From Winogradskyella ludwigii (GTDB lineage: Bacteria > Bacteroidota > Bacteroidia > Flavobacteriales > Flavobacteriaceae), in contig NZ_JABFDF010000001.1 in the NCBI RefSeq assembly GCF_013403985.1, positions 558,001 through 622,000 on the forward strand: 64,000 nt of DNA. The letters are read 5' to 3'. The notes beneath the pieces are model-generated. The model was not told where the DNA came from and did not search any database. It was given only the letters and a program-made list of their open reading frames with translations. Both the position numbers and the translations under genes were made by a program. Numbering within the stretch: the first letter of the stretch is position 1; each line of letters starts with the position of its first letter. Positions 1 through 64,000 of the stretch are shown here, piece by piece.

Positions 1-339
1 TCTAGCTATAGGTCTTTTTTGTTCAATTTCAGCTGAAAGCTCACCGTTTACTGACATAAACACTTCCGCTTGCTTGATCATTGGATTAGATTTCAGGGCA
101 GATTCTAATTTGTTCAAATCTATAATTTCTTTAGGTTGATTTGAGACCGATTCTTGATTTTGTATTAACAATTTACTAACATTTGTATCTGTTATAAATA
201 ATTTGTTTTCGCCCAAGAATATTATGTTAGGCTCACTCACTTTTCTAGTCTTATTTCTTTGATTAGAAAACGCGAATAAAAAGCTCACCAAAACCACTAA
301 AACGATGACCTTAATATAGTTATAATTAATTTTAAACAT
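1..339 (-). CDS. ftsQ: Cell division protein FtsQ, N-terminal part (cut by window edge)
   Basis: A reading frame opens at an ATG at 339-337 and stays open to the window edge, giving 113 residues. It starts with a short basic stretch and one membrane segment (about residues 8-23), then an extracytoplasmic region matching the POTRA-like start of FtsQ/DivIB, including the typical 'NPMIKQAEVF' stretch. FtsQ links the early Z-ring to FtsL and the septal synthase FtsW/FtsI. It overlaps the murC stop by 8 bp and follows murC as expected in a dcw cluster. Family assignment rests on position plus topology, since FtsQ is weakly conserved. Confidence 0.85.
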   Translation of the reverse strand, partial: MFKINYNYIKVIVLVVLVSFLFAFSNQRNKTRKVSEPNIIFLGENKLFITDTNVSKLLIQNQESVSNQPKEIIDLNKLESALKSNPMIKQAEVFMSVNGELSAEIEQKRPIAR

Positions 340-1678
340 AGAGCGCTTCTTTTATGTGTTTAACTTCCGCTCCAATATCTCCGGCTCCAATTGTTAAAAC
401 GATTTGAGCATCAGATTTTTTTATCTCATCAATTATATGAGACTTTTGAATTAATTTTTTATTCGGATTATTTATTTTATCAAAAAGCCATTTTGAGGTT
501 ACTCCTTCAATAGGCAATTCTCTTGCTGGATAAATATCTAAAAGCAATAATTCATCAAATTTAGAAAGGCTTTCTGCAAATTCATCTACAAAATCTTTTG
601 TTCTAGTAAATAAATGGGGTTGAAAAATCGCCAATACTTTTTTATTTGGATACATTTCTCTAACTGCCTGATAAACGGCTTTAATTTCTTCAGGGTGATG
701 CGCGTAATCATCTATAAAAACAAAATCGTCCGTTTTAATCTGATACGTAAATCGTCGTTTTACTCCCTTGTAAGATTCTAAACCTTTAGAAAGCTCCTTA
801 ACTGAACAACCATAATCTAAAGCCATAGCCATTGCAATTGTAGCATTGGACAAATTATGCCTTCCTGGTAAACTAAATTTTAAATCTTTATAGATTCCGC
901 TTGGAGTTTTTAAGTCGAAAACATAACTACCATTTTCTATGGTTATATTTTGTGCGCTATAATCAGAATCATCTTCAATGCCATACGTAATCCCTTTTAG
1001 AGGCAAACCATTTCTCACAAATAGCTTCCCATTTGGCTTAATACATTCCGTAAAATCCTTAAACGTTTTTACCAATTCTTCAGCATTGCCATAAATATCT
1101 AAATGATCTGCATCCATTGATGTGATACACGCTAAATCTGGCGATAAGGTTAAAAATGAACGATCAAACTCATCTGCTTCTACAACCGTTACTTCTGTTC
1201 CGTTTATAATTAAATTAGAATTATAATTCTCTCCTATTCCACCTAAAAATGCCGTAACAGGCGCATTACACACCTTTAATAAATGACCCAAAATACTTGT
1301 CGTGGTTGTTTTACCATGCGTACCTGCAACAGCCAAACAAACTGTTTGCTTTGTGATTTCTCCTAAAATCGCAGAACGTTTTAAAACATTGAACTGCTTC
1401 GTGTTAAAATAATTAAATTCCGAATGACCCTTTGGAATCGCAGGAGTGTACACCACAAGTGTGTCTTCTGGGTTTAAAAATGCACTAGGTACCTTTTCAA
1501 TATTATCTTCAAAATGAATTTGAACTCCTAAATCTTCAAGCGCATTAGTGATTTCGGTTGGCGTTTTGTCATAACCAGCTACTTGCTTACCATTAGCCAC
1601 GAAATAACGCGCAATCGCACTCATTCCTATGCCTCCGACACCAATAAAATAGACGTTATTTATACTACCGAAATTCAT
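332..1678 (-). CDS. murC: UDP-N-acetylmuramate--L-alanine ligase MurC
   Basis: Adds L-alanine to UDP-MurNAc in the cytoplasm, the first amino-acid step of peptidoglycan precursor synthesis. The 448-residue product has the usual length. Visible features are the N-terminal nucleotide-binding GVGGIG (13-18), the Mur ligase ATP loop GTHGKTTTT (119-127) and the DDYAHHP motif (about 325) of the C-terminal domain. The start ATG shares one base with the murG stop (TAATG), which suggests translational coupling; its own end overlaps ftsQ. Confidence 0.97.
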   Translation of the reverse strand: MNFGSINNVYFIGVGGIGMSAIARYFVANGKQVAGYDKTPTEITNALEDLGVQIHFEDNIEKVPSAFLNPEDTLVVYTPAIPKGHSEFNYFNTKQFNVLKRSAILGEITKQTVCLAVAGTHGKTTTTSILGHLLKVCNAPVTAFLGGIGENYNSNLIINGTEVTVVEADEFDRSFLTLSPDLACITSMDADHLDIYGNAEELVKTFKDFTECIKPNGKLFVRNGLPLKGITYGIEDDSDYSAQNITIENGSYVFDLKTPSGIYKDLKFSLPGRHNLSNATIAMAMALDYGCSVKELSKGLESYKGVKRRFTYQIKTDDFVFIDDYAHHPEEIKAVYQAVREMYPNKKVLAIFQPHLFTRTKDFVDEFAESLSKFDELLLLDIYPARELPIEGVTSKWLFDKINNPNKKLIQKSHIIDEIKKSDAQIVLTIGAGDIGAEVKHIKEALYV

Positions 1679-2772
1679 TATTTATTTAATAATTTTTCAA
1701 CTTCATCCACAATATCCTTAGTCGCATTTACTAAGGCTAAAGCTTTGATATTTTTACTTAATTCGTTTTGCTTGTCTTGGTTTGAAATTAATTCTGAAAA
1801 TTCATTTTGAAAATCAGTATCCAAATCTTTCTCTTTTATTAAAATCGCTGCATTTTTATCTGCAACCGATTTTGCATTTTTAGTTTGATGGTCTTCTGCC
1901 ACATTTGGTGACGGAATAAAAACAACTGGTTTTCCTACAATACACAATTCTGAAACCGAAATTGCTCCTGCTCTAGAAATGATTATATCTGAAGCTGCAT
2001 AAGCCAAATCCATTTGATTTAAAAACGCATGAACTTGTACATTTTGCAATTCATTATGCTTCTTATATTGATCGTAATACAATTTTCCGCATTGCCATAT
2101 TACTTGAATACCTTTAGCCTCAAAAAATTCGAGATTAGATTCAATTAATTGGTTGATGCGCCTTGCACCTAAACTTCCACCTAAAACCAAAAGTGTTTGT
2201 CTATCTTCTTTCAAATTGAAAGCATTCTTACCTTCAACTTGTTTATTCTTTACTTCTAGCAAATCTTTTCTAATCGGATTTCCTGTCAGTTTAATTTTAT
2301 CTTTTGGGAAGAATTTCTCTAACCCTTCATAAGCCACACAAATAGTATTCACTTTTTTTGAAAGTAACTTGTTGGTGATTCCTGGAAATGAATTCTGTTC
2401 TTGTATTAAACTCGGAATTCCTTTTGAAGACGCCACCTGCAATAAAGGTCCACTTGCAAAACCACCTGTTCCAATAACTGCATCTGGTTTAAACTTCTTT
2501 ATAATTTTTCTAGATTTCAACAAACTACTTATCAGCTTAAAAGGAAATGCTAAATTCTTTAAAGTCAATTTGCGTTGAATTCCAGAAATCCATAAGCCTT
2601 CGATTTTATAACCAGCTTGTGGCACTTTATCCATTTCCATACGATCTGAAGCACCAACAAAAAGGAATTCTGCATCTGGATAGCGCGACTTTAATTCGTC
2701 TGCAATAGCAACTGCAGGATAAATATGTCCTCCTGTGCCTCCACCTGATAATATGAATTTGTAGTTACTCAT
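1678..2772 (-). CDS. murG: Undecaprenyl-PP-MurNAc-pentapeptide GlcNAc transferase MurG
   Basis: Peripheral membrane GT28 glycosyltransferase that turns lipid I into lipid II using UDP-GlcNAc. The 364-residue protein has the N-terminal acceptor-binding loop [11 protein letters not shown] (10-20) and, in the C-terminal half, [10 protein letters not shown] and the donor-site stretch around [10 protein letters not shown]. It is joined to ftsW upstream and murC downstream by one-base TAATG overlaps, so the three are probably translated together. Confidence 0.97.
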
Positions 2773-3977
2773 TAAATTGCTTCACTTAAAATAGACAAAG
2801 GATTATCCTCTGATTCTTCTTGTTCTTTTAATTCTTCACGTTTTGCGCTAACACTTAATATAATTCCTATAGCCAAACACGTCATCCAAATAGATGTACC
2901 ACCACTACTTATTAATGGTAAAGTTTGACCTGTAACCGGAAATAATTCTACAGCAACTGCCATATTAATTAAGGCTTGAAATACAATAGGTAAGCCAACA
3001 CCTAAAACTAATAATTTACCAAATATGGTATCTGATTTCTGACTCACAATAACAATCCTAAATAACAACCACGAGTACAGCACTAATAAAAAGATACCTC
3101 CATACAATCCATATTCTTCAATTATAATCGCAAAAATAAAATCTGAAGACGACTGTGGCAAAAAATTCTTCTGTACACTTTTCCCTGGTCCTAATGGTGT
3201 AATTCCTGTTGCAATAGCAATTTTTGCTTTTTCAATTTGATAATCTGCCTCTGTATCTTCTCCATTCGCAAAATTCTCAATTCGGCTAATCCAAGTATCT
3301 ACACGATTAGGCATCGCGTCTGGAAATGCTTTAGCCACAAGAATAAATAACGTCAACGAAAGTATTCCTGTACCTATAATCACTAAAAGGTATTTTATAG
3401 GATAACCACCAATAAATGCCAACATCATAATCATAGTAAACATTATAGCCGTTGTAGAGAAATTTGCTGGTAAAATAAGAATCAGGATTAAAAAAACGGG
3501 TCCCCAAAGTGGCAATAATGATTCCTTAAAACTCACGTCTTTATCTTTAATTTTAGACAAATAACGTGCGACATAAGCCATTAAAACCACAGCTGCCAAT
3601 GTTGACGTTTGAAACGACATATTAACTATAGGAATCTGTATCCAACGACTCGCATTAGCACCATCAATTGTAGTTCCCTGAAGCATTGTAACTAATAATA
3701 ACACAAACACTATTGGAACCATAACCATAGACAAGCCACGGAAATATTTGTAGGGTACTTTATGAATACCAAACATGATCACAAAGCCCAAAAACAAATG
3801 CATAAAATGCTTTATAAAGAACGAAAACGTACTGGTATTTCCACCATGATAAGCTAAATTACTCGCAGCACTATACACAGGCAAAAATGAAAATATAGAC
3901 AACAACGTGACTATAGCCCAAATGGCTCTATCTCCCTTTATTTGTTTGAATATGTTTTGTGTTTTCTGATTTAACAT
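2772..3977 (-). CDS. ftsW: Septal peptidoglycan glycosyltransferase FtsW (SEDS family)
   Basis: Polytopic inner-membrane protein of 401 residues with about ten hydrophobic segments and the SEDS C-terminal signature PLISSGGTS. With FtsI it polymerises lipid II at the septum. RodA is the main alternative, but the position between murD and murG marks it as FtsW. It lies 74 bp after murD, one of the few real gaps in this operon; that gap holds only a 10-bp palindrome (AACGATCGTT, 4040-4049). Confidence 0.93.
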
Positions 3978-4051
3978 CTTAGCTAAGACAAGTACTTTAT
4001 TATGTATTAATTTTTAATATCAGCTTCTACTTTCATAGGAACGATCGTTTT

Positions 4052-5383
4052 TTATAAATTTCTTACAGCATTTTTAAACTGTCGTCCTCTATCTTCATAG
4101 TTTTCGAATAAATCGAAACTAGCACATGCAGGAGACAATAACACATTATCACCAGCTTCAGCAAGTTTATATGCGATTTTCACTGCTTCACTCATGTATT
4201 CCGTCTCTATGATAACATCTACCATATTTCCAAAAGATTCCATGAGCTTAGCATTATCTGTACCTAAACAAATTATAGCCTTTACTTTCTCGTTTACAAA
4301 CGGAAACAACTCTCTGTATTCATTCCCTTTATCTACACCTCCAACAATCCAAACTGTTGGCGCATCCATACTTTCCAAAGCAAAATATGTTGCATTTACA
4401 TTTGTTGCTTTTGAATCATTGATATATTGTACTTTGTTAATTTTCAACACATGCTCTAAACGATGCTCAACACCTTGAAAATTTTCTAAACTTTCACGAA
4501 TCGTTTGTTTTCTAATCTTAAGTAAATGCGCAACAGTAGAAGCAGCCATTGCATTCTTAACGTTATGCTTACCTTCTAATGCTAAATTATCTGTTGTCAT
4601 AGTTATCTTATTATTATCTATTGTTATTATTATCTTGTTATGGTCTAAATATGCTCCCTGTTCAATAACTTGTGTTAAAGAAAAAGGCAATTTCCTCGAT
4701 CGAATTGGATGCGTTTTCATATACTCTAAAATGACTTCGTCATCTGCATCATATATAAAATAATCGTCTTCAGTTTGATTTTCTACTACTCTAAATTTTG
4801 AAGCGATATAGTTTTCAAACTTATAATCGTATCGATCTAAATGATCTGGTGTGATATTGGTTATAATCGCAATTTTCGGTTTAAAATCAATGATGTCATC
4901 CAATTGAAAACTGCTAATTTCCAACACATAATTATCATGATTCTTTTCTAGAATTTGCTTCGCGAAACTATCTCCTATATTCCCTGCTAAACCAACATCT
5001 AAATCTTGTCTTAATAGATGATCCGTTAATGTAGCAGTTGTTGTTTTACCATTACTTCCTGTAATTGCCACTAATGTTGCATCAGTAAATTTTGAAGCAA
5101 ATTCAATTTCTGAAACTACTGTAATTCCAGCTCCACGAATTTGTTTTACCAAAGCCACTTTATCTGGAATACCAGGACTTTTCATGATGATGTCTGCATT
5201 CAGAATTTTTGATTCTGTATGCTGCTCATCTTCAAATTCAATCTTATTATTTAAAAGAACGTCTTTATACTTTTCTTTAATCTTTCCTTTGTCTGATACA
5301 AAAACCTCGTATCCTTTAGCTTTTCCTAAAAGCGCTGTTCCCACTCCACTTTCGCCACCACCAAGAATTACAAGTCTTTTCAT
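4052..5383 (-). CDS. murD: UDP-N-acetylmuramoylalanine--D-glutamate ligase MurD
   Basis: Adds D-glutamate to UDP-MurNAc-L-Ala. From the chosen start the protein has 443 residues and begins MKRLVILGGGESGVG, as flavobacterial MurD does. The ATP loop GSNGKTTT is at 109-116. An in-frame ATG at 5404 would add seven residues but lies inside the REP-like palindrome at 5400-5425, so I reject it. The gap to mraY (5384-5479) is filled almost entirely by a pair of inverted palindromes. Confidence 0.96.
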   Translation of the reverse strand: MKRLVILGGGESGVGTALLGKAKGYEVFVSDKGKIKEKYKDVLLNNKIEFEDEQHTESKILNADIIMKSPGIPDKVALVKQIRGAGITVVSEIEFASKFTDATLVAITGSNGKTTTATLTDHLLRQDLDVGLAGNIGDSFAKQILEKNHDNYVLEISSFQLDDIIDFKPKIAIITNITPDHLDRYDYKFENYIASKFRVVENQTEDDYFIYDADDEVILEYMKTHPIRSRKLPFSLTQVIEQGAYLDHNKIIITIDNNKITMTTDNLALEGKHNVKNAMAASTVAHLLKIRKQTIRESLENFQGVEHRLEHVLKINKVQYINDSKATNVNATYFALESMDAPTVWIVGGVDKGNEYRELFPFVNEKVKAIICLGTDNAKLMESFGNMVDVIIETEYMSEAVKIAYKLAEAGDNVLLSPACASFDLFENYEDRGRQFKNAVRNL

Positions 5384-5399
5384 TTCATTAATCCTTTTT

Positions 5400-5471
5400 G
5401 TCATTCCTGCGAAGGCAGGAATCTACTTTTATTCTACTTTCATTGTGGATTCCTGCCTTGGCAGGAATGAC
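5400..5471. repeat. Pair of inverted REP-like palindromes
   Basis: Two near-identical units face each other. Unit 1 is ATTCCTGC (5403-5410), loop GAAG, GCAGGAAT (5415-5422). Unit 2 is ATTCCTGC (5449-5456), loop CTTG, GCAGGAAT (5461-5468). Both have perfect 8-bp arms, and the flanking bases GTC...C match when one is reversed. The arrangement is that of a BIME (paired REP units); the core resembles the ATTCCn8GGAAT type of dispersed bacterial palindrome. It lies between mraY and murD within an otherwise tight operon. No RAYT transposase is present in the window. Confidence 0.85.
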
Positions 5472-5479
5472 AAACTCAT

Positions 5480-6721
5480 CTATCTTATCTTCAAGGTTAC
5501 TATCGTTATAATAGCAAGCAAGATTCCTACAATCCAAAAACGAGTTACAATCTTACTTTCGTGATATCCTGATTTTTGATAGTGATGATGTAAAGGAGAC
5601 ATTTTAAAAATTCGTCGCCCTTCTCCAAACTTTTTTCTCGTGTATTTGAAATAGCTAACTTGTAAAATAACTGATAAATTCTCTGCTAGGAATATGCCAC
5701 ACAATACTGGTATTAACCATTCTTTTCTTATTGCAATGGCTATAACCGCTATAATACCTCCAATGGTTAGACTTCCTGTGTCTCCCATAAATACTTGCGC
5801 TGGATAGGTATTGTACCATAAAAACCCTATTAATGCTCCGACGAATGCCGCGATGTAAATTGTAATTTCTTCAGCCCTTGGGATATACATGATATCTAAG
5901 TATCCCGAAAAAACGATATTACTAGAAACCCAAGCAAAAATCCCTAGCGTCAATACAATTATGGCCGATGTTCCTGCTGCAAGTCCATCGATTCCGTCCG
6001 TAAGATTTGCGCCATTTGATACTGCTGTGATAATAATGATACTAACCAAAATAAATACGAGCCACGTGTATTTCTCTAAATCTGGACTAATCCAAGTAAT
6101 TAAATCTGAGTAATCAAACTCATTATCTTTTAAAAACGGAATCGTTGTTTTTGTTGACTTCTCTTCTGCTTTAAATAATTTTGAAGCTTGTACGTCTGGA
6201 TTTTCAATACGTAATTCATTTTGTTGCGCAATTGGCAATTTCTCTTTTAAAGTAACGTCTTGATGAAAAAATAAAGTTGCACCAACAATAATACCCAAAC
6301 CAATTTGGCCCAGAATCTTGAACTTCCCTTTTAACCCATCTTTGTCATTTTTAAATTTCTTGATATAATCATCAATAAACCCAATAGTTCCCATCCAAAG
6401 TGTAGTTACAATTAAAAGGATGATGTATATATTTTCAAGCTTTGCTAATAACAATACAGGAATCAAAGTTGCCAAGATTATTATGATTCCACCCATTGTT
6501 GGTGTTCCTGCTTTTTCAACTTGACCTTCTAATCCTAAATCACGAATGGTTTCTCCAACTTGCTGTTTTTGCAAAAAACGAATAATACGCTTACCAAAAA
6601 TTGTAGAAATCAACAATGACAATATAATTGCCATAGCCGCTCTAAAGGTTATAAACCCAAAAAGTGATGCTCCAGGAAATTGGAACTGTTGCTCTAGATA
6701 ATCGAATAGGTAATACAGCAT
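5480..6721 (-). CDS. mraY: Phospho-MurNAc-pentapeptide transferase MraY
   Basis: Integral membrane enzyme that transfers phospho-MurNAc-pentapeptide to undecaprenyl phosphate, making lipid I. The 413-residue protein shows family motifs FIDDYIKK (about 115), [10 protein letters not shown] and FMGDTGSL. It is longer than the roughly 360 residues of E. coli MraY because of a charged loop of about 60 residues (around 155-215), seen in Bacteroidota MraY proteins as I recall them. It starts 13 bp after the murE stop. Confidence 0.97.
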
Positions 6722-6734
6722 TCTAGGTTGTTAT

Positions 6735-8198
6735 TTATTTCTGTAATTGTTTTAAATACTCTTGAATAATTTTATAATCATCAAAATCAAAGCGTTCTCC
6801 CTTAATTTCTTGGTAATTCTCATGCCCTTTACCTGCAATTAGAATTATATCTTTTGGTCCAGCCATTTGGCAAGCCGTTTTAATCGCTTGTTTTCTATTT
6901 GTTATAGACAACGTCTTTTTAAAATTCAAAGGTTCAACCCCTTTCTCCATGTCTTCTATAATAGTTTCAGGCACTTCATTACGCGGATTATCGCTTGTAA
7001 AAATCACTTTAGTACTTAAAGCCGAAGCTATATGCGCCATTTTTGGTCGCTTTGTTTTATCCCTATTTCCACCACAACCCACAACCGTAATTAGTTCTTC
7101 ATTTTTAGTTCTGATATCATTTATGGTTTGCAATACATTTTTTAATGCATCTGGTGTGTGTGCATAATCTACAATCGCGGTAATTTGCCCTTCTGAGATA
7201 AAATACTGAAAGCGTCCTGCTACATTTTCGAGCTCACTTATTAATCTTAGAATTTCATCTTTTTCTAAACCTAACAATTCAGCCGTTCCGTAAATAGCCA
7301 AAATATTGTAAGCATTAAAACTTCCAATTAATCGTGTCCACAATTCACTATCATTTACCTTTAATAACAAACCGCTAAATTCATTTTCTAAAATCTGCGC
7401 TCTGTAATCGGCATAATTTTTTAAGGCATACGTATATTTTTTGGCTGCTGTGTTTTGAAACATTACCAAGCCATTTTTATCATCGATATTGGTTAGCGCA
7501 AAAGCCTCTTTTGGCAACTGATCAAAAAACAATTTCTTAACATCTCTATATTCAGCAAACGTATCGTGATAATCTAAATGATCATGAGACAGGTTGGTGA
7601 AAATTCCGCCTTCAAACTTTAAACCTTCAGTTCTACTCTGATGAATTCCGTGCGAACTCACTTCCATAAAGCAGAATTCAACACCTTCATCATTCATCAA
7701 CTTTAAATATCTATTGATAGTTAAAGAATCCGGTGTGGTATGTGTTGCTTTATAAGTGGTATTATCTACCATGATTTTTACAGTAGACAACAACCCAACT
7801 TTGTAACCTGCTTTTTTAAATAATTGATACAACAAACTCGAAACCGTTGTTTTCCCGTTTGTCCCTGTCACTCCAACGAGTTTTAAATTCTCAGAAGGAT
7901 GACCATAAAAATTAGCTGCCATATAAGCCAAAGCTTTATTTGAACTCTCTACTTCAATATATGTAATATTGTCGTGAAGGTTTTCTGGAAGCGTTTCACA
8001 AACAACCGCTGTAGCTCCATCTTTAATTGCTTTTTCTATATAACTATGACCATCTGAAATAACACCAGTGATAGCCACAAACACGTCATTCTCTTTTATT
8101 TGACGGGAATCAAACTCAACTCCACCAATAGTAATATTAGTGCTGCCAACGACTGCATTAATAGTAACCTTATATAATATGTCTTTTAATATCATCAT
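6735..8198 (-). CDS. murE: UDP-MurNAc-tripeptide synthetase MurE (meso-DAP type)
   Basis: Adds the third stem-peptide residue to UDP-MurNAc-L-Ala-D-Glu. The 487-residue protein has the ATP loop GTNGKTT (about 110) and the substrate motif DNPR (in SDNPRNEVP). DNPR is the signature of meso-diaminopimelate-adding MurE, so the wall is predicted to be DAP type. Two adjacent ATG codons (8198 and 8195) could start it; the first gives a 4-bp ATGA overlap with ftsI. Confidence 0.97.
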   Translation of the reverse strand: MMILKDILYKVTINAVVGSTNITIGGVEFDSRQIKENDVFVAITGVISDGHSYIEKAIKDGATAVVCETLPENLHDNITYIEVESSNKALAYMAANFYGHPSENLKLVGVTGTNGKTTVSSLLYQLFKKAGYKVGLLSTVKIMVDNTTYKATHTTPDSLTINRYLKLMNDEGVEFCFMEVSSHGIHQSRTEGLKFEGGIFTNLSHDHLDYHDTFAEYRDVKKLFFDQLPKEAFALTNIDDKNGLVMFQNTAAKKYTYALKNYADYRAQILENEFSGLLLKVNDSELWTRLIGSFNAYNILAIYGTAELLGLEKDEILRLISELENVAGRFQYFISEGQITAIVDYAHTPDALKNVLQTINDIRTKNEELITVVGCGGNRDKTKRPKMAHIASALSTKVIFTSDNPRNEVPETIIEDMEKGVEPLNFKKTLSITNRKQAIKTACQMAGPKDIILIAGKGHENYQEIKGERFDFDDYKIIQEYLKQLQK

Positions 8199-10207
8199 GA
8201 TGCTACTAAAACAATAGTTTGGTTAGTTTGTAATTTTTGATGTTTTTCTACCGATTGATTTTTTACAACACCATTTCCTTTTAATTCCACTTTAACGCCA
8301 ATTTCTAAATTCTCTAATAAAGCAATAGCATCCATTACTGGCATTCCTACGACACTTGGCATTAACGCTTTGTATTTTCGAGCATTTTCAAAATAACTTT
8401 CAAACTCTTCATTCACTAAATTGTCTTTAAAATCCAGCGTTTCAACCTCATCTATAATTGGTGTATCTGTATATATTTTTTGTGCAATTCTTTTAAATAC
8501 TGGACCAGAAACATCAGCTCCATAAAAACCAACTTTTGTACTAGGTTGATGAATAACTACAATACACGAGTATTTAGGATTATCCGCAGGAAAATAACCA
8601 GCAAAAGACGACACATACTTCTTATCTTTTCTCCACTTTTCATAATTGGCATAATCAGTTCTAGCTGTCCCTGTTTTTCCTGCCATAGAAAACGTTTCAG
8701 AATACATACGACGACCTGTACCACGAATTACTACATTTTTTAGTATGTCTTGAATTTCACTTAACGTTTGGTCTGAGCATATTTTTTCAACAAGCACCTC
8801 CTTTTTAAACACTTCAATATCCTTATCAAATGACTTCACTGCTTTTAAAAATCGAGGTTTTATCAACTCTCCTTCATTTGCAATAGCATTATAAAAAGCT
8901 AAAGTCTGTAACGGGGTCATTCTTAAATTATAACCATAAGCCATAGAAGGCAAAGCATTTCTACTCCAGTTTGAAGCACCAGGTTTTGGTATATCTGGTT
9001 TTCCTTCTCCGATAATAGCAACACCTAAAGTTTTATCTAACCTCCAAGAACTCAATCTGTCTAAAAACTTCTCTGGTTGTTTTGAATAATGCTCATCTAT
9101 AATAGTTGCCATACCAATATTTGAAGACACCTCTAAAGCTCTTGCTGCAGAAATCTCACCATAACCATTACCAGAATCCGTAATTACACGACCATAAAAA
9201 GACTTTCTTCCTTTTTTAGTATCTACAACAGTTGATGTATCTATAACTTTATCTTCTAAAGCCGCCATCATTGCCATAACCTTAAAGGTAGAGCCAGGCT
9301 CATGACTCTCTCCAACCGCATAATTTAAGCGTTCATAATAGCCGCCTTTTTTGTTTCTTCCTAAATTAGAAATGGCTTTAATCTCTCCCGTTTTAACATC
9401 CATAACTACCACACAGCCATGATCTGCTTCATAAATCTCTAACTGTTTCAATAAAGAGTGGTGTGCTATATCCTGAATATTGACATCGATGGTTGTATAA
9501 ACATCATAGCCATCCTGAGGCTCAACTTGATCGTAATCCGTAATAGGCTTCCATTGTCCATTACCAATTTTCTGTTTACGACGCTTACCATTTGTACCTT
9601 GTAAATACTTAACACCAAAAGCACCATCAATTCCTGGCCTAGTAAAATTTCCATTTTCGTCTTGACGCTCATAACCAATAGTACGCTCCGCAATACCACC
9701 CATTGGATGTTCACGTCTTGTGGTTTGCTCCACAATTAACCCACCTTTTATAGCACCCAGGTTTAATAAAGGAAAATTGCGCATTCGGATATAGTCTGAA
9801 TAGCTAATATTACGAGCCAATAGGAAATATCTATTTTTATTTTTTCGTGCTCTACGAATTATATTCTTGTAATAAGAAACAGGCTTTCCTTTATAAACAT
9901 GAAGCGAATCTGCTAAAGCACCAATATACTTTTCAAACGTTGCATCTTTTGCCTGAACAGCATCAATTCTAATATCGTACTTAGGTATTGAAGTCGCTAA
10001 CAAACTACCATCTGCAGAATACACATTACCACGATTTGCAGGAATATCAAAATCCTCTATCGTTCGTTTTTCTGCAAGTGCTCTATATTCATCACCTTGA
10101 ATAAACTGTATGCTCACTAATTTGAACACCACAGCCAAGACAAAGACAAACATGCAGCCTGCCACGAAATACAATCTGTTTAATATGTTTTTTTCTGTTA
10201 CTGCCAA
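8195..10207 (-). CDS. ftsI: Septal transpeptidase FtsI / PBP3 with PASTA domain
   Basis: Class B penicillin-binding protein, 670 residues: a cytoplasmic tail, a membrane anchor (about 12-32), a PBP dimerisation domain (about 50-225) and a transpeptidase domain with STFK (306-309, catalytic Ser-306), SSN (361-363) and KTG (511-513). A single PASTA domain follows from about 614 to the end, which E. coli FtsI lacks. It crosslinks septal peptidoglycan with FtsW. It starts only 4 bp after the ftsL stop. Confidence 0.97.
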   Translation of the reverse strand: MAVTEKNILNRLYFVAGCMFVFVLAVVFKLVSIQFIQGDEYRALAEKRTIEDFDIPANRGNVYSADGSLLATSIPKYDIRIDAVQAKDATFEKYIGALADSLHVYKGKPVSYYKNIIRRARKNKNRYFLLARNISYSDYIRMRNFPLLNLGAIKGGLIVEQTTRREHPMGGIAERTIGYERQDENGNFTRPGIDGAFGVKYLQGTNGKRRKQKIGNGQWKPITDYDQVEPQDGYDVYTTIDVNIQDIAHHSLLKQLEIYEADHGCVVVMDVKTGEIKAISNLGRNKKGGYYERLNYAVGESHEPGSTFKVMAMMAALEDKVIDTSTVVDTKKGRKSFYGRVITDSGNGYGEISAARALEVSSNIGMATIIDEHYSKQPEKFLDRLSSWRLDKTLGVAIIGEGKPDIPKPGASNWSRNALPSMAYGYNLRMTPLQTLAFYNAIANEGELIKPRFLKAVKSFDKDIEVFKKEVLVEKICSDQTLSEIQDILKNVVIRGTGRRMYSETFSMAGKTGTARTDYANYEKWRKDKKYVSSFAGYFPADNPKYSCIVVIHQPSTKVGFYGADVSGPVFKRIAQKIYTDTPIIDEVETLDFKDNLVNEEFESYFENARKYKALMPSVVGMPVMDAIALLENLEIGVKVELKGNGVVKNQSVEKHQKLQTNQTIVLVAS

Positions 10208-10210
10208 AGC

Positions 10211-10531
10211 TTATTGCTGTTGTGATTTTACTATTATTTTTGTTGGTGGATTTAAGGAAATTCCAATTCCTTTTATTTTCATTTCAGCTTCTACAAATGA
10301 CTCTTTTTTAAGCTGCATTAATTTCCCTCGCTTATCTACAAACGCTGATCGCATTTCTTTAACCTCATTGGTAAGTTTCGCAATCTCATAAACCTTTTGA
10401 TCTGCACTGTGCGAACTCGCAATCATGAAGATGGCCAAAAACGATATAAAAATGATAATACGCCAATTCTTAAACGAATCATCGCTAATCAGAAACTTAC
10501 CCCTTAATATGTGGTAGATATTTTTTTTCAT
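10211..10531 (-). CDS. ftsL: FtsL-like cell division protein
   Basis: Small bitopic membrane protein of 106 residues: a charged N-terminus, one membrane segment (about 23-41) and a heptad-rich periplasmic helix (about 43-80). This topology, with the position between rsmH and ftsI, is diagnostic of FtsL, whose primary sequence is poorly conserved. FtsL pairs with FtsB/DivIC and FtsQ to activate septal synthesis. Confidence 0.85.
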   Translation of the reverse strand: MKKNIYHILRGKFLISDDSFKNWRIIIFISFLAIFMIASSHSADQKVYEIAKLTNEVKEMRSAFVDKRGKLMQLKKESFVEAEMKIKGIGISLNPPTKIIVKSQQQ

Positions 10532-10534
10532 GCT

Positions 10535-10557
10535 ATTTCTCGCACAAGCAAGAATCT
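10535..10557. repeat. Diverged REP-like palindrome in the rsmH-ftsL gap
   Basis: TTCTCGC (10537-10543), spacer ACAA, GCAAGAA (10548-10554) forms a 7-bp stem with one mismatch. It resembles the ATTCCTGC/GCAGGAAT units at 5400-5471, with C-to-T and G-to-A changes in opposite arms that partly keep pairing, and the same ATCTA tail. The rest of the 100-bp gap (10532-10631) shows nothing coding. Confidence 0.45.
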
Positions 10558-10631
10558 ATTTTTTTTTATTGAATTTAATCCTGAATCACTATAACTACAT
10601 TCAGTGACCAACACTCAGCCACTAGCTTCAA

Positions 10632-11528
10632 TTATAACTTCTTTCCAACTCGAAGCTTTGCACTTCGCGCTCTATTATTAACTTTTATTTCTTCACGAGA
10701 AGGAACAACCAATCCACCTACCTTTTTCAATGGCACTTCAAAATTGCCAAACATATCGCGTTCTGGCTCACCTTCAAACAATCCATTTCTAATGAAACGC
10801 TTTACCAACCTATCTTCGAGAGAATGATAAGAGATAAAACTTAAGCGTCCATTTTTCTTTAAAATTTCAGGAGTTTGAATTAAAAGCTCTTTAAGCACTT
10901 CAATTTCCTGATTCACCTCAATACGAATCGCTTGATAAATCTGAGCTAATACTTTATTTTCTCTTTGATGATTTAAAAACTGTTTTAACACCGCTTTTAA
11001 CTGTTCGCTTGTTTTTATTTCTGCATTCTTACGTTCTTCAACAATTACTCTTGCCATTGCAGGAGCATTTCTTAATTCACCATATTGAAAAAGCACAGCT
11101 CTTAATTGCTCTTCCTCATAATCATTGATAACCTCAAAAGCAGATAACTTGCTATCTTGATTCATACGCATATCTAAATCGGCTTCAAAACGTGTAGAAA
11201 AACCACGTTCAGCAACATCAAATTGATGCGATGACACTCCGAAATCTGCTAACACACCATCAACCTCTTTTACTCCATAAAACCTTAAAAATCGTTTTAC
11301 GAATCTAAAATTCTCATTAATGAGTACAAATCGGTCATCCTCGATTTTATTTTCGAGCGCATCCTTATCCTGATCAAAAGCATATAACTTTCCATTTGGA
11401 CCTAATCTTGACAAAATTTCTCGACTATGACCTCCACCACCAAAAGTGACATCTACATAAACACCATCTGGTTTAATTGCTAAACCATCGACTGTTTCCT
11501 TAAGTAATACTGCATTATGATAATCCAT
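10632..11528 (-). CDS. rsmH: 16S rRNA (cytosine-1402-N4)-methyltransferase RsmH (MraW)
   Basis: SAM-dependent methyltransferase acting on 16S rRNA C1402. The 298-residue protein opens with the family-typical HNAVLLKETVDGL and has the SAM-binding VDVTFGGGGHS (about 24-34) and FISYHSLEDR near the C-terminal third. Its ATG lies 14 bp inside the mraZ 3' end, so the two are cotranscribed and probably coupled. Confidence 0.97.
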   Translation of the reverse strand: MDYHNAVLLKETVDGLAIKPDGVYVDVTFGGGGHSREILSRLGPNGKLYAFDQDKDALENKIEDDRFVLINENFRFVKRFLRFYGVKEVDGVLADFGVSSHQFDVAERGFSTRFEADLDMRMNQDSKLSAFEVINDYEEEQLRAVLFQYGELRNAPAMARVIVEERKNAEIKTSEQLKAVLKQFLNHQRENKVLAQIYQAIRIEVNQEIEVLKELLIQTPEILKKNGRLSFISYHSLEDRLVKRFIRNGLFEGEPERDMFGNFEVPLKKVGGLVVPSREEIKVNNRARSAKLRVGKKL

Positions 11529-11982
11529 CTTCGTCGTCTTGTCCCATTACTTCTTCGGCCAAATCAGCAAAATCTGAAGCCGCATCATCAATAGCTTGTT
11601 CGTATTTATCTTTATCCCAAATCTCAAGAATATTAACCGCAGAAGCTAAAACCACTTGCTTACTAATACCAGAAAAACCAATTAGATCTTTCGGAATTAA
11701 TAAACGACCAGTACTATCTACCTCTACTATTTTTACTCCTGCAGTAAAACGCCTAATAAAATCATTGTTCTTTTTCTTAAAACGATTAAGCTTGTTAATT
11801 TTCTCCATCATTTTATTCCATTCAGACATCGGATATAACTCCAAACACGGCTGAAAAACAGCACGCTTCAAAACAAAACCATCTTGCAAAGCTGATGACA
11901 ACTGCTTTTTAAGCATAGCAGGTATCATTAACCTTCCTTTGGCATCAGCTTTACATTCGTATGTTCCTATAAATGAATTCAA
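11515..11982 (-). CDS. mraZ: Transcriptional regulator MraZ (TTG start)
   Basis: First gene of the dcw operon, 155 residues. It has two AbrB-like half-domains, each with the DxxGR signature: DAKGRLMIPA near residue 14 and DSTGRLLIPKDL in the second half. MraZ forms a ring-shaped DNA-binding oligomer and represses its own operon. The start is TTG (11982-11980): the family N-terminus 'FIGTYECK' begins right after it and no ATG fits. A repeat array matching MraZ operators lies about 54-78 bp upstream. Confidence 0.95.
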   Translation of the reverse strand: MNSFIGTYECKADAKGRLMIPAMLKKQLSSALQDGFVLKRAVFQPCLELYPMSEWNKMMEKINKLNRFKKKNNDFIRRFTAGVKIVEVDSTGRLLIPKDLIGFSGISKQVVLASAVNILEIWDKDKYEQAIDDAASDFADLAEEVMGQDDEDGLS

Positions 11983-12015
11983 AAGACTTTACTTTCTACT
12001 TTAACGATTATTATT

Positions 12016-12023
12016 CAAATATA
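12016..12023 (-). promoter_or_regulatory. -7 promoter element of mraZ/dcw operon
   Basis: TATATTTG on the minus strand is an exact match to the Bacteroidota -7 consensus TAnnTTTG. Transcription would begin near 12010, giving a leader of about 28 nt before the mraZ TTG. The -33 region (about 12043) falls inside the TGTGG repeats. Confidence 0.7.
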
Positions 12024-12035
12024 TTGAAAAAATCA

Positions 12036-12060
12036 CCACATTTTACCACATTCTACCACA
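12036..12060 (-). promoter_or_regulatory. MraZ operator (three TGTGG repeats, 10-bp period)
   Basis: Three copies of TGTGG (12060-12056, 12050-12046, 12040-12036) are each followed by five variable bases, so they fall on the same DNA face. Known MraZ sites in E. coli and mollicutes are three or four TGGG/GTGG-like boxes with 5-nt spacers in front of mraZ; the match in layout and place is close. The array overlaps the expected -33 region, which fits autorepression. Confidence 0.75.
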
Positions 12061-12232
12061 TTTGTTGATAAGTTTTCAGATAGAACCTGTCGCAATTATT
12101 CGAACAGCAATGAATTCCACTTTGGAGCCAATATTATGTTGGTGGTAAATATTATCAACAATCGATTTGGCACTTTTCTCATAAAAAAAATCGATATTTT
12201 TTACTTATTATTTCTATTCTAAAGGATTTGGT

Positions 12233-12240
12233 TATATTTG
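12233..12240 (+). promoter_or_regulatory. -7 promoter element of the alpha/beta hydrolase gene
   Basis: TATATTTG, an exact TAnnTTTG match, ends 27 bp before the hydrolase ATG at 12268. It overlaps an in-frame TTG (12238) that would otherwise extend the gene, arguing against that start. No clear -33 TTTG is seen at the usual spacing. Confidence 0.55.
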
Positions 12241-12267
12241 TTAGAATACATAAGTACTAACTTGCAC

Positions 12268-13032
12268 ATGGCACACCTTTTAAAAAAAGAAAAGGATTTT
12301 AGATATATTGAAGTAGGCGAAGGCACACCAATTATTGTGTTGCATGGCTTAATGGGAGGGCTAAGTAACTTTGATGGTGTAACTAACTATTTCAGTTCTA
12401 ATGGTTATAAAGTTATTATACCCGAACTTCCTATCTATACCAAATCACTCCTTAAAACCAACGTGAAAAGCTTTGCTAATTACCTCAAAGATTTCATTGA
12501 ATACAAAGGTTTAAAAGATGTTATTTTATTAGGAAATTCTCTTGGTGGACACATTGGCTTATACCATACAAATCTGCATCCAGAAAAGATAAAAGCACTT
12601 GTTATTACAGGTAGTTCAGGTCTTTACGAAAGCGCTATGGGAGGTGGTTACACAAAACGTAGTGACTACGAAGTCATGAAAAAGAAAGCACAAGAAGTAT
12701 TTTACGATCCTGCTGTAGCCACAAAAGAAATTGTTGATGAAGTTTATGAAACCGTAAACGATCGTAACAAACTTATTAAAACCTTAGCTATTGCAAAAAG
12801 TGCTATCAGGCATAATATGGCTAAAGATCTTCCTAAAATGAATACACCTATTTGTATCATTTGGGGAAAAAACGATAGCGTAACACCACCTGAAGTCGCC
12901 GTAGAATTCAATGAATTGTTACCCGATTCTGAATTGTTTTGGATAGATAAATGTGGGCATGCTGCCATGATGGAACATCCTGATGAATTTAATGAGATTT
13001 TAATGAAATGGTTTGAGAAACGTGGGTTTTAA
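12268..13032 (+). CDS. Alpha/beta-fold hydrolase
   Basis: Cytoplasmic 254-residue hydrolase. From the ATG chosen, the oxyanion HG motif is HGLMGG (about 26-31), the nucleophile elbow is GNSLGG (Ser-91), and the acid and base are Asp-203 (GKNDSVTP) and His-231 (CGHAAMMEHP). The triad is complete. Substrate is unknown; esterase or acyl-ester hydrolase are the likely roles. It diverges from mraZ and is followed 191 bp later by engB. A 7-bp hairpin (13030-13046, triloop TTC) overlaps its stop codon. Confidence 0.85.
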   Translation: MAHLLKKEKDFRYIEVGEGTPIIVLHGLMGGLSNFDGVTNYFSSNGYKVIIPELPIYTKSLLKTNVKSFANYLKDFIEYKGLKDVILLGNSLGGHIGLYHTNLHPEKIKALVITGSSGLYESAMGGGYTKRSDYEVMKKKAQEVFYDPAVATKEIVDEVYETVNDRNKLIKTLAIAKSAIRHNMAKDLPKMNTPICIIWGKNDSVTPPEVAVEFNELLPDSELFWIDKCGHAAMMEHPDEFNEILMKWFEKRGF

Positions 13033-13152
13033 TAACTTCGTTATTACCAGCCACTATTTTATACAGCACTATTAGGTTACATTTAAGTACCAAAAAAAAT
13101 AAAAGAACAATCTGTGTTCTTTACAGTAATATTAAAGTTTAACCAATCTTCA

Positions 13153-13182
13153 CTTCCCTTCGGGAAGATGTCTAAATAGACA
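13153..13182. repeat. Two adjacent perfect palindromes upstream of engB
   Basis: CTTCCC (13153-13158), TTC, GGGAAG (13162-13167) is followed at once by TGTCTA (13169-13174), AA, TAGACA (13177-13182). Both have perfect 6-bp arms. With the next palindrome at 13199-13218 they make three hairpins in about 65 bp, directly before engB. No T-tract follows, so they are not ordinary terminators. Confidence 0.6.
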
Positions 13183-13198
13183 GATAGGATTTAAAAAG

Positions 13199-13218
13199 AT
13201 TCTTGCTTCTGCAAGAAC
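13199..13218. repeat. REP-like palindrome just before engB
   Basis: TTCTTGC (13200-13206), loop TTCT, GCAAGAA (13211-13217) is a perfect 7-bp stem. Against the unit at 5403-5422 the arm change C-to-T is matched by G-to-A in the other arm, so the pairing is kept. It contains an in-frame TTG (13203) that is not a credible start for engB. Confidence 0.55.
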
Positions 13219-13223
13219 TAAAG

Positions 13224-13841
13224 ATGAAAATAAAATCAGCCGAATTTGTAGTTAGTAATTCTGAAGTTACTAAATGTCCAAAAAACAACTTACCTGAATA
13301 TGCTTTTATAGGCCGAAGTAATGTTGGTAAATCTTCATTGATTAATATGCTAACGGACCGAAAAAGTTTAGCTAAAACATCTGGAAGACCTGGAAAAACA
13401 CAATTAATCAATCATTTCCTTATTAACGACATTTGGTACTTAGTAGATTTACCAGGTTATGGGTATGCTCGTGTTTCAAAATCTTCTAAGAAGAAATTTC
13501 AGAAGTTTATAACTGATTATTTTGAGCAACGCACACAATTGGTTTCTGCTTTTGTATTAGTAGATATAAGACATAAACCTCAGCCTATAGATTTAGAATT
13601 TATGGAATATATGGGAGAAAGTGAAATACCATTTGGAATCATTTTCACTAAAGCTGATAAGTTAAAACCTAAAGCAATTGAGCGCCAAGTAGATGAATAT
13701 TGTCAAGAACTGCTTAAGTCTTGGACTGAATTACCACCTTACTTTATAACTTCGGCATCAAAAAACATAGGTAAAGACGAGGTTTTAAATTTTATAGGTA
13801 GTACTAACGAAGAGATTGAAGAACTTCGCGCAAATAATTAA
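13224..13841 (+). CDS. engB: Ribosome biogenesis GTP-binding protein EngB (YihA/YsxC)
   Basis: GTPase of 205 residues needed for large-subunit assembly and often essential. G1 is GRSNVGKSS (30-38), G3 is DLPGYGYA and G4 is TKADK. The ATG at 13224 gives the usual N-terminus MKIKSAEFVVSN; the TTG at 13203 would add seven residues from within a palindrome and is rejected. Its end lies one base from the convergent permease gene. Confidence 0.96.
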   Translation: MKIKSAEFVVSNSEVTKCPKNNLPEYAFIGRSNVGKSSLINMLTDRKSLAKTSGRPGKTQLINHFLINDIWYLVDLPGYGYARVSKSSKKKFQKFITDYFEQRTQLVSAFVLVDIRHKPQPIDLEFMEYMGESEIPFGIIFTKADKLKPKAIERQVDEYCQELLKSWTELPPYFITSASKNIGKDEVLNFIGSTNEEIEELRANN

Positions 13842-13842
13842 C

Positions 13843-14937
13843 TTAAGTCTTTACATCTAGCGCATCTCGCAAAGCGTTACCAACTAGCATAAACGCCATT
13901 ACCAAGAGCATAATACAAAGTCCTGGTATTAAAGCCAAATACGGTTTACCTAAAATAATATAATTATAATGATCTTTAATCATTGCTCCCCAACTTGCCA
14001 TTGGCGGCTGTGCTCCAATACCTAAAAAACTCAAACCACTTTCTATTAAAATAGCTGCGGCAAAATTAGCCGCTGAAATAACAATTAAGGGACCAAAAAT
14101 ATTAGGTAATATGTGTGTTGTTATAATCCTATAATCTTTGTAACCTAAAGCTCTAGCTGCGGTAACATATTGCATTTCTTTTGCACTAATCATCTGACCT
14201 CTTACCACTCTAGCAACTTCTACCCACATTGTTAAGCCTACCGCAATAAAAACTTGCCAAAAGCCTTTACCCAATGCTAAAGTAATAGCAATAACTAACA
14301 ATAATGTTGGAATAGACCATGTGATATTAATTACCCACATGATAAAAGCATCTACTTTTCCTCCATAATAACCCGCTAAGCTTCCCATTAAAAGTCCTAC
14401 AATTAATGAAATAAAGACAGCTACGAAACCAATAAAAAAGGAAATTCGTGAACCTATTAATACACGACTTAAATAGTCTCTTCCATATTTATCTGTTCCA
14501 AAAGTGAATCTCCTATTAGCGATATAGTCTTTATAGTCTGAATTTGGAAATCGAGATAAATCGATTTGTTTCTCTTGACCTTGCAAACCATCTGATGCAT
14601 ATTCTACATAATGTAAAACATCATTTTTTAGCTGGTAAGATTGAATAGGAATTTCTGTATCTGTATTGAGTTTTCCGAAAAATAGTTTTGAAAAGAAGTT
14701 TTGCTCAGATTCAATTCTTGATGGAATGGTTAACATTTGCACCTCAAAACCAGGTAATTCTGAATGAATTGACAAATGCATCTGATTAGCATTCTTTGAA
14801 GCATCTGGAGCTAATAAATACGCAAAAACAGAAGTTAAGCCAATACAAGCAATAATAAGTATACTAAAAACGCCCCAAAAGTTTTTTTTAAACTTTTGAA
14901 GCGCTAGTTTGGATAATGAATTACTTTGATTGCTCAT
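13843..14937 (-). CDS. ABC transporter permease, DppC/OppC family
   Basis: Inner-membrane permease of 364 residues: one N-terminal membrane helix (about 18-42), an extended non-membrane segment of about 100 residues, then a five-helix transport domain with the EAA loop (EMQYVTAARALGYKDYRI) that docks onto an ATPase. The family moves peptides, nickel or related substrates, but no ATPase, partner permease or binding protein is encoded nearby, so the substrate is unknown. It follows prc by 8 bp and is probably cotranscribed with it. Confidence 0.88.
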   Translation of the reverse strand: MSNQSNSLSKLALQKFKKNFWGVFSILIIACIGLTSVFAYLLAPDASKNANQMHLSIHSELPGFEVQMLTIPSRIESEQNFFSKLFFGKLNTDTEIPIQSYQLKNDVLHYVEYASDGLQGQEKQIDLSRFPNSDYKDYIANRRFTFGTDKYGRDYLSRVLIGSRISFFIGFVAVFISLIVGLLMGSLAGYYGGKVDAFIMWVINITWSIPTLLLVIAITLALGKGFWQVFIAVGLTMWVEVARVVRGQMISAKEMQYVTAARALGYKDYRIITTHILPNIFGPLIVISAANFAAAILIESGLSFLGIGAQPPMASWGAMIKDHYNYIILGKPYLALIPGLCIMLLVMAFMLVGNALRDALDVKT

Positions 14938-14945
14938 TTATGACC

Positions 14946-17123
14946 TTAATTCTTCACAGAATTAGCAACCTTATTTTTAATAGTATAAGACATTTTTATG
15001 TCATCTAAAACATTAATAGCCTCTTCAACATAAACATCTTTAGCTAAAGCTTTATGCCAACGATCACGTTTTTCCATTAAGATAGAATCGGCATCCATAA
15101 GTTTCATTTCATAAGGTAAAGACGTAAATGTTAGATTCGTTTCATATTCTGAAAGCTTAGAAAAACGCTTAGCTTCTTCTTCATTTATTTGCATTTCCTT
15201 TTTATAAGTCTCATAATTTAAAGAATATGATTCTCTATCTCTTATTTTCTTAACCCATTGCGCATTGGCATCAATAAGTTTCAGTTGTGTATTATTTGCC
15301 ATTCGTGCTTTACTATTACTAATTGTAGTTTCATAGTCGAAATAATTTTCCCACACACTGTAATCAGCAGAATCAATTTTATCCCAAGGCAATGGGTTTT
15401 CTTGATTTTTCTCTCCAATATCAATATAACTATAACGGTCTGGAACAACAACATCACTCTTAACGCCTTCTAGCTGTGTAGAGCCACCATTAATTCTGTA
15501 AAACTTTTGTGTTGTAAACTTTAAAGCGCCCATATCGCCTTTGGTATTATTCTTAACCATTCGGTTTAAATCCATCACAGTTTGCACTGTTCCTTTTCCA
15601 TAAGTTTGCTTACTTCCAATAACTACTGCACGTTTGTAATCTTGCATTGCCGCAGCTAAAATTTCTGAAGCCGAAGCCGATAATTCATTTACCAAAATAA
15701 CCAATGGTCCATCCCAAATGATTGCTTTATCCTTATCACTAAGCACTTCTTTAGCTTCTCCTGTTGTTTTTACTTGTACCACAGGACCTTCTTCAATAAA
15801 TAAACCAGCGATATCAACAACGGTTTGTAAAGAACCTCCTCCGTTATTTCTTAAGTCCATAACTAAGCCTTCTACTCCTTCTTCTTTTAATCTTAAAATT
15901 TCTTGCTTAACATCTGAAGCTGCATTTCGTTTGTTATAATCTTCAAAACTGATATAAAACTTAGGTAAGTTGATAATTCCAAAAGTTTTTCCTTCCTTTT
16001 CAACTATTGAAGATTTCGCATAGGTTTCTTCTAATTCTACAATATCACGAGTAATTGAAATATCCTTAATAGTACCATCTACCTTTTTTAATGATAAGGT
16101 TACAACAGTTCCTTTAGGACCTTTGATAAACTTAATTGCATCATCCAAACGCATACCTACAACATTAATAGCCTCTTCTTCATCCTCTTGTTTCACTTTT
16201 AATATTTGATCGCCAACTTCTAGCTCGTCTGCTCTCCATGCCGGACCACCACTAATAATTTCGTTTACCATGATACCATCTACTTTCTTTTGTAAACGAG
16301 CACCTATACCTTCAAATTTTCCTGAAATATCTCTATCAAAACGCTCTTTATCTTCTGGTGCGAAATAAAATGTATGAGGATCAAATTCTTCTACAATGGC
16401 ATTTATATAAACTGCAAACCAATCGTTACGTGTTCTGTCTTCAATATAATCATAAAGTTCATCAAGTGATTTTTTAGTTAATAAACGTGCTTCCGTTTCT
16501 AACTCTTTAATCGTTTTAGCCTTTTCTGATTTAGATTTTTTATTAGAACTCACAAAATCGCCTTCTGCTATTGCATCAGGATCAAGACTTACTTCATATT
16601 TTACAACACCATCATCGTAATTTGCAATGGTAGAAAATTTAAGTTGTTTTCTCCAACGCTCTTTCATCTCACGTTTGTTAGCTACATAAGTGAGCTCTTT
16701 ATAATCTGCATTGTAGCTTTCCTCCTTTGAAAAATCAAATGATTTTTCTAGAATACCTGTATACAATTCCTTAGACTCTGCAATACGCTCTAATAATCTC
16801 TCATGCGTTAAATTGAAAAACGATACATCATAAGCCTTAATCTGATCGTCAATTTCATCTCTGTAAGCTTCAAATTCTTTAATATCTGAGGCATAAAAAT
16901 AACGTTTAAATGGGTCTAGATTATTTAAATAATCATCAAAGACATTCTCTGAAAAATCATCATTAATATCCTTAGGCTCAAAATGACCTTGATCTAACAG
17001 ATAAGTAATCAATTGAATAAGCAATTTATCTTTATCTGGATCTTCAAACTTTTTACTTGTAAAACTACATGACGCAAACGCGATCAATAATGCTAGTAAC
17101 AAAAACTTATAATTCCCTTTCAT
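14946..17123 (-). CDS. prc: Carboxy-terminal processing protease (Tsp/Prc), lipoprotein
   Basis: S41 serine protease that degrades or trims envelope proteins. The 725-residue protein has a lipoprotein signal (LLIAFASC, Cys-19), a PDZ domain (about 270-355) and a catalytic region with NELSASASEILAAAMQDY; Ser-484 and Lys-510 fit the E. coli Prc dyad. A C-terminal Tsp-type extension follows. Its start faces surE across a 261-bp gap holding a 9-bp inverted repeat. Confidence 0.95.
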   Translation of the reverse strand: MKGNYKFLLLALLIAFASCSFTSKKFEDPDKDKLLIQLITYLLDQGHFEPKDINDDFSENVFDDYLNNLDPFKRYFYASDIKEFEAYRDEIDDQIKAYDVSFFNLTHERLLERIAESKELYTGILEKSFDFSKEESYNADYKELTYVANKREMKERWRKQLKFSTIANYDDGVVKYEVSLDPDAIAEGDFVSSNKKSKSEKAKTIKELETEARLLTKKSLDELYDYIEDRTRNDWFAVYINAIVEEFDPHTFYFAPEDKERFDRDISGKFEGIGARLQKKVDGIMVNEIISGGPAWRADELEVGDQILKVKQEDEEEAINVVGMRLDDAIKFIKGPKGTVVTLSLKKVDGTIKDISITRDIVELEETYAKSSIVEKEGKTFGIINLPKFYISFEDYNKRNAASDVKQEILRLKEEGVEGLVMDLRNNGGGSLQTVVDIAGLFIEEGPVVQVKTTGEAKEVLSDKDKAIIWDGPLVILVNELSASASEILAAAMQDYKRAVVIGSKQTYGKGTVQTVMDLNRMVKNNTKGDMGALKFTTQKFYRINGGSTQLEGVKSDVVVPDRYSYIDIGEKNQENPLPWDKIDSADYSVWENYFDYETTISNSKARMANNTQLKLIDANAQWVKKIRDRESYSLNYETYKKEMQINEEEAKRFSKLSEYETNLTFTSLPYEMKLMDADSILMEKRDRWHKALAKDVYVEEAINVLDDIKMSYTIKNKVANSVKN

Positions 17124-17176
17124 TCTTCTTTTTTCTTTTTATTTCAAATTCTGATAAAATGTGCTCGACTTATAAC

Positions 17177-17203
17177 TTACTATCATCAATGAAGTGATAG
17201 TAA
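17177..17203. repeat. Perfect 9-bp inverted repeat in the prc-surE divergent gap
   Basis: TTACTATCA (17177-17185) and TGATAGTAA (17195-17203) are separated by 9 bases. It lies about 54 bp upstream of the prc ATG. No T-tract follows on either strand, so an operator or 5'-leader hairpin is more likely than a terminator. The rest of 17124-17384 shows nothing I can name. Confidence 0.6.
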
Positions 17204-17384
17204 TTTAGCCTATTCATTTTTCTTTTATTTAATTCTGATTAAGTAGGCTTTTCAATATTCCACTAAAATAGATGAAAAAACCGTGCCATAAAAAATCGAA
17301 GCACTAATTTTTTGTTAAAGACGATATTATCCAAAATACGCTAGCTTTTTACTATTTTTACAACTCAATAAACCCTTGCTTAAA

Positions 17385-18158
17385 ATGGCTGAACGTCCTT
17401 TAATTCTAGTTGTCAACGATGATGGTATAACTGCTCCTGGCATAAGAACCTTAATTTCTGTTATGAACTTAATAGGTGATGTTGTTGTGGTTGCACCTGA
17501 TAGTCCGCAAAGTGCTATGGGACATGCTATAACCATCAATTCTACCTTACATATTGAAAAGGTAACCATAGATGGAAAACAACCTGAATATAGTTGTTCT
17601 GGAACTCCTGCAGATTGTGTAAAACTCGCTGTAAATGAAATTTTAGAACGACGACCAGATATTTGTGTTTCAGGAATTAATCATGGTTCAAATTCGTCTA
17701 TAAATGTTATTTATTCTGGCACTATGAGTGCCGCCTTAGAAGCTGGTATTGAAGGAATTCCTGCAATCGGTTTTTCACTATTAGATTATAACTGGAATGC
17801 TAATTTTGAACATTGTAAATCGTTTATAGAAACCATAACAAGACAAGTCTTAAAAAATGGCTTACCTGATGGTGTGGTTTTAAATGTAAATCTTCCTAAT
17901 TTAGAAGAAAAGGCTATAAAAGGCATTAAAATCTGTAGACAAGCCCGCGCCAATTGGGAAGAAGAATTTGATAAACGTACTAACCCAATGGGTCGCGATT
18001 ACTATTGGCTTACGGGTAAGTTTGTAAATATGGATGAAGGCCAAGATACTGACGAATGGGCTTTAGAACACGGTTATGTTTCAGTGGTACCTGTTCATTT
18101 TGATTTAACTGCTCACCATACTATTCAGACTTTAAATACTTGGAAATTGAATGATTAA
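17385..18158 (+). CDS. surE: 5'/3'-nucleotidase SurE
   Basis: Metal-dependent nucleoside monophosphatase, 257 residues from ATG 17385. The N-terminal NDDG motif (in LILVVNDDGITAPG) carries the metal-binding Asp pair, and SGTPADCVKLA and SGINHGSN are family signatures. A TTG at 17376 would add three residues and is less likely. It heads a plus-strand run with lpxB 28 bp downstream. Confidence 0.96.
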   Translation: MAERPLILVVNDDGITAPGIRTLISVMNLIGDVVVVAPDSPQSAMGHAITINSTLHIEKVTIDGKQPEYSCSGTPADCVKLAVNEILERRPDICVSGINHGSNSSINVIYSGTMSAALEAGIEGIPAIGFSLLDYNWNANFEHCKSFIETITRQVLKNGLPDGVVLNVNLPNLEEKAIKGIKICRQARANWEEEFDKRTNPMGRDYYWLTGKFVNMDEGQDTDEWALEHGYVSVVPVHFDLTAHHTIQTLNTWKLND

Positions 18159-18186
18159 AACCTTTATAAAAAATAAGTCCAAATAA

Positions 18187-19317
18187 ATGAAGTATTATAT
18201 CATTTCTGGGGAAGCTTCGGGAGATTTGCATGGTTCTAACCTCATGAAAGCTTTATATAAAAAAGATCCTCAAGCAAACATACGATTTTGGGGAGGCGAC
18301 CTTATGCAAAATGTAGGCGGAGACTTAGTGATGCATTATAAGGAACGCCAATTCATGGGATTTGCTGAAGTAATTCTTAATCTTAGAAAAGTTTTAGGAC
18401 ATATAAAATTCTGCAAAACTGATATTGAAAAGTTTAAGCCAGATGTCATTATTTTTATTGATAATTCTGGTTTTAATCTCAGGATTGCAAAATGGGCAAA
18501 AGCTATCAATTACAAAACACATTATTATATTTCTCCACAGGTTTGGGCTTCTAGAGCTAGTAGAGTCGAAAAAATAAAGGAAGATATAGACGCTATGTAC
18601 TGCATCTTACCTTTTGAAAAAGAATTTTATAAAAAATACAATTACGACGTTAATTTTGTAGGTCATCCTTTAATTGACGCTATTGCAGATAGACCTCAAA
18701 TTGATGAGCGCGTTTTCAGAAAAGAACATCAACTTAGTAACCAACCTATTATTGCCTTATTACCAGGAAGCCGAAAGCAAGAAATCACAAAAATGCTTGG
18801 TGTAATGTTAAGTGTGGTTGACGATTTTAAAGACTATCAATTCGTTATTGCTGGAGCTCCTAGTCAGGATTTTGAATTTTACAAAACGTTTATAAAGAAG
18901 AAAAATATTCATTTCATTTCTAATAAAACGTATGATTTGCTGAGTATTTCTTTTGCTGCCTTAGTTACTTCTGGTACTGCTACATTAGAAACCGCCCTGT
19001 TTAAAGTACCACAAGTGGTATGTTATAAGGCAAACGCTATTTCTTACCAAATTGCAAAACGAATTATTACTTTAAAATATATATCATTAGTTAATTTAAT
19101 TATGGATCGTGAAGTGGTTACTGAATTGATTCAAGGAGATTTAAACAAAAATCAATTAAAAAAAGAATTAACTGCAATTCTAGATGCCAAAAAACGAGAA
19201 CAACTCTTTTTAGATTATTACAAATTAGAAAAGATTCTAGGAGGAAGAGGTGCTAGTGAGAATACAGCGAAATTAATTTACAACGCGATAAAACAAGACG
19301 AGATTAAAAACAAATAA
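18187..19317 (+). CDS. lpxB: Lipid-A-disaccharide synthase LpxB
   Basis: GT19 glycosyltransferase that joins lipid X and UDP-diacylglucosamine to make the lipid A disaccharide at the inner membrane. The 376-residue protein shows the signatures SGEASGDLHGS (7-17), SPQVWASR, and LLPGSRKQEI for UDP binding. Presence of lpxB and lptC means the cell has an LPS outer membrane. It probably shares a transcript with surE. Confidence 0.96.
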   Translation: MKYYIISGEASGDLHGSNLMKALYKKDPQANIRFWGGDLMQNVGGDLVMHYKERQFMGFAEVILNLRKVLGHIKFCKTDIEKFKPDVIIFIDNSGFNLRIAKWAKAINYKTHYYISPQVWASRASRVEKIKEDIDAMYCILPFEKEFYKKYNYDVNFVGHPLIDAIADRPQIDERVFRKEHQLSNQPIIALLPGSRKQEITKMLGVMLSVVDDFKDYQFVIAGAPSQDFEFYKTFIKKKNIHFISNKTYDLLSISFAALVTSGTATLETALFKVPQVVCYKANAISYQIAKRIITLKYISLVNLIMDREVVTELIQGDLNKNQLKKELTAILDAKKREQLFLDYYKLEKILGGRGASENTAKLIYNAIKQDEIKNK

Positions 19318-19341
19318 AAATAGAAGCGTCCCCAACTTATT

Positions 19342-19851
19342 ATGAAAAAATTACTACCATTTATAATCCTACTTTTATTAGCTAGCAGCTGTAAATCAAA
19401 AAAGACATATTCAAGCAAAAAAAAGCAGACACATTCTGTAAAAGTTAACAAAGCAGCAAAACCTTCTGCTGAAGCTGAATCTATTGTAAAATATGCTAAA
19501 ACTTTTGATGGTACACGTTATAAATATGGAGGCACCACAAAAAAAGGCATGGATTGCTCTGGTTTAATTTACACGAGTTATAAAAAATATGATGTTGTTT
19601 TACCTAGAACCACATCAGGACTTAAAAGCACTGGAGAATGGGTAGATTTAAAAGCGGTTAATGTTGGAGATTTGGTGTTTTTTGCAACTAACAAAAACAG
19701 TCGTAAAGTAAATCATGTAGGTATTGTTACCAATGTTAGAACTGGCAATGTAGAATTTTTACATGCCTCAAGCAGTAGAGGTGTTATGATCTCTTCTATT
19801 GCAGAAAAGTACTGGTACTTTTCTTTTGTACAAGCAAGGCGTGTACTTTAG
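19342..19851 (+). CDS. NlpC/P60 family cell-wall hydrolase lipoprotein
   Basis: Predicted gamma-D-glutamyl-diamino-acid endopeptidase of 169 residues. A lipobox (LASSC, Cys-17) is followed by a basic linker and a NlpC/P60 domain with catalytic Cys-72 in DCSG and His-125 in NHVGIV; His-141 may be the third polar residue. It would cut peptidoglycan stem peptides from the periplasm. It lies 24 bp after lpxB and 31 bp before comEC. Confidence 0.9.
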   Translation: MKKLLPFIILLLLASSCKSKKTYSSKKKQTHSVKVNKAAKPSAEAESIVKYAKTFDGTRYKYGGTTKKGMDCSGLIYTSYKKYDVVLPRTTSGLKSTGEWVDLKAVNVGDLVFFATNKNSRKVNHVGIVTNVRTGNVEFLHASSSRGVMISSIAEKYWYFSFVQARRVL

Positions 19852-19882
19852 ATAGATTTGACTACCTTAGTAACTCACGTTC

Positions 19883-21913
19883 ATGAAGTTACTAAATTTC
19901 ACTATAATAAAATTAACCATTTTTTTGGTCTTTGGAATCCTTTTAGCTCATTACTTAACGCTAAGTTTTCTAACAGTTTTATATGCCACAATTGTACTAG
20001 TTATAGTACTTGGTATTTATTGGTTGGTCTTAAAATCAAAAATTAATAGATCACCATTTTTTGGATGCATAGCCTTTATTGCTATGATTGGAGTTGGAAT
20101 CCTATCTTATAATCTTCAAGATGAAACGTTAAGACCTGAACATTACACCAACTTTGATTCTGATGAACCCTATAGTTCTGTTGTCTTTCAAATTAAAGAA
20201 CGTTTAAAACCTGACCTTTACAACGACAAGTATATTGTTACTCTAAAATCATTTAATAATGAAGTTGCAAGTGGTCATCTGCTGATTAATATTAGGAGAG
20301 ATAGTCTTAACAACCCTATTAATGTCGATGATGTCTTTTTTACTTCAACTGAATTACAGACCATTCAGAAACCATTAAATCCTTATCAATTTGATTATAG
20401 TAAGTATTTAGAATTGCAACAAGTGTATCATCAACTCTACCTTAATTCTAGTAACATTTTAAAGCTTTCAGATTCTAAATCTACTATTTATGGGTATGCA
20501 GATGCTGTAAGAACTAAAATTAATTCTAAACTAATTGAAGCAGGTTTTAAAGGTGACGCACTCAGTATTATGAATGCATTATTACTTGGACAGCGACAAA
20601 CTATAGACAAAACCGTTTATAATAATTACGTCAATTCTGGGACTATTCATATTCTGGCAATTTCAGGTTTACACATTGGCATTATATTATTAATTCTCAA
20701 TTTTGTCTTTAGCCCGATACTCTATCTTAAGTACGGGAATTTTATTAGACCCTTAATTTTGGTTATCATTCTCTGGAGTTTTGCAATCATTGCAGGTTTG
20801 TCACCTTCAGTTACACGAGCTGTTATGATGTTTAGTATTATTAGCATTGCAATGCATTTAAAACGGTCTACCAATATTTATAATACGTTGGTGATATCGG
20901 CATTTATAATTCTTTTGTTTAAGCCTACATTTTTGTTTGCTGTAGGATTTCAAATGAGTTATTTAGCAGTTCTTGGTATTGTAAGCGTACAACCCATTAT
21001 TTATAAACTTTGGAAACCAAAATATTGGATTATAGATAAACCTTGGCAAATTTTTACTGTGACTTTGGCTGCCCAAGCTGGAGTTGTCCCTATTAGTTTG
21101 TTCTATTTTCATCAGTTTCCAGGTTTATTCTTTATTTCAAATTTAGTTGTAATTCCGTTTTTAGGTTTCATTCTAGGTTTTGGTTTGTTAATCATCGTGT
21201 TAGCGCTAATCAATATACTACCCAACTTTATAGTCGTCGCTTATAGTTACGTTATAGATAGTTTAAATAATTTTATAGCTTGGGTTGCTCAATTTGAAGA
21301 CTTTCTACTGGAAGACATTCCGTTTACCATACTTCAAGTGATTTGCTCTTATGCTGTTATTGCATCTTTTGTTCAAGTGTATAAATTTCGAAATTTTAAA
21401 TGGATTGCAATTGGGTTAATTACAATTATTGGACTTCAAACGGCTTCTTTTTACAATAAATATGAAGCTCATAACGATGCTTTTGTAATATTTAACAAGA
21501 GTCGTTATTCCATGATTGGCGAAAAACAGGATACAAAATTAACTTTATCTCACAACTTAGATTCTGTTCAATTGAAATCTAATTATACTATAAAAAATTA
21601 TAGAGTTGGGGAAACTATTGATACTGTCATAACCGATAATTTACAACCTGTGTATCATTACAAGAACAAGATTATTTTAGTGATTGATAGTTTAGCCGTT
21701 TATAAAGGATTAACGTTTAAGCCTCAATATATCCTGCTACGTAATTCTCCAAGATTCAATCTCAACCGAGTTATAGATAGTTTACAGCCAGAACAAATAA
21801 TTGCTGATGCGAGTAATTACAAATCGTATTTAAAACGTTGGAAGGCCACTTGTGAGCATAAAAAAATCCCTTTCCATCAAACTAATGAAAAGGGAGCATT
21901 TATTATAAAATAA
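19883..21913 (+). CDS. comEC: ComEC/Rec2 family competence DNA channel
   Basis: Polytopic membrane protein of 676 residues. It has two N-terminal membrane helices with a soluble DUF4131/OB-like region (about 70-200), then the competence domain opening with LLLGQRQTID and the hallmark AISGLHIGI, followed by many membrane segments. ComEC carries one DNA strand across the inner membrane during transformation. The C-terminal tail (after about 535) sits where other ComEC proteins carry a metallo-beta-lactamase domain, but HxHxDH metal ligands are absent. Its last 50 bp contain the opposing gene's terminator. Confidence 0.9.
   Translation: MKLLNFTIIKLTIFLVFGILLAHYLTLSFLTVLYATIVLVIVLGIYWLVLKSKINRSPFFGCIAFIAMIGVGILSYNLQDETLRPEHYTNFDSDEPYSSVVFQIKERLKPDLYNDKYIVTLKSFNNEVASGHLLINIRRDSLNNPINVDDVFFTSTELQTIQKPLNPYQFDYSKYLELQQVYHQLYLNSSNILKLSDSKSTIYGYADAVRTKINSKLIEAGFKGDALSIMNALLLGQRQTIDKTVYNNYVNSGTIHILAISGLHIGIILLILNFVFSPILYLKYGNFIRPLILVIILWSFAIIAGLSPSVTRAVMMFSIISIAMHLKRSTNIYNTLVISAFIILLFKPTFLFAVGFQMSYLAVLGIVSVQPIIYKLWKPKYWIIDKPWQIFTVTLAAQAGVVPISLFYFHQFPGLFFISNLVVIPFLGFILGFGLLIIVLALINILPNFIVVAYSYVIDSLNNFIAWVAQFEDFLLEDIPFTILQVICSYAVIASFVQVYKFRNFKWIAIGLITIIGLQTASFYNKYEAHNDAFVIFNKSRYSMIGEKQDTKLTLSHNLDSVQLKSNYTIKNYRVGETIDTVITDNLQPVYHYKNKIILVIDSLAVYKGLTFKPQYILLRNSPRFNLNRVIDSLQPEQIIADASNYKSYLKRWKATCEHKKIPFHQTNEKGAFIIK
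21861..21895 (-). terminator. Terminator of the thioredoxin gene inside the comEC 3' end
   Basis: Arms at 21867-21877 and 21885-21895 pair 10 of 11 bases around a 7-nt loop. On the minus strand the hairpin is followed by seven T (through 21861), which fits rho-independent termination of the minus-strand transcript about 25 nt after the thioredoxin stop (21921). Confidence 0.75.
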
Positions 21914-21920
21914 CTAATAT

Positions 21921-22475
21921 CTATTCTTTAAAGGTTGGTTTAAAGGCCTCGTAATGTTCATTAAACTGCTCTTGCGTGGTCATTTCTTTATACTTATCTG
22001 TATGAAATATTTTTAAATACAACTCCAATTGTTGTGGCTTTAAATACCCTGTAACTGGTGAAATGGTATTTCCTTCCTCATCAAAAAATATCATAGTTGG
22101 ATAAGCTTGAACTGCCAATACTCTAGCAAAATCATGCGCACTATTTCGTCTATTGGCTTTGGTTGCATCGTAATTTGGGTTTCCGTAAGTTTTACCTTTG
22201 TAAGTAACAGCAGAATTACCTTCTGCATTAAATTTTACAGCATAATAATGTTTGTTTACATATTCTACAACGTCTGCATTATGAAATGTATTCTTATCTA
22301 ACATTTTACATGGACCACACCAAGTGGTGTAAGCATCCATAAATATTTTTTTTGGTGCTGTCTTCTGAAGCTCTAAAGCCTCGTCCATAGTTACCCAATT
22401 AATTTCTTGTGCTATTGCTGTTAATGAAAACGCAAAAATAGCTATTAGTCCAATTGTAATTTTTTTTATCATCAT
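21921..22475 (-). CDS. Periplasmic thioredoxin-fold protein
   Basis: A 184-residue exported thioredoxin-like protein. From ATG 22475 it has a signal peptide ending near AIAQ, then a thioredoxin fold with redox motif CGPC (Cys-53 and Cys-56) in TTWCGPCKM and a cis-proline region AYPTMIFFD. It resembles the DUF255/thioredoxin_7 group of secreted Bacteroidota reductases. An upstream in-frame TTG at 22481 would add two residues; a second ATG lies at 22472. Its transcript ends at the terminator in comEC. Confidence 0.85.
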   Translation of the reverse strand: MMIKKITIGLIAIFAFSLTAIAQEINWVTMDEALELQKTAPKKIFMDAYTTWCGPCKMLDKNTFHNADVVEYVNKHYYAVKFNAEGNSAVTYKGKTYGNPNYDATKANRRNSAHDFARVLAVQAYPTMIFFDEEGNTISPVTGYLKPQQLELYLKIFHTDKYKEMTTQEQFNEHYEAFKPTFKE

Positions 22476-22509
22476 ATTCAATTTGTTGCAAAGAATGAGC
22501 CGAACTTAC

Positions 22510-22537
22510 AAAAAATGCTCCTAAACAGGAGCATTTT
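22510..22537 (-). terminator. Rho-independent terminator after the long POT transporter
   Basis: A perfect 11-bp stem (22512-22522 with 22527-22537) and 4-nt loop is followed on the minus strand by six T. It lies 21 bp beyond the transporter stop at 22559 and separates it from the thioredoxin gene. Confidence 0.85.
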
Positions 22538-22558
22538 AGATATTTTTAACTGTTTTAG

Positions 22559-24679
22559 TTAACGTACACCATGCATTAATTTTTTCAATACCGGATTTAA
22601 TACAAATATTATAAGTCCAGCGATAACCGGCACAATAGTAAATATTAAGAAGAACGTAGATAGGCTATATTCCTTAGTAATATTTTCAATTTGTCCGCCA
22701 ACTACTGCTGCTAATTTATTACCAATTGCAATGGCTAAGTACCACATCCCAAACATTAAGGCAATCATCCTACCTGGCACCAATTTACTAACATAAGATA
22801 AACCAACAGGCGACAGACAGAGTTCACCAAGCGTATGGAATAGATATGCTAAAATTAGCCAAACCATACTTACTTTTACACCATCTACTAGTCCGAAAGC
22901 TCCAAAGGCAAGTAATCCAAAACCAAGACCCATTGTACATAATCCGATTGCATACTTTGTTGCCGCGCTTGGATTGTATTTACTTTCCCACCATTTAGAA
23001 AAGAACGAAGCAAATACGATAATAAAGAATGAGTTTAGAATACTAAACCAAGACACTGTGATTTCTACTTCATTCTCTCTTACTTTTGTAACCGTTGCAC
23101 TCACAAAGCCAGTATCTCTTCCTAAGTCTTTTGCATTAGCAATTAATTCAGCTTGTTTTTCATCTGAAGATACAAATGAGAATTCCGTTAACTCTTTGTT
23201 TTTATTAATAAGAATTTTACTATCACCTACTTTATAATCTGCATAAGGCTCACCTACAGTAATTGTTTTAGTTACAATTTTTTGTGATGGATTTGTAACT
23301 GTACTTTGAGTAACAGGAGTGTATTTAAACTGCAATACACCTTTGTCATTTTTAACCTGCTCACCTTTATTATCTAACTCTGGCTGCTCAATAGCACTAT
23401 AACTTACATCATAAGCCGTAGTATTGAAATCTCTATTTAACATCCATCCTACAATTCCCCACATTAAGACAAAACAAAATACCAAAACAATATTTGAACC
23501 TGGTATTTTCTTAAATGTTTTCTTCCATAATATATAAAGCACATAAGAAATGATAATCAACGGAATTACCGTAAGCAATGTATTTACAATATTGAATATT
23601 GTTGCTGAACTTCCACTTAATAATCTATCTACATTATCTCTAGCAAATATTACTAATGATGATGCGCCTTGCTCAAAAGACATCCAAAAGAAAACTGTAA
23701 AGAATGCAAAAACAATAAATGCAATCATTCTATCTCTTACGACTGCTGTATATCTTAAAATACGACCTATCACTAATATTAAAAACATTGCTAAGGCAAA
23801 TAGAACGGCCGTATACTGACCTTCAAAATCACCTATCTGTAAAAAGGAGAACATATCGATACCTGCAATTTTAGACATTGGATCATTAATTGCATAGCCT
23901 AAACCTAAGATTGATGCTAAAACAATTAATACTTTATCTAAAGTCGTAAATGGGTTAGGACGTTCCTCTTGTTCTTCAGTTGTAATTTCAACACTTTCTT
24001 CATTAATATTCTGAGGTAATTCAACTTCATGCACTTTAGATGGCTTCGCTCCAATTTTTCCAAATAAAGGACCTGCTAACCAAAACTGAATCGTTCCTAA
24101 TAGCATAAAAATTCCTGCTAATCCAAATCCATAAGCCCAACCTACTTTTTCAGCTAAATAACCACAAAGCATCATTCCGAAAAAGGCACCTGCATTTACA
24201 CCCATGTAATAAATAGTATAAGCACCATCTTTCTTTTCTGGGTTCTTTTTGTACATATCAGAAATAATAGAGGTCATTGTTGGTTTAAAGAAACCAGTAC
24301 CAACAACCAAAAGAAACAACCCAAAGTACAATGAGAACTCGGTTTCTAAAGCCATGGAAGCATGACCAGCCGTCATTATTAACGACCCAATAATAACTGC
24401 AGTTCTGTAACCTGTATATTTATCAGCAATCCAACCACCTATAATTGGTGTGATATATAATAACATCGCATAAGTTCCAAAAAGAGCTCCTGCATTCTCT
24501 ACTGTCCATTCCCAACCTGGATTATAGCCAATAGCTGCCATAGTAAGGAAATTCACTAATAATACACGCATTCCATAAAACGAAAAGCGTTCCCACATTT
24601 CAGTAAAAAACAATACAAATAATCCTGCTGGATGACCAATAACTTTGTCTTTAAACAGGTTTTCAATATCAGTATTCAT
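22559..24679 (-). CDS. POT-family peptide:H+ symporter with large extracytoplasmic insert
   Basis: Proton-coupled oligopeptide transporter of 706 residues, well over the usual 480-530. The family ExxER proton motif is EMWER (27-31). The extra length is a hydrophilic, beta-rich block of about 125 residues (418-543) between late membrane helices, absent from the neighbour at 24752. The closing signature FHTLGELCLSPVGLSYVSKL is intact. It is one of two adjacent POT genes next to a dipeptidyl peptidase, which suggests di- and tripeptide uptake. Confidence 0.92.
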   Translation of the reverse strand: MNTDIENLFKDKVIGHPAGLFVLFFTEMWERFSFYGMRVLLVNFLTMAAIGYNPGWEWTVENAGALFGTYAMLLYITPIIGGWIADKYTGYRTAVIIGSLIMTAGHASMALETEFSLYFGLFLLVVGTGFFKPTMTSIISDMYKKNPEKKDGAYTIYYMGVNAGAFFGMMLCGYLAEKVGWAYGFGLAGIFMLLGTIQFWLAGPLFGKIGAKPSKVHEVELPQNINEESVEITTEEQEERPNPFTTLDKVLIVLASILGLGYAINDPMSKIAGIDMFSFLQIGDFEGQYTAVLFALAMFLILVIGRILRYTAVVRDRMIAFIVFAFFTVFFWMSFEQGASSLVIFARDNVDRLLSGSSATIFNIVNTLLTVIPLIIISYVLYILWKKTFKKIPGSNIVLVFCFVLMWGIVGWMLNRDFNTTAYDVSYSAIEQPELDNKGEQVKNDKGVLQFKYTPVTQSTVTNPSQKIVTKTITVGEPYADYKVGDSKILINKNKELTEFSFVSSDEKQAELIANAKDLGRDTGFVSATVTKVRENEVEITVSWFSILNSFFIIVFASFFSKWWESKYNPSAATKYAIGLCTMGLGFGLLAFGAFGLVDGVKVSMVWLILAYLFHTLGELCLSPVGLSYVSKLVPGRMIALMFGMWYLAIAIGNKLAAVVGGQIENITKEYSLSTFFLIFTIVPVIAGLIIFVLNPVLKKLMHGVR

Positions 24680-24707
24680 AAAAAAAGTAGTTTAGTTAAA
24701 AAGGAAA

Positions 24708-24733
24708 CCCTCGTAAAAATTAATTTACAAGGG
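24708..24733 (-). terminator. Possible terminator or attenuating hairpin between the two POT genes
   Basis: CCCT.GTAAA (24708-24717) pairs with TTTAC.AGGG (24724-24733) with one internal mismatch. It lies 19 bp after the upstream POT stop. On the minus strand it is followed by a weak TTTCCTTTTT tract, so termination may be partial. Confidence 0.45.
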
Positions 24734-24751
24734 ATTATTATTAATTATTTT

Positions 24752-26314
24752 TTAATTCTCTGCTAATTCGAAACCTTCGGCTTCTTCTGTATGCATTTCA
24801 ACTTCATTATCTTCTGCGCCATGAGTTAATCGTTTAAGAGGTTTCAACAATGCAATTACTAAAAGACCAAAGGTAACGGTGAAGATTACAATACCTGTAA
24901 AGATCGCATATTCTCCAAAGCTCTCAGATTTCTCTCCTAAGATTCCTGCTACTTTACCTCCAAGACCTGTTGCTGCAAAGTATAATCCCATCATTAATGA
25001 TGCGTATTTTACTGGTGCTAATTTTGTAACAAATGATAAAGACACAGGCGAAGAACATAATTCTCCTATAGTATGAAATAAATAGGCTAAAACTAACCAT
25101 TGCATTCCTGAGCTTCCATTTGCTTCATATTCTCTTACTGCAAAAATCATAAACACAAAACCTAGACCCATAATAATAGTACCTGTTGCCATTTTAAATA
25201 ATGAAGAAGCTTCTTTATTTTTTAGTTTACGTTTTGCCCAAATATTTGCAATCCATACGGCAAGTAATATAATAAACCCAGCATTTAACCCTTGAAACAT
25301 TGGTGTTGGCACTAACCATCCAAACAACATTCTGTCTGTTTTCTGTTCGGTATAAACACTCATTAATCCACCTGCTTGCTCAAAAGCTCCCCAAAACACG
25401 ATGACTAATAAGAATGATAATAACAACACAAGGAAACGATCTTTTAGTACTTGAGTCTCTAAGCTTTTAAATATCATCATCATTAACCCAACAACAAAAG
25501 AAAGGAATATAAACAACGCTCCATAACCCCAATGATCTACACCTTCTTTTGTAAAACCTATATATATTGAAAATGCTAGTAACGCTACAAAAATTGCTAA
25601 TTGCATTGGTGATTTAAAAATATTCGAAAATATTTTCACTATAGAAACATCATCTTTTTTCTCTTCAACTGTTGGTTTATTTCCAACGTGTGTAATATAT
25701 TTTTGTCCAAAGATATAAACTATCAGTCCAAATAACATTGCAATACCAGCCAAACCAAAACCAGCATGCCATCCCCATTTTGCTACAACAATACCTATAA
25801 TTGAAGTGGCTAATAAGGATCCTAGATTTATTCCGATATAAAAAATTGAAAATCCTTTATCTCTTCTAATGTCTCCTTTCTTATACAAACCACCAACCAT
25901 TGTAGAAATGTTTGGCTTTAAGCAACCAACTCCTAAAATGATTAATCCTAAACCTACAAAGAATGCCCAAGGCGCATCGATTGCCAATGTACCATGGCCT
26001 AAAACTAGAATAATAGCACCTAGCATAACCGTTTTTTTCTGCCCTAAAACCTTATCTGCTAAAATACCTCCGGGAATAGAAACCACATAGACTAACATTA
26101 CATACCAACCATATAATTGGTACGCTTCTAGCTCTGTCCAACCTAAACCAGGACCATCTTTATGATTGGCTTGTGCAATCATATAGATTACAAGTAAAGC
26201 TCGCATTCCATAATAAGAAAAACGCTCCCACATCTCTGTAAAGAATAAAACATATAGACCTATTGGATGCCCAAATAGTTCTTTTTGATGCGGTTGTTTG
26301 ATCGTAGTTGACAT
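24752..26314 (-). CDS. POT-family peptide:H+ symporter
   Basis: Standard-length (520 residues) proton-dependent oligopeptide transporter of the inner membrane. It has EMWERFSYYG (27-36), GGILADKVLG after the first helices, GVGCLKPNIS and the C-terminal FHTIGELCSSPVSLSFVTKL signature. It is clearly paralogous to the gene at 22559 but lacks that protein's insert. Downstream of dipeptidyl peptidase IV it probably takes up the dipeptides released outside the membrane. Confidence 0.93.
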   Translation of the reverse strand: MSTTIKQPHQKELFGHPIGLYVLFFTEMWERFSYYGMRALLVIYMIAQANHKDGPGLGWTELEAYQLYGWYVMLVYVVSIPGGILADKVLGQKKTVMLGAIILVLGHGTLAIDAPWAFFVGLGLIILGVGCLKPNISTMVGGLYKKGDIRRDKGFSIFYIGINLGSLLATSIIGIVVAKWGWHAGFGLAGIAMLFGLIVYIFGQKYITHVGNKPTVEEKKDDVSIVKIFSNIFKSPMQLAIFVALLAFSIYIGFTKEGVDHWGYGALFIFLSFVVGLMMMIFKSLETQVLKDRFLVLLLSFLLVIVFWGAFEQAGGLMSVYTEQKTDRMLFGWLVPTPMFQGLNAGFIILLAVWIANIWAKRKLKNKEASSLFKMATGTIIMGLGFVFMIFAVREYEANGSSGMQWLVLAYLFHTIGELCSSPVSLSFVTKLAPVKYASLMMGLYFAATGLGGKVAGILGEKSESFGEYAIFTGIVIFTVTFGLLVIALLKPLKRLTHGAEDNEVEMHTEEAEGFELAEN

Positions 26315-26320
26315 GATTTT

Positions 26321-26349
26321 ATAGTTAGTTAGTAGTTAGTAGTTAGTTT
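26321..26349. repeat. Short TAGT/TAGTTAG low-complexity repeat
   Basis: About 29 bp of irregular TAGTTAG repeats lie between the POT start (26314) and the DPP IV stop (26371). Likely slippage-prone, but no regulatory role is visible. Confidence 0.5.
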
Positions 26350-26370
26350 AATCTAAAATATGTGTTTTTT

Positions 26371-28572
26371 TTAGTTCTTAGTCGTTTCCAATTTATCACC
26401 TAAAGTTTTATGAATAAAATTGGTCATCTTCTTATACAAATGAAGTCTAGTGTTGCCTCCATAAATACCATGATTCTTATCTGGATAAAGCATCCAATCA
26501 AATTGCTTATCTGCTTGAATTAAAGCTTCAACCATACGCATGGTATTTTGCACATGTACATTATCATCACCAGTGCCATGAACTAGCAGAAAATCTCCTT
26601 CCAATTTATCAACATGATTTATTGGTGAATTTTCGTCATAACCACTTGGATTTTCTTGAGGTGTAGTCATATAACGCTCTGTATAAATAGAATCATAGAA
26701 TCTCCAGCTTGTAACAGGCGCAACTGCAATTGCCATTTTAAAGACATCATTTCCTTTAAAAAGGGCATTACTACTCATAAAACCTCCATAGCTCCAACCC
26801 CAAATTCCTATTCGAGATGCGTCTATATAATCTAAGTCTCCTAATTGCTTAGCTGCTTGTATTTGATCTTCTACTTCGTATTTACCCAATTCATTTTGAG
26901 TTACTTTTTTAAAATCTGCTCCTTTAAATCCTGTTCCTCTTCCATCGATACATACCACAATATAACCTTCTTGTGCTAACATCTGGTACCAATAATCGTT
27001 TGTACCATTCCAATGGTTAGCCACTTGCTGTGATCCTGGTCCAGAATACTGATACATAAACAAAGGATATTCTTTAGTAGCATCAAAATTAGCGGGCTTA
27101 ATGGTCCACATATTTAAATCGTTACCATTTACTGAAATGGTACTAAATTCCTTTTTAGACATCACATAGCCTTCCAATTGTTTTACTAACGCTTTGTTAT
27201 CCTTAATCTGCTTTACAATTTTACCAGATTTTGAATTGTACAGCGTATATTCTTGAGGCGTTGTTGCACTAGAAAATGTATTGATAAAATACGTGAAATC
27301 TGCACTAAATGACGCATCGTTTGTTCCTTCCTTTTGCGTCAGGCGTTTTTTGCTTTTTCCATTTAATTTTATAGCATATACATCTCTATTTATAGAACCA
27401 TTTTCAGTTGATTGGTAATAAATAGTATTTGCCTTGTCGTTAAAACCATAATAATTGGTTACTTCCCAATTGCCTTTGGTAACTTGATTAATAAGCTTTC
27501 CGTCTTTAGCATAATGATATATATGGTTAAAACCATCTAGCTCACTCGTCCAAATAAAACTATTATCTTCTAAAAATGTTAAATTGAACGTGACATCAAT
27601 ATAAGCCTTGTCTTTTTCTGCTAGGACTATTTTTGAGGTCATTCTTTTAGTATCAATCATCCAAAGATCTAATTCATTTTGATGACGATTCATGAACTGA
27701 ACACTAAGTATGTTCGCTTCTTTAGTCCATTCTAATCTTGGAATATAAAAGTCTTCATATGTTTTATCTACTTTTAATTCTGTAACACTTTTAGAATTAA
27801 CATCATATAAATGTAAAGACACTTTAGAATTGGCTTCACCTGCTTTAGGATATTTAAACACATGTTGTGTTTGGTATAAATCTGAACCATAAACATCCAT
27901 TGAAAACTCAGGAACATTAGATTCGTCAAATCTTATAAATGCAATTTGATTACTAGCTGCATTCCAATCAAAAGCTCTTACAAAACTAAATTCTTCTTCA
28001 TAAACCCAATCCGTAATGCCGTTGATAATTTTATTTTTCTCACCATCTGTAGTGATTTGGTCTACATTTCCAGATGTTAAGTCCTTTACATATAAATTAT
28101 TTTCAAAACCATAAGCGATTTTAGTACCATCAGGAGACAGGGTTGGTTCTTGAACCAAATCATCCGACACTTTAGTTACCTTTTTTGACGCGATATCATA
28201 GATGTAATATTCTCCAAGAGTAGATCGTCTAAAAACCGGCTGTGATTTAGAAGTTAAAATTATTTTAGACTCGTCGGCATTAAATGAATAATCAAAAAAA
28301 CCTCGAATCTCTGATATATTAGCAGAAGACAACAAGGTTTTTACTTTTTTCAAAGTCTTATAATCGTAAATATCAATGGTTGAAGTTCTAGTTTCTCTAT
28401 CAAAATTTAAAACCGAATACTGATTTCCGTTTGCCATAGAATGCAAAGCTTCCATACCTTGTGTTCTAAACTGACCGCTCCAAATCTCTTGAAGTGTAAT
28501 TTGTTTTTCTTGACAAAAAACCAACGAAGTTATTAAAAAGCCAAAAATGGCTGCAACCTGTTTTAATTTCAT
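26371..28572 (-). CDS. Dipeptidyl peptidase IV (S9B prolyl oligopeptidase family)
   Basis: Secreted serine peptidase releasing X-Pro (or X-Ala) dipeptides. From ATG 28572 it has 733 residues: a signal peptide (MKLKQVAAIFGFLITSLVFC), a DPPIV_N beta-propeller (about 90-450) and a C-terminal alpha/beta-hydrolase domain with nucleophile GWSYGG, acid in GTGDDNVHV and base in KNHGIYGG. The glutamate-containing WVYEEEF stretch matches the dipeptide amino-terminus clamp of DPP4. An ATG at 28602 would put ten polar residues before the signal peptide and is rejected. Two POT transporters follow on the same strand. Confidence 0.92.
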   Translation of the reverse strand: MKLKQVAAIFGFLITSLVFCQEKQITLQEIWSGQFRTQGMEALHSMANGNQYSVLNFDRETRTSTIDIYDYKTLKKVKTLLSSANISEIRGFFDYSFNADESKIILTSKSQPVFRRSTLGEYYIYDIASKKVTKVSDDLVQEPTLSPDGTKIAYGFENNLYVKDLTSGNVDQITTDGEKNKIINGITDWVYEEEFSFVRAFDWNAASNQIAFIRFDESNVPEFSMDVYGSDLYQTQHVFKYPKAGEANSKVSLHLYDVNSKSVTELKVDKTYEDFYIPRLEWTKEANILSVQFMNRHQNELDLWMIDTKRMTSKIVLAEKDKAYIDVTFNLTFLEDNSFIWTSELDGFNHIYHYAKDGKLINQVTKGNWEVTNYYGFNDKANTIYYQSTENGSINRDVYAIKLNGKSKKRLTQKEGTNDASFSADFTYFINTFSSATTPQEYTLYNSKSGKIVKQIKDNKALVKQLEGYVMSKKEFSTISVNGNDLNMWTIKPANFDATKEYPLFMYQYSGPGSQQVANHWNGTNDYWYQMLAQEGYIVVCIDGRGTGFKGADFKKVTQNELGKYEVEDQIQAAKQLGDLDYIDASRIGIWGWSYGGFMSSNALFKGNDVFKMAIAVAPVTSWRFYDSIYTERYMTTPQENPSGYDENSPINHVDKLEGDFLLVHGTGDDNVHVQNTMRMVEALIQADKQFDWMLYPDKNHGIYGGNTRLHLYKKMTNFIHKTLGDKLETTKN

Positions 28573-28779
28573 GTATTTGTATTTATTGTTTTCAAAAGGC
28601 ACCTGCTAATTGCTATTAATCATTCTTTTAAATAAAACTGTTTTAGCAAGCGTGATTCCTAAATTTCATATTTTAATAAGGCAATGCCAAGTTTACTAAA
28701 AATTATGCAAAAAATCGATATTATTAACAGTAAATCGGCATTTAAAATCAATAATGCAGCCATTTTATACCAATCCTAG

Positions 28780-28787
28780 TATCTTTG
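28780..28787 (+). promoter_or_regulatory. -7 promoter element of mvaA
   Basis: TATCTTTG is an exact TAnnTTTG match 22 bp before the mvaA ATG, predicting a short leader of about 18 nt. No good -33 TTTG is seen. Confidence 0.55.
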
Positions 28788-28809
28788 TTTTTCAAAAATA
28801 AAAACCAAC

Positions 28810-30114
28810 ATGCCAAACACTATTTCTGGCTTTTCAAAGCTTTCAAAATCTGAAAAGATTGACTGGCTTCTAAATACCTATTTCGCAGATAAAGAAAACG
28901 CAAAAGCACTTGTTGAACGTTATTGGAATTCTGACGAAAAACTGCAAAAATTGCACGATGAGTTTATAGAAAACACCATTACCAATTACTATTTACCATT
29001 AGGTGTTGCTCCTAATTTTTTAATTAACGAGACGCTTTATGCCATTCCTATGGCTATTGAGGAAAGTTCCGTAGTAGCAGCAGCAAGTAAAGCTGCTAAA
29101 TTTTGGTTAGAACGTGGTGGCTTTAAAGCTGAAGTCTTATCTACTGAAAAAATTGGACAAGTTCATTTTACTTACGATGGTGACAGTAAAGACTTAGAGA
29201 TCTATATCAATGAGGTTATTAAACAGAAGTTTTTTGACGATTCTAAACACATTACCAAAAACATGGAAAATCGTGGTGGTGGTATTTTAGACATTGTCTT
29301 AAAAGATAAAACAGCAGACTTAGAAAACTATTACCAATTACATGCTACTTTTGAAACGCTTGATGCCATGGGAGCCAATTTCATTAACTCCTGTTTAGAG
29401 CAGTTTGCACAAACTCTAAAACGAGAAGCAGCGCTATATTTAAAAGGCCACTTAAATGTTGTTATGAGTATTCTTTCTAATTATGTACCACAATGCTTAG
29501 TACGTGCAGAAGTGTCTTGCAAGATTGAAGACTTAAAGAGTAAAGACATCCCAAATCCGAAAGAATTCGCAAAACAATTTAAACAAGCTGTAACTATTGC
29601 CGAAATAGAACCTTTTAGAGCAGTCACGCACAACAAGGGCATTATGAATGGCATTGACGCCGTAGTTTTAGCAACAGGAAATGACTTTAGAGCTGTTGAA
29701 GCCGGAGTACATGCTTACGCAGCTAGAAATGGAAGTTATTCTAGTTTAACGCATTGTGCTGTTATAGATGGTGTATTTAAATTTTGGATTGAAATTCCAT
29801 TAGCTTTAGGAACCGTTGGAGGCTTAACAAGTTTACATCCTTTAGTGAAATTTGCCATGGAAATGCTTCAAAAACCAAACGCCAAAGACTTGATGAAAAT
29901 AGTTGCAGTTGCTGGTTTAGCTCAAAACTTTGGAGCTTTAAAATCGTTAACAACAACAGGAATTCAAGAAGGACACATGAAAATGCACCTTATGAATATA
30001 TTAAATCAGTTTGAAGCTACAGAAGCCGAAAAAGTAAGACTTGTAGAACATTTTAAAACTCATGTAGTTACTCATAGCTCGGTTGTTGAAGCTATTGAAA
30101 AGATAAGATCTTAA
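28810..30114 (+). CDS. mvaA: Hydroxymethylglutaryl-CoA reductase, class II
   Basis: Converts HMG-CoA to mevalonate, the committed step of the mevalonate route to isoprenoids. The 434-residue protein has class II HMGR signatures: ENTITNYYLPLGVAPNF, the catalytic ESSVVAAASKAAKFW, MGANFINSCLE and GTVGGLTSLHPL. It lacks membrane segments and so is cytosolic, like other bacterial HMGRs. Class II enzymes are labelled 'degradative' from Pseudomonas mevalonii, but the next gene, a GHMP kinase, supports a biosynthetic role, as in other flavobacteria. Confidence 0.95.
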   Translation: MPNTISGFSKLSKSEKIDWLLNTYFADKENAKALVERYWNSDEKLQKLHDEFIENTITNYYLPLGVAPNFLINETLYAIPMAIEESSVVAAASKAAKFWLERGGFKAEVLSTEKIGQVHFTYDGDSKDLEIYINEVIKQKFFDDSKHITKNMENRGGGILDIVLKDKTADLENYYQLHATFETLDAMGANFINSCLEQFAQTLKREAALYLKGHLNVVMSILSNYVPQCLVRAEVSCKIEDLKSKDIPNPKEFAKQFKQAVTIAEIEPFRAVTHNKGIMNGIDAVVLATGNDFRAVEAGVHAYAARNGSYSSLTHCAVIDGVFKFWIEIPLALGTVGGLTSLHPLVKFAMEMLQKPNAKDLMKIVAVAGLAQNFGALKSLTTTGIQEGHMKMHLMNILNQFEATEAEKVRLVEHFKTHVVTHSSVVEAIEKIRS

Positions 30115-30152
30115 TTAAATTCATTAACCAACCTTCAACTAAATAAGGCACT

Positions 30153-31082
30153 TTGATTAACAAACCAGAAACATACAGAAGTAACGGCAAATTATTACTA
30201 ACTGCTGAATATGCCGTTTTAGATGGTGCGAAGGCATTAGCTATTCCTACTAAATATGGACAGAGTTTAGTTATTGAAGAAAATGATTCTAATAGAATTG
30301 ATTGGAAGAGTTTTAATGAATTAGGAGACGTTTGGTTTGAATGTTCTATTACATTCGATGAGATTGAGAAAAAAAGTGACTCTAATAATGATGTAAAGAA
30401 CCGATTAATTCAAATATTAAAAGCTACTCAACATTTAAATCCAGAGTTTTTAACATCAAAACAAGGTTATACAATTACAACACATCAAGATTTTAATAGA
30501 CTTTGGGGTTTGGGTACATCGTCTACTTTAATTAATAATATTGCGAATTGGGCACGTGTTGATGCTTACCAATTGTTAGAACAAACTTTTGGCGGTAGTG
30601 GTTATGATATTGCCTGTGCTGAAAATGATACTCCTATTACATTTCAACTCAAACTTGAACAAAACCCATCAGTAAAACCTGTTACATTTAAACCAAAATT
30701 TAAAAACCACCTCTATTTTGTTTATCTCAACCAAAAACAAAATAGCAGAGATGGCATTTTGGCTTATAAAACCTTAGGTAAAATCAGCTCTAATATAATA
30801 AACAAGATCAATTCTATAACTGAAGCCATGAGTGTTTGCAAATCACTTTCGGACTTTGAGGTTTTGGTTGAAATGCATGAATTGATTATAGCAAACCTCA
30901 TACAGCAAGACCCAATTAAGACGCGATTATTTATAGACTTTAAAGGATCTGTAAAAAGTTTAGGAGCTTGGGGAGGAGATTTTGTTTTGGTTGCCTCAGG
31001 GACTAATCCTACCGACTACTTTAATGCAAAAGGATTTGATACTGTACTTCCTTATTCGGATATGGTTTTAAACAAAGGTTAG
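30153..31082 (+). CDS. GYDIA-family GHMP kinase (mevalonate pathway, TTG start)
   Basis: Small-molecule kinase of 309 residues. It opens with SNGKLLLTAEYAVLDGAKAL, the GHMP N-terminal signature, and has GLGTSST (119-125) and GGSGYDIA (147-154), the motif that names this family. It probably phosphorylates mevalonate or phosphomevalonate, given mvaA 38 bp upstream. The start is TTG: an in-frame TAA lies only two codons before it (30144-30146) and there is no ATG before the conserved region. Confidence 0.88.
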   Translation: MINKPETYRSNGKLLLTAEYAVLDGAKALAIPTKYGQSLVIEENDSNRIDWKSFNELGDVWFECSITFDEIEKKSDSNNDVKNRLIQILKATQHLNPEFLTSKQGYTITTHQDFNRLWGLGTSSTLINNIANWARVDAYQLLEQTFGGSGYDIACAENDTPITFQLKLEQNPSVKPVTFKPKFKNHLYFVYLNQKQNSRDGILAYKTLGKISSNIINKINSITEAMSVCKSLSDFEVLVEMHELIIANLIQQDPIKTRLFIDFKGSVKSLGAWGGDFVLVASGTNPTDYFNAKGFDTVLPYSDMVLNKG

Positions 31083-31130
31083 GCAAAAACTAATTTTTTC
31101 AACACAGCATCTCAGATCTCAAGTGAGCGC

Positions 31131-31167
31131 ACAAAAAAAATGGCTTCACATTTCTGCAAAGCCATTT
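31131..31167 (-). terminator. Terminator of ppiD (bidirectional shape)
   Basis: AAATGGCTT (31138-31146) pairs perfectly with AAGCCATTT (31159-31167) over a 12-nt loop. On the minus strand eight T follow, so it best serves ppiD (stop at 31191). It may also stop the convergent mvaA-kinase transcript, though the plus-strand T-run is only three. Confidence 0.8.
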
Positions 31168-31190
31168 AAATACTTTTATATCAATTCCGG

Positions 31191-33338
31191 TTAATAAACC
31201 GTTTTTGCTCTATTATCTTCTATTTCCGCAGCATTCTCTAATGCCGTAAATACTTTTGTTTGTACTGAACTTCTACGTTCAGAATTCAATCTATTAATAA
31301 TAGCAGTATAATTATCTAATTTTGTTGCTTCGTTTACTTTAACCAATTCAACAACATAAACTCCTTTAGTACCATCGATAGGCTTAGACGTTGCACCTTC
31401 TGCTAAACCAAATGCTGCGCCAATAACTTTAGGCTCTACACCAGCACCAGATAAGGTTGTGTTATTTAACGTTACTGCTGCTGCAGTTCTTGCACTCTGA
31501 CCTTGATTCTTAGCAATATCAGCAACTGTAGTCGCTGTTAACTTCTCACGAATTAATTTCGCTTTCTTTTCTTTTCTTATTTCTGGTAATGCAGTGATAG
31601 AAGCATCTTCTGTACTCATTAATCCTTTTTCCTTTTTCTCTACAACCTTAGCAATGATATAACCGAAGTTAGAAATTGGGAAATTTTTAAAATCACCTGT
31701 TTCTGTATCATCTTCAAAAGACCAACGAACCACTTCTCTTTGACTTCCTAAACCTGGAATATTTTCGTCTAATTCTTTAAACGTAATAGGTTTCACAACT
31801 AAATTACGCTCTTTAGCTAAAGCATTAAAATCACCTTCACTAGCTGCAATTTCGAATTTAGACATTTTATTAAAAACGTCTTGAAGTGTTTGATCTGAAG
31901 GCTCAATTTTAGTAGCAACTGTTGCTACTTTAATAGCTTTATTAAAACTTTTCTGTTCTAATATTTCAATAATATGGTATCCAAAAGAGGTTTGTACAAC
32001 CGCTATATCTCCTACTTTGTTATCAAAAGCATAAGCTTTAAATGCTGGTGCCATTCCTGCTCTGTAATCAAATTCTATTTCACCATTTTCTTCGTTACTT
32101 ACTTTATCAGAAGATAAATCTAATAAATCTAAGAACTTAGTCCCTGATTGAATTTTAGCATAAATACTATCTGCTGTTACCTTAGCTTGTTCTGGTGTTT
32201 TAGTTACTGAAGCATCTGCTCTTTGACCACCTACAAAAGGAATTAAGATATGACGAACTTTTACTGAATCAGCCATTTGCTGAGTTGCAACAATTTTAGA
32301 TAACTTATAAAACTCACCATCTTTATAAGGTCCGTAATAATCAGCTACGGCTAATTTCATTAACGTATCTTTAGCTACAGCAGGTAATTCTGCTGCTCTT
32401 AAAAATGAATCGTTATATTTTATAGCTGAATTTGAGTTAACAAACTCTTCAAGATCAGTGGTAGCATCGAAACCTGTAATAGTTTCGTTGTTTTTACTAT
32501 TCTCATTATATTCTACTTTATCAGCTTTTAAAGCTAATAAGTCCGTTTTAATTTTGTCTTCATCAGCTTTTGAAGCTTCCTCTTTAAATTCTACATAGAC
32601 AACTTCTCTACTAGCATCCACTTTATACTGATCTTCATGACTCTTAATGTAAGCACTAATATCACTTTTTGAAACTGTTACTAAACTATCTGAGATTGTT
32701 GTATAAGGTACTTGTACATATTTAATATCTACAGTTTTTGAATCACCAAAATACTCTTCTTCTGCTTCAGAGATTGTTGTACCAACACCAGCTTTAATCA
32801 TATTGTAATATGTTTGCTGAATAGCATTTGCGGCTATAGTTTGTTCATTGATAGTCCAACTTTCATAATTTACTAAGAAGTTTCCAAGTGGTGCAGTGTC
32901 TCCTTCTAAGTCTTTTAAGTTTGCAATAAATGCATTTAAACGATTTACATCAAAGTTTCCATTTTCGTCTTGAAATTCTGGGTATGAAGAAAAACTCGTT
33001 TTTAACAAGTCTCTCATTTCATCTTTTTCTACAGATAATCCTAATTCTTCAAATTCTGACTGTAAAACGATTCTACGAAGTTCTTGGCTATAAATTGCAT
33101 TCATAGATTGTGTAGAAGTTTGTCTACCTCCAGATCTATCTTGATAGCTCTTTACTTTTTGCTGAAACTCATTTCGATTAAGATCTGTTCCGTTAATCGT
33201 AGCCACCACATCTTGTGATCCTCCGGTTAAAGCATCAGAGTTTTTGAATAAATCTCCAATTACGAATGAAAATAACGCTAATGCAATTACTAATATTAAT
33301 ATCAGTGAGCGTTGTCTAATTTTATTTAAAACTGCCAT
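31191..33338 (-). CDS. ppiD: Periplasmic folding chaperone/peptidyl-prolyl isomerase PpiD
   Basis: Membrane-anchored chaperone of 715 residues: one N-terminal membrane helix (about 12-30), a SurA_N-like helical domain, a parvulin rotamase domain (about 355-460, starting at KVRHILIPF), a second degenerate domain and a long C-terminal region. It assists proteins leaving the Sec translocon. Alone on its transcript: 260 bp separate it from the CNNM gene, and a terminator follows it. Confidence 0.92.
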   Translation of the reverse strand: MAVLNKIRQRSLILILVIALALFSFVIGDLFKNSDALTGGSQDVVATINGTDLNRNEFQQKVKSYQDRSGGRQTSTQSMNAIYSQELRRIVLQSEFEELGLSVEKDEMRDLLKTSFSSYPEFQDENGNFDVNRLNAFIANLKDLEGDTAPLGNFLVNYESWTINEQTIAANAIQQTYYNMIKAGVGTTISEAEEEYFGDSKTVDIKYVQVPYTTISDSLVTVSKSDISAYIKSHEDQYKVDASREVVYVEFKEEASKADEDKIKTDLLALKADKVEYNENSKNNETITGFDATTDLEEFVNSNSAIKYNDSFLRAAELPAVAKDTLMKLAVADYYGPYKDGEFYKLSKIVATQQMADSVKVRHILIPFVGGQRADASVTKTPEQAKVTADSIYAKIQSGTKFLDLLDLSSDKVSNEENGEIEFDYRAGMAPAFKAYAFDNKVGDIAVVQTSFGYHIIEILEQKSFNKAIKVATVATKIEPSDQTLQDVFNKMSKFEIAASEGDFNALAKERNLVVKPITFKELDENIPGLGSQREVVRWSFEDDTETGDFKNFPISNFGYIIAKVVEKKEKGLMSTEDASITALPEIRKEKKAKLIREKLTATTVADIAKNQGQSARTAAAVTLNNTTLSGAGVEPKVIGAAFGLAEGATSKPIDGTKGVYVVELVKVNEATKLDNYTAIINRLNSERRSSVQTKVFTALENAAEIEDNRAKTVY

Positions 33339-33598
33339 AGTCTTTTTGTATAGTCTTTAATTTAGTGTAAATAAGTGTGCGAAAATAGTATATTCTAGTA
33401 AATAATAAAAGGAGAAGTGTAGTTTTTATAAGTGTTGAAAGCTTTATCAATAATATTATTAACAAGTAGTGCTATAACTAAGCTTTAGTGGACTGAAACA
33501 ACTTAGGTTTTTAAATAAATTGAGACTAAATTAAGATTCGTTATTAAACACATTTAGAATACCAAACAAAACATAGCCTTGTAAATATTAGATTCTAA

Positions 33599-34888
33599 TT
33601 AATCTACGTCTAGAATCTTTAAAATTACTTCGTCTATTTTGGTTGAAGAGACTTCGGTTACGGTAAATTTAAAATTTTCGATTTGTACATTATCCTTTTC
33701 TTGTGGAATTTCTTCTGTGACGTTTACAATCAAACCACCTAAAGTTTCATAATTCTCACTTTCAGGAAGATTTAATTTATAGGTTTCATTAATATAATCG
33801 ACTTCTAATCGTGCTGAAAACTTGTATGTATTATGACTGAGTTGTTCTTCTATCATTTCAACAGTATCGTGTTCATCTTCAATTTCCCCTACTAATTCCT
33901 CTATAATATCTTCAACCGTCATCACTCCTGAAGTACCTCCATACTCATCAATAACCACAGCCATACTTCGACGTTTTTTAATTAAGATATTTAGGACATC
34001 TTTAATAAGGATGGTTTCTGGCACAAAGCCTACTGGAATAATAATAGATTTAATAGTTTTTGGCTTCTTAAATAATTCAAACGAATGCACATAACCTAAA
34101 ATATCATCGATACTATCTTTATAAACAATGATTTTTGTTCGGCCTGAATCTATAAAGAGTTGTCTTAAGTTTTCAATAGAATCTGAAATATCTACAGATG
34201 TAATTTCTGTACGTGGCACCATGACCTCTCGCGCTTTTACATCTGAAAATTCTAATGCTTTCTGAAAAATCTGAATTTCACTATCTACAACATCATGATC
34301 ATCTACAGATTCCATTTGCTCAGTAATGTAATTACCCAATTCAATTTTAGTCATTGCTAAAACCACATCCTCACCTTCAGCTTTAAAAATATATTTTAAA
34401 ACCGCATCTGAGATCCAAAGAATAAAATCTGAAACCCAAGAAAACAAGACATAGAATAAGTACGTTGGAAATGCAAACACCTTTAAAAACGTATTGGCGT
34501 AAATCTGAAAAAAGACTTTTGGTAAAAATTCTGCTGTAATTAAAATAACTAAAGTAGAAATTACAGTTTGGGTCAGTAATTGTAAATCCGTAAACAAATA
34601 AGTCAACGTTGTACTATCTGATGGCAACATAGATTGAAACCATCGCACCAAAACATCTCCCATTTTAAAACCATAGATAACCAAGGCAATATTATTACCT
34701 ATTAGCATCGTAGCAATATATTTAGAAGGTCTTGCTGTAAGCTTACTTAATATTTTCCCTAAAAAATCACCTTGTTTCTTCTCTAATTCAATATGAATTT
34801 TATTAGCAGACACATATGCGATTTCCATACCAGAAAAAAAGGCTGAAAGTATAAGTGTAGTTATAATTATGACTATATCTGCAGTCAT
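33599..34888 (-). CDS. CNNM/CorC-HlyC family membrane protein
   Basis: Membrane protein of 429 residues with an N-terminal DUF21/CNNM domain of about four membrane segments (to about 190), a pair of CBS domains (about 205-330) and a C-terminal CorC_HlyC domain (about 345-425). Relatives export Mg2+ or Co2+. GldE of the gliding machinery has the same architecture, but no other gld gene is nearby, so I do not assign it. It starts 3 bp after the small membrane protein gene and belongs to the lptC operon. Confidence 0.87.
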   Translation of the reverse strand: MTADIVIIITTLILSAFFSGMEIAYVSANKIHIELEKKQGDFLGKILSKLTARPSKYIATMLIGNNIALVIYGFKMGDVLVRWFQSMLPSDSTTLTYLFTDLQLLTQTVISTLVILITAEFLPKVFFQIYANTFLKVFAFPTYLFYVLFSWVSDFILWISDAVLKYIFKAEGEDVVLAMTKIELGNYITEQMESVDDHDVVDSEIQIFQKALEFSDVKAREVMVPRTEITSVDISDSIENLRQLFIDSGRTKIIVYKDSIDDILGYVHSFELFKKPKTIKSIIIPVGFVPETILIKDVLNILIKKRRSMAVVIDEYGGTSGVMTVEDIIEELVGEIEDEHDTVEMIEEQLSHNTYKFSARLEVDYINETYKLNLPESENYETLGGLIVNVTEEIPQEKDNVQIENFKFTVTEVSSTKIDEVILKILDVD

Positions 34889-34891
34889 AAA

Positions 34892-35080
34892 TTAGTTATT
34901 TCGGTCTTCAAACTTTTTGTTGAAACGCTTTCTAAAGAAAAACATAAACGTTGCCAATGCTGCAAAAACTAATGACATGTATGCTCCATTTCTATTTTCT
35001 GTCCATTTAGAAATCGCATCATATATAAAAAGCACTGCAAAAATGATGTAAGCGTAGTGAAATATCTTTTGTATTTTCAT
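34892..35080 (-). CDS. Small two-helix membrane protein
   Basis: A 62-residue protein with two hydrophobic segments (about 8-20 and 33-49) and a strongly basic tail (FRKRFNKKFEDR). It lies tightly between lptC (19-bp gap) and the CNNM gene (3-bp gap) on the same strand, which supports it as real. I do not recognise a family or function. Confidence 0.75.
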   Translation of the reverse strand: MKIQKIFHYAYIIFAVLFIYDAISKWTENRNGAYMSLVFAALATFMFFFRKRFNKKFEDRNN

Positions 35081-35099
35081 GTATTATATAAAATGATTA

Positions 35100-35669
35100 T
35101 TAATCAAAGGTACTGTTATTATCGACTTCAAAGTCGCCTCCCATTTCTAACATCTGAAAATTTTTGAATTCTTTATCCGAATCAAAACCAATACCATGTA
35201 ATGTTCCATATATCCATGGTTCATTAGTAAATAGCCACTCTAACTTTTTATTATAATACAATTGCTCAGTAAACAAAGTATCTTTTTCATGCGTTGCAAT
35301 TTGAACATTGCCGCGTAAGTCAATAATATCGGTGTCGGCGTAAGAAATAGCATAATTAGACGTAATGGTTGTCTGCTTATTATCTTTATCATAAATTTTA
35401 AGCTCTATACCTTTAGGGAATTCTGAAAACGCAAAACTCCTATTAGAGTAATCTAGCATTTTAGGACTTAAAAGATTGGCTAATAAATTTACTGTATCTT
35501 CTTTAACTTCGGTGTACTTTAAATCTATATCCTCTGCTTCACCAACAGGTTGATTTTGAAGCACACCAACTTTTTGAACTTCTTCAAAATTATTATTACA
35601 TGAAAAAAACGTAGTCACAACAATTGCTATGACTACGTTTTTTATATGATATAAATTAGATTTTCTCAT
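35100..35669 (-). CDS. lptC: LPS export ABC transporter periplasmic protein LptC
   Basis: Periplasmic protein relaying LPS from LptBFG to LptA. From ATG 35669 it has 189 residues: a lipoprotein-like signal (VVTTFFSC) and a beta-jellyroll region with the LptC/OstA pattern 'IDLRGNVQIATHEKDTLFTEQLYYNKK'-type strands. An ATG at 35735 lies inside the upstream TPR gene and is rejected, because 35669 gives a clean signal peptide and a one-base TAATG overlap. A lipid-anchored LptC differs from the E. coli helix-anchored form but is usual in this phylum. Confidence 0.87.
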   Translation of the reverse strand: MRKSNLYHIKNVVIAIVVTTFFSCNNNFEEVQKVGVLQNQPVGEAEDIDLKYTEVKEDTVNLLANLLSPKMLDYSNRSFAFSEFPKGIELKIYDKDNKQTTITSNYAISYADTDIIDLRGNVQIATHEKDTLFTEQLYYNKKLEWLFTNEPWIYGTLHGIGFDSDKEFKNFQMLEMGGDFEVDNNSTFD

Positions 35670-37069
35670 TAGATTTTTGGAACAGTAACTGAACGACCTA
35701 TCCAACAACCAACTTTGATAACTGTACCTGAACAACTACACTGAAAAATATCTGATTTCGAAGGAGCACTACCTCTATAACTTGCTGCCGTTTTAGCCGC
35801 TACAGATCTTAATCTTCCATCTACTCTACCTGCTTTTTCTGCTTCATCTGCTGCTAACCAAAAAACTGCTCTTTTATTAAAGTTAGTATCTCCACAGTTA
35901 TTTGCACTTTTAGCGTACATCGCTGCTATTCTTAAGTGTGGCCCTCCATTAGATGGATTCAATCTTAAAGCTTCTGTATATTGTTGTCTTGCCTTACCAA
36001 AACTACCTCTCTTGTAATTTTTCTCAGCAATCCTCATTACTAATTTCCATTTCTTTAATGGATCTGTTTGTAATTCTAAAGATTGCTTATAGAAACCTTC
36101 TGCTTCAGAAATTTTACCTTCTTTTTCTTTTAATACACCTAAATAATAAGCTGTATCTGCATTAGGATTGATAGCGTTTTTCTGTTGTACAATTGTAATA
36201 AACATTTGGTCGTCTGTACATTCTTTAGCGTATAAACGGTTCATTGCTCTTTGTAACCAAACTTCGTTATTTTTATTCTCTTCAAAATCTCTTTGATAAA
36301 GTGGGATTAACACTTCACAATTAGCTCTATCACCTAACTTCTTATCCATACTAGATAAAATTTTAGTTTCATAGACATCAAGATTAGACTCGTAACTCGC
36401 TTTGTATTGTCCTTCTTTTTTAGTTAAAGTTTCTCCAGCTTCTTCTTTTTCTGCAAGCTTGTTTAATCTTGTAGTGTAACCTTCCATAAGATTTTCTATA
36501 ACCTCATAAACATCATCATACTTATCAAACATTTTTTGAGCATCTGCTGGAGTTTTTGCACCTGCATCATAAATATCTACAGCTAAAGAAAAATAAGTAT
36601 AAAGACCTACTGCGCTATTAAAGTTCTTAACATCTTTGGTATAAGCTTCATCAAACATCGCATAAATTTGCTCATCTGTTTTACTAAGCTCTTTTCTATA
36701 CTTATAAGCCAAGTTAGCTTTATCAACTAAAATTTCACCAAGATCGTATTTAGAAGCATAATACTCTCTACTTTGATCATATAACAGCATTAAATCATTG
36801 ATGTGTGCTATTTGCTCTTCTCCTGTAGAGTTTTCGATTTTATGCTTTAGGATTTTTTCTCCATGTGCATAAATTGCTCTATTAAACTTAGGACACTTTT
36901 CTCTTACAATTTTCCAAGGACCATAAGCATCATCGTATTTTTTACTTTTTACATAACTATCAAAGATTGATAAGTTATTCATACACTCTTCTTGAGCATC
37001 ATCCTGAGCAAATCCTAAGTTAACACTCATAAAAAGTGTTAGTAATAGTATTGTAATTCTCGTCTTCAT
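35669..37069 (-). CDS. Exported tetratricopeptide-repeat protein
   Basis: A 466-residue protein with a signal peptide (ending near NLGFAQ) and several TPR helices, clearest in the second half (NADTAYYLGVLKEKEGKISEAEGFYKQSL and the repeat after it). TPR arrays bind other proteins; the partner is unknown. Its place between an outer-membrane barrel and lptC suggests a role in envelope assembly. It shares TAATG with lptC. Confidence 0.85.
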   Translation of the reverse strand: MKTRITILLLTLFMSVNLGFAQDDAQEECMNNLSIFDSYVKSKKYDDAYGPWKIVREKCPKFNRAIYAHGEKILKHKIENSTGEEQIAHINDLMLLYDQSREYYASKYDLGEILVDKANLAYKYRKELSKTDEQIYAMFDEAYTKDVKNFNSAVGLYTYFSLAVDIYDAGAKTPADAQKMFDKYDDVYEVIENLMEGYTTRLNKLAEKEEAGETLTKKEGQYKASYESNLDVYETKILSSMDKKLGDRANCEVLIPLYQRDFEENKNNEVWLQRAMNRLYAKECTDDQMFITIVQQKNAINPNADTAYYLGVLKEKEGKISEAEGFYKQSLELQTDPLKKWKLVMRIAEKNYKRGSFGKARQQYTEALRLNPSNGGPHLRIAAMYAKSANNCGDTNFNKRAVFWLAADEAEKAGRVDGRLRSVAAKTAASYRGSAPSKSDIFQCSCSGTVIKVGCWIGRSVTVPKI

Positions 37070-37084
37070 CTTTAAATAAGTTTT

Positions 37085-38407
37085 TTAGTTATATTTCTTT
37101 TGTTCAAACCATCTAGAGTTTAAAGATAAACTTACATTGAAGTTTACAAAATTCTCTTGAATTAAATTTTTGTTCGTTGTTCCTCTTTTTCCAAATTCTA
37201 AGCCTAAATTGGCGTTAGAGAATAAACTACGTCTCCCGACTGGTAATCCTACTCCAAAAGACATGCCAAACTCTTTAATTGATTCTTCTTTTACAACTAA
37301 ACCTGAATTAGAAAAGTTAAATCCGGCTCTATATACTACACGTTTAAAGTAACCAGAAAAGGCATTATAGTCCGGAATATAAAATCCACCAACAGCAATT
37401 TTGGAAGCATCTTCGAAAGTTGAAGCTTCACTAGAAAACACAGGATTAGAAAAATCACTTGAACTTTGATATGTATATTCTGTTCCAACAAACCATGATT
37501 TAGGTTTACCAAGTCCTATACCAATTGTCATTGTTGAAGGCAACGTTAATTTTGTTTTGTCTAGGTCTTCCGCCTCTAAGTCTGCGTCAATTGTATTAGA
37601 AACCGCAACAACATCTAAAGTAGATCCATTTAAAGTCACTGTAGAAAAAGATCTTGTATTATCTGAATTAAGCTTACTTCCAGGTGCATAAGTTGCCGTA
37701 GCTGAAAGCTCTAATTTATCACTAACCATAGTTTTATATGATAAGCCAAAGTTTAAATTTAAACCACTTAAATCTGATCTATTAAATTCTCTAGTTTGAT
37801 ACTGTACAACATCTCCGTCTGAAGCGTATGCAATTTCTATAGCGTTATTTTGGATATTCCCGAAGTTATAATTAAAATCTACTCCAAAGCTTAGCTTATC
37901 ATTAATTTGATATCCTAAACCTGCAAATACTCTATTTAAACCTCCTTCGCCAGTATAACGGTTTACCACAACACTATCATCATTGATATCATCGAGTTGG
38001 TAGCCTACTGAAGTATATGGTAATAACCCAAATCCAAAACCAAATTTACCAACAGGAACTGAAATGGCTAAATAGTCAAATATGGTACTGTTTGCGCTTG
38101 CTTCACCAGAATTACTTTTTAAGTTGGTATCAGACATGGTACCAGCTACAGCAAATTTCACAGGTCTACTTTCCCCATTAAAATAAGGTCCATTAATAGG
38201 CTTTCCTGCATAAGCTGCCGGGTTTCGTAAGTTAACGTGAATACTATCTAAGTAAACACCCATACCTCCCATACTACGGTTTTCTACTGTACCTTTAAAC
38301 TTAAGACTTCCAATACCATAAAATGAATATGGAGAACCAGAGCCTTGTTGAGCAAAAGCTGAAGAACTTATGATTGTAATACAAATTACAATAAATCGTT
38401 TTATCAT
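37085..38407 (-). CDS. Outer-membrane beta-barrel protein, OmpP1/FadL-like
   Basis: A 440-residue protein with a signal peptide (ending SSSAFA) and then SPYSFYGIGSLKFKGTVENRSMGGMGV, a start I associate with putative outer-membrane proteins of flavobacteria. Repeated amphipathic strands with alternating aromatic residues and a C-terminal aromatic strand indicate a barrel. A transport role (FadL/OmpP1-like) is possible but not shown. Start shares TAATG with the coaX stop. Confidence 0.8.
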   Translation of the reverse strand: MIKRFIVICITIISSSAFAQQGSGSPYSFYGIGSLKFKGTVENRSMGGMGVYLDSIHVNLRNPAAYAGKPINGPYFNGESRPVKFAVAGTMSDTNLKSNSGEASANSTIFDYLAISVPVGKFGFGFGLLPYTSVGYQLDDINDDSVVVNRYTGEGGLNRVFAGLGYQINDKLSFGVDFNYNFGNIQNNAIEIAYASDGDVVQYQTREFNRSDLSGLNLNFGLSYKTMVSDKLELSATATYAPGSKLNSDNTRSFSTVTLNGSTLDVVAVSNTIDADLEAEDLDKTKLTLPSTMTIGIGLGKPKSWFVGTEYTYQSSSDFSNPVFSSEASTFEDASKIAVGGFYIPDYNAFSGYFKRVVYRAGFNFSNSGLVVKEESIKEFGMSFGVGLPVGRRSLFSNANLGLEFGKRGTTNKNLIQENFVNFNVSLSLNSRWFEQKKYN

Positions 38408-39135
38408 TATTTTGAATTATATTCTAGAATGAAATTTAAACCTTCAAATAGAAAATTTGAATTCGCAAATATGCTATTTTTTAATTGGTTTGACAAAAAA
38501 TTGGTATCTCCTCCTGTTAAAATAACTGTTAAATCTGAATATTCTTGTTGATATTGATCCATTATACCATTTATCTCTGTAATCACTCCGTTAACTATAC
38601 CAGAATGAATTGATGATTCTGTAGAGTCTCCAACGCGTTTAGTTGGCAACTTAGTTTCTAATAACGGAAGATTTGCTGTTAAATTATTTAAACTTTTATA
38701 ACGCAGTCTCAATCCCGGAGATATCGCACCACCAAGATACTCATTGTCTTTGGTTATAAAATCGTAAGTGATACAAGTGCCTGCATCAATAATTAAAACA
38801 TTTTTATTAGGAAATTGATTCACAGAAGAACATACTAAGGCAATACGATCTACCCCTAATGTTTTTGGTGTACTGTAACTATTTTTAAATGGGAATTTTA
38901 ATTCTGTTGATAACTCAATTACATTTAAATCCTTAGTAATAAGTTCAATTTGATCTTTGGATAAATGACCTACAGAAGAAATAATTGCTTTTTTTAACTC
39001 AGGAAAGTCATTTTTTAGCGTTTGATACTGTTCTTTAAACTCATTGAGCTTAAAATTCTGTTTGTAAATTAAATCTCCTGACTTAAAAACAGCAAACTTA
39101 ACATACGTATTTCCCACATCTACGATCAGATTCAT
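38407..39135 (-). CDS. coaX: Type III pantothenate kinase CoaX
   Basis: First step of coenzyme A synthesis: phosphorylates pantothenate. The 242-residue protein has the ASKHA phosphate-binding motif DVGNTYVKFA (6-15), the catalytic DAGTCITYDF and GGAISPGLRLR. Type III kinases need a monovalent cation and are not inhibited by CoA. First gene of the lptC operon; a -7 box lies 21 bp upstream. Confidence 0.95.
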   Translation of the reverse strand: MNLIVDVGNTYVKFAVFKSGDLIYKQNFKLNEFKEQYQTLKNDFPELKKAIISSVGHLSKDQIELITKDLNVIELSTELKFPFKNSYSTPKTLGVDRIALVCSSVNQFPNKNVLIIDAGTCITYDFITKDNEYLGGAISPGLRLRYKSLNNLTANLPLLETKLPTKRVGDSTESSIHSGIVNGVITEINGIMDQYQQEYSDLTVILTGGDTNFLSNQLKNSIFANSNFLFEGLNFILEYNSK

Positions 39136-39155
39136 AGTGAATTCTATATTTTGAT

Positions 39156-39163
39156 CAAAAATA
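39156..39163 (-). promoter_or_regulatory. -7 promoter element of the coaX operon
   Basis: TATTTTTG on the minus strand matches TAnnTTTG exactly, 21 bp upstream of the coaX ATG. No convincing -33 is seen in the T-rich stretch upstream. The remaining 39164-39372 is AT-rich with no ORF or structure I can support. Confidence 0.45.
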
Positions 39164-39372
39164 CATCAAAAAAATCATCATTTTTTTTACTACTTAAATT
39201 ATTCTTCAACATATAATGAAATCTAATTTTAACAAAAAAAACAAAATATAACTAACTCTACACTTGAACCTTACAAATACTACTATCGCAATATATTTAA
39301 ATTAAATTATGATTCATTTTTACATTTACTGATCATAATCAATTTATAATTTCAAATTTTATCAAATTCTTT

Positions 39373-39402
39373 TTGCAAATAATAAAAATGCGTTTATATT
39401 TG
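39373..39402 (+). promoter_or_regulatory. Promoter of tRNA-Phe (-33 TTG, -7 TATATTTG)
   Basis: TTTTTG ends at 39375 and TATATTTG spans 39395-39402, with 19 nt between. Both elements and the spacing match the Bacteroidota sigma-ABfr consensus. Transcription would start near 39408, some 15 nt before the tRNA. Confidence 0.8.
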
Positions 39403-39423
39403 CACCCGCTTAACAAAGCAATT

Positions 39424-39499
39424 GGTGCCTTAGCTCAGTTGGTAGAGCAAAGGACTGAAAATCCTTGTGTCCCTGGTTCGATTCCTGGAGGCACCACCA
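39424..39499 (+). tRNA. tRNA-Phe (anticodon GAA)
   Basis: A full cloverleaf can be drawn: acceptor GGTGCCT with AGGCACC, D-arm GCTC...GAGC, anticodon arm AAGGA with loop CTGAAAA (anticodon GAA at 34-36), T-arm CCTGG with loop TTCGATT, and discriminator A. The 73-nt body ends at 39496 and the CCA end is encoded (39497-39499). It has its own promoter and terminator. Confidence 0.98.
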
Positions 39500-39506
39500 C
39501 CTTAAC
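39494..39506. repeat. 13-bp direct repeat, copy 1 (tRNA 3' end)
   Basis: CCACCACCTTAAC begins in the last bases of tRNA-Phe and recurs exactly at 40010-40022. Both copies are followed by a plus-strand terminator hairpin. Either a remnant attachment site or a shared terminator context; too short to decide. Confidence 0.45.
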
Positions 39507-39544
39507 CTGTAACTATCTATTTAATAGAATGTTACAGGTTTTTT
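39504..39544 (+). terminator. Rho-independent terminator of tRNA-Phe
   Basis: AACCTGTAAC (39504-39513) pairs perfectly with GTTACAGGTT (39531-39540), with an inner CTAT/ATAG stem in the loop, and runs into T (39539-39544). It starts 5 bp after the CCA. Confidence 0.88.
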
Positions 39545-39778
39545 GGTTTCATAGGGTACTCAGAAGGGTGTTATTAAATACTTTTTCCTTAATACGCCAT
39601 ATTAGAACAACCTCAGTTTTAAGCAAATGCCTTTAATCTTGATAAGTTATTCCTAACAGAATATCATCTAATTAAAAAATCTTAAAATATATCTTAATTT
39701 TATAACTAATATAAACCCCAAATGAGCACCATCTTTAAGATTCAACCATAGACTCATGAAGCTAATCATATATATTTT
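39545..39778. other. Non-coding interval, nothing identified
   Basis: AT-rich sequence between the tRNA terminator and the next small ORF. I find no ORF with coding character, no tRNA-like fold and no repeat. Confidence 0.5.
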
Positions 39779-39946
39779 ATGAAAAAAGAAACCGAAATGC
39801 ACAATAAGATACTAGAGGATATAGAATCTTGTGGCTTATCATCAGCAGAGGAAGTGTATATAGATATCGATTTATCAATACGTTACAAACCGTTATTCGA
39901 AGAACATCTAAACATAGGGCTATCGGATAAGAATAAGACAAAGTAA
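39779..39946 (+). CDS. Hypothetical small protein (55 residues)
   Basis: A short plus-strand frame from ATG to TAA encodes an acidic, soluble 55-residue peptide starting MKKETEMHNKILEDIESCG. I do not recognise it. In favour: it is the only frame of note in a 600-bp gap and a good plus-strand terminator lies about 80 bp downstream. Against: no consensus promoter is visible and the composition is unremarkable. It could be a chance frame or a decayed gene. Confidence 0.35.
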   Translation: MKKETEMHNKILEDIESCGLSSAEEVYIDIDLSIRYKPLFEEHLNIGLSDKNKTK

Positions 39947-40009
39947 ACTTTTTGAAACAACACAGATTCACCTTTTAGTGAACTGATAATCAACAAACCT
40001 CTTAAGAAC

Positions 40010-40022
40010 CCACCACCTTAAC
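40010..40022. repeat. 13-bp direct repeat, copy 2
   Basis: Exact second copy of the CCACCACCTTAAC sequence that overlaps the tRNA-Phe 3' end at 39494-39506, 516 bp away, again directly before a terminator hairpin. Confidence 0.45.
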
Positions 40023-40023
40023 A

Positions 40024-40047
40024 CGATTCTCACGAATCGGTTTTTTT
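40024..40047 (+). terminator. Rho-independent terminator on the plus strand
   Basis: CGATTC (40024-40029), loop TCAC, GAATCG (40034-40039), then G and seven T. It shows that something is transcribed on the plus strand after the tRNA terminator, probably the small ORF at 39779 or an untranslated RNA. Confidence 0.75.
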
Positions 40048-40097
40048 AGTTTTATATCTTAAATTCTGTTTAAGAAGTCATTGTAAAAGTATCTAAA

Positions 40098-40129
40098 ACA
40101 AAAAAATCAAGGTGTAGGGACCTTGATTT
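40098..40129 (-). terminator. Terminator of the polysaccharide-utilisation locus
   Basis: AAATCAAGGT (40104-40113) pairs perfectly with ACCTTGATTT (40120-40129) around a 6-nt loop. On the minus strand a T-rich tract follows (through 40098). It lies 32 bp past the last gene of the locus (40162). Confidence 0.85.
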
Positions 40130-40161
40130 CTTTTATTCAACAAATATTTAAAACTCAGACT

Positions 40162-41538
40162 TTACTCCCAAAACCCTTCAATCTCTTCTAAAGACTTTCC
40201 TTTTGTTTCTGGTATAAACTTATAGGTTACATAAACTATAACTAAAATAAAGGCTATAAAGATGTAATAAGGTAATGACCCGTTCCATGGCTCACTGTTA
40301 TTCATTTCACTTCCCATAACTACTGGAAATGATTGAGACACTACATAATTAGCTGCCCATTGTGCTGCAACAGCTACAGACATCGCAACACTTCTTATTT
40401 TATTAGGAAACATTTCTGCCAGTAAAACCCAAACAACAGGTCCCATAGATAATGCAAAAGATGCTATAAACATTAATACCCCAATTAATGACCATATACC
40501 TACATTTCCTTGCTGTAATGTAATTCCTAGAAGCAAAAATCCAATAATCATACCTACAGATCCTATATACAATAACGGTTTTCTACCAAATTTATCTACT
40601 GTAAACATCGCTACGAAAGTGAATATTAAATTAACAAATGCCAATAGTATTTGCTGTGCAAGCACGTCTTCTTTACCAAAACCTAGTGCTTTTTCAAAAA
40701 TATCAGCTCCATAATATAATACGGCATTAATCCCTGTAAACTGCTGTAAAACTGAAAGCACAGTACCAATAGCAATTATTGCTAATATGCCTTTAGAAAA
40801 ATAGCTCACTTTAATACCATCGTTAGTTTCATTTAGAGATGCTTTAATATTATGTAACTCTTTTGAAGCTAATTCATCTCCGTTTATTTTTTGTAAAACA
40901 GCTAATGCTGCTGTTTCTTTACCTTTTAAAGCTAACCACCTTGGACTCTTAGGCACAATAAACAACAGAACTAAAAATAAAATACTTGGTATCAATTCTG
41001 ACCAAAACATTCTTCTCCATCCAAATTCTATATTCTCTGCAACCGTTAAATCGTTACCAATAAAATAAGTAGCTAGGAATACCACAAAGAAACCAATAAC
41101 AATTGCTAATTGATAATAGGTTACCATTCGACCTCTAATGTCTGAAGGTGCTATTTCTGCAATATACATCGGTGCATTCATTGACGCTACACCAATACCT
41201 AAACCTCCAATAATTCTAAAAACAACCAACATGCTTACACTTTGAGGCAAGAATTCTGGCAAACCAGAACCATAAGCCGAAACCGTAAAAAATATAGCCG
41301 ATATGATTAAAGACCATTTTCGACCTATTTTAATACTCAATGGACCTGCAACAATAGCACCTACAAAACATCCTAAAAGCGCACTACCAACAACCCATCC
41401 TTTTAACGCATCACTTAAACCAAAATGCTCTGTAAGGTAAAATTGTGCACCATTAATTACGCCTGTATCATACCCAAAAAGCAAACCTCCTAAAGCGGAA
41501 ACGGCTGCAATTAATAATAAGAAAACACTTTTTTTCAT
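40162..41538 (-). CDS. MFS sugar porter (sugar:H+ symporter, XylE/GalP-like)
   Basis: Inner-membrane transporter of 458 residues and about twelve membrane helices. Signatures are GGLLFGYDTGVINGA (18-32), GRKWSLI after helix 2, VPKSPRWL in the central loop, QQFTGINAVLYY and PETKGKSLEEIE at the end. These are the standard marks of the sugar porter family. As the last gene of the locus it probably imports the released monosaccharide, most likely glucose if the substrate is a glucan. Confidence 0.92.
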   Translation of the reverse strand: MKKSVFLLLIAAVSALGGLLFGYDTGVINGAQFYLTEHFGLSDALKGWVVGSALLGCFVGAIVAGPLSIKIGRKWSLIISAIFFTVSAYGSGLPEFLPQSVSMLVVFRIIGGLGIGVASMNAPMYIAEIAPSDIRGRMVTYYQLAIVIGFFVVFLATYFIGNDLTVAENIEFGWRRMFWSELIPSILFLVLLFIVPKSPRWLALKGKETAALAVLQKINGDELASKELHNIKASLNETNDGIKVSYFSKGILAIIAIGTVLSVLQQFTGINAVLYYGADIFEKALGFGKEDVLAQQILLAFVNLIFTFVAMFTVDKFGRKPLLYIGSVGMIIGFLLLGITLQQGNVGIWSLIGVLMFIASFALSMGPVVWVLLAEMFPNKIRSVAMSVAVAAQWAANYVVSQSFPVVMGSEMNNSEPWNGSLPYYIFIAFILVIVYVTYKFIPETKGKSLEEIEGFWE

Positions 41539-41609
41539 TTTATATATTTATTTAATATTAGTTAGAGTTTTAATTTATTGATGAAATATTGAACTTTCTC
41601 GTTTCATAA

Positions 41610-43457
41610 CTACTTTACAAAAATTATATCACTCTGTTCAGAAATTCCGTTTTCATTATACGCTTCTATCGTAAAATAATACGGTGTATCACGATCTAAA
41701 GAACGCATAAAATGTTCGTTAGTATCATAAACTTGCCAAGACTGATAGAGTTTATCTTCTGCAATTCCCCAACGAATATTATAGCCTTGAGCTCCTTCTA
41801 TTGGATTCCAAGAAAATGATACATCTCTGCGGTCCTCTTGCCTTTTTACTTCAAATTCTGAAACCTTCGCTGGCTTTTCACCCAGACCTAAACCAAACAC
41901 TCTAAACTCTGACATCGCAAAGTTTGCGCCAGGCACTTTTTTATTGTTATAACGCACATACTTTGCCTTTACGGATTCATCTAATACAATGTAAGCATTT
42001 GGTGTATCTTTTTCGCTATTACTTCTGTCTACTACAGTTTGCCATTTGGCACCATCTTCTGAAACTTCGATAGTAAATTGATGTTTCAACCCTTCCACTC
42101 GTGTATAAATTCCAGAATCATGATCATGAAAATTCAACTGAAAAGCATTGATGTTACCAGCCTTCTGCATTTCAATGGTTATCCATTGTTTATCGTCATT
42201 AGCTTCTGCGACCCAAAATGTTTTAGGGTTTTCATCCGTTAATATTTTAGACGTTATTTCACCATTCTTATCTTTTTCGAGCGGTAATTCTGTAACTTTT
42301 ACTTCGTCATCATTCGATGTAAATTTCATAATCTGCATTAATGAAGACGACACCGTAACATCTCCTTTATAAGACAGCAACATCCAACCATTGTGCTGTC
42401 CTGCTTTTGTAGGATGACTAGAACCAAAACGCGGATAATCTCCATAAGCAGTATTGGTGTACATTAAACCATCGGCATCAAAATAAGTAGGAAACATGCA
42501 CAAACGACGTTCCCATTGCGAATTAGAGGCCAGCGCCATCGTGGCAAAGTGCCAATATTGTCCATTGGTTTGTTTTACCGTTATTCCGTGTCCCGCACCA
42601 TTTGTAAATCCACCAGGCTTAAAGCTCATAGGATTATTTTTCATATATGTGAAAGGTCCAAGTGGTGTGTCTCCAACATAAACGCCATCTGCATATACAT
42701 TAAATTGTGTGCCAGGTGCTGCGTATTGTAAATAATATTTTCCATTGTGTTTGGTCATGGAAGCTCCTTCCATATAACCTTCTTTTAAAGTAGGATGAAA
42801 GTTGTTTTCCCCAAAACGTTCCCATCCATGTTCTTCTTCAACAAGATTGAATAATTCTTTCTGAACTCCTGTTTCTAAAAAACGATCGTCTTTATTCAAC
42901 ATTTTTACATGAAGTGGATTCACATTAGAAGAGCCCCAATACAGGTAGGTTTCACCATCATCGTCTATAAATAATTCTGAATCTTGAATATTCGTAGATA
43001 TAGATGCGGTTGGTGTCCATTTCCCTTCTTTTGGATTATCTGTGTAAAGAATACTTCCGTAACCAGAAGGATTACCAGCAAAGTACACTAACGAATCTTT
43101 GTAATTAAAAGCTGTTGGTGCATTACTACCTTCAAAAAACCATTGCTGCGGCTTAATAAAATTCCAATTGATAAGATCTTTAGAATGCCAATACCCAAAA
43201 GAGCGCGTTACAAACATGTAGTATTCTCCTTTGAATTCTATAACCGCTGGATCTGCACCTGAACGGTACGATTTATTTTGGGTTGAATTGTAAACCATAT
43301 AGGTGTAATCTATATCTAATGGATTGATATAGGTGTCAAGTCCTTTTATTAATTCTGATTTACCTTTGGTATTAGAAAGTTCTTCTGAATGCTGACTCTT
43401 ATCGTTATTACACGAAAAAAGAAATGCTATTGTGAATAGAAAAAGTAATTTTTTCAT
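41610..43457 (-). CDS. GH43-family glycosidase lipoprotein with F5/8C and fibronectin III domains
   Basis: A 615-residue lipoprotein (lipobox FLFSC, Cys-16). The N-terminal five-bladed propeller shows the three GH43/62 acidic residues: Asp in SGADPAVI, Asp in QDSELFIDDDG and Glu in YMEGASMTKHNG. A discoidin-like F5/8 type C module follows (about 395-525) and a fibronectin III domain closes the protein. GH43 enzymes usually remove arabinose, xylose or galactose; the substrate here cannot be told. It may cut side groups before the GH144 and GH3 enzymes act. Confidence 0.88.
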   Translation of the reverse strand: MKKLLFLFTIAFLFSCNNDKSQHSEELSNTKGKSELIKGLDTYINPLDIDYTYMVYNSTQNKSYRSGADPAVIEFKGEYYMFVTRSFGYWHSKDLINWNFIKPQQWFFEGSNAPTAFNYKDSLVYFAGNPSGYGSILYTDNPKEGKWTPTASISTNIQDSELFIDDDGETYLYWGSSNVNPLHVKMLNKDDRFLETGVQKELFNLVEEEHGWERFGENNFHPTLKEGYMEGASMTKHNGKYYLQYAAPGTQFNVYADGVYVGDTPLGPFTYMKNNPMSFKPGGFTNGAGHGITVKQTNGQYWHFATMALASNSQWERRLCMFPTYFDADGLMYTNTAYGDYPRFGSSHPTKAGQHNGWMLLSYKGDVTVSSSLMQIMKFTSNDDEVKVTELPLEKDKNGEITSKILTDENPKTFWVAEANDDKQWITIEMQKAGNINAFQLNFHDHDSGIYTRVEGLKHQFTIEVSEDGAKWQTVVDRSNSEKDTPNAYIVLDESVKAKYVRYNNKKVPGANFAMSEFRVFGLGLGEKPAKVSEFEVKRQEDRRDVSFSWNPIEGAQGYNIRWGIAEDKLYQSWQVYDTNEHFMRSLDRDTPYYFTIEAYNENGISEQSDIIFVK

Positions 43458-43459
43458 GC

Positions 43460-44401
43460 TTATTTAGTTCTTATAATTTTAGTTTGAATGACTTCTTTAT
43501 TTAGCATCGTTTGCTCAAAAAAGTGGAATACCTTCTCTAAATCTTCAAAAGGAATTCGGGCAATCTCATGACCACCACCTTTAACTATATTGAAAGAATA
43601 TGCTATACCTAATGCCTCTAACTTTTCAATAATAATTGCAGAACCATCTAACCTAAAGTAACCAGGTTGTTTAGCATCACAAAGATGATGTGATGCATTT
43701 CCGTAAGGCACATAATTATCTTTTGTTCCGTGATATAAAACTGCTGGAACTGCATTTTCTTCAGTAATATATCTCGCATCAACAATTGCACCTGCACAGG
43801 CAAACACACCTGCAAATTTCGCATTAGCGTATACTTCTTTATTCTTAACAAAATAATCCTTCATAAACACGGCATTTAGCATTCCCTCCGCTCCCGCACT
43901 ACTTCCACCTGCTATAATTTTAGTTGGATCAATTTGTAACTTATGCGCATGTTCAACTAAAAATTTTGCAGCATCTAAATAATCGATTGCAGCTTGTTTA
44001 AAAGTTTCTAGTTTTTCATCCTTGGTACAATCGCAACCAAATCCCGTAGTTTTATTTTTTCTAAGTAAACGGTAATCGATAGAAACACCTATATAATTTT
44101 GTTTTTCAGCTGCATATTTAACCAAATTACTATCATCTGGATACGCTCGATGACTACCTGAAAACCCACCACCATGCATCCACAATAACACAGGAAGTGA
44201 ATCTGATGTTTTAATATTTTTAGGCGTGAATACGTCCATTTTTAAGGTATCTACTCCCTTTATAGCATAAGTATAAGTTTTGAAATTAATTTGATTTCCA
44301 GAAACCTTAACATCTGAATTAATCACCTGATTTTGAGCAACAATTTGACATGAAAAAGCCACACATAACAATAAGAATAGGGATTTGCACTTAAAATTCA
44401 T
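43460..44401 (-). CDS. Secreted alpha/beta-hydrolase, esterase/lipase type
   Basis: From the ATG chosen the protein has 313 residues and opens with a signal peptide (MNFKCKSLFLLLCVAFSC). The oxyanion motif HGGGFSGSHR, nucleophile elbow GGSSAGAEG and base in GGGHEI match carbohydrate-esterase-like BD-FAE/lipase_3 hydrolases. ATGs at 44428 and 44410 would add up to nine residues before the signal. Within the locus it probably removes acyl groups from the glycan. Two bp separate it from the GH43 gene. Confidence 0.85.
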   Translation of the reverse strand: MNFKCKSLFLLLCVAFSCQIVAQNQVINSDVKVSGNQINFKTYTYAIKGVDTLKMDVFTPKNIKTSDSLPVLLWMHGGGFSGSHRAYPDDSNLVKYAAEKQNYIGVSIDYRLLRKNKTTGFGCDCTKDEKLETFKQAAIDYLDAAKFLVEHAHKLQIDPTKIIAGGSSAGAEGMLNAVFMKDYFVKNKEVYANAKFAGVFACAGAIVDARYITEENAVPAVLYHGTKDNYVPYGNASHHLCDAKQPGYFRLDGSAIIIEKLEALGIAYSFNIVKGGGHEIARIPFEDLEKVFHFFEQTMLNKEVIQTKIIRTK

Positions 44402-44439
44402 ATGTGGCATAGGGTTGCTATTAATCAATTATGGTAATA

Positions 44440-46782
44440 TTATTTAGTCAATTCAAATGCTTTCATCATTTTAGTATCTGAATTTGCACCTATAAACACC
44501 TGAAACGCTCCAGGTTCTGCTACAAAATCTAATGTTGAATTATAGAATTTTAAATCTTCAACGGTTAATTTGAAAGTTACCGTTTTTGTTTCGCCTTTTT
44601 TAATTTCAACTTTTTGAAAACCTTTTAATTCTCTTACTGGTCTTGTTACGGAACCAACAACATCTCTAATATAAAGCTGTACCACTTCTTTACCATCGTA
44701 ATCACCAGAATTAGTAACATCCACAGAAACCTCAACAGTTCCGTCCATACCAATTGAAGCGGTATTAGTTGAGAAGTTAGAATAATCGAAACTTGTATAA
44801 CTTAAACCATACCCAAAAGGATATAAAGGCTCATTACGAACATCCATATAATTACTTTTAAACTTTTCAAATTTACCTTGATCATTTCCTAAAGGTCGTC
44901 CTGTGTTTTTATGGTTGTAAAAAATTGGTACTTGACCAACATTTCTGGGGAAAGTTGCCGTTAACTTTCCTGATGGATTAACATCTCCAAATAACACATC
45001 TGAAATAGCTAAACCTGCTTCACTCCCAGGAAACCAAACGTTAAGTATTGCTGGTACATTTTCGTTTTCTTCTACTAACACTAAAGGTCTTCCTGTGAAC
45101 AGTACTAAAACTACAGGCTTTCCTGTTTTTAATAAAGCGTTTAATAAATCTTTTTGTACTTGCGGAATTCCTAAATCTGTTCTACTACTACTTTCTCCAC
45201 TAAACTCTGCAGATTCACCAATAGTTGCAACAATAACATCTGATTTCGCAGCTATTTGAAGTGCTTCATCTAACAATTGCTTATCTGTACGTCCATCTCT
45301 TGGAATATCTTTCCCAAACATTGTAGCACGCTTTTCGAGATCTAAATCGTAATCTATATTACTTCCTTTTGCATACAACAATGTTCCTTTATCACCAATA
45401 ACTTCTGTTAAACCATCGAAAACAGAGTTCGATTTTTCTTGATCTGTCGCCACACTCCAAGTCCCAGCCATATTATTAGTTGCTTTAGCCAATGGACCAA
45501 TTAACGCTATAGTACTAGACTTTTTAATAGGCAATAATTGTTCTTCGTTTTTAAGTAACACCATAGATTCTGCCGCAACTTTACGTGCAAATGCTTTATT
45601 TTCTAGTGTGAAAATTTCCGTTTTTGATCTATTAACATCACAATACTTATATGGATCATCAAATAAACCCAACTGAAATTTAGCAGTTAACATGCGTCTT
45701 ACAGCCGTATCAATATCATCCATAGACACCTTACCGTTTTCGTAAGATTCCTTTAATGTTTTTACAAAAGCAGCAGGTATCGAAGGAGAATCACCTGCCA
45801 TATCCATATCGACTCCGGCTTTTAAAGCTTGTTCTGAAACTTGGTATTTATCACCAATGCCGTGTTCTGTCATTTCGTAAATCCCAGTATAATCTGTAAC
45901 AACAAAGCCATTAAAACCCCAGTCATCACGCAACAAATCTGTAAGTAACCATTTGTTTCCTGTTGCTGGCACACCATCTATTTCATTAAACGATGCCATT
46001 ACAGAACCAACACCTGCATTTACAGCTGCTTTGTACGGTTCTAAGTATTCATTATACATTCTAATACGACTCATGTCTACCGTATTATAATCTCTACCAG
46101 CTTCTGGCGCTCCATATAATGCAAAATGCTTTACACATGCCATTAAGGTATTGTTCTCACTTAGATCATCTTGCTGATATCCCTTAACCATTGCCTCAGC
46201 GATTCTACTTCCTAAAAATGGATCTTCTCCATTTCCTTCAGAAACGCGTCCCCAACGTGGGTCTCTAGAGATATCTACCATTGGCGAAAATGTCCAATTT
46301 ATACCATCTGCACTTGCTTCTGTAGCTGCAACTCTAGCCGTTTTTTCTATCATTTCCATGTCCCAAGAACTCGATAGACCTAAAGGAATTGGAAATGTTG
46401 TTTTGTAACCATGAATCACGTCCATTCCAAAAATTAACGGAATTCCTAATCTGCTTTTTTCAACAGCGATTTTTTGAACTTCGTAAATTTTTTCGACTGT
46501 CTTTATATTGAATAAACCACCAACATTACCTTCTTCAATTCGCTTTCCTACATCAGAGCCTTTAGCAGCTCCTGTTGTAATATCGCCTGAAGTTGGCAGA
46601 TTAAGTTGTCCTATTTTTTCGTCAATAGTCATTAATTCTAAAATTGAATCTACTTTTGAAGCAAAAGGGTTTTCTGTATCTGACGTCGATTTAATCTCTG
46701 TAGTATTGTTAGAATTACAGCTTGCTAGGGTTATTGCCATCACGGCAATTGCGATAGTTTGTACGTTAATTAATCTCTTCAT
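44440..46782 (-). CDS. GH3 beta-glucosidase (BglX-like) lipoprotein
   Basis: A 780-residue lipoprotein (AITLASC, Cys-22). It has the GH3 N-terminal barrel (about 45-370) with nucleophile Asp in FVVTDYTGIYEM, the C-terminal alpha/beta sandwich (about 400-630) with GESAEFSGESSSR, and a fibronectin-III-like domain at the end. It should release glucose from non-reducing ends. Beside GH144 enzymes, known GH3 relatives cleave sophorose and other beta-1,2-gluco-oligosaccharides. Confidence 0.92.
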   Translation of the reverse strand: MKRLINVQTIAIAVMAITLASCNSNNTTEIKSTSDTENPFASKVDSILELMTIDEKIGQLNLPTSGDITTGAAKGSDVGKRIEEGNVGGLFNIKTVEKIYEVQKIAVEKSRLGIPLIFGMDVIHGYKTTFPIPLGLSSSWDMEMIEKTARVAATEASADGINWTFSPMVDISRDPRWGRVSEGNGEDPFLGSRIAEAMVKGYQQDDLSENNTLMACVKHFALYGAPEAGRDYNTVDMSRIRMYNEYLEPYKAAVNAGVGSVMASFNEIDGVPATGNKWLLTDLLRDDWGFNGFVVTDYTGIYEMTEHGIGDKYQVSEQALKAGVDMDMAGDSPSIPAAFVKTLKESYENGKVSMDDIDTAVRRMLTAKFQLGLFDDPYKYCDVNRSKTEIFTLENKAFARKVAAESMVLLKNEEQLLPIKKSSTIALIGPLAKATNNMAGTWSVATDQEKSNSVFDGLTEVIGDKGTLLYAKGSNIDYDLDLEKRATMFGKDIPRDGRTDKQLLDEALQIAAKSDVIVATIGESAEFSGESSSRTDLGIPQVQKDLLNALLKTGKPVVLVLFTGRPLVLVEENENVPAILNVWFPGSEAGLAISDVLFGDVNPSGKLTATFPRNVGQVPIFYNHKNTGRPLGNDQGKFEKFKSNYMDVRNEPLYPFGYGLSYTSFDYSNFSTNTASIGMDGTVEVSVDVTNSGDYDGKEVVQLYIRDVVGSVTRPVRELKGFQKVEIKKGETKTVTFKLTVEDLKFYNSTLDFVAEPGAFQVFIGANSDTKMMKAFELTK

Positions 46783-46784
46783 TA

Positions 46785-47588
46785 TTATAATTTAGTATTT
46801 GAAAAAAGCCATTTTAAAAGTTCTGGTTCTGCAAAAGCTGGATCCCAACTATTGTGGTTTGCAAAATCGTATAAGGTAAGTTTAGGAAATCCGCCTGCCG
46901 TAATTATTGCAGATGCCATGCTTAATGATAACTTTGGATCTACCACATCATCTTTAGCACCATGTAAAATCCAAAGTGGAATAGTTTTCGCATAAGCTGT
47001 TACAGATTCTGGATCTCCACCTCCACAAATAGGAATTGCAGCTGCAAACATTTTAGGATTTCGGTAGATAATTTCAAAAGTTCCCATACCTCCCATTGAT
47101 AATCCCATTGCGTAAACCTGATCGGTTTTTACATAAGGTTTGGCAACCATCTTTGTCATTAAATCTATGACTAATGCCATTGCAGTAGTTGGTGCTTCAT
47201 TGTATTTGTATTTAAATGTAATTGGCTTTGTAGAGCGATCTGCATCTAATTTAGACCAATAATCATTCTGAGGGCATTGTGGAAAGATTACTATTGCAGG
47301 AAACGAATCTCGTGTTGTTTCCTTTAAAAATAATTGACTACCATGAGCTAATTGCTTTTTATTATCGTTACCACGTTCGCCGGCTCCATGAAGCATTAGT
47401 ACTAATGGATAGGTTTTAGATTCGTCAAAATCCTTAGGCAAAAGCATTCTGTAATTTAGCGTATCGTCATTAACCATATGATGTTCATACGAGAACAAAT
47501 CTTTTGACGATTCGGTTTGCTGTGCGATTACACTAACTGAATTCAAAAATGTGAGACTAAAAATTAAGATTAAAAATAAATTTCTCAT
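46785..47588 (-). CDS. Secreted esterase, CE1/PHB-depolymerase-like
   Basis: A 267-residue hydrolase with a signal peptide (ending SVIAQQ). It has HGAGERGNDN after strand 3, the nucleophile elbow GLSMGGMGTF, the acid in HGAKDDVVDP and a His in NHNSWDPAF. This pattern matches feruloyl/acetyl esterase-like CE1 relatives and predicted 'dienelactone hydrolase' lipoproteins. It is 2 bp from the GH3 gene. Second esterase of the locus, so the natural substrate may be acylated. Confidence 0.85.
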   Translation of the reverse strand: MRNLFLILIFSLTFLNSVSVIAQQTESSKDLFSYEHHMVNDDTLNYRMLLPKDFDESKTYPLVLMLHGAGERGNDNKKQLAHGSQLFLKETTRDSFPAIVIFPQCPQNDYWSKLDADRSTKPITFKYKYNEAPTTAMALVIDLMTKMVAKPYVKTDQVYAMGLSMGGMGTFEIIYRNPKMFAAAIPICGGGDPESVTAYAKTIPLWILHGAKDDVVDPKLSLSMASAIITAGGFPKLTLYDFANHNSWDPAFAEPELLKWLFSNTKL

Positions 47589-47605
47589 GATTCTATTTTT
47601 TAAGT

Positions 47606-48964
47606 TTAATAGGAAAAACCTAATATATTAAGACCATTTTGAACATCTTCATTTTGCATAAAATAATTCCACAAAAGTCCAGTTCTATAGTTCTCTATCA
47701 TAATAATTTCTGGCCCTTGATCTATTGCTAAATATCTTTCAGTGACCCAATCATTGTATTGTGGACTAAAGGCATCATAAAAGCCTGCAGATCCTAATAA
47801 TATCGTTTTCTTACTATAGAAATAATGTAGTGCTTCAAGTGATTTTTCTGGAGTGTAAGGCATGGAACTAATAGCTGCCGTAGGTGAAATAACACCTAAA
47901 TCATTTTGGGGACTATGTGCGGAATATCCTGTAGATCCATCTGAATTCCGACTATAACTAGCTGTTAAGCCCCAACAATTCTCACCGTAATCTATATAAT
48001 TGTTTGGATTGTTAACACAGTGTTGGTAATTGATATTGGTATGGTTGACATTTAAATCCCAATAATTAGCATATTGATCTGTTAAGTTGGTTGGGTTTAA
48101 TCCTAAAAATGAATAATGTGCCCAAAATAAAGGACCTGTCCCTGATCCTGCATGATCTAAAATTAATGGAATATTATATTGACTTGCCGAAGACACGATA
48201 CCTCCATTACTCGCCCAACCTTCGTTATATACTTCTGGTGTAATAGCATAATCTGTTGACGCTGCTCCTAAAATAAAAGCGATTAATGTTTCGTTGTAAC
48301 CTTTTAATTCTAGATTAATTGAAAAACCATTGTCTGGACTCCAATGCCAATACAAGGCATTCTGATTTTGAGTATACCAATTCCACTCTACGCCTTTCCA
48401 TAGTATATCTGCTTGAGTCGCTAAAACAGCTTCTTCTTCCGATCCATCTTTAAAATATTCTTTCACACAAATTAAGCCTTGCGCGAAAAGTGCCGTTTCC
48501 ACTAAATCACCTCCATTATCTTGATCGCTAAATGGAATTACGTCACCGTTTACTCCATTAATCCAGTGCGGCCAAGCTCCATGAAAACGATCTGCATTTT
48601 CAAAGAAATTTAAAATCTGACTTAATCTATCGTAGCCTTCACTTCTTGAAATATAACCTCTTTCTATACCAACCAATATTGCCATTAATCCAAATCCACT
48701 GCCTCCTGTAGTAACTACATTCTGACTGTTTGAAGGATCATTTGGATGATAACGTTCTCTGGCTGCACCTGAGTTAGATTCCGCATAATCCCAAAAATAT
48801 TTAAAAGTCGTTTCTTGGGTTAGGTCTAATAATTCTTCGTCTGTTAATTCTTCAACTACAGGATCATCATCACTTGGATTATAAGGTTCCTGATAACCTG
48901 GACCATCATCTGACCCACAGCTAACAAAGAAAAACACGACTATTAATAATTTTAAAAACTTCAT
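47606..48964 (-). CDS. GH144 family beta-1,2-glucanase-like lipoprotein (copy 2)
   Basis: A 452-residue lipoprotein (VVFFFVSC, Cys-16) with a short acidic linker and one (alpha/alpha)6 'glycoamylase' (PF10091) domain, now GH144. Conserved stretches shared with the upstream copy are VVTTGGSGFGLMAILVG, ADRFHGAWPHWINGV, NGGDLVETA, GPLFWAHYSFLGLNP, NDLGVISPTAA and AIDQGPE. Characterised GH144 enzymes are endo-beta-1,2-glucanases or sophorose-releasing exo-enzymes. Many databases still call these glucoamylases, which is misleading. It begins 4 bp after the first copy. Confidence 0.9.
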   Translation of the reverse strand: MKFLKLLIVVFFFVSCGSDDGPGYQEPYNPSDDDPVVEELTDEELLDLTQETTFKYFWDYAESNSGAARERYHPNDPSNSQNVVTTGGSGFGLMAILVGIERGYISRSEGYDRLSQILNFFENADRFHGAWPHWINGVNGDVIPFSDQDNGGDLVETALFAQGLICVKEYFKDGSEEEAVLATQADILWKGVEWNWYTQNQNALYWHWSPDNGFSINLELKGYNETLIAFILGAASTDYAITPEVYNEGWASNGGIVSSASQYNIPLILDHAGSGTGPLFWAHYSFLGLNPTNLTDQYANYWDLNVNHTNINYQHCVNNPNNYIDYGENCWGLTASYSRNSDGSTGYSAHSPQNDLGVISPTAAISSMPYTPEKSLEALHYFYSKKTILLGSAGFYDAFSPQYNDWVTERYLAIDQGPEIIMIENYRTGLLWNYFMQNEDVQNGLNILGFSY

Positions 48965-48968
48965 ATTG

Positions 48969-50351
48969 TTAATCTTTTTTATACTTAAAACCTAAGCGAT
49001 CCAAACCTGATTTTACATCTTTATTTTTCATGAATAAATGCCACAATAAACCTGTTCTATAATTTTCAATCATTACAGGAATTGGCCCTTGATCTATCGC
49101 TAAATATCGTGGTGTAGACCAATTATCTTCAAAACTGAAAGCATCATAAGGACCATATTTCCCCACTAAACTATCATGGTTTTTATAAATATTCTCCAAC
49201 ACATTCATACTCTCTTTTGGCGTATATGGAAATGATGACAACGCTGCTGTTGGAGAAATTACTCCTAGATCATTTTCTGGTCTGTGACCATAGTAGCCTT
49301 TCATAGAGTAACTTGATGTTAATCCCCAAAGACTATCGCCATAACCTTCAAATCCTTTTGGATTATCTACAGCATATTTGTAATGAATTTTAGCTTGATT
49401 TTGAGTCAACTTCCAATAATCTGCATATTGATCTGACAAACCTGTTGGATTTAATCCTAAGTAAGAATAATGCGCCCAAAATAAGGGTCCAATAGTGTGA
49501 TTATCGTGTTCATAATAATTAAGAACAAGATCTTCGTCGTAATATTTGTTAGTTGACACAATTTTGCCATTTCTAGCCCAACCTTTTTCGTAGACAGATT
49601 TACTAATTGGATGTGTTGGTGAGGCTGCTGCAAGAACGTACATTATTAAACATTCGTTATAACCACCTACAGGAAAATTCATATCCCAACCATACTTTGG
49701 TGACCAATGCCAATACAAAACGTCTTCACCATTTTTAGTATACCAATCCCACTCTACACTTCTCCAAAGTTCATCAATCTTAGAGACTAGTTGTTTCTCT
49801 TCTTCAGTATTACCATCAAAATATTCTGAAACGGTTAATAATCCTTGAATTAAAAAGGCCGTTTCTACCAAATCACCACCATCATCTTTTTTACTAAAAG
49901 GATATGCTTTACCTGTTTCTCCATCGATCCAATGTGACCACGCACCATGAAAACGATCTGCTTTTTCAAGAAAATTGACAATCTTTAAATATCGATTTAA
50001 AGCGTCTTCTTTTTTAATGTAACCCCTTTCAATACCAACTAATATTGCCATAACACCAAAACCACTTCCGCCTGTAGTTACTGTGCTTTTAGGTGATAAA
50101 TTATAAACATCATCCATATGTAAACGCTCTCTAGCTAAACCAGAATTTGGTTCTGCACCTTCCCAAAAATAATTTATGGTTTGTTTCTGAATGGTATCGA
50201 GCAGAGTATTGTTACGAAAACCTTCAACAACATCTGTATCATTAGATATGACTTCAACGTCATTTACATCGTCATTTTTAGTATTGGATTTACACCCAAC
50301 CATAAGACAAAATAAACAGCCTATGACTACTATTTTATGTAAATATTTCAT
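48969..50351 (-). CDS. GH144 family beta-1,2-glucanase-like lipoprotein (copy 1)
   Basis: A 460-residue lipoprotein (CLMVGC, Cys-20) with the same single GH144 domain as the next gene: STVTTGGSGFGVMAILVG, ADRFHGAWSHWIDG, DGGDLVETAF, GPLFWAHYSYLGLNP, NDLGVISPTAALSS and AIDQGPIPVM. The two copies differ in loops and linkers, so they may divide endo and exo activity. It lies 110 bp downstream of the LamG gene, with a large stem-loop in that gap. Confidence 0.9.
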   Translation of the reverse strand: MKYLHKIVVIGCLFCLMVGCKSNTKNDDVNDVEVISNDTDVVEGFRNNTLLDTIQKQTINYFWEGAEPNSGLARERLHMDDVYNLSPKSTVTTGGSGFGVMAILVGIERGYIKKEDALNRYLKIVNFLEKADRFHGAWSHWIDGETGKAYPFSKKDDGGDLVETAFLIQGLLTVSEYFDGNTEEEKQLVSKIDELWRSVEWDWYTKNGEDVLYWHWSPKYGWDMNFPVGGYNECLIMYVLAAASPTHPISKSVYEKGWARNGKIVSTNKYYDEDLVLNYYEHDNHTIGPLFWAHYSYLGLNPTGLSDQYADYWKLTQNQAKIHYKYAVDNPKGFEGYGDSLWGLTSSYSMKGYYGHRPENDLGVISPTAALSSFPYTPKESMNVLENIYKNHDSLVGKYGPYDAFSFEDNWSTPRYLAIDQGPIPVMIENYRTGLLWHLFMKNKDVKSGLDRLGFKYKKD

Positions 50352-50369
50352 TTGAATTATAAGTAATAA

Positions 50370-50404
50370 TTTAGCGACATTTTAGTGATTAAAATGCCGC
50401 TAAA
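50370..50404 (-). promoter_or_regulatory. Intercistronic stem-loop between the binding and enzyme genes
   Basis: TTTAGCG.CATTTTA (50370-50384) pairs with TAAAATG.CGCTAAA (50390-50404): 14 base pairs, one A-C mismatch, a 5-nt loop. No T-tract follows on the minus strand, so it is more likely a stabiliser or processing hairpin at the 3' end of the susCD-LamG message than a full terminator. Confidence 0.65.
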
Positions 50405-50461
50405 ATTAAAGTAAGAGATCATTAAAAAATTAATAGACTAACTCATTTAAATTATCAATTT

Positions 50462-52174
50462 TTATAACATATCTGTGATCTCAGATTGAGATAAAGCTTT
50501 ATTAAACAATCTTAATTCATCTATACCACTTAAATCCGATAAGTGTCCCCAATAACTGAACGTTTCACCTCCAGCTCCGATAGTTATGTCTGAACAACCT
50601 GTCCAGTCAATACTAGAACCTAAAGTAGATGAAAGTTGCTCTACACCATTAAAATAAATTTTACTTTCAGTATCAGAAACGGTTAAAGCAATATGTACCC
50701 ATTCTCCTGCTGTAACATCTATAACACCACCATCGTTCCAGCTTTCACCATCACCAACTCCGACGTTAACTTTAATACGTTGCTCTGTAGCACTACCTTC
50801 TCTAAATAATCTGAAGCCTTGGTTTCTATTTTCTGGAGTATCATTTCCAACAACTAATATTCCCGAACGATCTGGTGTTCCATCTACCTTGTACCAAAAT
50901 GCAGCACTAAAAGCATCAGCACCAAACAATCCGTCTATAGGAAATGTTAAGTAAGACTCTGTAGCTCCCATAAACGCATTTGAACCTTCGTAACCTTCAC
51001 CATAGTATCCCGTTGCTCCAACCATTGTAGGTTCATTTAAACTTACAAATTCAGTATTAAATCCATTAAATGGCATATAAAACGTTTCCCCAACGTATGC
51101 TGGCTCGTAAGGATTAGTGACGTTAATCATATTTTGGATTTCATCTTGAGATAACGTTGTATTGAATAAACGAAGTTCATCCATAACACTATCATCAGAC
51201 TCATGTCCCCAATAACCAAACGTTTCTCCACCTGAACCAATAGTAATACCTGTAGTACCTGTCCAATCTATAGCTCCGCCTGGTATAGTCGAATTCACAG
51301 GTAAACCATCAAGGTAAATAACTGTTTCTGTTGGTGAAATTGTAAAAGCCACGTGAACCCACTCTTGAGCAGTTACATCTATAACACCTCCATCATTCCA
51401 GCTATCTGCATCACCAGTACCAATATTTAATTTAATACGTTGTTCTGTAGCACTACCTTCTCTAAATAATCTAAACCCTTGATTTCTATTTTCCGGAATA
51501 TCATTTCCGACAGTTAAAATCCCAGATCTATCTGGATCTCCGTTAACTTTATACCAAAATGCACCACTCATATTACTACCAAACATATCTTCTACAGGAA
51601 ATGTTAGATAAGAATCTTCAGTTGCTCTATAAGCATTAGTACCATCAAAGTGTTCTCCTGCAAAAGTTGGTGTACCAACTTCTGAAGCTTCAGTTATAGA
51701 TAAAAGCTCTGTAAAAGTATCATCGAATGGCATGTAAAATACTTCGCCTGCGAATAAAGCTTCATATGGAGGAGCTTTAGAAAAGTTTACAGTAACTGTT
51801 GTAACATTTCCTACTATATCAGTTCCTGTAACCGTTAACACATGCTCACCACTTGATAAGCTATCATATGTAAATTCCTCATTAACTATTCTATAATCCA
51901 AGAAGGTATCATAACTAGAAATCTCTACTCCATCTAAGCTTAAAACGACACTACCAACTTCAATATCATCTTCAACTTTGAATTTAATAGTGATTGGTAC
52001 AATTAAATCTAAACTATTAATTTCGGTACCTTCTGTTGGATACGTCACCGTAACAACTGGAGCTCCTGCATCTGGACCCGGATCTATTTCAGTGATTGGA
52101 TCTATACCTTCATCACATGATGCTAAGAAAAGCATCGTAAAAATTACTACTGTTTTTAATAATATATTTTTCAT
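50462..52174 (-). CDS. Surface lipoprotein with two tandem LamG domains
   Basis: A 570-residue lipoprotein (FLASC, Cys-20). After a DPGPDAGAP linker comes an Ig-like domain (about 38-132), then two concanavalin-type LamG domains (about 136-350 and 355-570). The two are 220 residues out of register and carry identical runs such as NRNQGFRLFREGSATEQRIK. It follows susD as SusE/F-type proteins do, so it is probably a surface glycan-binding protein. No catalytic signature is visible. Confidence 0.85.
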   Translation of the reverse strand: MKNILLKTVVIFTMLFLASCDEGIDPITEIDPGPDAGAPVVTVTYPTEGTEINSLDLIVPITIKFKVEDDIEVGSVVLSLDGVEISSYDTFLDYRIVNEEFTYDSLSSGEHVLTVTGTDIVGNVTTVTVNFSKAPPYEALFAGEVFYMPFDDTFTELLSITEASEVGTPTFAGEHFDGTNAYRATEDSYLTFPVEDMFGSNMSGAFWYKVNGDPDRSGILTVGNDIPENRNQGFRLFREGSATEQRIKLNIGTGDADSWNDGGVIDVTAQEWVHVAFTISPTETVIYLDGLPVNSTIPGGAIDWTGTTGITIGSGGETFGYWGHESDDSVMDELRLFNTTLSQDEIQNMINVTNPYEPAYVGETFYMPFNGFNTEFVSLNEPTMVGATGYYGEGYEGSNAFMGATESYLTFPIDGLFGADAFSAAFWYKVDGTPDRSGILVVGNDTPENRNQGFRLFREGSATEQRIKVNVGVGDGESWNDGGVIDVTAGEWVHIALTVSDTESKIYFNGVEQLSSTLGSSIDWTGCSDITIGAGGETFSYWGHLSDLSGIDELRLFNKALSQSEITDML

Positions 52175-52180
52175 AATGTC

Positions 52181-53716
52181 TTAGTCGTTTTGGTTTTGAT
52201 TGTAATCATTAAGAATATAACTCTGATCTAATTGCGCTTGTGGATAAGGTAAAAAGGCTTTATCCATGGTGAAATTTCTTCCATCGTAGCTCAATTCTTC
52301 AGTTTCCCCAAGTCTAACCATATCATAGAATCTAATTCCCCATTCCATACCTAACTCTGCAAATTTCTCGTCCATTACCTGATCACTAGTTACTCCACTT
52401 AAATTACCTAAACCAGCACGATTTCTTACTTCATTTACAGCGCTATCTGCACTACCTGCAGAACCAGACGCTCCTCTTGTTAGTGCTTCAGCATACATTA
52501 ATAATACTTCAGAATACCTGATAACTGTATAGTTTTTATTGGTTCCATAATCAATTCTTCCTTCAGTTAACTCTATAGACGGTAAATAATGCTTACCGCT
52601 AGAAAAGTATGCTCTTGTATAATCATTTATAATATCTCCATCTCTTGTTGTATTAGATATCCAACTTGGTAATGTAGCATAAGCAGGATCTGTCTGAAGT
52701 TCTGCAATACCTCTATCTGTAAATAACACACTTGTTTCTAAACGCACAGTTTCGTTTCTATCTAACATGAACTTAATATACTTAAAACTTGGTTCATAGA
52801 ATCCCCAACCGCTTCCTGCTTCTGGCACAGCAGCGGTCCAATTTTCTGGTCCATAAAAAGCAAATAAATGACTTAAATTTTCTCCTGATGCCTGGCCAAA
52901 ATCTGAATATTGAATTTCTAAAATATTTTCATTAGCTAACTTTCCATCAAGCTTGAATAGATGATAATAATCATCGAAAAGCTGAAAGCGATTAGAATTA
53001 ATAATTTCACCTGCTGCATCAGCAACATTTTGGTAATTACCAACCTCTAAATTAGCCATAGCTTTTACCGATAAACCTGTGTATTTAGTAATACCACCTG
53101 GCAAATCTACTCTTTGGTTAGGTGCAATATCTAACAAATAAGGAATTGACTCGTCCATTTCGTCTGATATCCAAACCATTAATTCATCTTTAGGAAGCAC
53201 TTGAATTTGCGTCTGATCTGTAGTCTCAATCTTATATACATCTCCAAACATTCTAGAAAGCTCTAGAGTTATAAAACCTCTTAAAACTCTACATTCTGAA
53301 ACGTATTGATCAATTAAATCTGAATCTACACCTGCAGCTCTAAACTTTTCTAATTGTTCTATTTGAGCTGTAATTTGAAGAATATCTTGAGCCCAATTTT
53401 CAAAAAACACATTATACATCCAAAAATTATTGTCGTAAACAAAATTATCTGTATCTGCAAAACCCTGCTGATCACCAAGACCACCAGCGTTTACATCATC
53501 TCCTCTTACAGATAATAAAGGAATTTGCTCCCAGCCAATGTCGTTAAACTTTTGATAAGCACCAACTAATGCACCTAATGCACCATCTGCACTAGAGTAA
53601 TCAATATCATCTGCAACAACGACTAGTTCTTGTTGTTCATCTAACTGATCTTCACAAGTAAACATGAAAACAGGTAATATGAATAAAATCAATCTTATAT
53701 TAAATATATTTTTCAT
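52181..53716 (-). CDS. SusD/RagB-type glycan-binding lipoprotein
   Basis: Outer-membrane lipoprotein of 511 residues (FMFTC, Cys-21) that forms the lid over the SusC channel and binds glycan. It has the SusD pattern: TPR-rich helices (e.g. FITLELSRMFGDVYKI), ENILEIQYSDF, and the C-terminal YTVIRYSEVLLMYAEAL followed by VNEVRNRAGL. It begins 12 bp after susC and ends 6 bp before the LamG gene. Confidence 0.95.
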   Translation of the reverse strand: MKNIFNIRLILFILPVFMFTCEDQLDEQQELVVVADDIDYSSADGALGALVGAYQKFNDIGWEQIPLLSVRGDDVNAGGLGDQQGFADTDNFVYDNNFWMYNVFFENWAQDILQITAQIEQLEKFRAAGVDSDLIDQYVSECRVLRGFITLELSRMFGDVYKIETTDQTQIQVLPKDELMVWISDEMDESIPYLLDIAPNQRVDLPGGITKYTGLSVKAMANLEVGNYQNVADAAGEIINSNRFQLFDDYYHLFKLDGKLANENILEIQYSDFGQASGENLSHLFAFYGPENWTAAVPEAGSGWGFYEPSFKYIKFMLDRNETVRLETSVLFTDRGIAELQTDPAYATLPSWISNTTRDGDIINDYTRAYFSSGKHYLPSIELTEGRIDYGTNKNYTVIRYSEVLLMYAEALTRGASGSAGSADSAVNEVRNRAGLGNLSGVTSDQVMDEKFAELGMEWGIRFYDMVRLGETEELSYDGRNFTMDKAFLPYPQAQLDQSYILNDYNQNQND

Positions 53717-53728
53717 CTTCTAATTTTT

Positions 53729-56700
53729 TTAAAGTTTAACTGTTACACCAAATGTATAAACTGAAGGTGTTGGGTATGTTTGAGTATCTCTACCATCAAA
53801 TCCAACTTCTGGATTAAAACCGTCATAGCTTTTAGTTGAAAGAAAAGGTCTATCTGCCGTTAAGGTGAAACGCATCTCAGGTAAATTTTTCTCTCTTAAG
53901 GTATAAGCTAATTGAATGTTCTGTATTCTGAAGAAGTCACCGTCTTGTAAAAAGAACTTAGACAATCTTTGATTCCAAACATTTCTATAGCCTTCTGATG
54001 ACGGGAACTCATTGGTTGTGCCTTCACCATGCCAGCGATTAACAGCTAATTGTGCATCTATATTACGCCCTTGAGTTCTGAGGACTTCCATACGGTTTGT
54101 GTTCAAAATCACGTTTCCTCCTTGACCATAAAAAGAAACATTTAATTCAAAAGCCTTGTATTTAAGACCTAAACTACCGCCGTAATAATAGTCTGGTACT
54201 GGTGATCCTAGGTACTCTCTATCTTCAGCGTCTAAAGCACCATTTGAATTATTGTCTTTATATTTAAAATAACCAGGCTTAATATCTGTACCATCTGCAA
54301 TAGCTGCTTGAGCAACTGGATCTGCATCAATCTCTGCTTGATTTTGATAAACACCCTCTATTTCCCAACCATAAAATACATTTATTGGCTGACCAACAAC
54401 TAAACGCTGACGTGCTTCTGCTGTACCTCTATCGATATAAGGTTGCCCCTCAAGACTTGTAATTTCATTATCTAGTGTACTAAAGTTTCCTGAAATAGTA
54501 TAACTCCAATTTTCTGATATTTTACCATTCCAAGTCGCAGCTAATTCAAGTCCTTTATTTCTTAATGAACCTACATTTTGATAACTTACATCTGTACCTA
54601 TTAAAGGCAACACTGGAATAGCTAGATTTTCGGTATCCTTTATAAAATAATCTGCTTCTAAAGACAAACGGTTATTAAAGAAGTTAGAAGATATACCAAG
54701 GTTTAACTCTTCGGTATATTCCCAATCTAAATCATCAGATGCTGTAGAAAACTGAAATCCATTTACTAAAGTATCGTCAAAAACAGTTGAAATCGTGGAC
54801 GCACTTTGAGGAATACTTGCAGGTACGGCATCATTTGCCAATCTACCCCAACCTGCTCTAAGTTTAAAATAATCTATAAAATCTATATTTTCCATAAAAG
54901 ACTCTTTAGACAATTCCCAACCTAAACCAAATGCAGGTAAATACACATATGTTTCATCGTATTTATTACTACCTTCTGCACGAAATGTTGCATAAGCTAA
55001 GTACTTATCTTTAAGTTTGTATTGAGCTCTAGTAAAATATGAGAAACCATAAGAACGACTTCCTCCGTCGTATGCTGTTCTACTATCTTCTGATGTATTT
55101 CCTAAATACCACGTTTTATCATTACCTCTAATAAAAGCTCCGTTAGGATCAAAATTACCAGAAGCACCAAAGTTTCTTCCGTAATCATCTCTAAATGACA
55201 TTCCGGCTAAAACAGTAACATCATGTTCTCCGAATGAATTTGTATAGGTTAACGTATTATCCCAAATGTAATTTTCCGTAACAGCGTTATTTCTTGTTAT
55301 TGAAGACTGATTAATACTTCTCTGATAATCATCCGTAACATAATATGGTAAAGAAACAATACGCTCATTAACTCCTAAATAATTATAAGACAAACTAGTC
55401 TTAAAGCTTAATTGTTTTGGTATTAATTTAAAATCTGCATAAAAATTAGCGACAGTTCTTCTTCGCTCTCCTCTTCTATCAGAATTATCCAATAGCGTAA
55501 ATGGGTTTTGCGCATTTCTATAACCAATCTCTCTTGCATCTGAGTATGGTAACGGACTTGCTTCTGTAAAATTATTATCATACAAAGGTAAAATAGGCAC
55601 TGCGAAATAAGTTAATTGCCAAGCGGAAGCTTCATCATCATATTTTACAGCATTACTGTATAACATGTTTCCTCCAACATTAAGCCAATCATTAACTCTA
55701 GCATCTACTTTTGCTCTAACGTTAAAACGCTCGTAACTGTTTTTCATATCAAGAATACCATCTTGAGCAAAAAAGTTTCCACCAACAGAATAAGAAACAT
55801 CTTCGCCACCTCCATTTACCTGGAAATCGTGATTCTCTATAGAAGCAACTCTAAGTACCTCATCATACCAATCTGTATTTACATTTGGTATATTAGGATT
55901 CACTCTACTACGACCAAAGCGCTGTATAGCTTGCTCAACGCTAGAAATTTCAGCCGCAGAACCAGACTCTTGTGCAAACGTTACAAACTGTTCTGAGTTT
56001 GCCATTTTTAATACATTCTGAGCAGTCTGCATACCATAGTAAGTAGAAAATGTAATTTCTGCTTTCTTATTAAATCGACCACCTTTAGTTGTAATTAAAA
56101 CCACACCATTTGCAGCTCTTACACCATATATTGCAGAAGCAGACGCATCTTTTAATATTGATACACTTTCAATCTCACTAGAGTTTAAAAAATCTACATT
56201 ATCAAAGAAAGCACCATCCACAACAAACAACGGTGAAGAGTTACCGTATAATGAATTGGTACCTCTAATAATAATCTCTGGCGTTTCTCCTGGAGATCCT
56301 AAACTACTAACTTGCACACCTGCAACTTTACCTTGGAAACTCTGAGCAATCTGAGCTGAGGGAGTTTTTTGTAATTCTTCTGGTTTAATGGTAGAAATGG
56401 CACTTGTTAAGTCTGCTTTCTTCTGAGTTCCATAACCTACAACAACAACTTCACTAAGCGAAGCCACATCATCAGTTAAAACAACATTTAATTCCGCCTT
56501 ATCACCTACAGTAATTACCTGTGCTACGAAACCTACATAACTGAACTCAATTTGCTCACCAGCTTCCGCCTTTATTATGTATTTACCATCAAAATCAGTA
56601 GTGGTTCCTCTACTAGTTCCTTTAATTATGACGCTGGCACCTGGTAAAGGCATACCATCACTCTCACTTGTTACAATTCCATTAATTTCTATCTGTTGTG

Positions 56701-56755
56701 CAAAAGAACAGATTGAAAAAAACAACATCAACAATAGACTAATTTTTGTTTTCAT
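53729..56755 (-). CDS. SusC/RagA-type TonB-dependent transporter
   Basis: Outer-membrane importer of 1008 residues: a signal peptide (ICSFAQ), a carboxypeptidase-like domain (GIVTSESDGMPLPGASVIIKG, about 27-105), a TonB box and plug (SEVVVVGYGTQKKADLTSAI onwards), then a 22-strand barrel ending in an aromatic strand. It imports oligosaccharides captured by SusD. It is the first structural gene of the locus; a -7-like TAACTTCG lies at 56808-56801. Confidence 0.96.
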   Translation of the reverse strand: MKTKISLLLMLFFSICSFAQQIEINGIVTSESDGMPLPGASVIIKGTSRGTTTDFDGKYIIKAEAGEQIEFSYVGFVAQVITVGDKAELNVVLTDDVASLSEVVVVGYGTQKKADLTSAISTIKPEELQKTPSAQIAQSFQGKVAGVQVSSLGSPGETPEIIIRGTNSLYGNSSPLFVVDGAFFDNVDFLNSSEIESVSILKDASASAIYGVRAANGVVLITTKGGRFNKKAEITFSTYYGMQTAQNVLKMANSEQFVTFAQESGSAAEISSVEQAIQRFGRSRVNPNIPNVNTDWYDEVLRVASIENHDFQVNGGGEDVSYSVGGNFFAQDGILDMKNSYERFNVRAKVDARVNDWLNVGGNMLYSNAVKYDDEASAWQLTYFAVPILPLYDNNFTEASPLPYSDAREIGYRNAQNPFTLLDNSDRRGERRRTVANFYADFKLIPKQLSFKTSLSYNYLGVNERIVSLPYYVTDDYQRSINQSSITRNNAVTENYIWDNTLTYTNSFGEHDVTVLAGMSFRDDYGRNFGASGNFDPNGAFIRGNDKTWYLGNTSEDSRTAYDGGSRSYGFSYFTRAQYKLKDKYLAYATFRAEGSNKYDETYVYLPAFGLGWELSKESFMENIDFIDYFKLRAGWGRLANDAVPASIPQSASTISTVFDDTLVNGFQFSTASDDLDWEYTEELNLGISSNFFNNRLSLEADYFIKDTENLAIPVLPLIGTDVSYQNVGSLRNKGLELAATWNGKISENWSYTISGNFSTLDNEITSLEGQPYIDRGTAEARQRLVVGQPINVFYGWEIEGVYQNQAEIDADPVAQAAIADGTDIKPGYFKYKDNNSNGALDAEDREYLGSPVPDYYYGGSLGLKYKAFELNVSFYGQGGNVILNTNRMEVLRTQGRNIDAQLAVNRWHGEGTTNEFPSSEGYRNVWNQRLSKFFLQDGDFFRIQNIQLAYTLREKNLPEMRFTLTADRPFLSTKSYDGFNPEVGFDGRDTQTYPTPSVYTFGVTVKL

Positions 56756-56900
56756 ATAGATTGTTTAATTTTTAATTATAGAGATTAGTTAATTCAATTA
56801 CGAAGTTATAACCTATTACTAAGAGCTCTTAAATTCTATTTACATTTTAAATACACCACAACTAATAAAGAAGGTTAAAAAATGTTAATAAAACTCGCTG

Positions 56901-56973
56901 TGACGTACTCTAAAGCTATAAAAAAAACGTTGTAGTGAGAAGAAGATTAACACAATGACGTAGTAATGACGTA
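56901..56973. promoter_or_regulatory. TGACGTA repeats upstream of susC, candidate regulator sites
   Basis: AATGACGTA occurs twice with an 11-bp period (56954-56962 and 56965-56973), and TGACGTA a third time at 56901-56907. An inverted GACGTA overlaps the end of the regulator gene (57001-57006). The 11-bp spacing puts two sites on the same face of the helix. They lie in the 250-bp gap between regulator and susC. The binding protein is unknown; the LuxR-type regulator next door is the obvious candidate. Confidence 0.5.
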
Positions 56974-57005
56974 TTGAATTAATGAGATAAAGTGAATTAT
57001 TACGT

Positions 57006-59813
57006 CTAATTTTTGATATTTAACAAATAATCGACTAAAGAAATATCATTTTCTAAATCTAACTTCTTTTTTAATCGATATCGATGTGTTTCGACCCCTC
57101 TAACTGAGATATTCATAAGTGGAGCGATTTCTTTAGAGGAAAGATTCATTTTGATGTAGGCACAAATCTTCAAATCTTTAGGAGTGAGTGCAGAATGTTT
57201 AGCTTTTAAAGTTTCGAAAAATTCATCGTGAACTTGACTAAAATTATTTTCAAAAACCTCCCATTCGTCTTTTAAGACAATTGAATTATCTAATTTCTTT
57301 ACAATCTTTTTGTAAGAATAATGATTATTAAATCCTTCTTTGTTTACCATCAAATCATTTTTGATATCTTGAAGTGTCTCATTTTTCTTAACCAAGGCCA
57401 TAGCATTATTTGCTAGTTGCTTACTTTTTAATTTAATCTCATTTTGTAAGGATTCATTTTTAAGCTGAACAATATGTTTTTCATTCTCTAAAGTTTGTTC
57501 TCTAAGTAATTTTTGTTGTTCCTTTTGATATTTGATTTTTATTAAACGTTGTTCTTTTGCTATTTTCTTATGGTGAAGCGTATAAAATATAAATATAATT
57601 AAACACGCGAAAAGGAAATACAAGACATAACCAGCTGTATCTCTATACCAAGGTGGATAAACCTCTATATGCAATAATTTAATTGGAGATGCATTACCTG
57701 CATTATCGCTCGTTCTAAACAGCATGTTATAATTACCATCTGTAAGATTGGAAAGTTCAACCTTATTACCATCTATCCCGTACCACAAACTATCATTAAC
57801 CTCATCGTCTGCTTCTATAACAATATATTCGAAATGATGATTTAGCGATTTTGAAGATGACAATTCTACAGCTAAACTTTCTTTAAAATCAAAACCCAAC
57901 CCGTCGGACTCTATATTATTAATAGCAATAAGGTTTCCACTAATATTAATGGACTCAACGATTGGCTTATGTAACTCAATATTAGCATTCGATGTGCTAT
58001 TGACAAGCATAAAGCCATTGTCTAAATTTAAAGCATAAACAGAATCACTAAGTTTAGATACATTCTCATAGCCAACGATATATCTATTTTTAAGAAACAC
58101 ATCATTTAAAAAAAAGTCTTTATATGGATCATCAAAAGATGTGAATTTTATAAATCCTCCTTTGTTTTTTAGAGCAAAAAGTTCCGTATCATCTTCTGAA
58201 ATAATATAACTATTTTCACCTAGCCTTTCATTAAGTAAATCATAAGGAATAATGGAATCTAAAATAGGTTCATAACGTTGCCAACCTTCATTCGTTTTAA
58301 AACTTATATTATTTCTAATATTATAAACGCGCACATTAAAATTAGAATTGATGCCTTTATCTTGATAATTCTTCACTGAGGTTATTGTATCATAATTCGC
58401 ATCAAAATGTAATTTAGAAACCCCTTTTGTTGCATGAGCGACCCAAGCTGTCGTTGGATTTTCAAAAACTAAGAATCGTGAGGGAATTGTAGTTTCACCT
58501 AGGTATTTCACATTCCATTTCCCCGCAACTTTCTCAAACTTTACCAAACCAGAATACGTTCCTTGTATATAGGTTTGTTCTGTTTCTGGAACTTTTTTAA
58601 TTGTCCAACCTCCAGTATAATTAGATATTAACGTTAGTTTGTCTTTATCTACAATAAAGGTTCCTTCATTATGACCACAGAATAACTCCCCTTCTACAAT
58701 TTCTAAATCCCAAACCTGCCCTTGAGAGCCCTCTATAAAATTTAAGTTTTGATTTTTATCTAATCTAAAAAGCCCTGTATTGGTTCCTACATAAATATCA
58801 CCTTTATAGTTTACAACATCATATACAGCACCTAATTTACCTGACACATCATTAAAAAAGTAATTTAAACTATTAAGCTCAATGTTAGCAATACCATTAT
58901 CCAAACCTAACCAAAGGTTATCTGTATCATCTAAAAATTGTCCTAAAACGGTATTATTAAACAGTCCATTTTCTTTACTAATGTGATATTTAAGGTCACC
59001 ATTTTTATCGGTTAAAAAAACACCGTCTTTTATAGTCCCAAAAACCATATCGCCATTTCTTAATATAGAAAACGTGTTTAATTGGTGTAATCGGATTTGA
59101 TTATTAATACTAAAACCAGTTGGTGTTAATTTTTTATTCTCTAAAAAATAACTTCCTTTTAAAGAGGTCATTAACAAGAGTTTTCCATTATAATTATTGA
59201 TAGAGACAATTTTAGTATCTAATAACGCTTCGTTAAAATAAAAAGGCTCTAAGGTTTTATCTTTCAATAAAAATATACCTTCATTTAAAGTACTTATAAA
59301 TAAATCATTTTCTATAACACTACATGAAATAATAACAGATTCAGGCCTTAATTGTATTACACTTTCAAAATCGTAGACATATATATTTAAGAATGATCTA
59401 AAGATAATTTTATCATCAAAGCTTACAATCTCCCATATTTCTTCATTAGGAGAAATAACATCTAATATAGTATCACTTAATGAATGATAATTTAGAGATC
59501 CAAATTTATCGCGCTCCCAGTAACCAAACTCTTCATAAGACCCTGTGTAAACCATATCATTTACTGCCAATACTGATCGTACAATGGTAGTATTGGGTAA
59601 TTGATGAAATTTCCAAATTAAACCATCATACTCTAATAAACCACTATTATTAGCCACATAAACTTTACCATCATCTGCTCTAGTAATATCCCAGTTTTGG
59701 TTACCAGCCTTATATTCTGCTAAGGTGTAATTATGTATACTTGGCGCAAATTGACCATAGCATTGCGTAGCATATAACAGACAGAAGGTAAAAACGACAA
59801 ATAGTTTATTCAT
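57006..59813 (-). CDS. Membrane-anchored sensor/regulator: beta-propeller, Y_Y_Y and LuxR-type HTH
   Basis: A 935-residue one-protein signalling system: signal peptide (about 1-20), a long periplasmic propeller region (about 30-620), a Y_Y_Y domain (about 630-722), one membrane helix (729-746), a cytoplasmic coiled coil (about 750-825) and a LuxR/GerE helix-turn-helix (about 876-925, LTPKDLKICAYIKMNLSSKEIAPLMN). Unlike hybrid two-component regulators of Bacteroides it has no histidine kinase or receiver. It probably senses an oligosaccharide in the periplasm and controls the adjacent susC operon. Confidence 0.88.
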   Translation of the reverse strand: MNKLFVVFTFCLLYATQCYGQFAPSIHNYTLAEYKAGNQNWDITRADDGKVYVANNSGLLEYDGLIWKFHQLPNTTIVRSVLAVNDMVYTGSYEEFGYWERDKFGSLNYHSLSDTILDVISPNEEIWEIVSFDDKIIFRSFLNIYVYDFESVIQLRPESVIISCSVIENDLFISTLNEGIFLLKDKTLEPFYFNEALLDTKIVSINNYNGKLLLMTSLKGSYFLENKKLTPTGFSINNQIRLHQLNTFSILRNGDMVFGTIKDGVFLTDKNGDLKYHISKENGLFNNTVLGQFLDDTDNLWLGLDNGIANIELNSLNYFFNDVSGKLGAVYDVVNYKGDIYVGTNTGLFRLDKNQNLNFIEGSQGQVWDLEIVEGELFCGHNEGTFIVDKDKLTLISNYTGGWTIKKVPETEQTYIQGTYSGLVKFEKVAGKWNVKYLGETTIPSRFLVFENPTTAWVAHATKGVSKLHFDANYDTITSVKNYQDKGINSNFNVRVYNIRNNISFKTNEGWQRYEPILDSIIPYDLLNERLGENSYIISEDDTELFALKNKGGFIKFTSFDDPYKDFFLNDVFLKNRYIVGYENVSKLSDSVYALNLDNGFMLVNSTSNANIELHKPIVESINISGNLIAINNIESDGLGFDFKESLAVELSSSKSLNHHFEYIVIEADDEVNDSLWYGIDGNKVELSNLTDGNYNMLFRTSDNAGNASPIKLLHIEVYPPWYRDTAGYVLYFLFACLIIFIFYTLHHKKIAKEQRLIKIKYQKEQQKLLREQTLENEKHIVQLKNESLQNEIKLKSKQLANNAMALVKKNETLQDIKNDLMVNKEGFNNHYSYKKIVKKLDNSIVLKDEWEVFENNFSQVHDEFFETLKAKHSALTPKDLKICAYIKMNLSSKEIAPLMNISVRGVETHRYRLKKKLDLENDISLVDYLLNIKN

Positions 59814-59914
59814 GTTATTAAAATACCAAAATTTATGATAATAATTAAATTAACGACTCACTTCCCATAAGAAAAAACACAAGTAAAGCACCACATCCTA
59901 TTGAGACAAACACA

Positions 59915-59922
59915 CAAATATA
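59915..59922 (-). promoter_or_regulatory. -7 promoter element of the LuxR-type regulator
   Basis: TATATTTG on the minus strand is an exact TAnnTTTG match, giving a leader of about 95 nt before the regulator ATG at 59813. No -33 at ideal spacing. The remaining 59923-60005 holds nothing I can support. Confidence 0.45.
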
Positions 59923-60005
59923 AAAGAATACCACCAATGAAATTTCCTAGATAATGTCTTAAAATAGAAACATTCTTGAAAACAAGCATTTAAACCATTA
60001 GAAAT

Positions 60006-60036
60006 TTTGATGTCACAAAATAAATTATAACCTTTG
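60006..60036 (+). promoter_or_regulatory. Promoter of the ilv leader and operon
   Basis: TTTG (60006-60009) and AACCTTTG (60029-60036, 7 of 8 matches to TAnnTTTG) are 19 nt apart, the same spacing as the tRNA-Phe promoter. Transcription would start near 60041, only a few bases before the leader ATG, so the leader could be read with almost no 5' UTR. Confidence 0.5.
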
Positions 60037-60045
60037 GTTTACAAT

Positions 60046-60120
60046 ATGAAAAAATACGTCATTAATATTATATCTATAATTCGCATCGAAATTATTTCTC
60101 GAAGTCAAGGAAAGCTATAA
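60046..60120 (+). CDS. ilv operon leader peptide (8 Ile in 24 codons)
   Basis: A 24-codon frame, ATG 60046 to TAA 60118-60120, encodes MKKYVINIISIIRIEIISRS plus four more residues. Eight of its codons are isoleucine, all within residues 6-17, with one valine and one leucine. The codon right before the stop region overlaps the antiterminator sequence. Such a peptide upstream of ilvD has no obvious use except as a ribosome-borne sensor of charged tRNA-Ile. It is too short to be picked up by routine gene calling. Confidence 0.8.
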   Translation: MKKYVINIISIIRIEIISRSQGKL

Positions 60121-60154
60121 TAAAAATAAAACATAAATTTATTTCAAGCCTTCC
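60109..60154 (+). promoter_or_regulatory. Antiterminator pairing of the ilv attenuator
   Basis: GGAAAGCT (60109-60116), the last codons of the leader, can pair with AGCCTTCC (60147-60154) in 7 of 8 positions. The latter is the 5' arm of the terminator, so the two structures exclude each other. A ribosome at the leader stop would cover the first strand; one stalled at the earlier Ile codons would leave it free. Confidence 0.65.
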
Positions 60155-60175
60155 AGTAATTCGGAAGGTTTTTTT
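60146..60175 (+). terminator. Attenuator terminator of the ilv operon
   Basis: CCTTCC (60149-60154) pairs with GGAAGG (60163-60168) over an 8-nt loop, extended by a G-U and two A-U pairs, and runs into seven T (60169-60175). It stands 26 bp after the leader stop and 173 bp before ilvD, so it would stop transcription before the structural genes. The remaining 60176-60348 holds only a 6-bp AACCTA/TAGGTT hairpin (60219-60238) and a weak -7-like AATTTTTG (60328-60335). Confidence 0.85.
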
Positions 60176-60348
60176 GTACAAAATAAAATTTTGAACATCA
60201 TAATTAATACACTCTAAAAACCTAATAAACAATAGGTTATACCAATCACACAACAATTGAATTTAGATTAATTATTATTATCCTTTTACTAATACTATAC
60301 ATATAAAGTAATTTAGACATTGCAAATAATTTTTGCCAAAATAAAACT

Positions 60349-62028
60349 ATGAGCGAATTAAATAAATACAGTAAAACAGTTACTCAAGATCCAACGCAAC
60401 CAGCTGCTCAAGCCATGTTGCATGCCATTGGATTGACTAAAGAAGATTTCTTTAAACCTATTGTAGGAATTGCAAGTACAGGTTACGAAGGTAACCCTTG
60501 TAACATGCACCTTAACGACTTAGCTAAACTAGTTAAAGAAGGCACAAAAAACGAAGATGTTATTGGTTTAATCTTTAACACTATTGGTGTTAGCGATGGT
60601 ATTTCTATGGGAACACCTGGAATGCGTTACTCACTTCCTTCACGAGATATAATTGCAGATTCTATGGAAACCGTAGTACAAGCTATGAGTTACGATGGAT
60701 TAGTAACTGTTGTAGGTTGCGATAAGAACATGCCAGGAGCTTTAATTGCAATGATTCGTTTAGACAGACCGAGTATTTTGGTTTATGGTGGCACAATAGA
60801 TTCAGGTTGTCACAACGGAAAAAAATTGGATGTTGTTTCGGCTTTTGAAGCATGGGGAAGCAAAGTTGCTGGAACCATGGACGAAACAGAATATCAAAAC
60901 ATTGTTGAAAAAGCCTGCCCTGGAGCTGGTGCTTGTGGAGGAATGTATACTGCAAACACAATGGCTTCTGCTATTGAAGCTTTAGGAATGACTTTACCTT
61001 TCAACTCTTCCAATCCTGCATTAAGCGACGCTAAGAAAGAAGAATCAATAAGAGCCGGAGAAGCTTTACGATTATTATTAGAAAAAGATATAAAACCCTC
61101 AGATATTATTACTAGAAAGTCTTTAGAAAATGCCGTGAGATTAGTCACCATTTTAGGTGGTTCTACAAATGCAGTCTTACACTTTTTAGCAATTGCTAGA
61201 GCTGCTCAAATTGATTTTACATTAAAAGATTTTCAAGATATTAGTGATAATACACCCTTTTTAGCCGATTTAAAACCAAGTGGAAAATACCTTATGGAAG
61301 ATGTTCATGCTGTTGGAGGAATTCCTGCTGTATTAAAATATCTTTTAAAGAAAGGCTTAATTCATGGAGATTGTTTAACCGTTACAGGAAAAACAATTGC
61401 AGAAAACTTATTGGACGTTCCAGATTTAAAAGCAGGACAAGATGTTATAAAACCTATAGAAGAGCCTATTAAAATTTCAGGACACTTAAGAATGCTTTAC
61501 GGCAACTTAGCTACAGAAGGTAGTGTTGCAAAAATAACAGGCAAAGAAGGTTTATGCTTTAGAGGTAAAGCCAAAGTATTTGAAGGAGAATATGCCGCAA
61601 ATGATGGTATTAGAGATGGATTAGTTGAAAAAGGCGATGTTATTGTTATTAGATATGAAGGCCCAAAAGGTGGACCAGGAATGCCAGAAATGCTTAAACC
61701 AACTGCTGCAATAATGGGAGCTGGCTTAGGTAAAGATGTCGCATTAATTACAGATGGCCGTTTCTCTGGAGGAACTCACGGATTTGTTGTTGGCCACATT
61801 ACACCAGAAGCTCAAGAAGGCGGTACAATTGCCGTTGTAAAAGATGGTGACATTATTACTATTGATGCAGAAACGAATTCAATATCACTTGAAGTATCAG
61901 AAGTAGAACTTCAACGAAGACGTCAAAAATGGGAAGCACCTGCTTTAAAATTCAAACGTGGTGTGCTTTATAAATATGCAAAAACCGTTTCATCTGCATC
62001 AAAAGGATGTGTAACAGATGAATTCTAA
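60349..62028 (+). CDS. ilvD: Dihydroxy-acid dehydratase IlvD
   Basis: Iron-sulfur dehydratase making 2-keto acids for valine and isoleucine synthesis. The 559-residue protein has cluster and Mg2+ site motifs [12 protein letters not shown] and [15 protein letters not shown], and the C-terminal [15 protein letters not shown]. Standing first in the operon, before ilvB, is common in Bacteroidota. Expression is predicted to be set by the Ile-rich leader upstream. Confidence 0.97.
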
Positions 62029-62047
62029 TTTCTGAGAAAGCAGAAAT
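62028..62047. repeat. Diverged REP-like palindrome at the ilvD stop
   Basis: ATTTCTG (62028-62034), spacer AGAAAG, CAGAAAT (62041-62047) has perfect 7-bp arms. Over 20 positions it matches the unit at 5403-5422 at 16, and the C-to-T change at position 4 is balanced by G-to-A at position 17. It begins on the last base of the ilvD stop codon. Confidence 0.5.
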
Positions 62048-62117
62048 AAAAAAGATAAGAATTGAATAACCAATCTACGCAACCTAAGAGTTCGTTGTAC
62101 AGATTTTAAAAATGAGA

Positions 62118-62134
62118 TTCCCATTTCATGGGAA
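62118..62134 (+). promoter_or_regulatory. Hairpin at the ilvB translation start
   Basis: TTCCCAT (62118-62124), loop TTC, ATGGGAA (62128-62134) forms a perfect 7-bp stem. It buries an in-frame ATG (62128) and a purine run GGGAAG, leaving the second ATG (62143) outside. It may set which start is used or modulate ilvB translation. Confidence 0.5.
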
Positions 62135-62142
62135 GTAAAAAC

Positions 62143-63879
62143 ATGAAAGAAACTCAAACCATAGAAAACCAAACTAAAAGTTCAGAAACTACAGAACGTA
62201 TTTCTGGAAGCGAAGCTGTAATCAAATGTTTATTAGCTGAAGGTGTTGATATTTTATATGGATATCCTGGTGGAGCAATTATGCCAGTTTATGACGAATT
62301 ATATAAGTATCAAGACAAAATTCATCACGTCTTATCTCGTCATGAGCAAGGAGCAGCACACGCTGCCCAAGGTTACGCTCGTATTTCTGGAAAAGTTGGT
62401 GTTGCTATAGCGACTTCTGGCCCAGGTGCAACCAATTTAATTACTGGTATTGCAGATGCACAAATAGACTCTACTCCTTTGGTCTGTATTACAGGTCAAG
62501 TAGGATCACATTTATTAGGGAGTGACGCCTTCCAAGAAACGGATATTGTAGGTATTTCTACACCTGTTACTAAATGGAATTGTCAAGTTACAAAAGCATC
62601 TCAAATCCCTGAAGCTTTAGCAAAAGCATTTTATATTGCTAGAAGTGGACGGCCAGGACCTGTTTTAGTAGATATAACTAAAGATGCTCAGTTTGAAGAA
62701 TTCGATTTTAAATACGAAAAATGTATTGGAGTAAGAAGTTATAAACCCGTTCCAAATACCGATGAAAATTCATTAAAATGTGCAGCAGAACTCATTAATA
62801 ATGCAAAAAAACCATTAATAGTTTGGGGACAAGGTGTTATTTTAGGAAAAGCCGAAGAAGAATTTAAAGCCGTTATTGAAAAAGCAGGTATTCCTTCTGC
62901 TTGGACCATTTTAGGAGCTTCTGCGATTCCTACATCTCATCCTTTAAATGTAGGTATGGTTGGTATGCATGGTAATTATGCACCAAACGTTTTAACCAAT
63001 GAGTGTGATGTATTAATTGCTATCGGAATGCGATTTGATGATCGTGTTACAGGAAATTTAGAATCTTATGCTAAACAAGCTAAAGTGATTCATTTTGATA
63101 TAGATCCTGCAGAAATAGATAAAAATGTAAAAACAGATGTAGCCGTTTTAGGAAATTCTAAAGACAGCTTAAAGAAGCTTTTACCTCTATTAAATACAGC
63201 GTCTCATAGTGAGTGGCATCAAAAATTCAAGGATTTGTATGCCATAGAATACGAAAAAGTAATAAAAGACGATTTACATCCTACAAAAGAAGGCTTAACC
63301 ATGGGAGAAGTGTTGAAAGAAATCAACCTTCAAACCAAAGGAGATGCTGCAATCGTTAGTGATGTTGGTCAGCATCAAATGATTGCTTGTCGTTATGCAG
63401 AATTCAACAAAACCAAAAGTAATATTACGTCTGGTGGCTTAGGAACTATGGGATTTGCATTACCTGCAGCTATTGGAGCAAAAATGGCAGCTCCAGATCG
63501 TGAAGTTGTTATGATTGCTGGAGATGGTGGTTACCAAATGAATATTCAAGAATTAGGAACCATTTTTCAACAAAAAACACCTGTTAAAATTGTGGTACTA
63601 AATAACGAGTTCCTTGGGATGGTTCGCCAATGGCAACAACTATTTTTTGACAAACGTTATGCATCTACAGAAATGGTAAACCCAGATTTTGTTGCCATTG
63701 CAAAAGGTTATCATATTGAAGCACAAAAAGTATCTGAACGAAAAGATTTAAAAGCTGCGGTAAAAGAAATGATAGACTGTGAAGGGCCTTATTTCTTAGA
63801 AGTTAGAGTAGAAAAGGAAGGCAATGTATTTCCTATGATACCAACAGGAGCGAGTGTTTCAGATATAAGACTGGAATAA
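62143..63879 (+). CDS. ilvB: Acetolactate synthase large subunit IlvB
   Basis: ThDP enzyme joining pyruvate with pyruvate or 2-oxobutyrate, the shared first step to valine/leucine and isoleucine. From ATG 62143 it has 578 residues: YGYPGGAIMPVYDEL with the catalytic Glu in RHEQGAAHAAQG, FDDRVTG in the FAD/middle domain, and the ThDP motif from GDGGYQMN to VVLNN. An upstream ATG (62128) would add five residues but lies in a hairpin; either start is possible. Confidence 0.96.
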   Translation: MKETQTIENQTKSSETTERISGSEAVIKCLLAEGVDILYGYPGGAIMPVYDELYKYQDKIHHVLSRHEQGAAHAAQGYARISGKVGVAIATSGPGATNLITGIADAQIDSTPLVCITGQVGSHLLGSDAFQETDIVGISTPVTKWNCQVTKASQIPEALAKAFYIARSGRPGPVLVDITKDAQFEEFDFKYEKCIGVRSYKPVPNTDENSLKCAAELINNAKKPLIVWGQGVILGKAEEEFKAVIEKAGIPSAWTILGASAIPTSHPLNVGMVGMHGNYAPNVLTNECDVLIAIGMRFDDRVTGNLESYAKQAKVIHFDIDPAEIDKNVKTDVAVLGNSKDSLKKLLPLLNTASHSEWHQKFKDLYAIEYEKVIKDDLHPTKEGLTMGEVLKEINLQTKGDAAIVSDVGQHQMIACRYAEFNKTKSNITSGGLGTMGFALPAAIGAKMAAPDREVVMIAGDGGYQMNIQELGTIFQQKTPVKIVVLNNEFLGMVRQWQQLFFDKRYASTEMVNPDFVAIAKGYHIEAQKVSERKDLKAAVKEMIDCEGPYFLEVRVEKEGNVFPMIPTGASVSDIRLE

Positions 63880-63947
63880 CAGCACAATAAAGAGATAAAA
63901 CACAAAAGAGTTTAGAGCTAAAGGCAAACAGCTAAAGCATCAAGAAA

Positions 63948-64000
63948 ATGAGTACAGAAACAAAACAATATACCGTTTCAATTTACACGGAAAACAACAT
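63948..64000 (+). CDS. ilvN: Acetolactate synthase small subunit IlvN, start only (cut by window edge)
   Basis: The last 53 bp open a frame at ATG 63948 reading MSTETKQYTVSIYTENN, the typical start of the ACT domain of IlvN/IlvH regulatory subunits. It lies 68 bp after ilvB. Too little is visible for more, but position and sequence agree. Confidence 0.85.
   Translation, partial: MSTETKQYTVSIYTENN

Follow-up and report, generated by a model that had tools for sequence, protein, structure and literature searches.

The region described here lies in a window of 64,000 nt (the whole stretch of DNA that was analysed), in the intergenic gap between a divergent gene of 935 codons and ilvD. Its features are the following:

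57006-59813, minus strand: divergent gene of 935 codons
60005-60036, plus strand: putative promoter P1, composed of TTTTG (60005-60009) and a -7 box AACCTTTG (60029-60036), from direct reading, near-consensus only
60046-60120, plus strand: leader peptide frame of 24 codons with eight Ile, from direct reading and comparison of ten close leaders
60109-60116, plus strand: antiterminator strand GGAAAGCT at the last leader codons, from covariation with the terminator 5' arm in relatives and from folding
60146-60178, plus strand: intrinsic terminator (-11.5 kcal/mol) with 5' arm 60146-60154 and 3' arm 60163-60171, followed by a T-tract
60191-60345, plus strand: block conserved in 19 aligned loci, probably a second promoter/operator (P2) outside the attenuator, with the motifs TTGAACATCAT (60191-60201), TTGAATTTAGATT (60257-60269), GTAATTTAGAC (60308-60318) and AATTTTTG (60328-60335)
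60349-62028, plus strand: ilvD, dihydroxy-acid dehydratase, the gene behind the putative attenuator (TIGR00110 ilvD, above the NCBI cut-off)
62128-63879: gene for the acetolactate synthase large subunit, next after ilvD (TIGR00118 acolac_lg, above the NCBI cut-off)

The leader frame starts with the ATG at 60046, ends with the stop codon TAA at 60118-60120 and reads MKKYVINIISIIRIEIISRSQGKL, with eight Ile, one Val and one Leu. It was compared among ten close leaders (nine of the window's genus plus L003, Winogradskyella psychrotolerans), for which codons were counted from the full frames. All ten have exactly 24 codons and each contains five to nine Ile, which supports the claim of the original prediction that the leader is read mainly by isoleucine. 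Third codon positions vary most among the ten (0.285 versus 0.17), a pattern as in a translated frame; the leader is probably translated. With 8 of 24 codons for Ile, this short frame is enriched in codons for an end product of the pathway.

An intrinsic terminator with a stem of nine pairs (60146-60171) and a loop of 8 lies between leader and structural gene, 25 bases past the leader frame, and termination would be expected near 60178. One terminator was found, compared to a mean of 0.1 in shuffles. When the gap (59814-60348) was subjected to 2000 dinucleotide shuffles, a terminator appeared in one of them and an Ile-containing short frame before a terminator in none. The predicted arrangement, a 24-codon leader with eight Ile codons followed by a rho-independent terminator (60146-60175) in front of ilvD, was confirmed, the terminator as the above stem plus T-tract. 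Scanning both strands of the whole window gave no other clear amino-acid leader besides the ilvD unit; the remaining rows (n = 3) were overlapping frames that all precede the same weak hairpin (minus strand, 24705-24822).

Further units were searched for in 80 ilvD loci of named genomes, which were the best 80 among the matches listed, closest relatives being favoured; entire loci were scanned on both strands. With a loose filter, 51 loci had 62 upstream units between them, compared to 6 units downstream of or inside ilvD and 17 on the opposite strand. Under the strict filter, chosen after the loose-filter results were seen, all 51 units, spread over 44 loci, lay upstream of ilvD in the same orientation; neither the downstream side nor the opposite strand yielded any. 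Four curated loci (L003, L011, L012 and L046) fail the strict filter and were counted in the final set of 70 units in 62 loci, which is made up of 55 units from 48 of the best 80 loci, 14 units from 13 loci of a genome search, and the window. According to their labels, the unit-bearing loci belong to Flavobacteriaceae, Chryseobacterium, Saprospiraceae, Chitinophaga and relatives, Cytophagales and one Ignavibacteriae assembly. Among eight loci labelled Flavobacterium, seven carry the unit. One locus, L040, is labelled Thalassovita, an alphaproteobacterium; its ilvD is 67% identical to that of the window and has a unit, and the assembly is possibly mislabelled.

Leaving the window aside, 61 loci bear a unit; in 22 of them it is located 900-1400 nt ahead of ilvD, and a frame of 284-318 codons sits in between in 20 of those 22. 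The intervening gene was a class IV aminotransferase in 7 of 7 tested and above the ilvE_I cut-off in 3 of 3 tested. The unit therefore belongs to the operon start rather than to ilvD in particular. This position bears on the alternative that the hairpin is an ordinary terminator, serving an independent small RNA or a small protein, and does not regulate ilvD. Although the short frame could encode a small hydrophobic peptide, the unit is found at the operon start, ahead of ilvE where ilvE comes first; the strict filter finds no unit on the opposite strand or after ilvD; and the unit's end covaries with the terminator arm, as described below. We consider this alternative very improbable.

Over the 70 units, Ile accounts for 28% of the residues, Val for 13% and Leu for 6%. 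Ile exceeds Val in 55 units, Val exceeds Ile in 10, and Leu is above both in none; because the units were picked by their Ile/Leu/Val content, only the split between these three is informative. Judged by codon content, the signal is essentially Ile in the window, and Ile and Val in the relatives.

The last leader codons had been proposed to pair with the terminator 5' arm at seven of eight positions, and direct reading confirms this for GGAAAGCT (60109-60116) and AGCCTTCC (60147-60154). The same helix appears upon folding of the RNA cut after the terminator 5' arm. Relatives keep the pairing despite differing terminator arms (CCTTCC, CCTGTATC, CCATTCC, CCTCCC, CTCCCTTC), and across them an antiterminator strand competes for the terminator 5' arm. 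For the first arm swap, seven of 42 matches were set aside by eye beforehand (L021 at -434, L023, L027, L029, L042 at -538, L064 and L080; duplex energies +1.0 to -8.0), and one alignment of units took 32 of the remaining 35. These 35 units had a mean of -10.4 kcal/mol with their own arm versus -7.1 kcal/mol when swapped, and 0 of 20000 swaps were as good. The same was seen for 27 units from other loci (-12.3 versus -8.7 kcal/mol; 0 of 20000) and for the 45 of the 70 units that were used in the distinct-arm tests, one per distinct terminator arm (0 of 50000).

Since swaps could reflect the base composition of the genomes, a second control shuffled the strand inside each unit. None of 300 composition-keeping sets reached the observed mean of the 45 units, 30 of which had p-values of 0.05 or less singly. 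Taken by itself, the antiterminator of the window gives a borderline p-value of 0.047 against shuffles; the strong case for it comes from the relatives. Swapping within the genus gave a weak result (516 of 20000 swapped sets were as good) because the arms hardly differ there, and the own arm was the best or within 1 kcal of the best in only 18 of the 45 units. For a protecting 1:2 pairing of the trp type, the mean of the 45 relatives was beyond 300 shuffle sets; singly, this applied to 13 of 45, and the window had a p-value of 0.72.

A ribosome has its leading edge some 13 nt past the start of its A-site codon. Over the 70 units, the antiterminator strand starts a median of 14 nt past the start of the last Ile/Val codon preceding it (13-15 nt in 40 units), which agrees with this leading edge, whereby sequence relatedness also sharpens the peak. 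Relative to the first base of the stop codon, the antiterminator starts between 18 nt before and 10 nt after. Stalling was simulated for a ribosome at any of the eight Ile codons with the RNA ending at 60157, and the antiterminator pairs tested formed with a probability of 0.91-1; with the ribosome at the stop codon, the terminator had a probability of 1.0. Spacing and simulation are thus both in line with a geometry in which an Ile stall frees the antiterminator strand and a ribosome at the stop codon covers it. Once the RNA is complete, stalls from Ile codon 11 onward leave the terminator stronger than the antiterminator, and in 63 of 70 units the antiterminator hairpin is the less stable of the two. 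The terminator is the more stable fold and, therefore, the decision must fall during transcription; such a kinetic choice between folds is usual for attenuators. Ribosome-free RNA gave the antiterminator with 0.89-0.97 when cut at 60157 and the terminator with 0.99-1.0 when complete. As ribosome-free RNA also forms the antiterminator, the window shows no built-in off state or protecting hairpin that would act without translation.

With anatomy, conservation, covariation and geometry established computationally, the element is, with high confidence, a ribosome-mediated transcription attenuator; it serves ilvD and probably also the genes behind it. The attenuation logic set out in the original prediction finds support in relatives, where leader, antiterminator and terminator are conserved. 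In the proposed mechanism, RNA polymerase would start at P1, a few bases ahead of the leader ATG, and a ribosome would enter the 24-codon leader close behind it. Given ample charged Ile-tRNA, the ribosome would arrive at the stop codon and cover the antiterminator strand, the terminator would form and transcription would end near 60178. When Ile-tRNA is scarce, the ribosome would stall on one of the eight Ile codons with its leading edge short of the antiterminator strand. The free strand would then capture the terminator 5' arm while the 3' arm is still unsynthesized, and the polymerase would read on into ilvD. Both the stalling and this direction of the response to Ile shortage are predictions from the sequence.

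The -7 box AACCTTTG of P1 matches seven of eight positions of the flavobacterial TAnnTTTG and ends nine bases before the ATG; an exact TAnnTTTG is absent from the plus strand of the 3-kb locus around the leader. A TTTG is present 4-10 nt ahead of the leader ATG in nine of the ten close leaders including the window, and L101 is without it. In Flavobacterium psychrophilum, the -7 box was mapped at -12 to -5, with the last G at -5 (PMC9723704). If this spacing holds, the transcript in the window would begin near 60041, with five bases preceding the ATG; under the same assumption, the 5' ends of the close leaders would lie about 0-6 nt ahead of the ATG. Leaderless mRNAs make up 5.5% in F. psychrophilum (PMC9723704), and about 3.7% of the 5' UTRs of Bacteroides thetaiotaomicron are shorter than 10 nt (PMC7366714). 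A very short 5' end is not general, since the box is 18-22 nt away from the ATG in the seven Flavobacterium units and a TTTG within 45 nt is lacking for 12 of the 62 units that are single or first in a pair. From the original proposal of a flavobacterial promoter with almost no RNA before the ATG, the short 5' end is supported by the ten close leaders, and the box has to be described as near-consensus, not exact.

A terminator preceding a biosynthetic operon could also belong to a metabolite-binding riboswitch or a T-box. The leader frame, however, takes up 75 of the approximately 105 bases of predicted RNA before the terminator, and there were no Rfam matches at gathering score either at the units of 18 loci or in the window from 59800 to 60400. 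Rfam leader families stayed below the gathering threshold in this part of the window, the best being Phe_leader with 26.2 bits versus a gathering score of 55. A riboswitch or T-box sharing the terminator is accordingly regarded as extremely improbable. A match to Flavo-1 RNA (Rfam RF01705) was observed in L014 at 7036-7151, downstream of the Aquimarina ilvD locus. Bacteroid-trp (Rfam RF01692), which presumably concerns trp genes, going by its name, has no match in the window stretch or the 18 loci. It is likewise a cis-regulatory RNA motif of Bacteroidetes (PMC2864571).

Sixty genomes were searched (the own genome included) and an ilvD match was obtained in 30, of which 23 belong to the window's genus. 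The leader is directly before ilvD in nine of these 23 (window included) and further up in three (L102, L103 and L105). No unit was found in the stretch scanned at the ilvD locus in 11 of the 23; hence, the unit is dispensable. Genus members without a leader before ilvD are L083, L085, L088, L090, L092, L093, L096, L097, L098 and L100. By direct reading, L098 has an apparent degraded terminator remnant, which makes loss within the genus possible. As to the proposed check for conservation in relatives, leader, terminator and covarying antiterminator are kept across relatives, and the unit is missing from the scanned stretch in those 11 genomes.

The stretch that separates the terminator from ilvD contains a block of about 155 bases, which is kept in 19 aligned loci. 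Ten of these have no leader; conversely, L101 has the leader and no block. The block carries TTGAACATCAT and repeated TTTAGA motifs, and there is no predicted RNA structure for 60191-60345. Its first motif is exact only here, the ilvD site being the sole exact match to TTGAACATCATAATTA in the own genome. Allowing up to three mismatches, TTGAACATCATAATTA gave 148 and 111 sites in the own genome versus 112 and 115 for the reversed-pattern control, and no regulon was found. Among the five sites with one mismatch (L113-L117), three were displayed (L113, L114 and L117) and look like coding sequence by eye. The block probably represents a promoter P2 with protein-binding sites. With P2 between terminator and ilvD, the attenuator may control only part of the ilvD transcription, and if P2 is strong, it would tune only the share coming from P1. 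A promoter downstream of the terminator, which had been named beforehand as an argument against the attenuator, is a live possibility, as the block is kept in genus members that lack the leader.

This leads to the alternative that the attenuator is real and ilvD is mainly driven by P2, the attenuator contributing a minor Ile-responsive share or decaying in the genus. It is compatible with the best explanation as to the nature of the element, and we give it somewhat less than an even chance. Besides the conservation of the block in loci that lack the leader, it is favoured by L090, L092 and L093, which have an insertion between the TTTTG box and the ATG with the box retained, and by the remnant that L098 seems to retain. 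Against it, the window retains an intact leader, antiterminator and terminator, the close leaders uniformly keep their 24 codons, and L101 shows that the leader occurs without the block. Moreover, in 12 other loci (L030, L032, L049, L061, L068, L069, L071, L073, L074, L076, L078 and L079) a gap of 11-45 nt separates the end of the last terminator from ilvD, leaving little room for another promoter there.

Two complete units are present in eight loci (L006, L007, L014, L030, L033, L034, L054 and L105). The second ATG follows the first terminator after 15-22 nt in seven of them and after 64 nt in L105. A -7-like box within the preceding 45 nt was found for none of the eight second units versus 37 of 62 first or single units. 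The doubled units are most simply read as two attenuators in series; if so, stalling must occur twice for the operon to be read.

Other amino-acid leaders were looked for in the own genome. A His-rich leader MTSIQFHHHFHLIVQTR followed by a terminator is found before hisG (L122), and a Tyr/Phe-rich leader MNISRAYYNWFYFFFS followed by a terminator before pheA (L127); both are probable attenuators. No leader was found within up to 1.5 kb ahead of two HMGL-like genes (L120, L121) or of the chorismate-binding genes L125 and L126. The stretches scanned for L123 (homoserine dehydrogenase, frame running off the locus) and L124 begin inside the gene.

A broader reading, to which we assign an even chance, is that much of the Bacteroidota shares an Ile/Val attenuator design outside Rfam. 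Its antiterminator would start about one ribosome edge (13-15 nt) past the last Ile/Val codon, some lineages including that of the window would be near-leaderless, and several lineages would have two serial units behind one promoter. Shine-Dalgarno sequences are absent in flavobacteria (PMC9723704). The data indicate that classical attenuation, best known from enterobacteria, may be a common route of Ile/Val sensing in Bacteroidota, where Shine-Dalgarno sequences are absent; the principle is a textbook one, but little work exists on this bacterial branch. This raises the question of how a ribosome loads fast enough on an RNA starting about five bases before the start codon to match the polymerase. 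The wide spread, the possible near-leaderless start and the serial doubling are worth following, and natural comparisons are offered by the doubled units, the absence in about half of one genus and the probable second promoter.

Vitreschak et al. 2004 (FEMS Microbiol Lett 234:357) reportedly mention amino-acid attenuators in Bacteroidetes/Chlorobi in their abstract. For F. psychrophilum, an outline report gives strong signs that amino-acid operons are preceded by leader-peptide attenuators, with conserved 5' elements before pheA and hisG (PMC9723704). F. psychrophilum belongs to the same family, and pheA and hisG also have leaders in the present genome; 'ilv' does not occur in the main text of that report, supplementary tables aside (PMC9723704). 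This mode of control is thus not new to the family, and the earlier statement that no example had been described in this group fails. In B. thetaiotaomicron, leader-like short frames occur in long 5' UTRs; this case differs in that the example is a hypothetical gene, and 'ilv' is absent from the main text (PMC7366714). The ilvB leader peptides of Corynebacterium, Mycobacterium and Streptomyces likewise combine runs of Ile/Val/Leu codons with a terminator before ilv genes, but their codon runs overlap the terminator, the mode was unclear in Streptomyces and they belong to another phylum (PMC1262725). The tandem attenuators of Salmonella mgtCBR also have two short frames in one leader and are relevant only to the doubled units; signal and genes are different (PMC3641672).

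A literature search with little reach into subscription journals found no ilv attenuator described in Bacteroidota. The enterobacterial ilvGMEDA and ivbL leader attenuators have a short leader rich in branched-chain codons and a mutually exclusive antiterminator and terminator before the ilv genes. The present element is alike in both respects. Unlike the enterobacterial system, its predicted 5' end in the window would be about 5 nt from the ATG, with no room for a Shine-Dalgarno site, and the protecting 1:2 pairing appears singly in the above 13 of 45 relatives and not in the window. Further differences are that the present units read Ile and Val, with Leu being scarce, and that their antiterminator strand overlaps the end of the leader.
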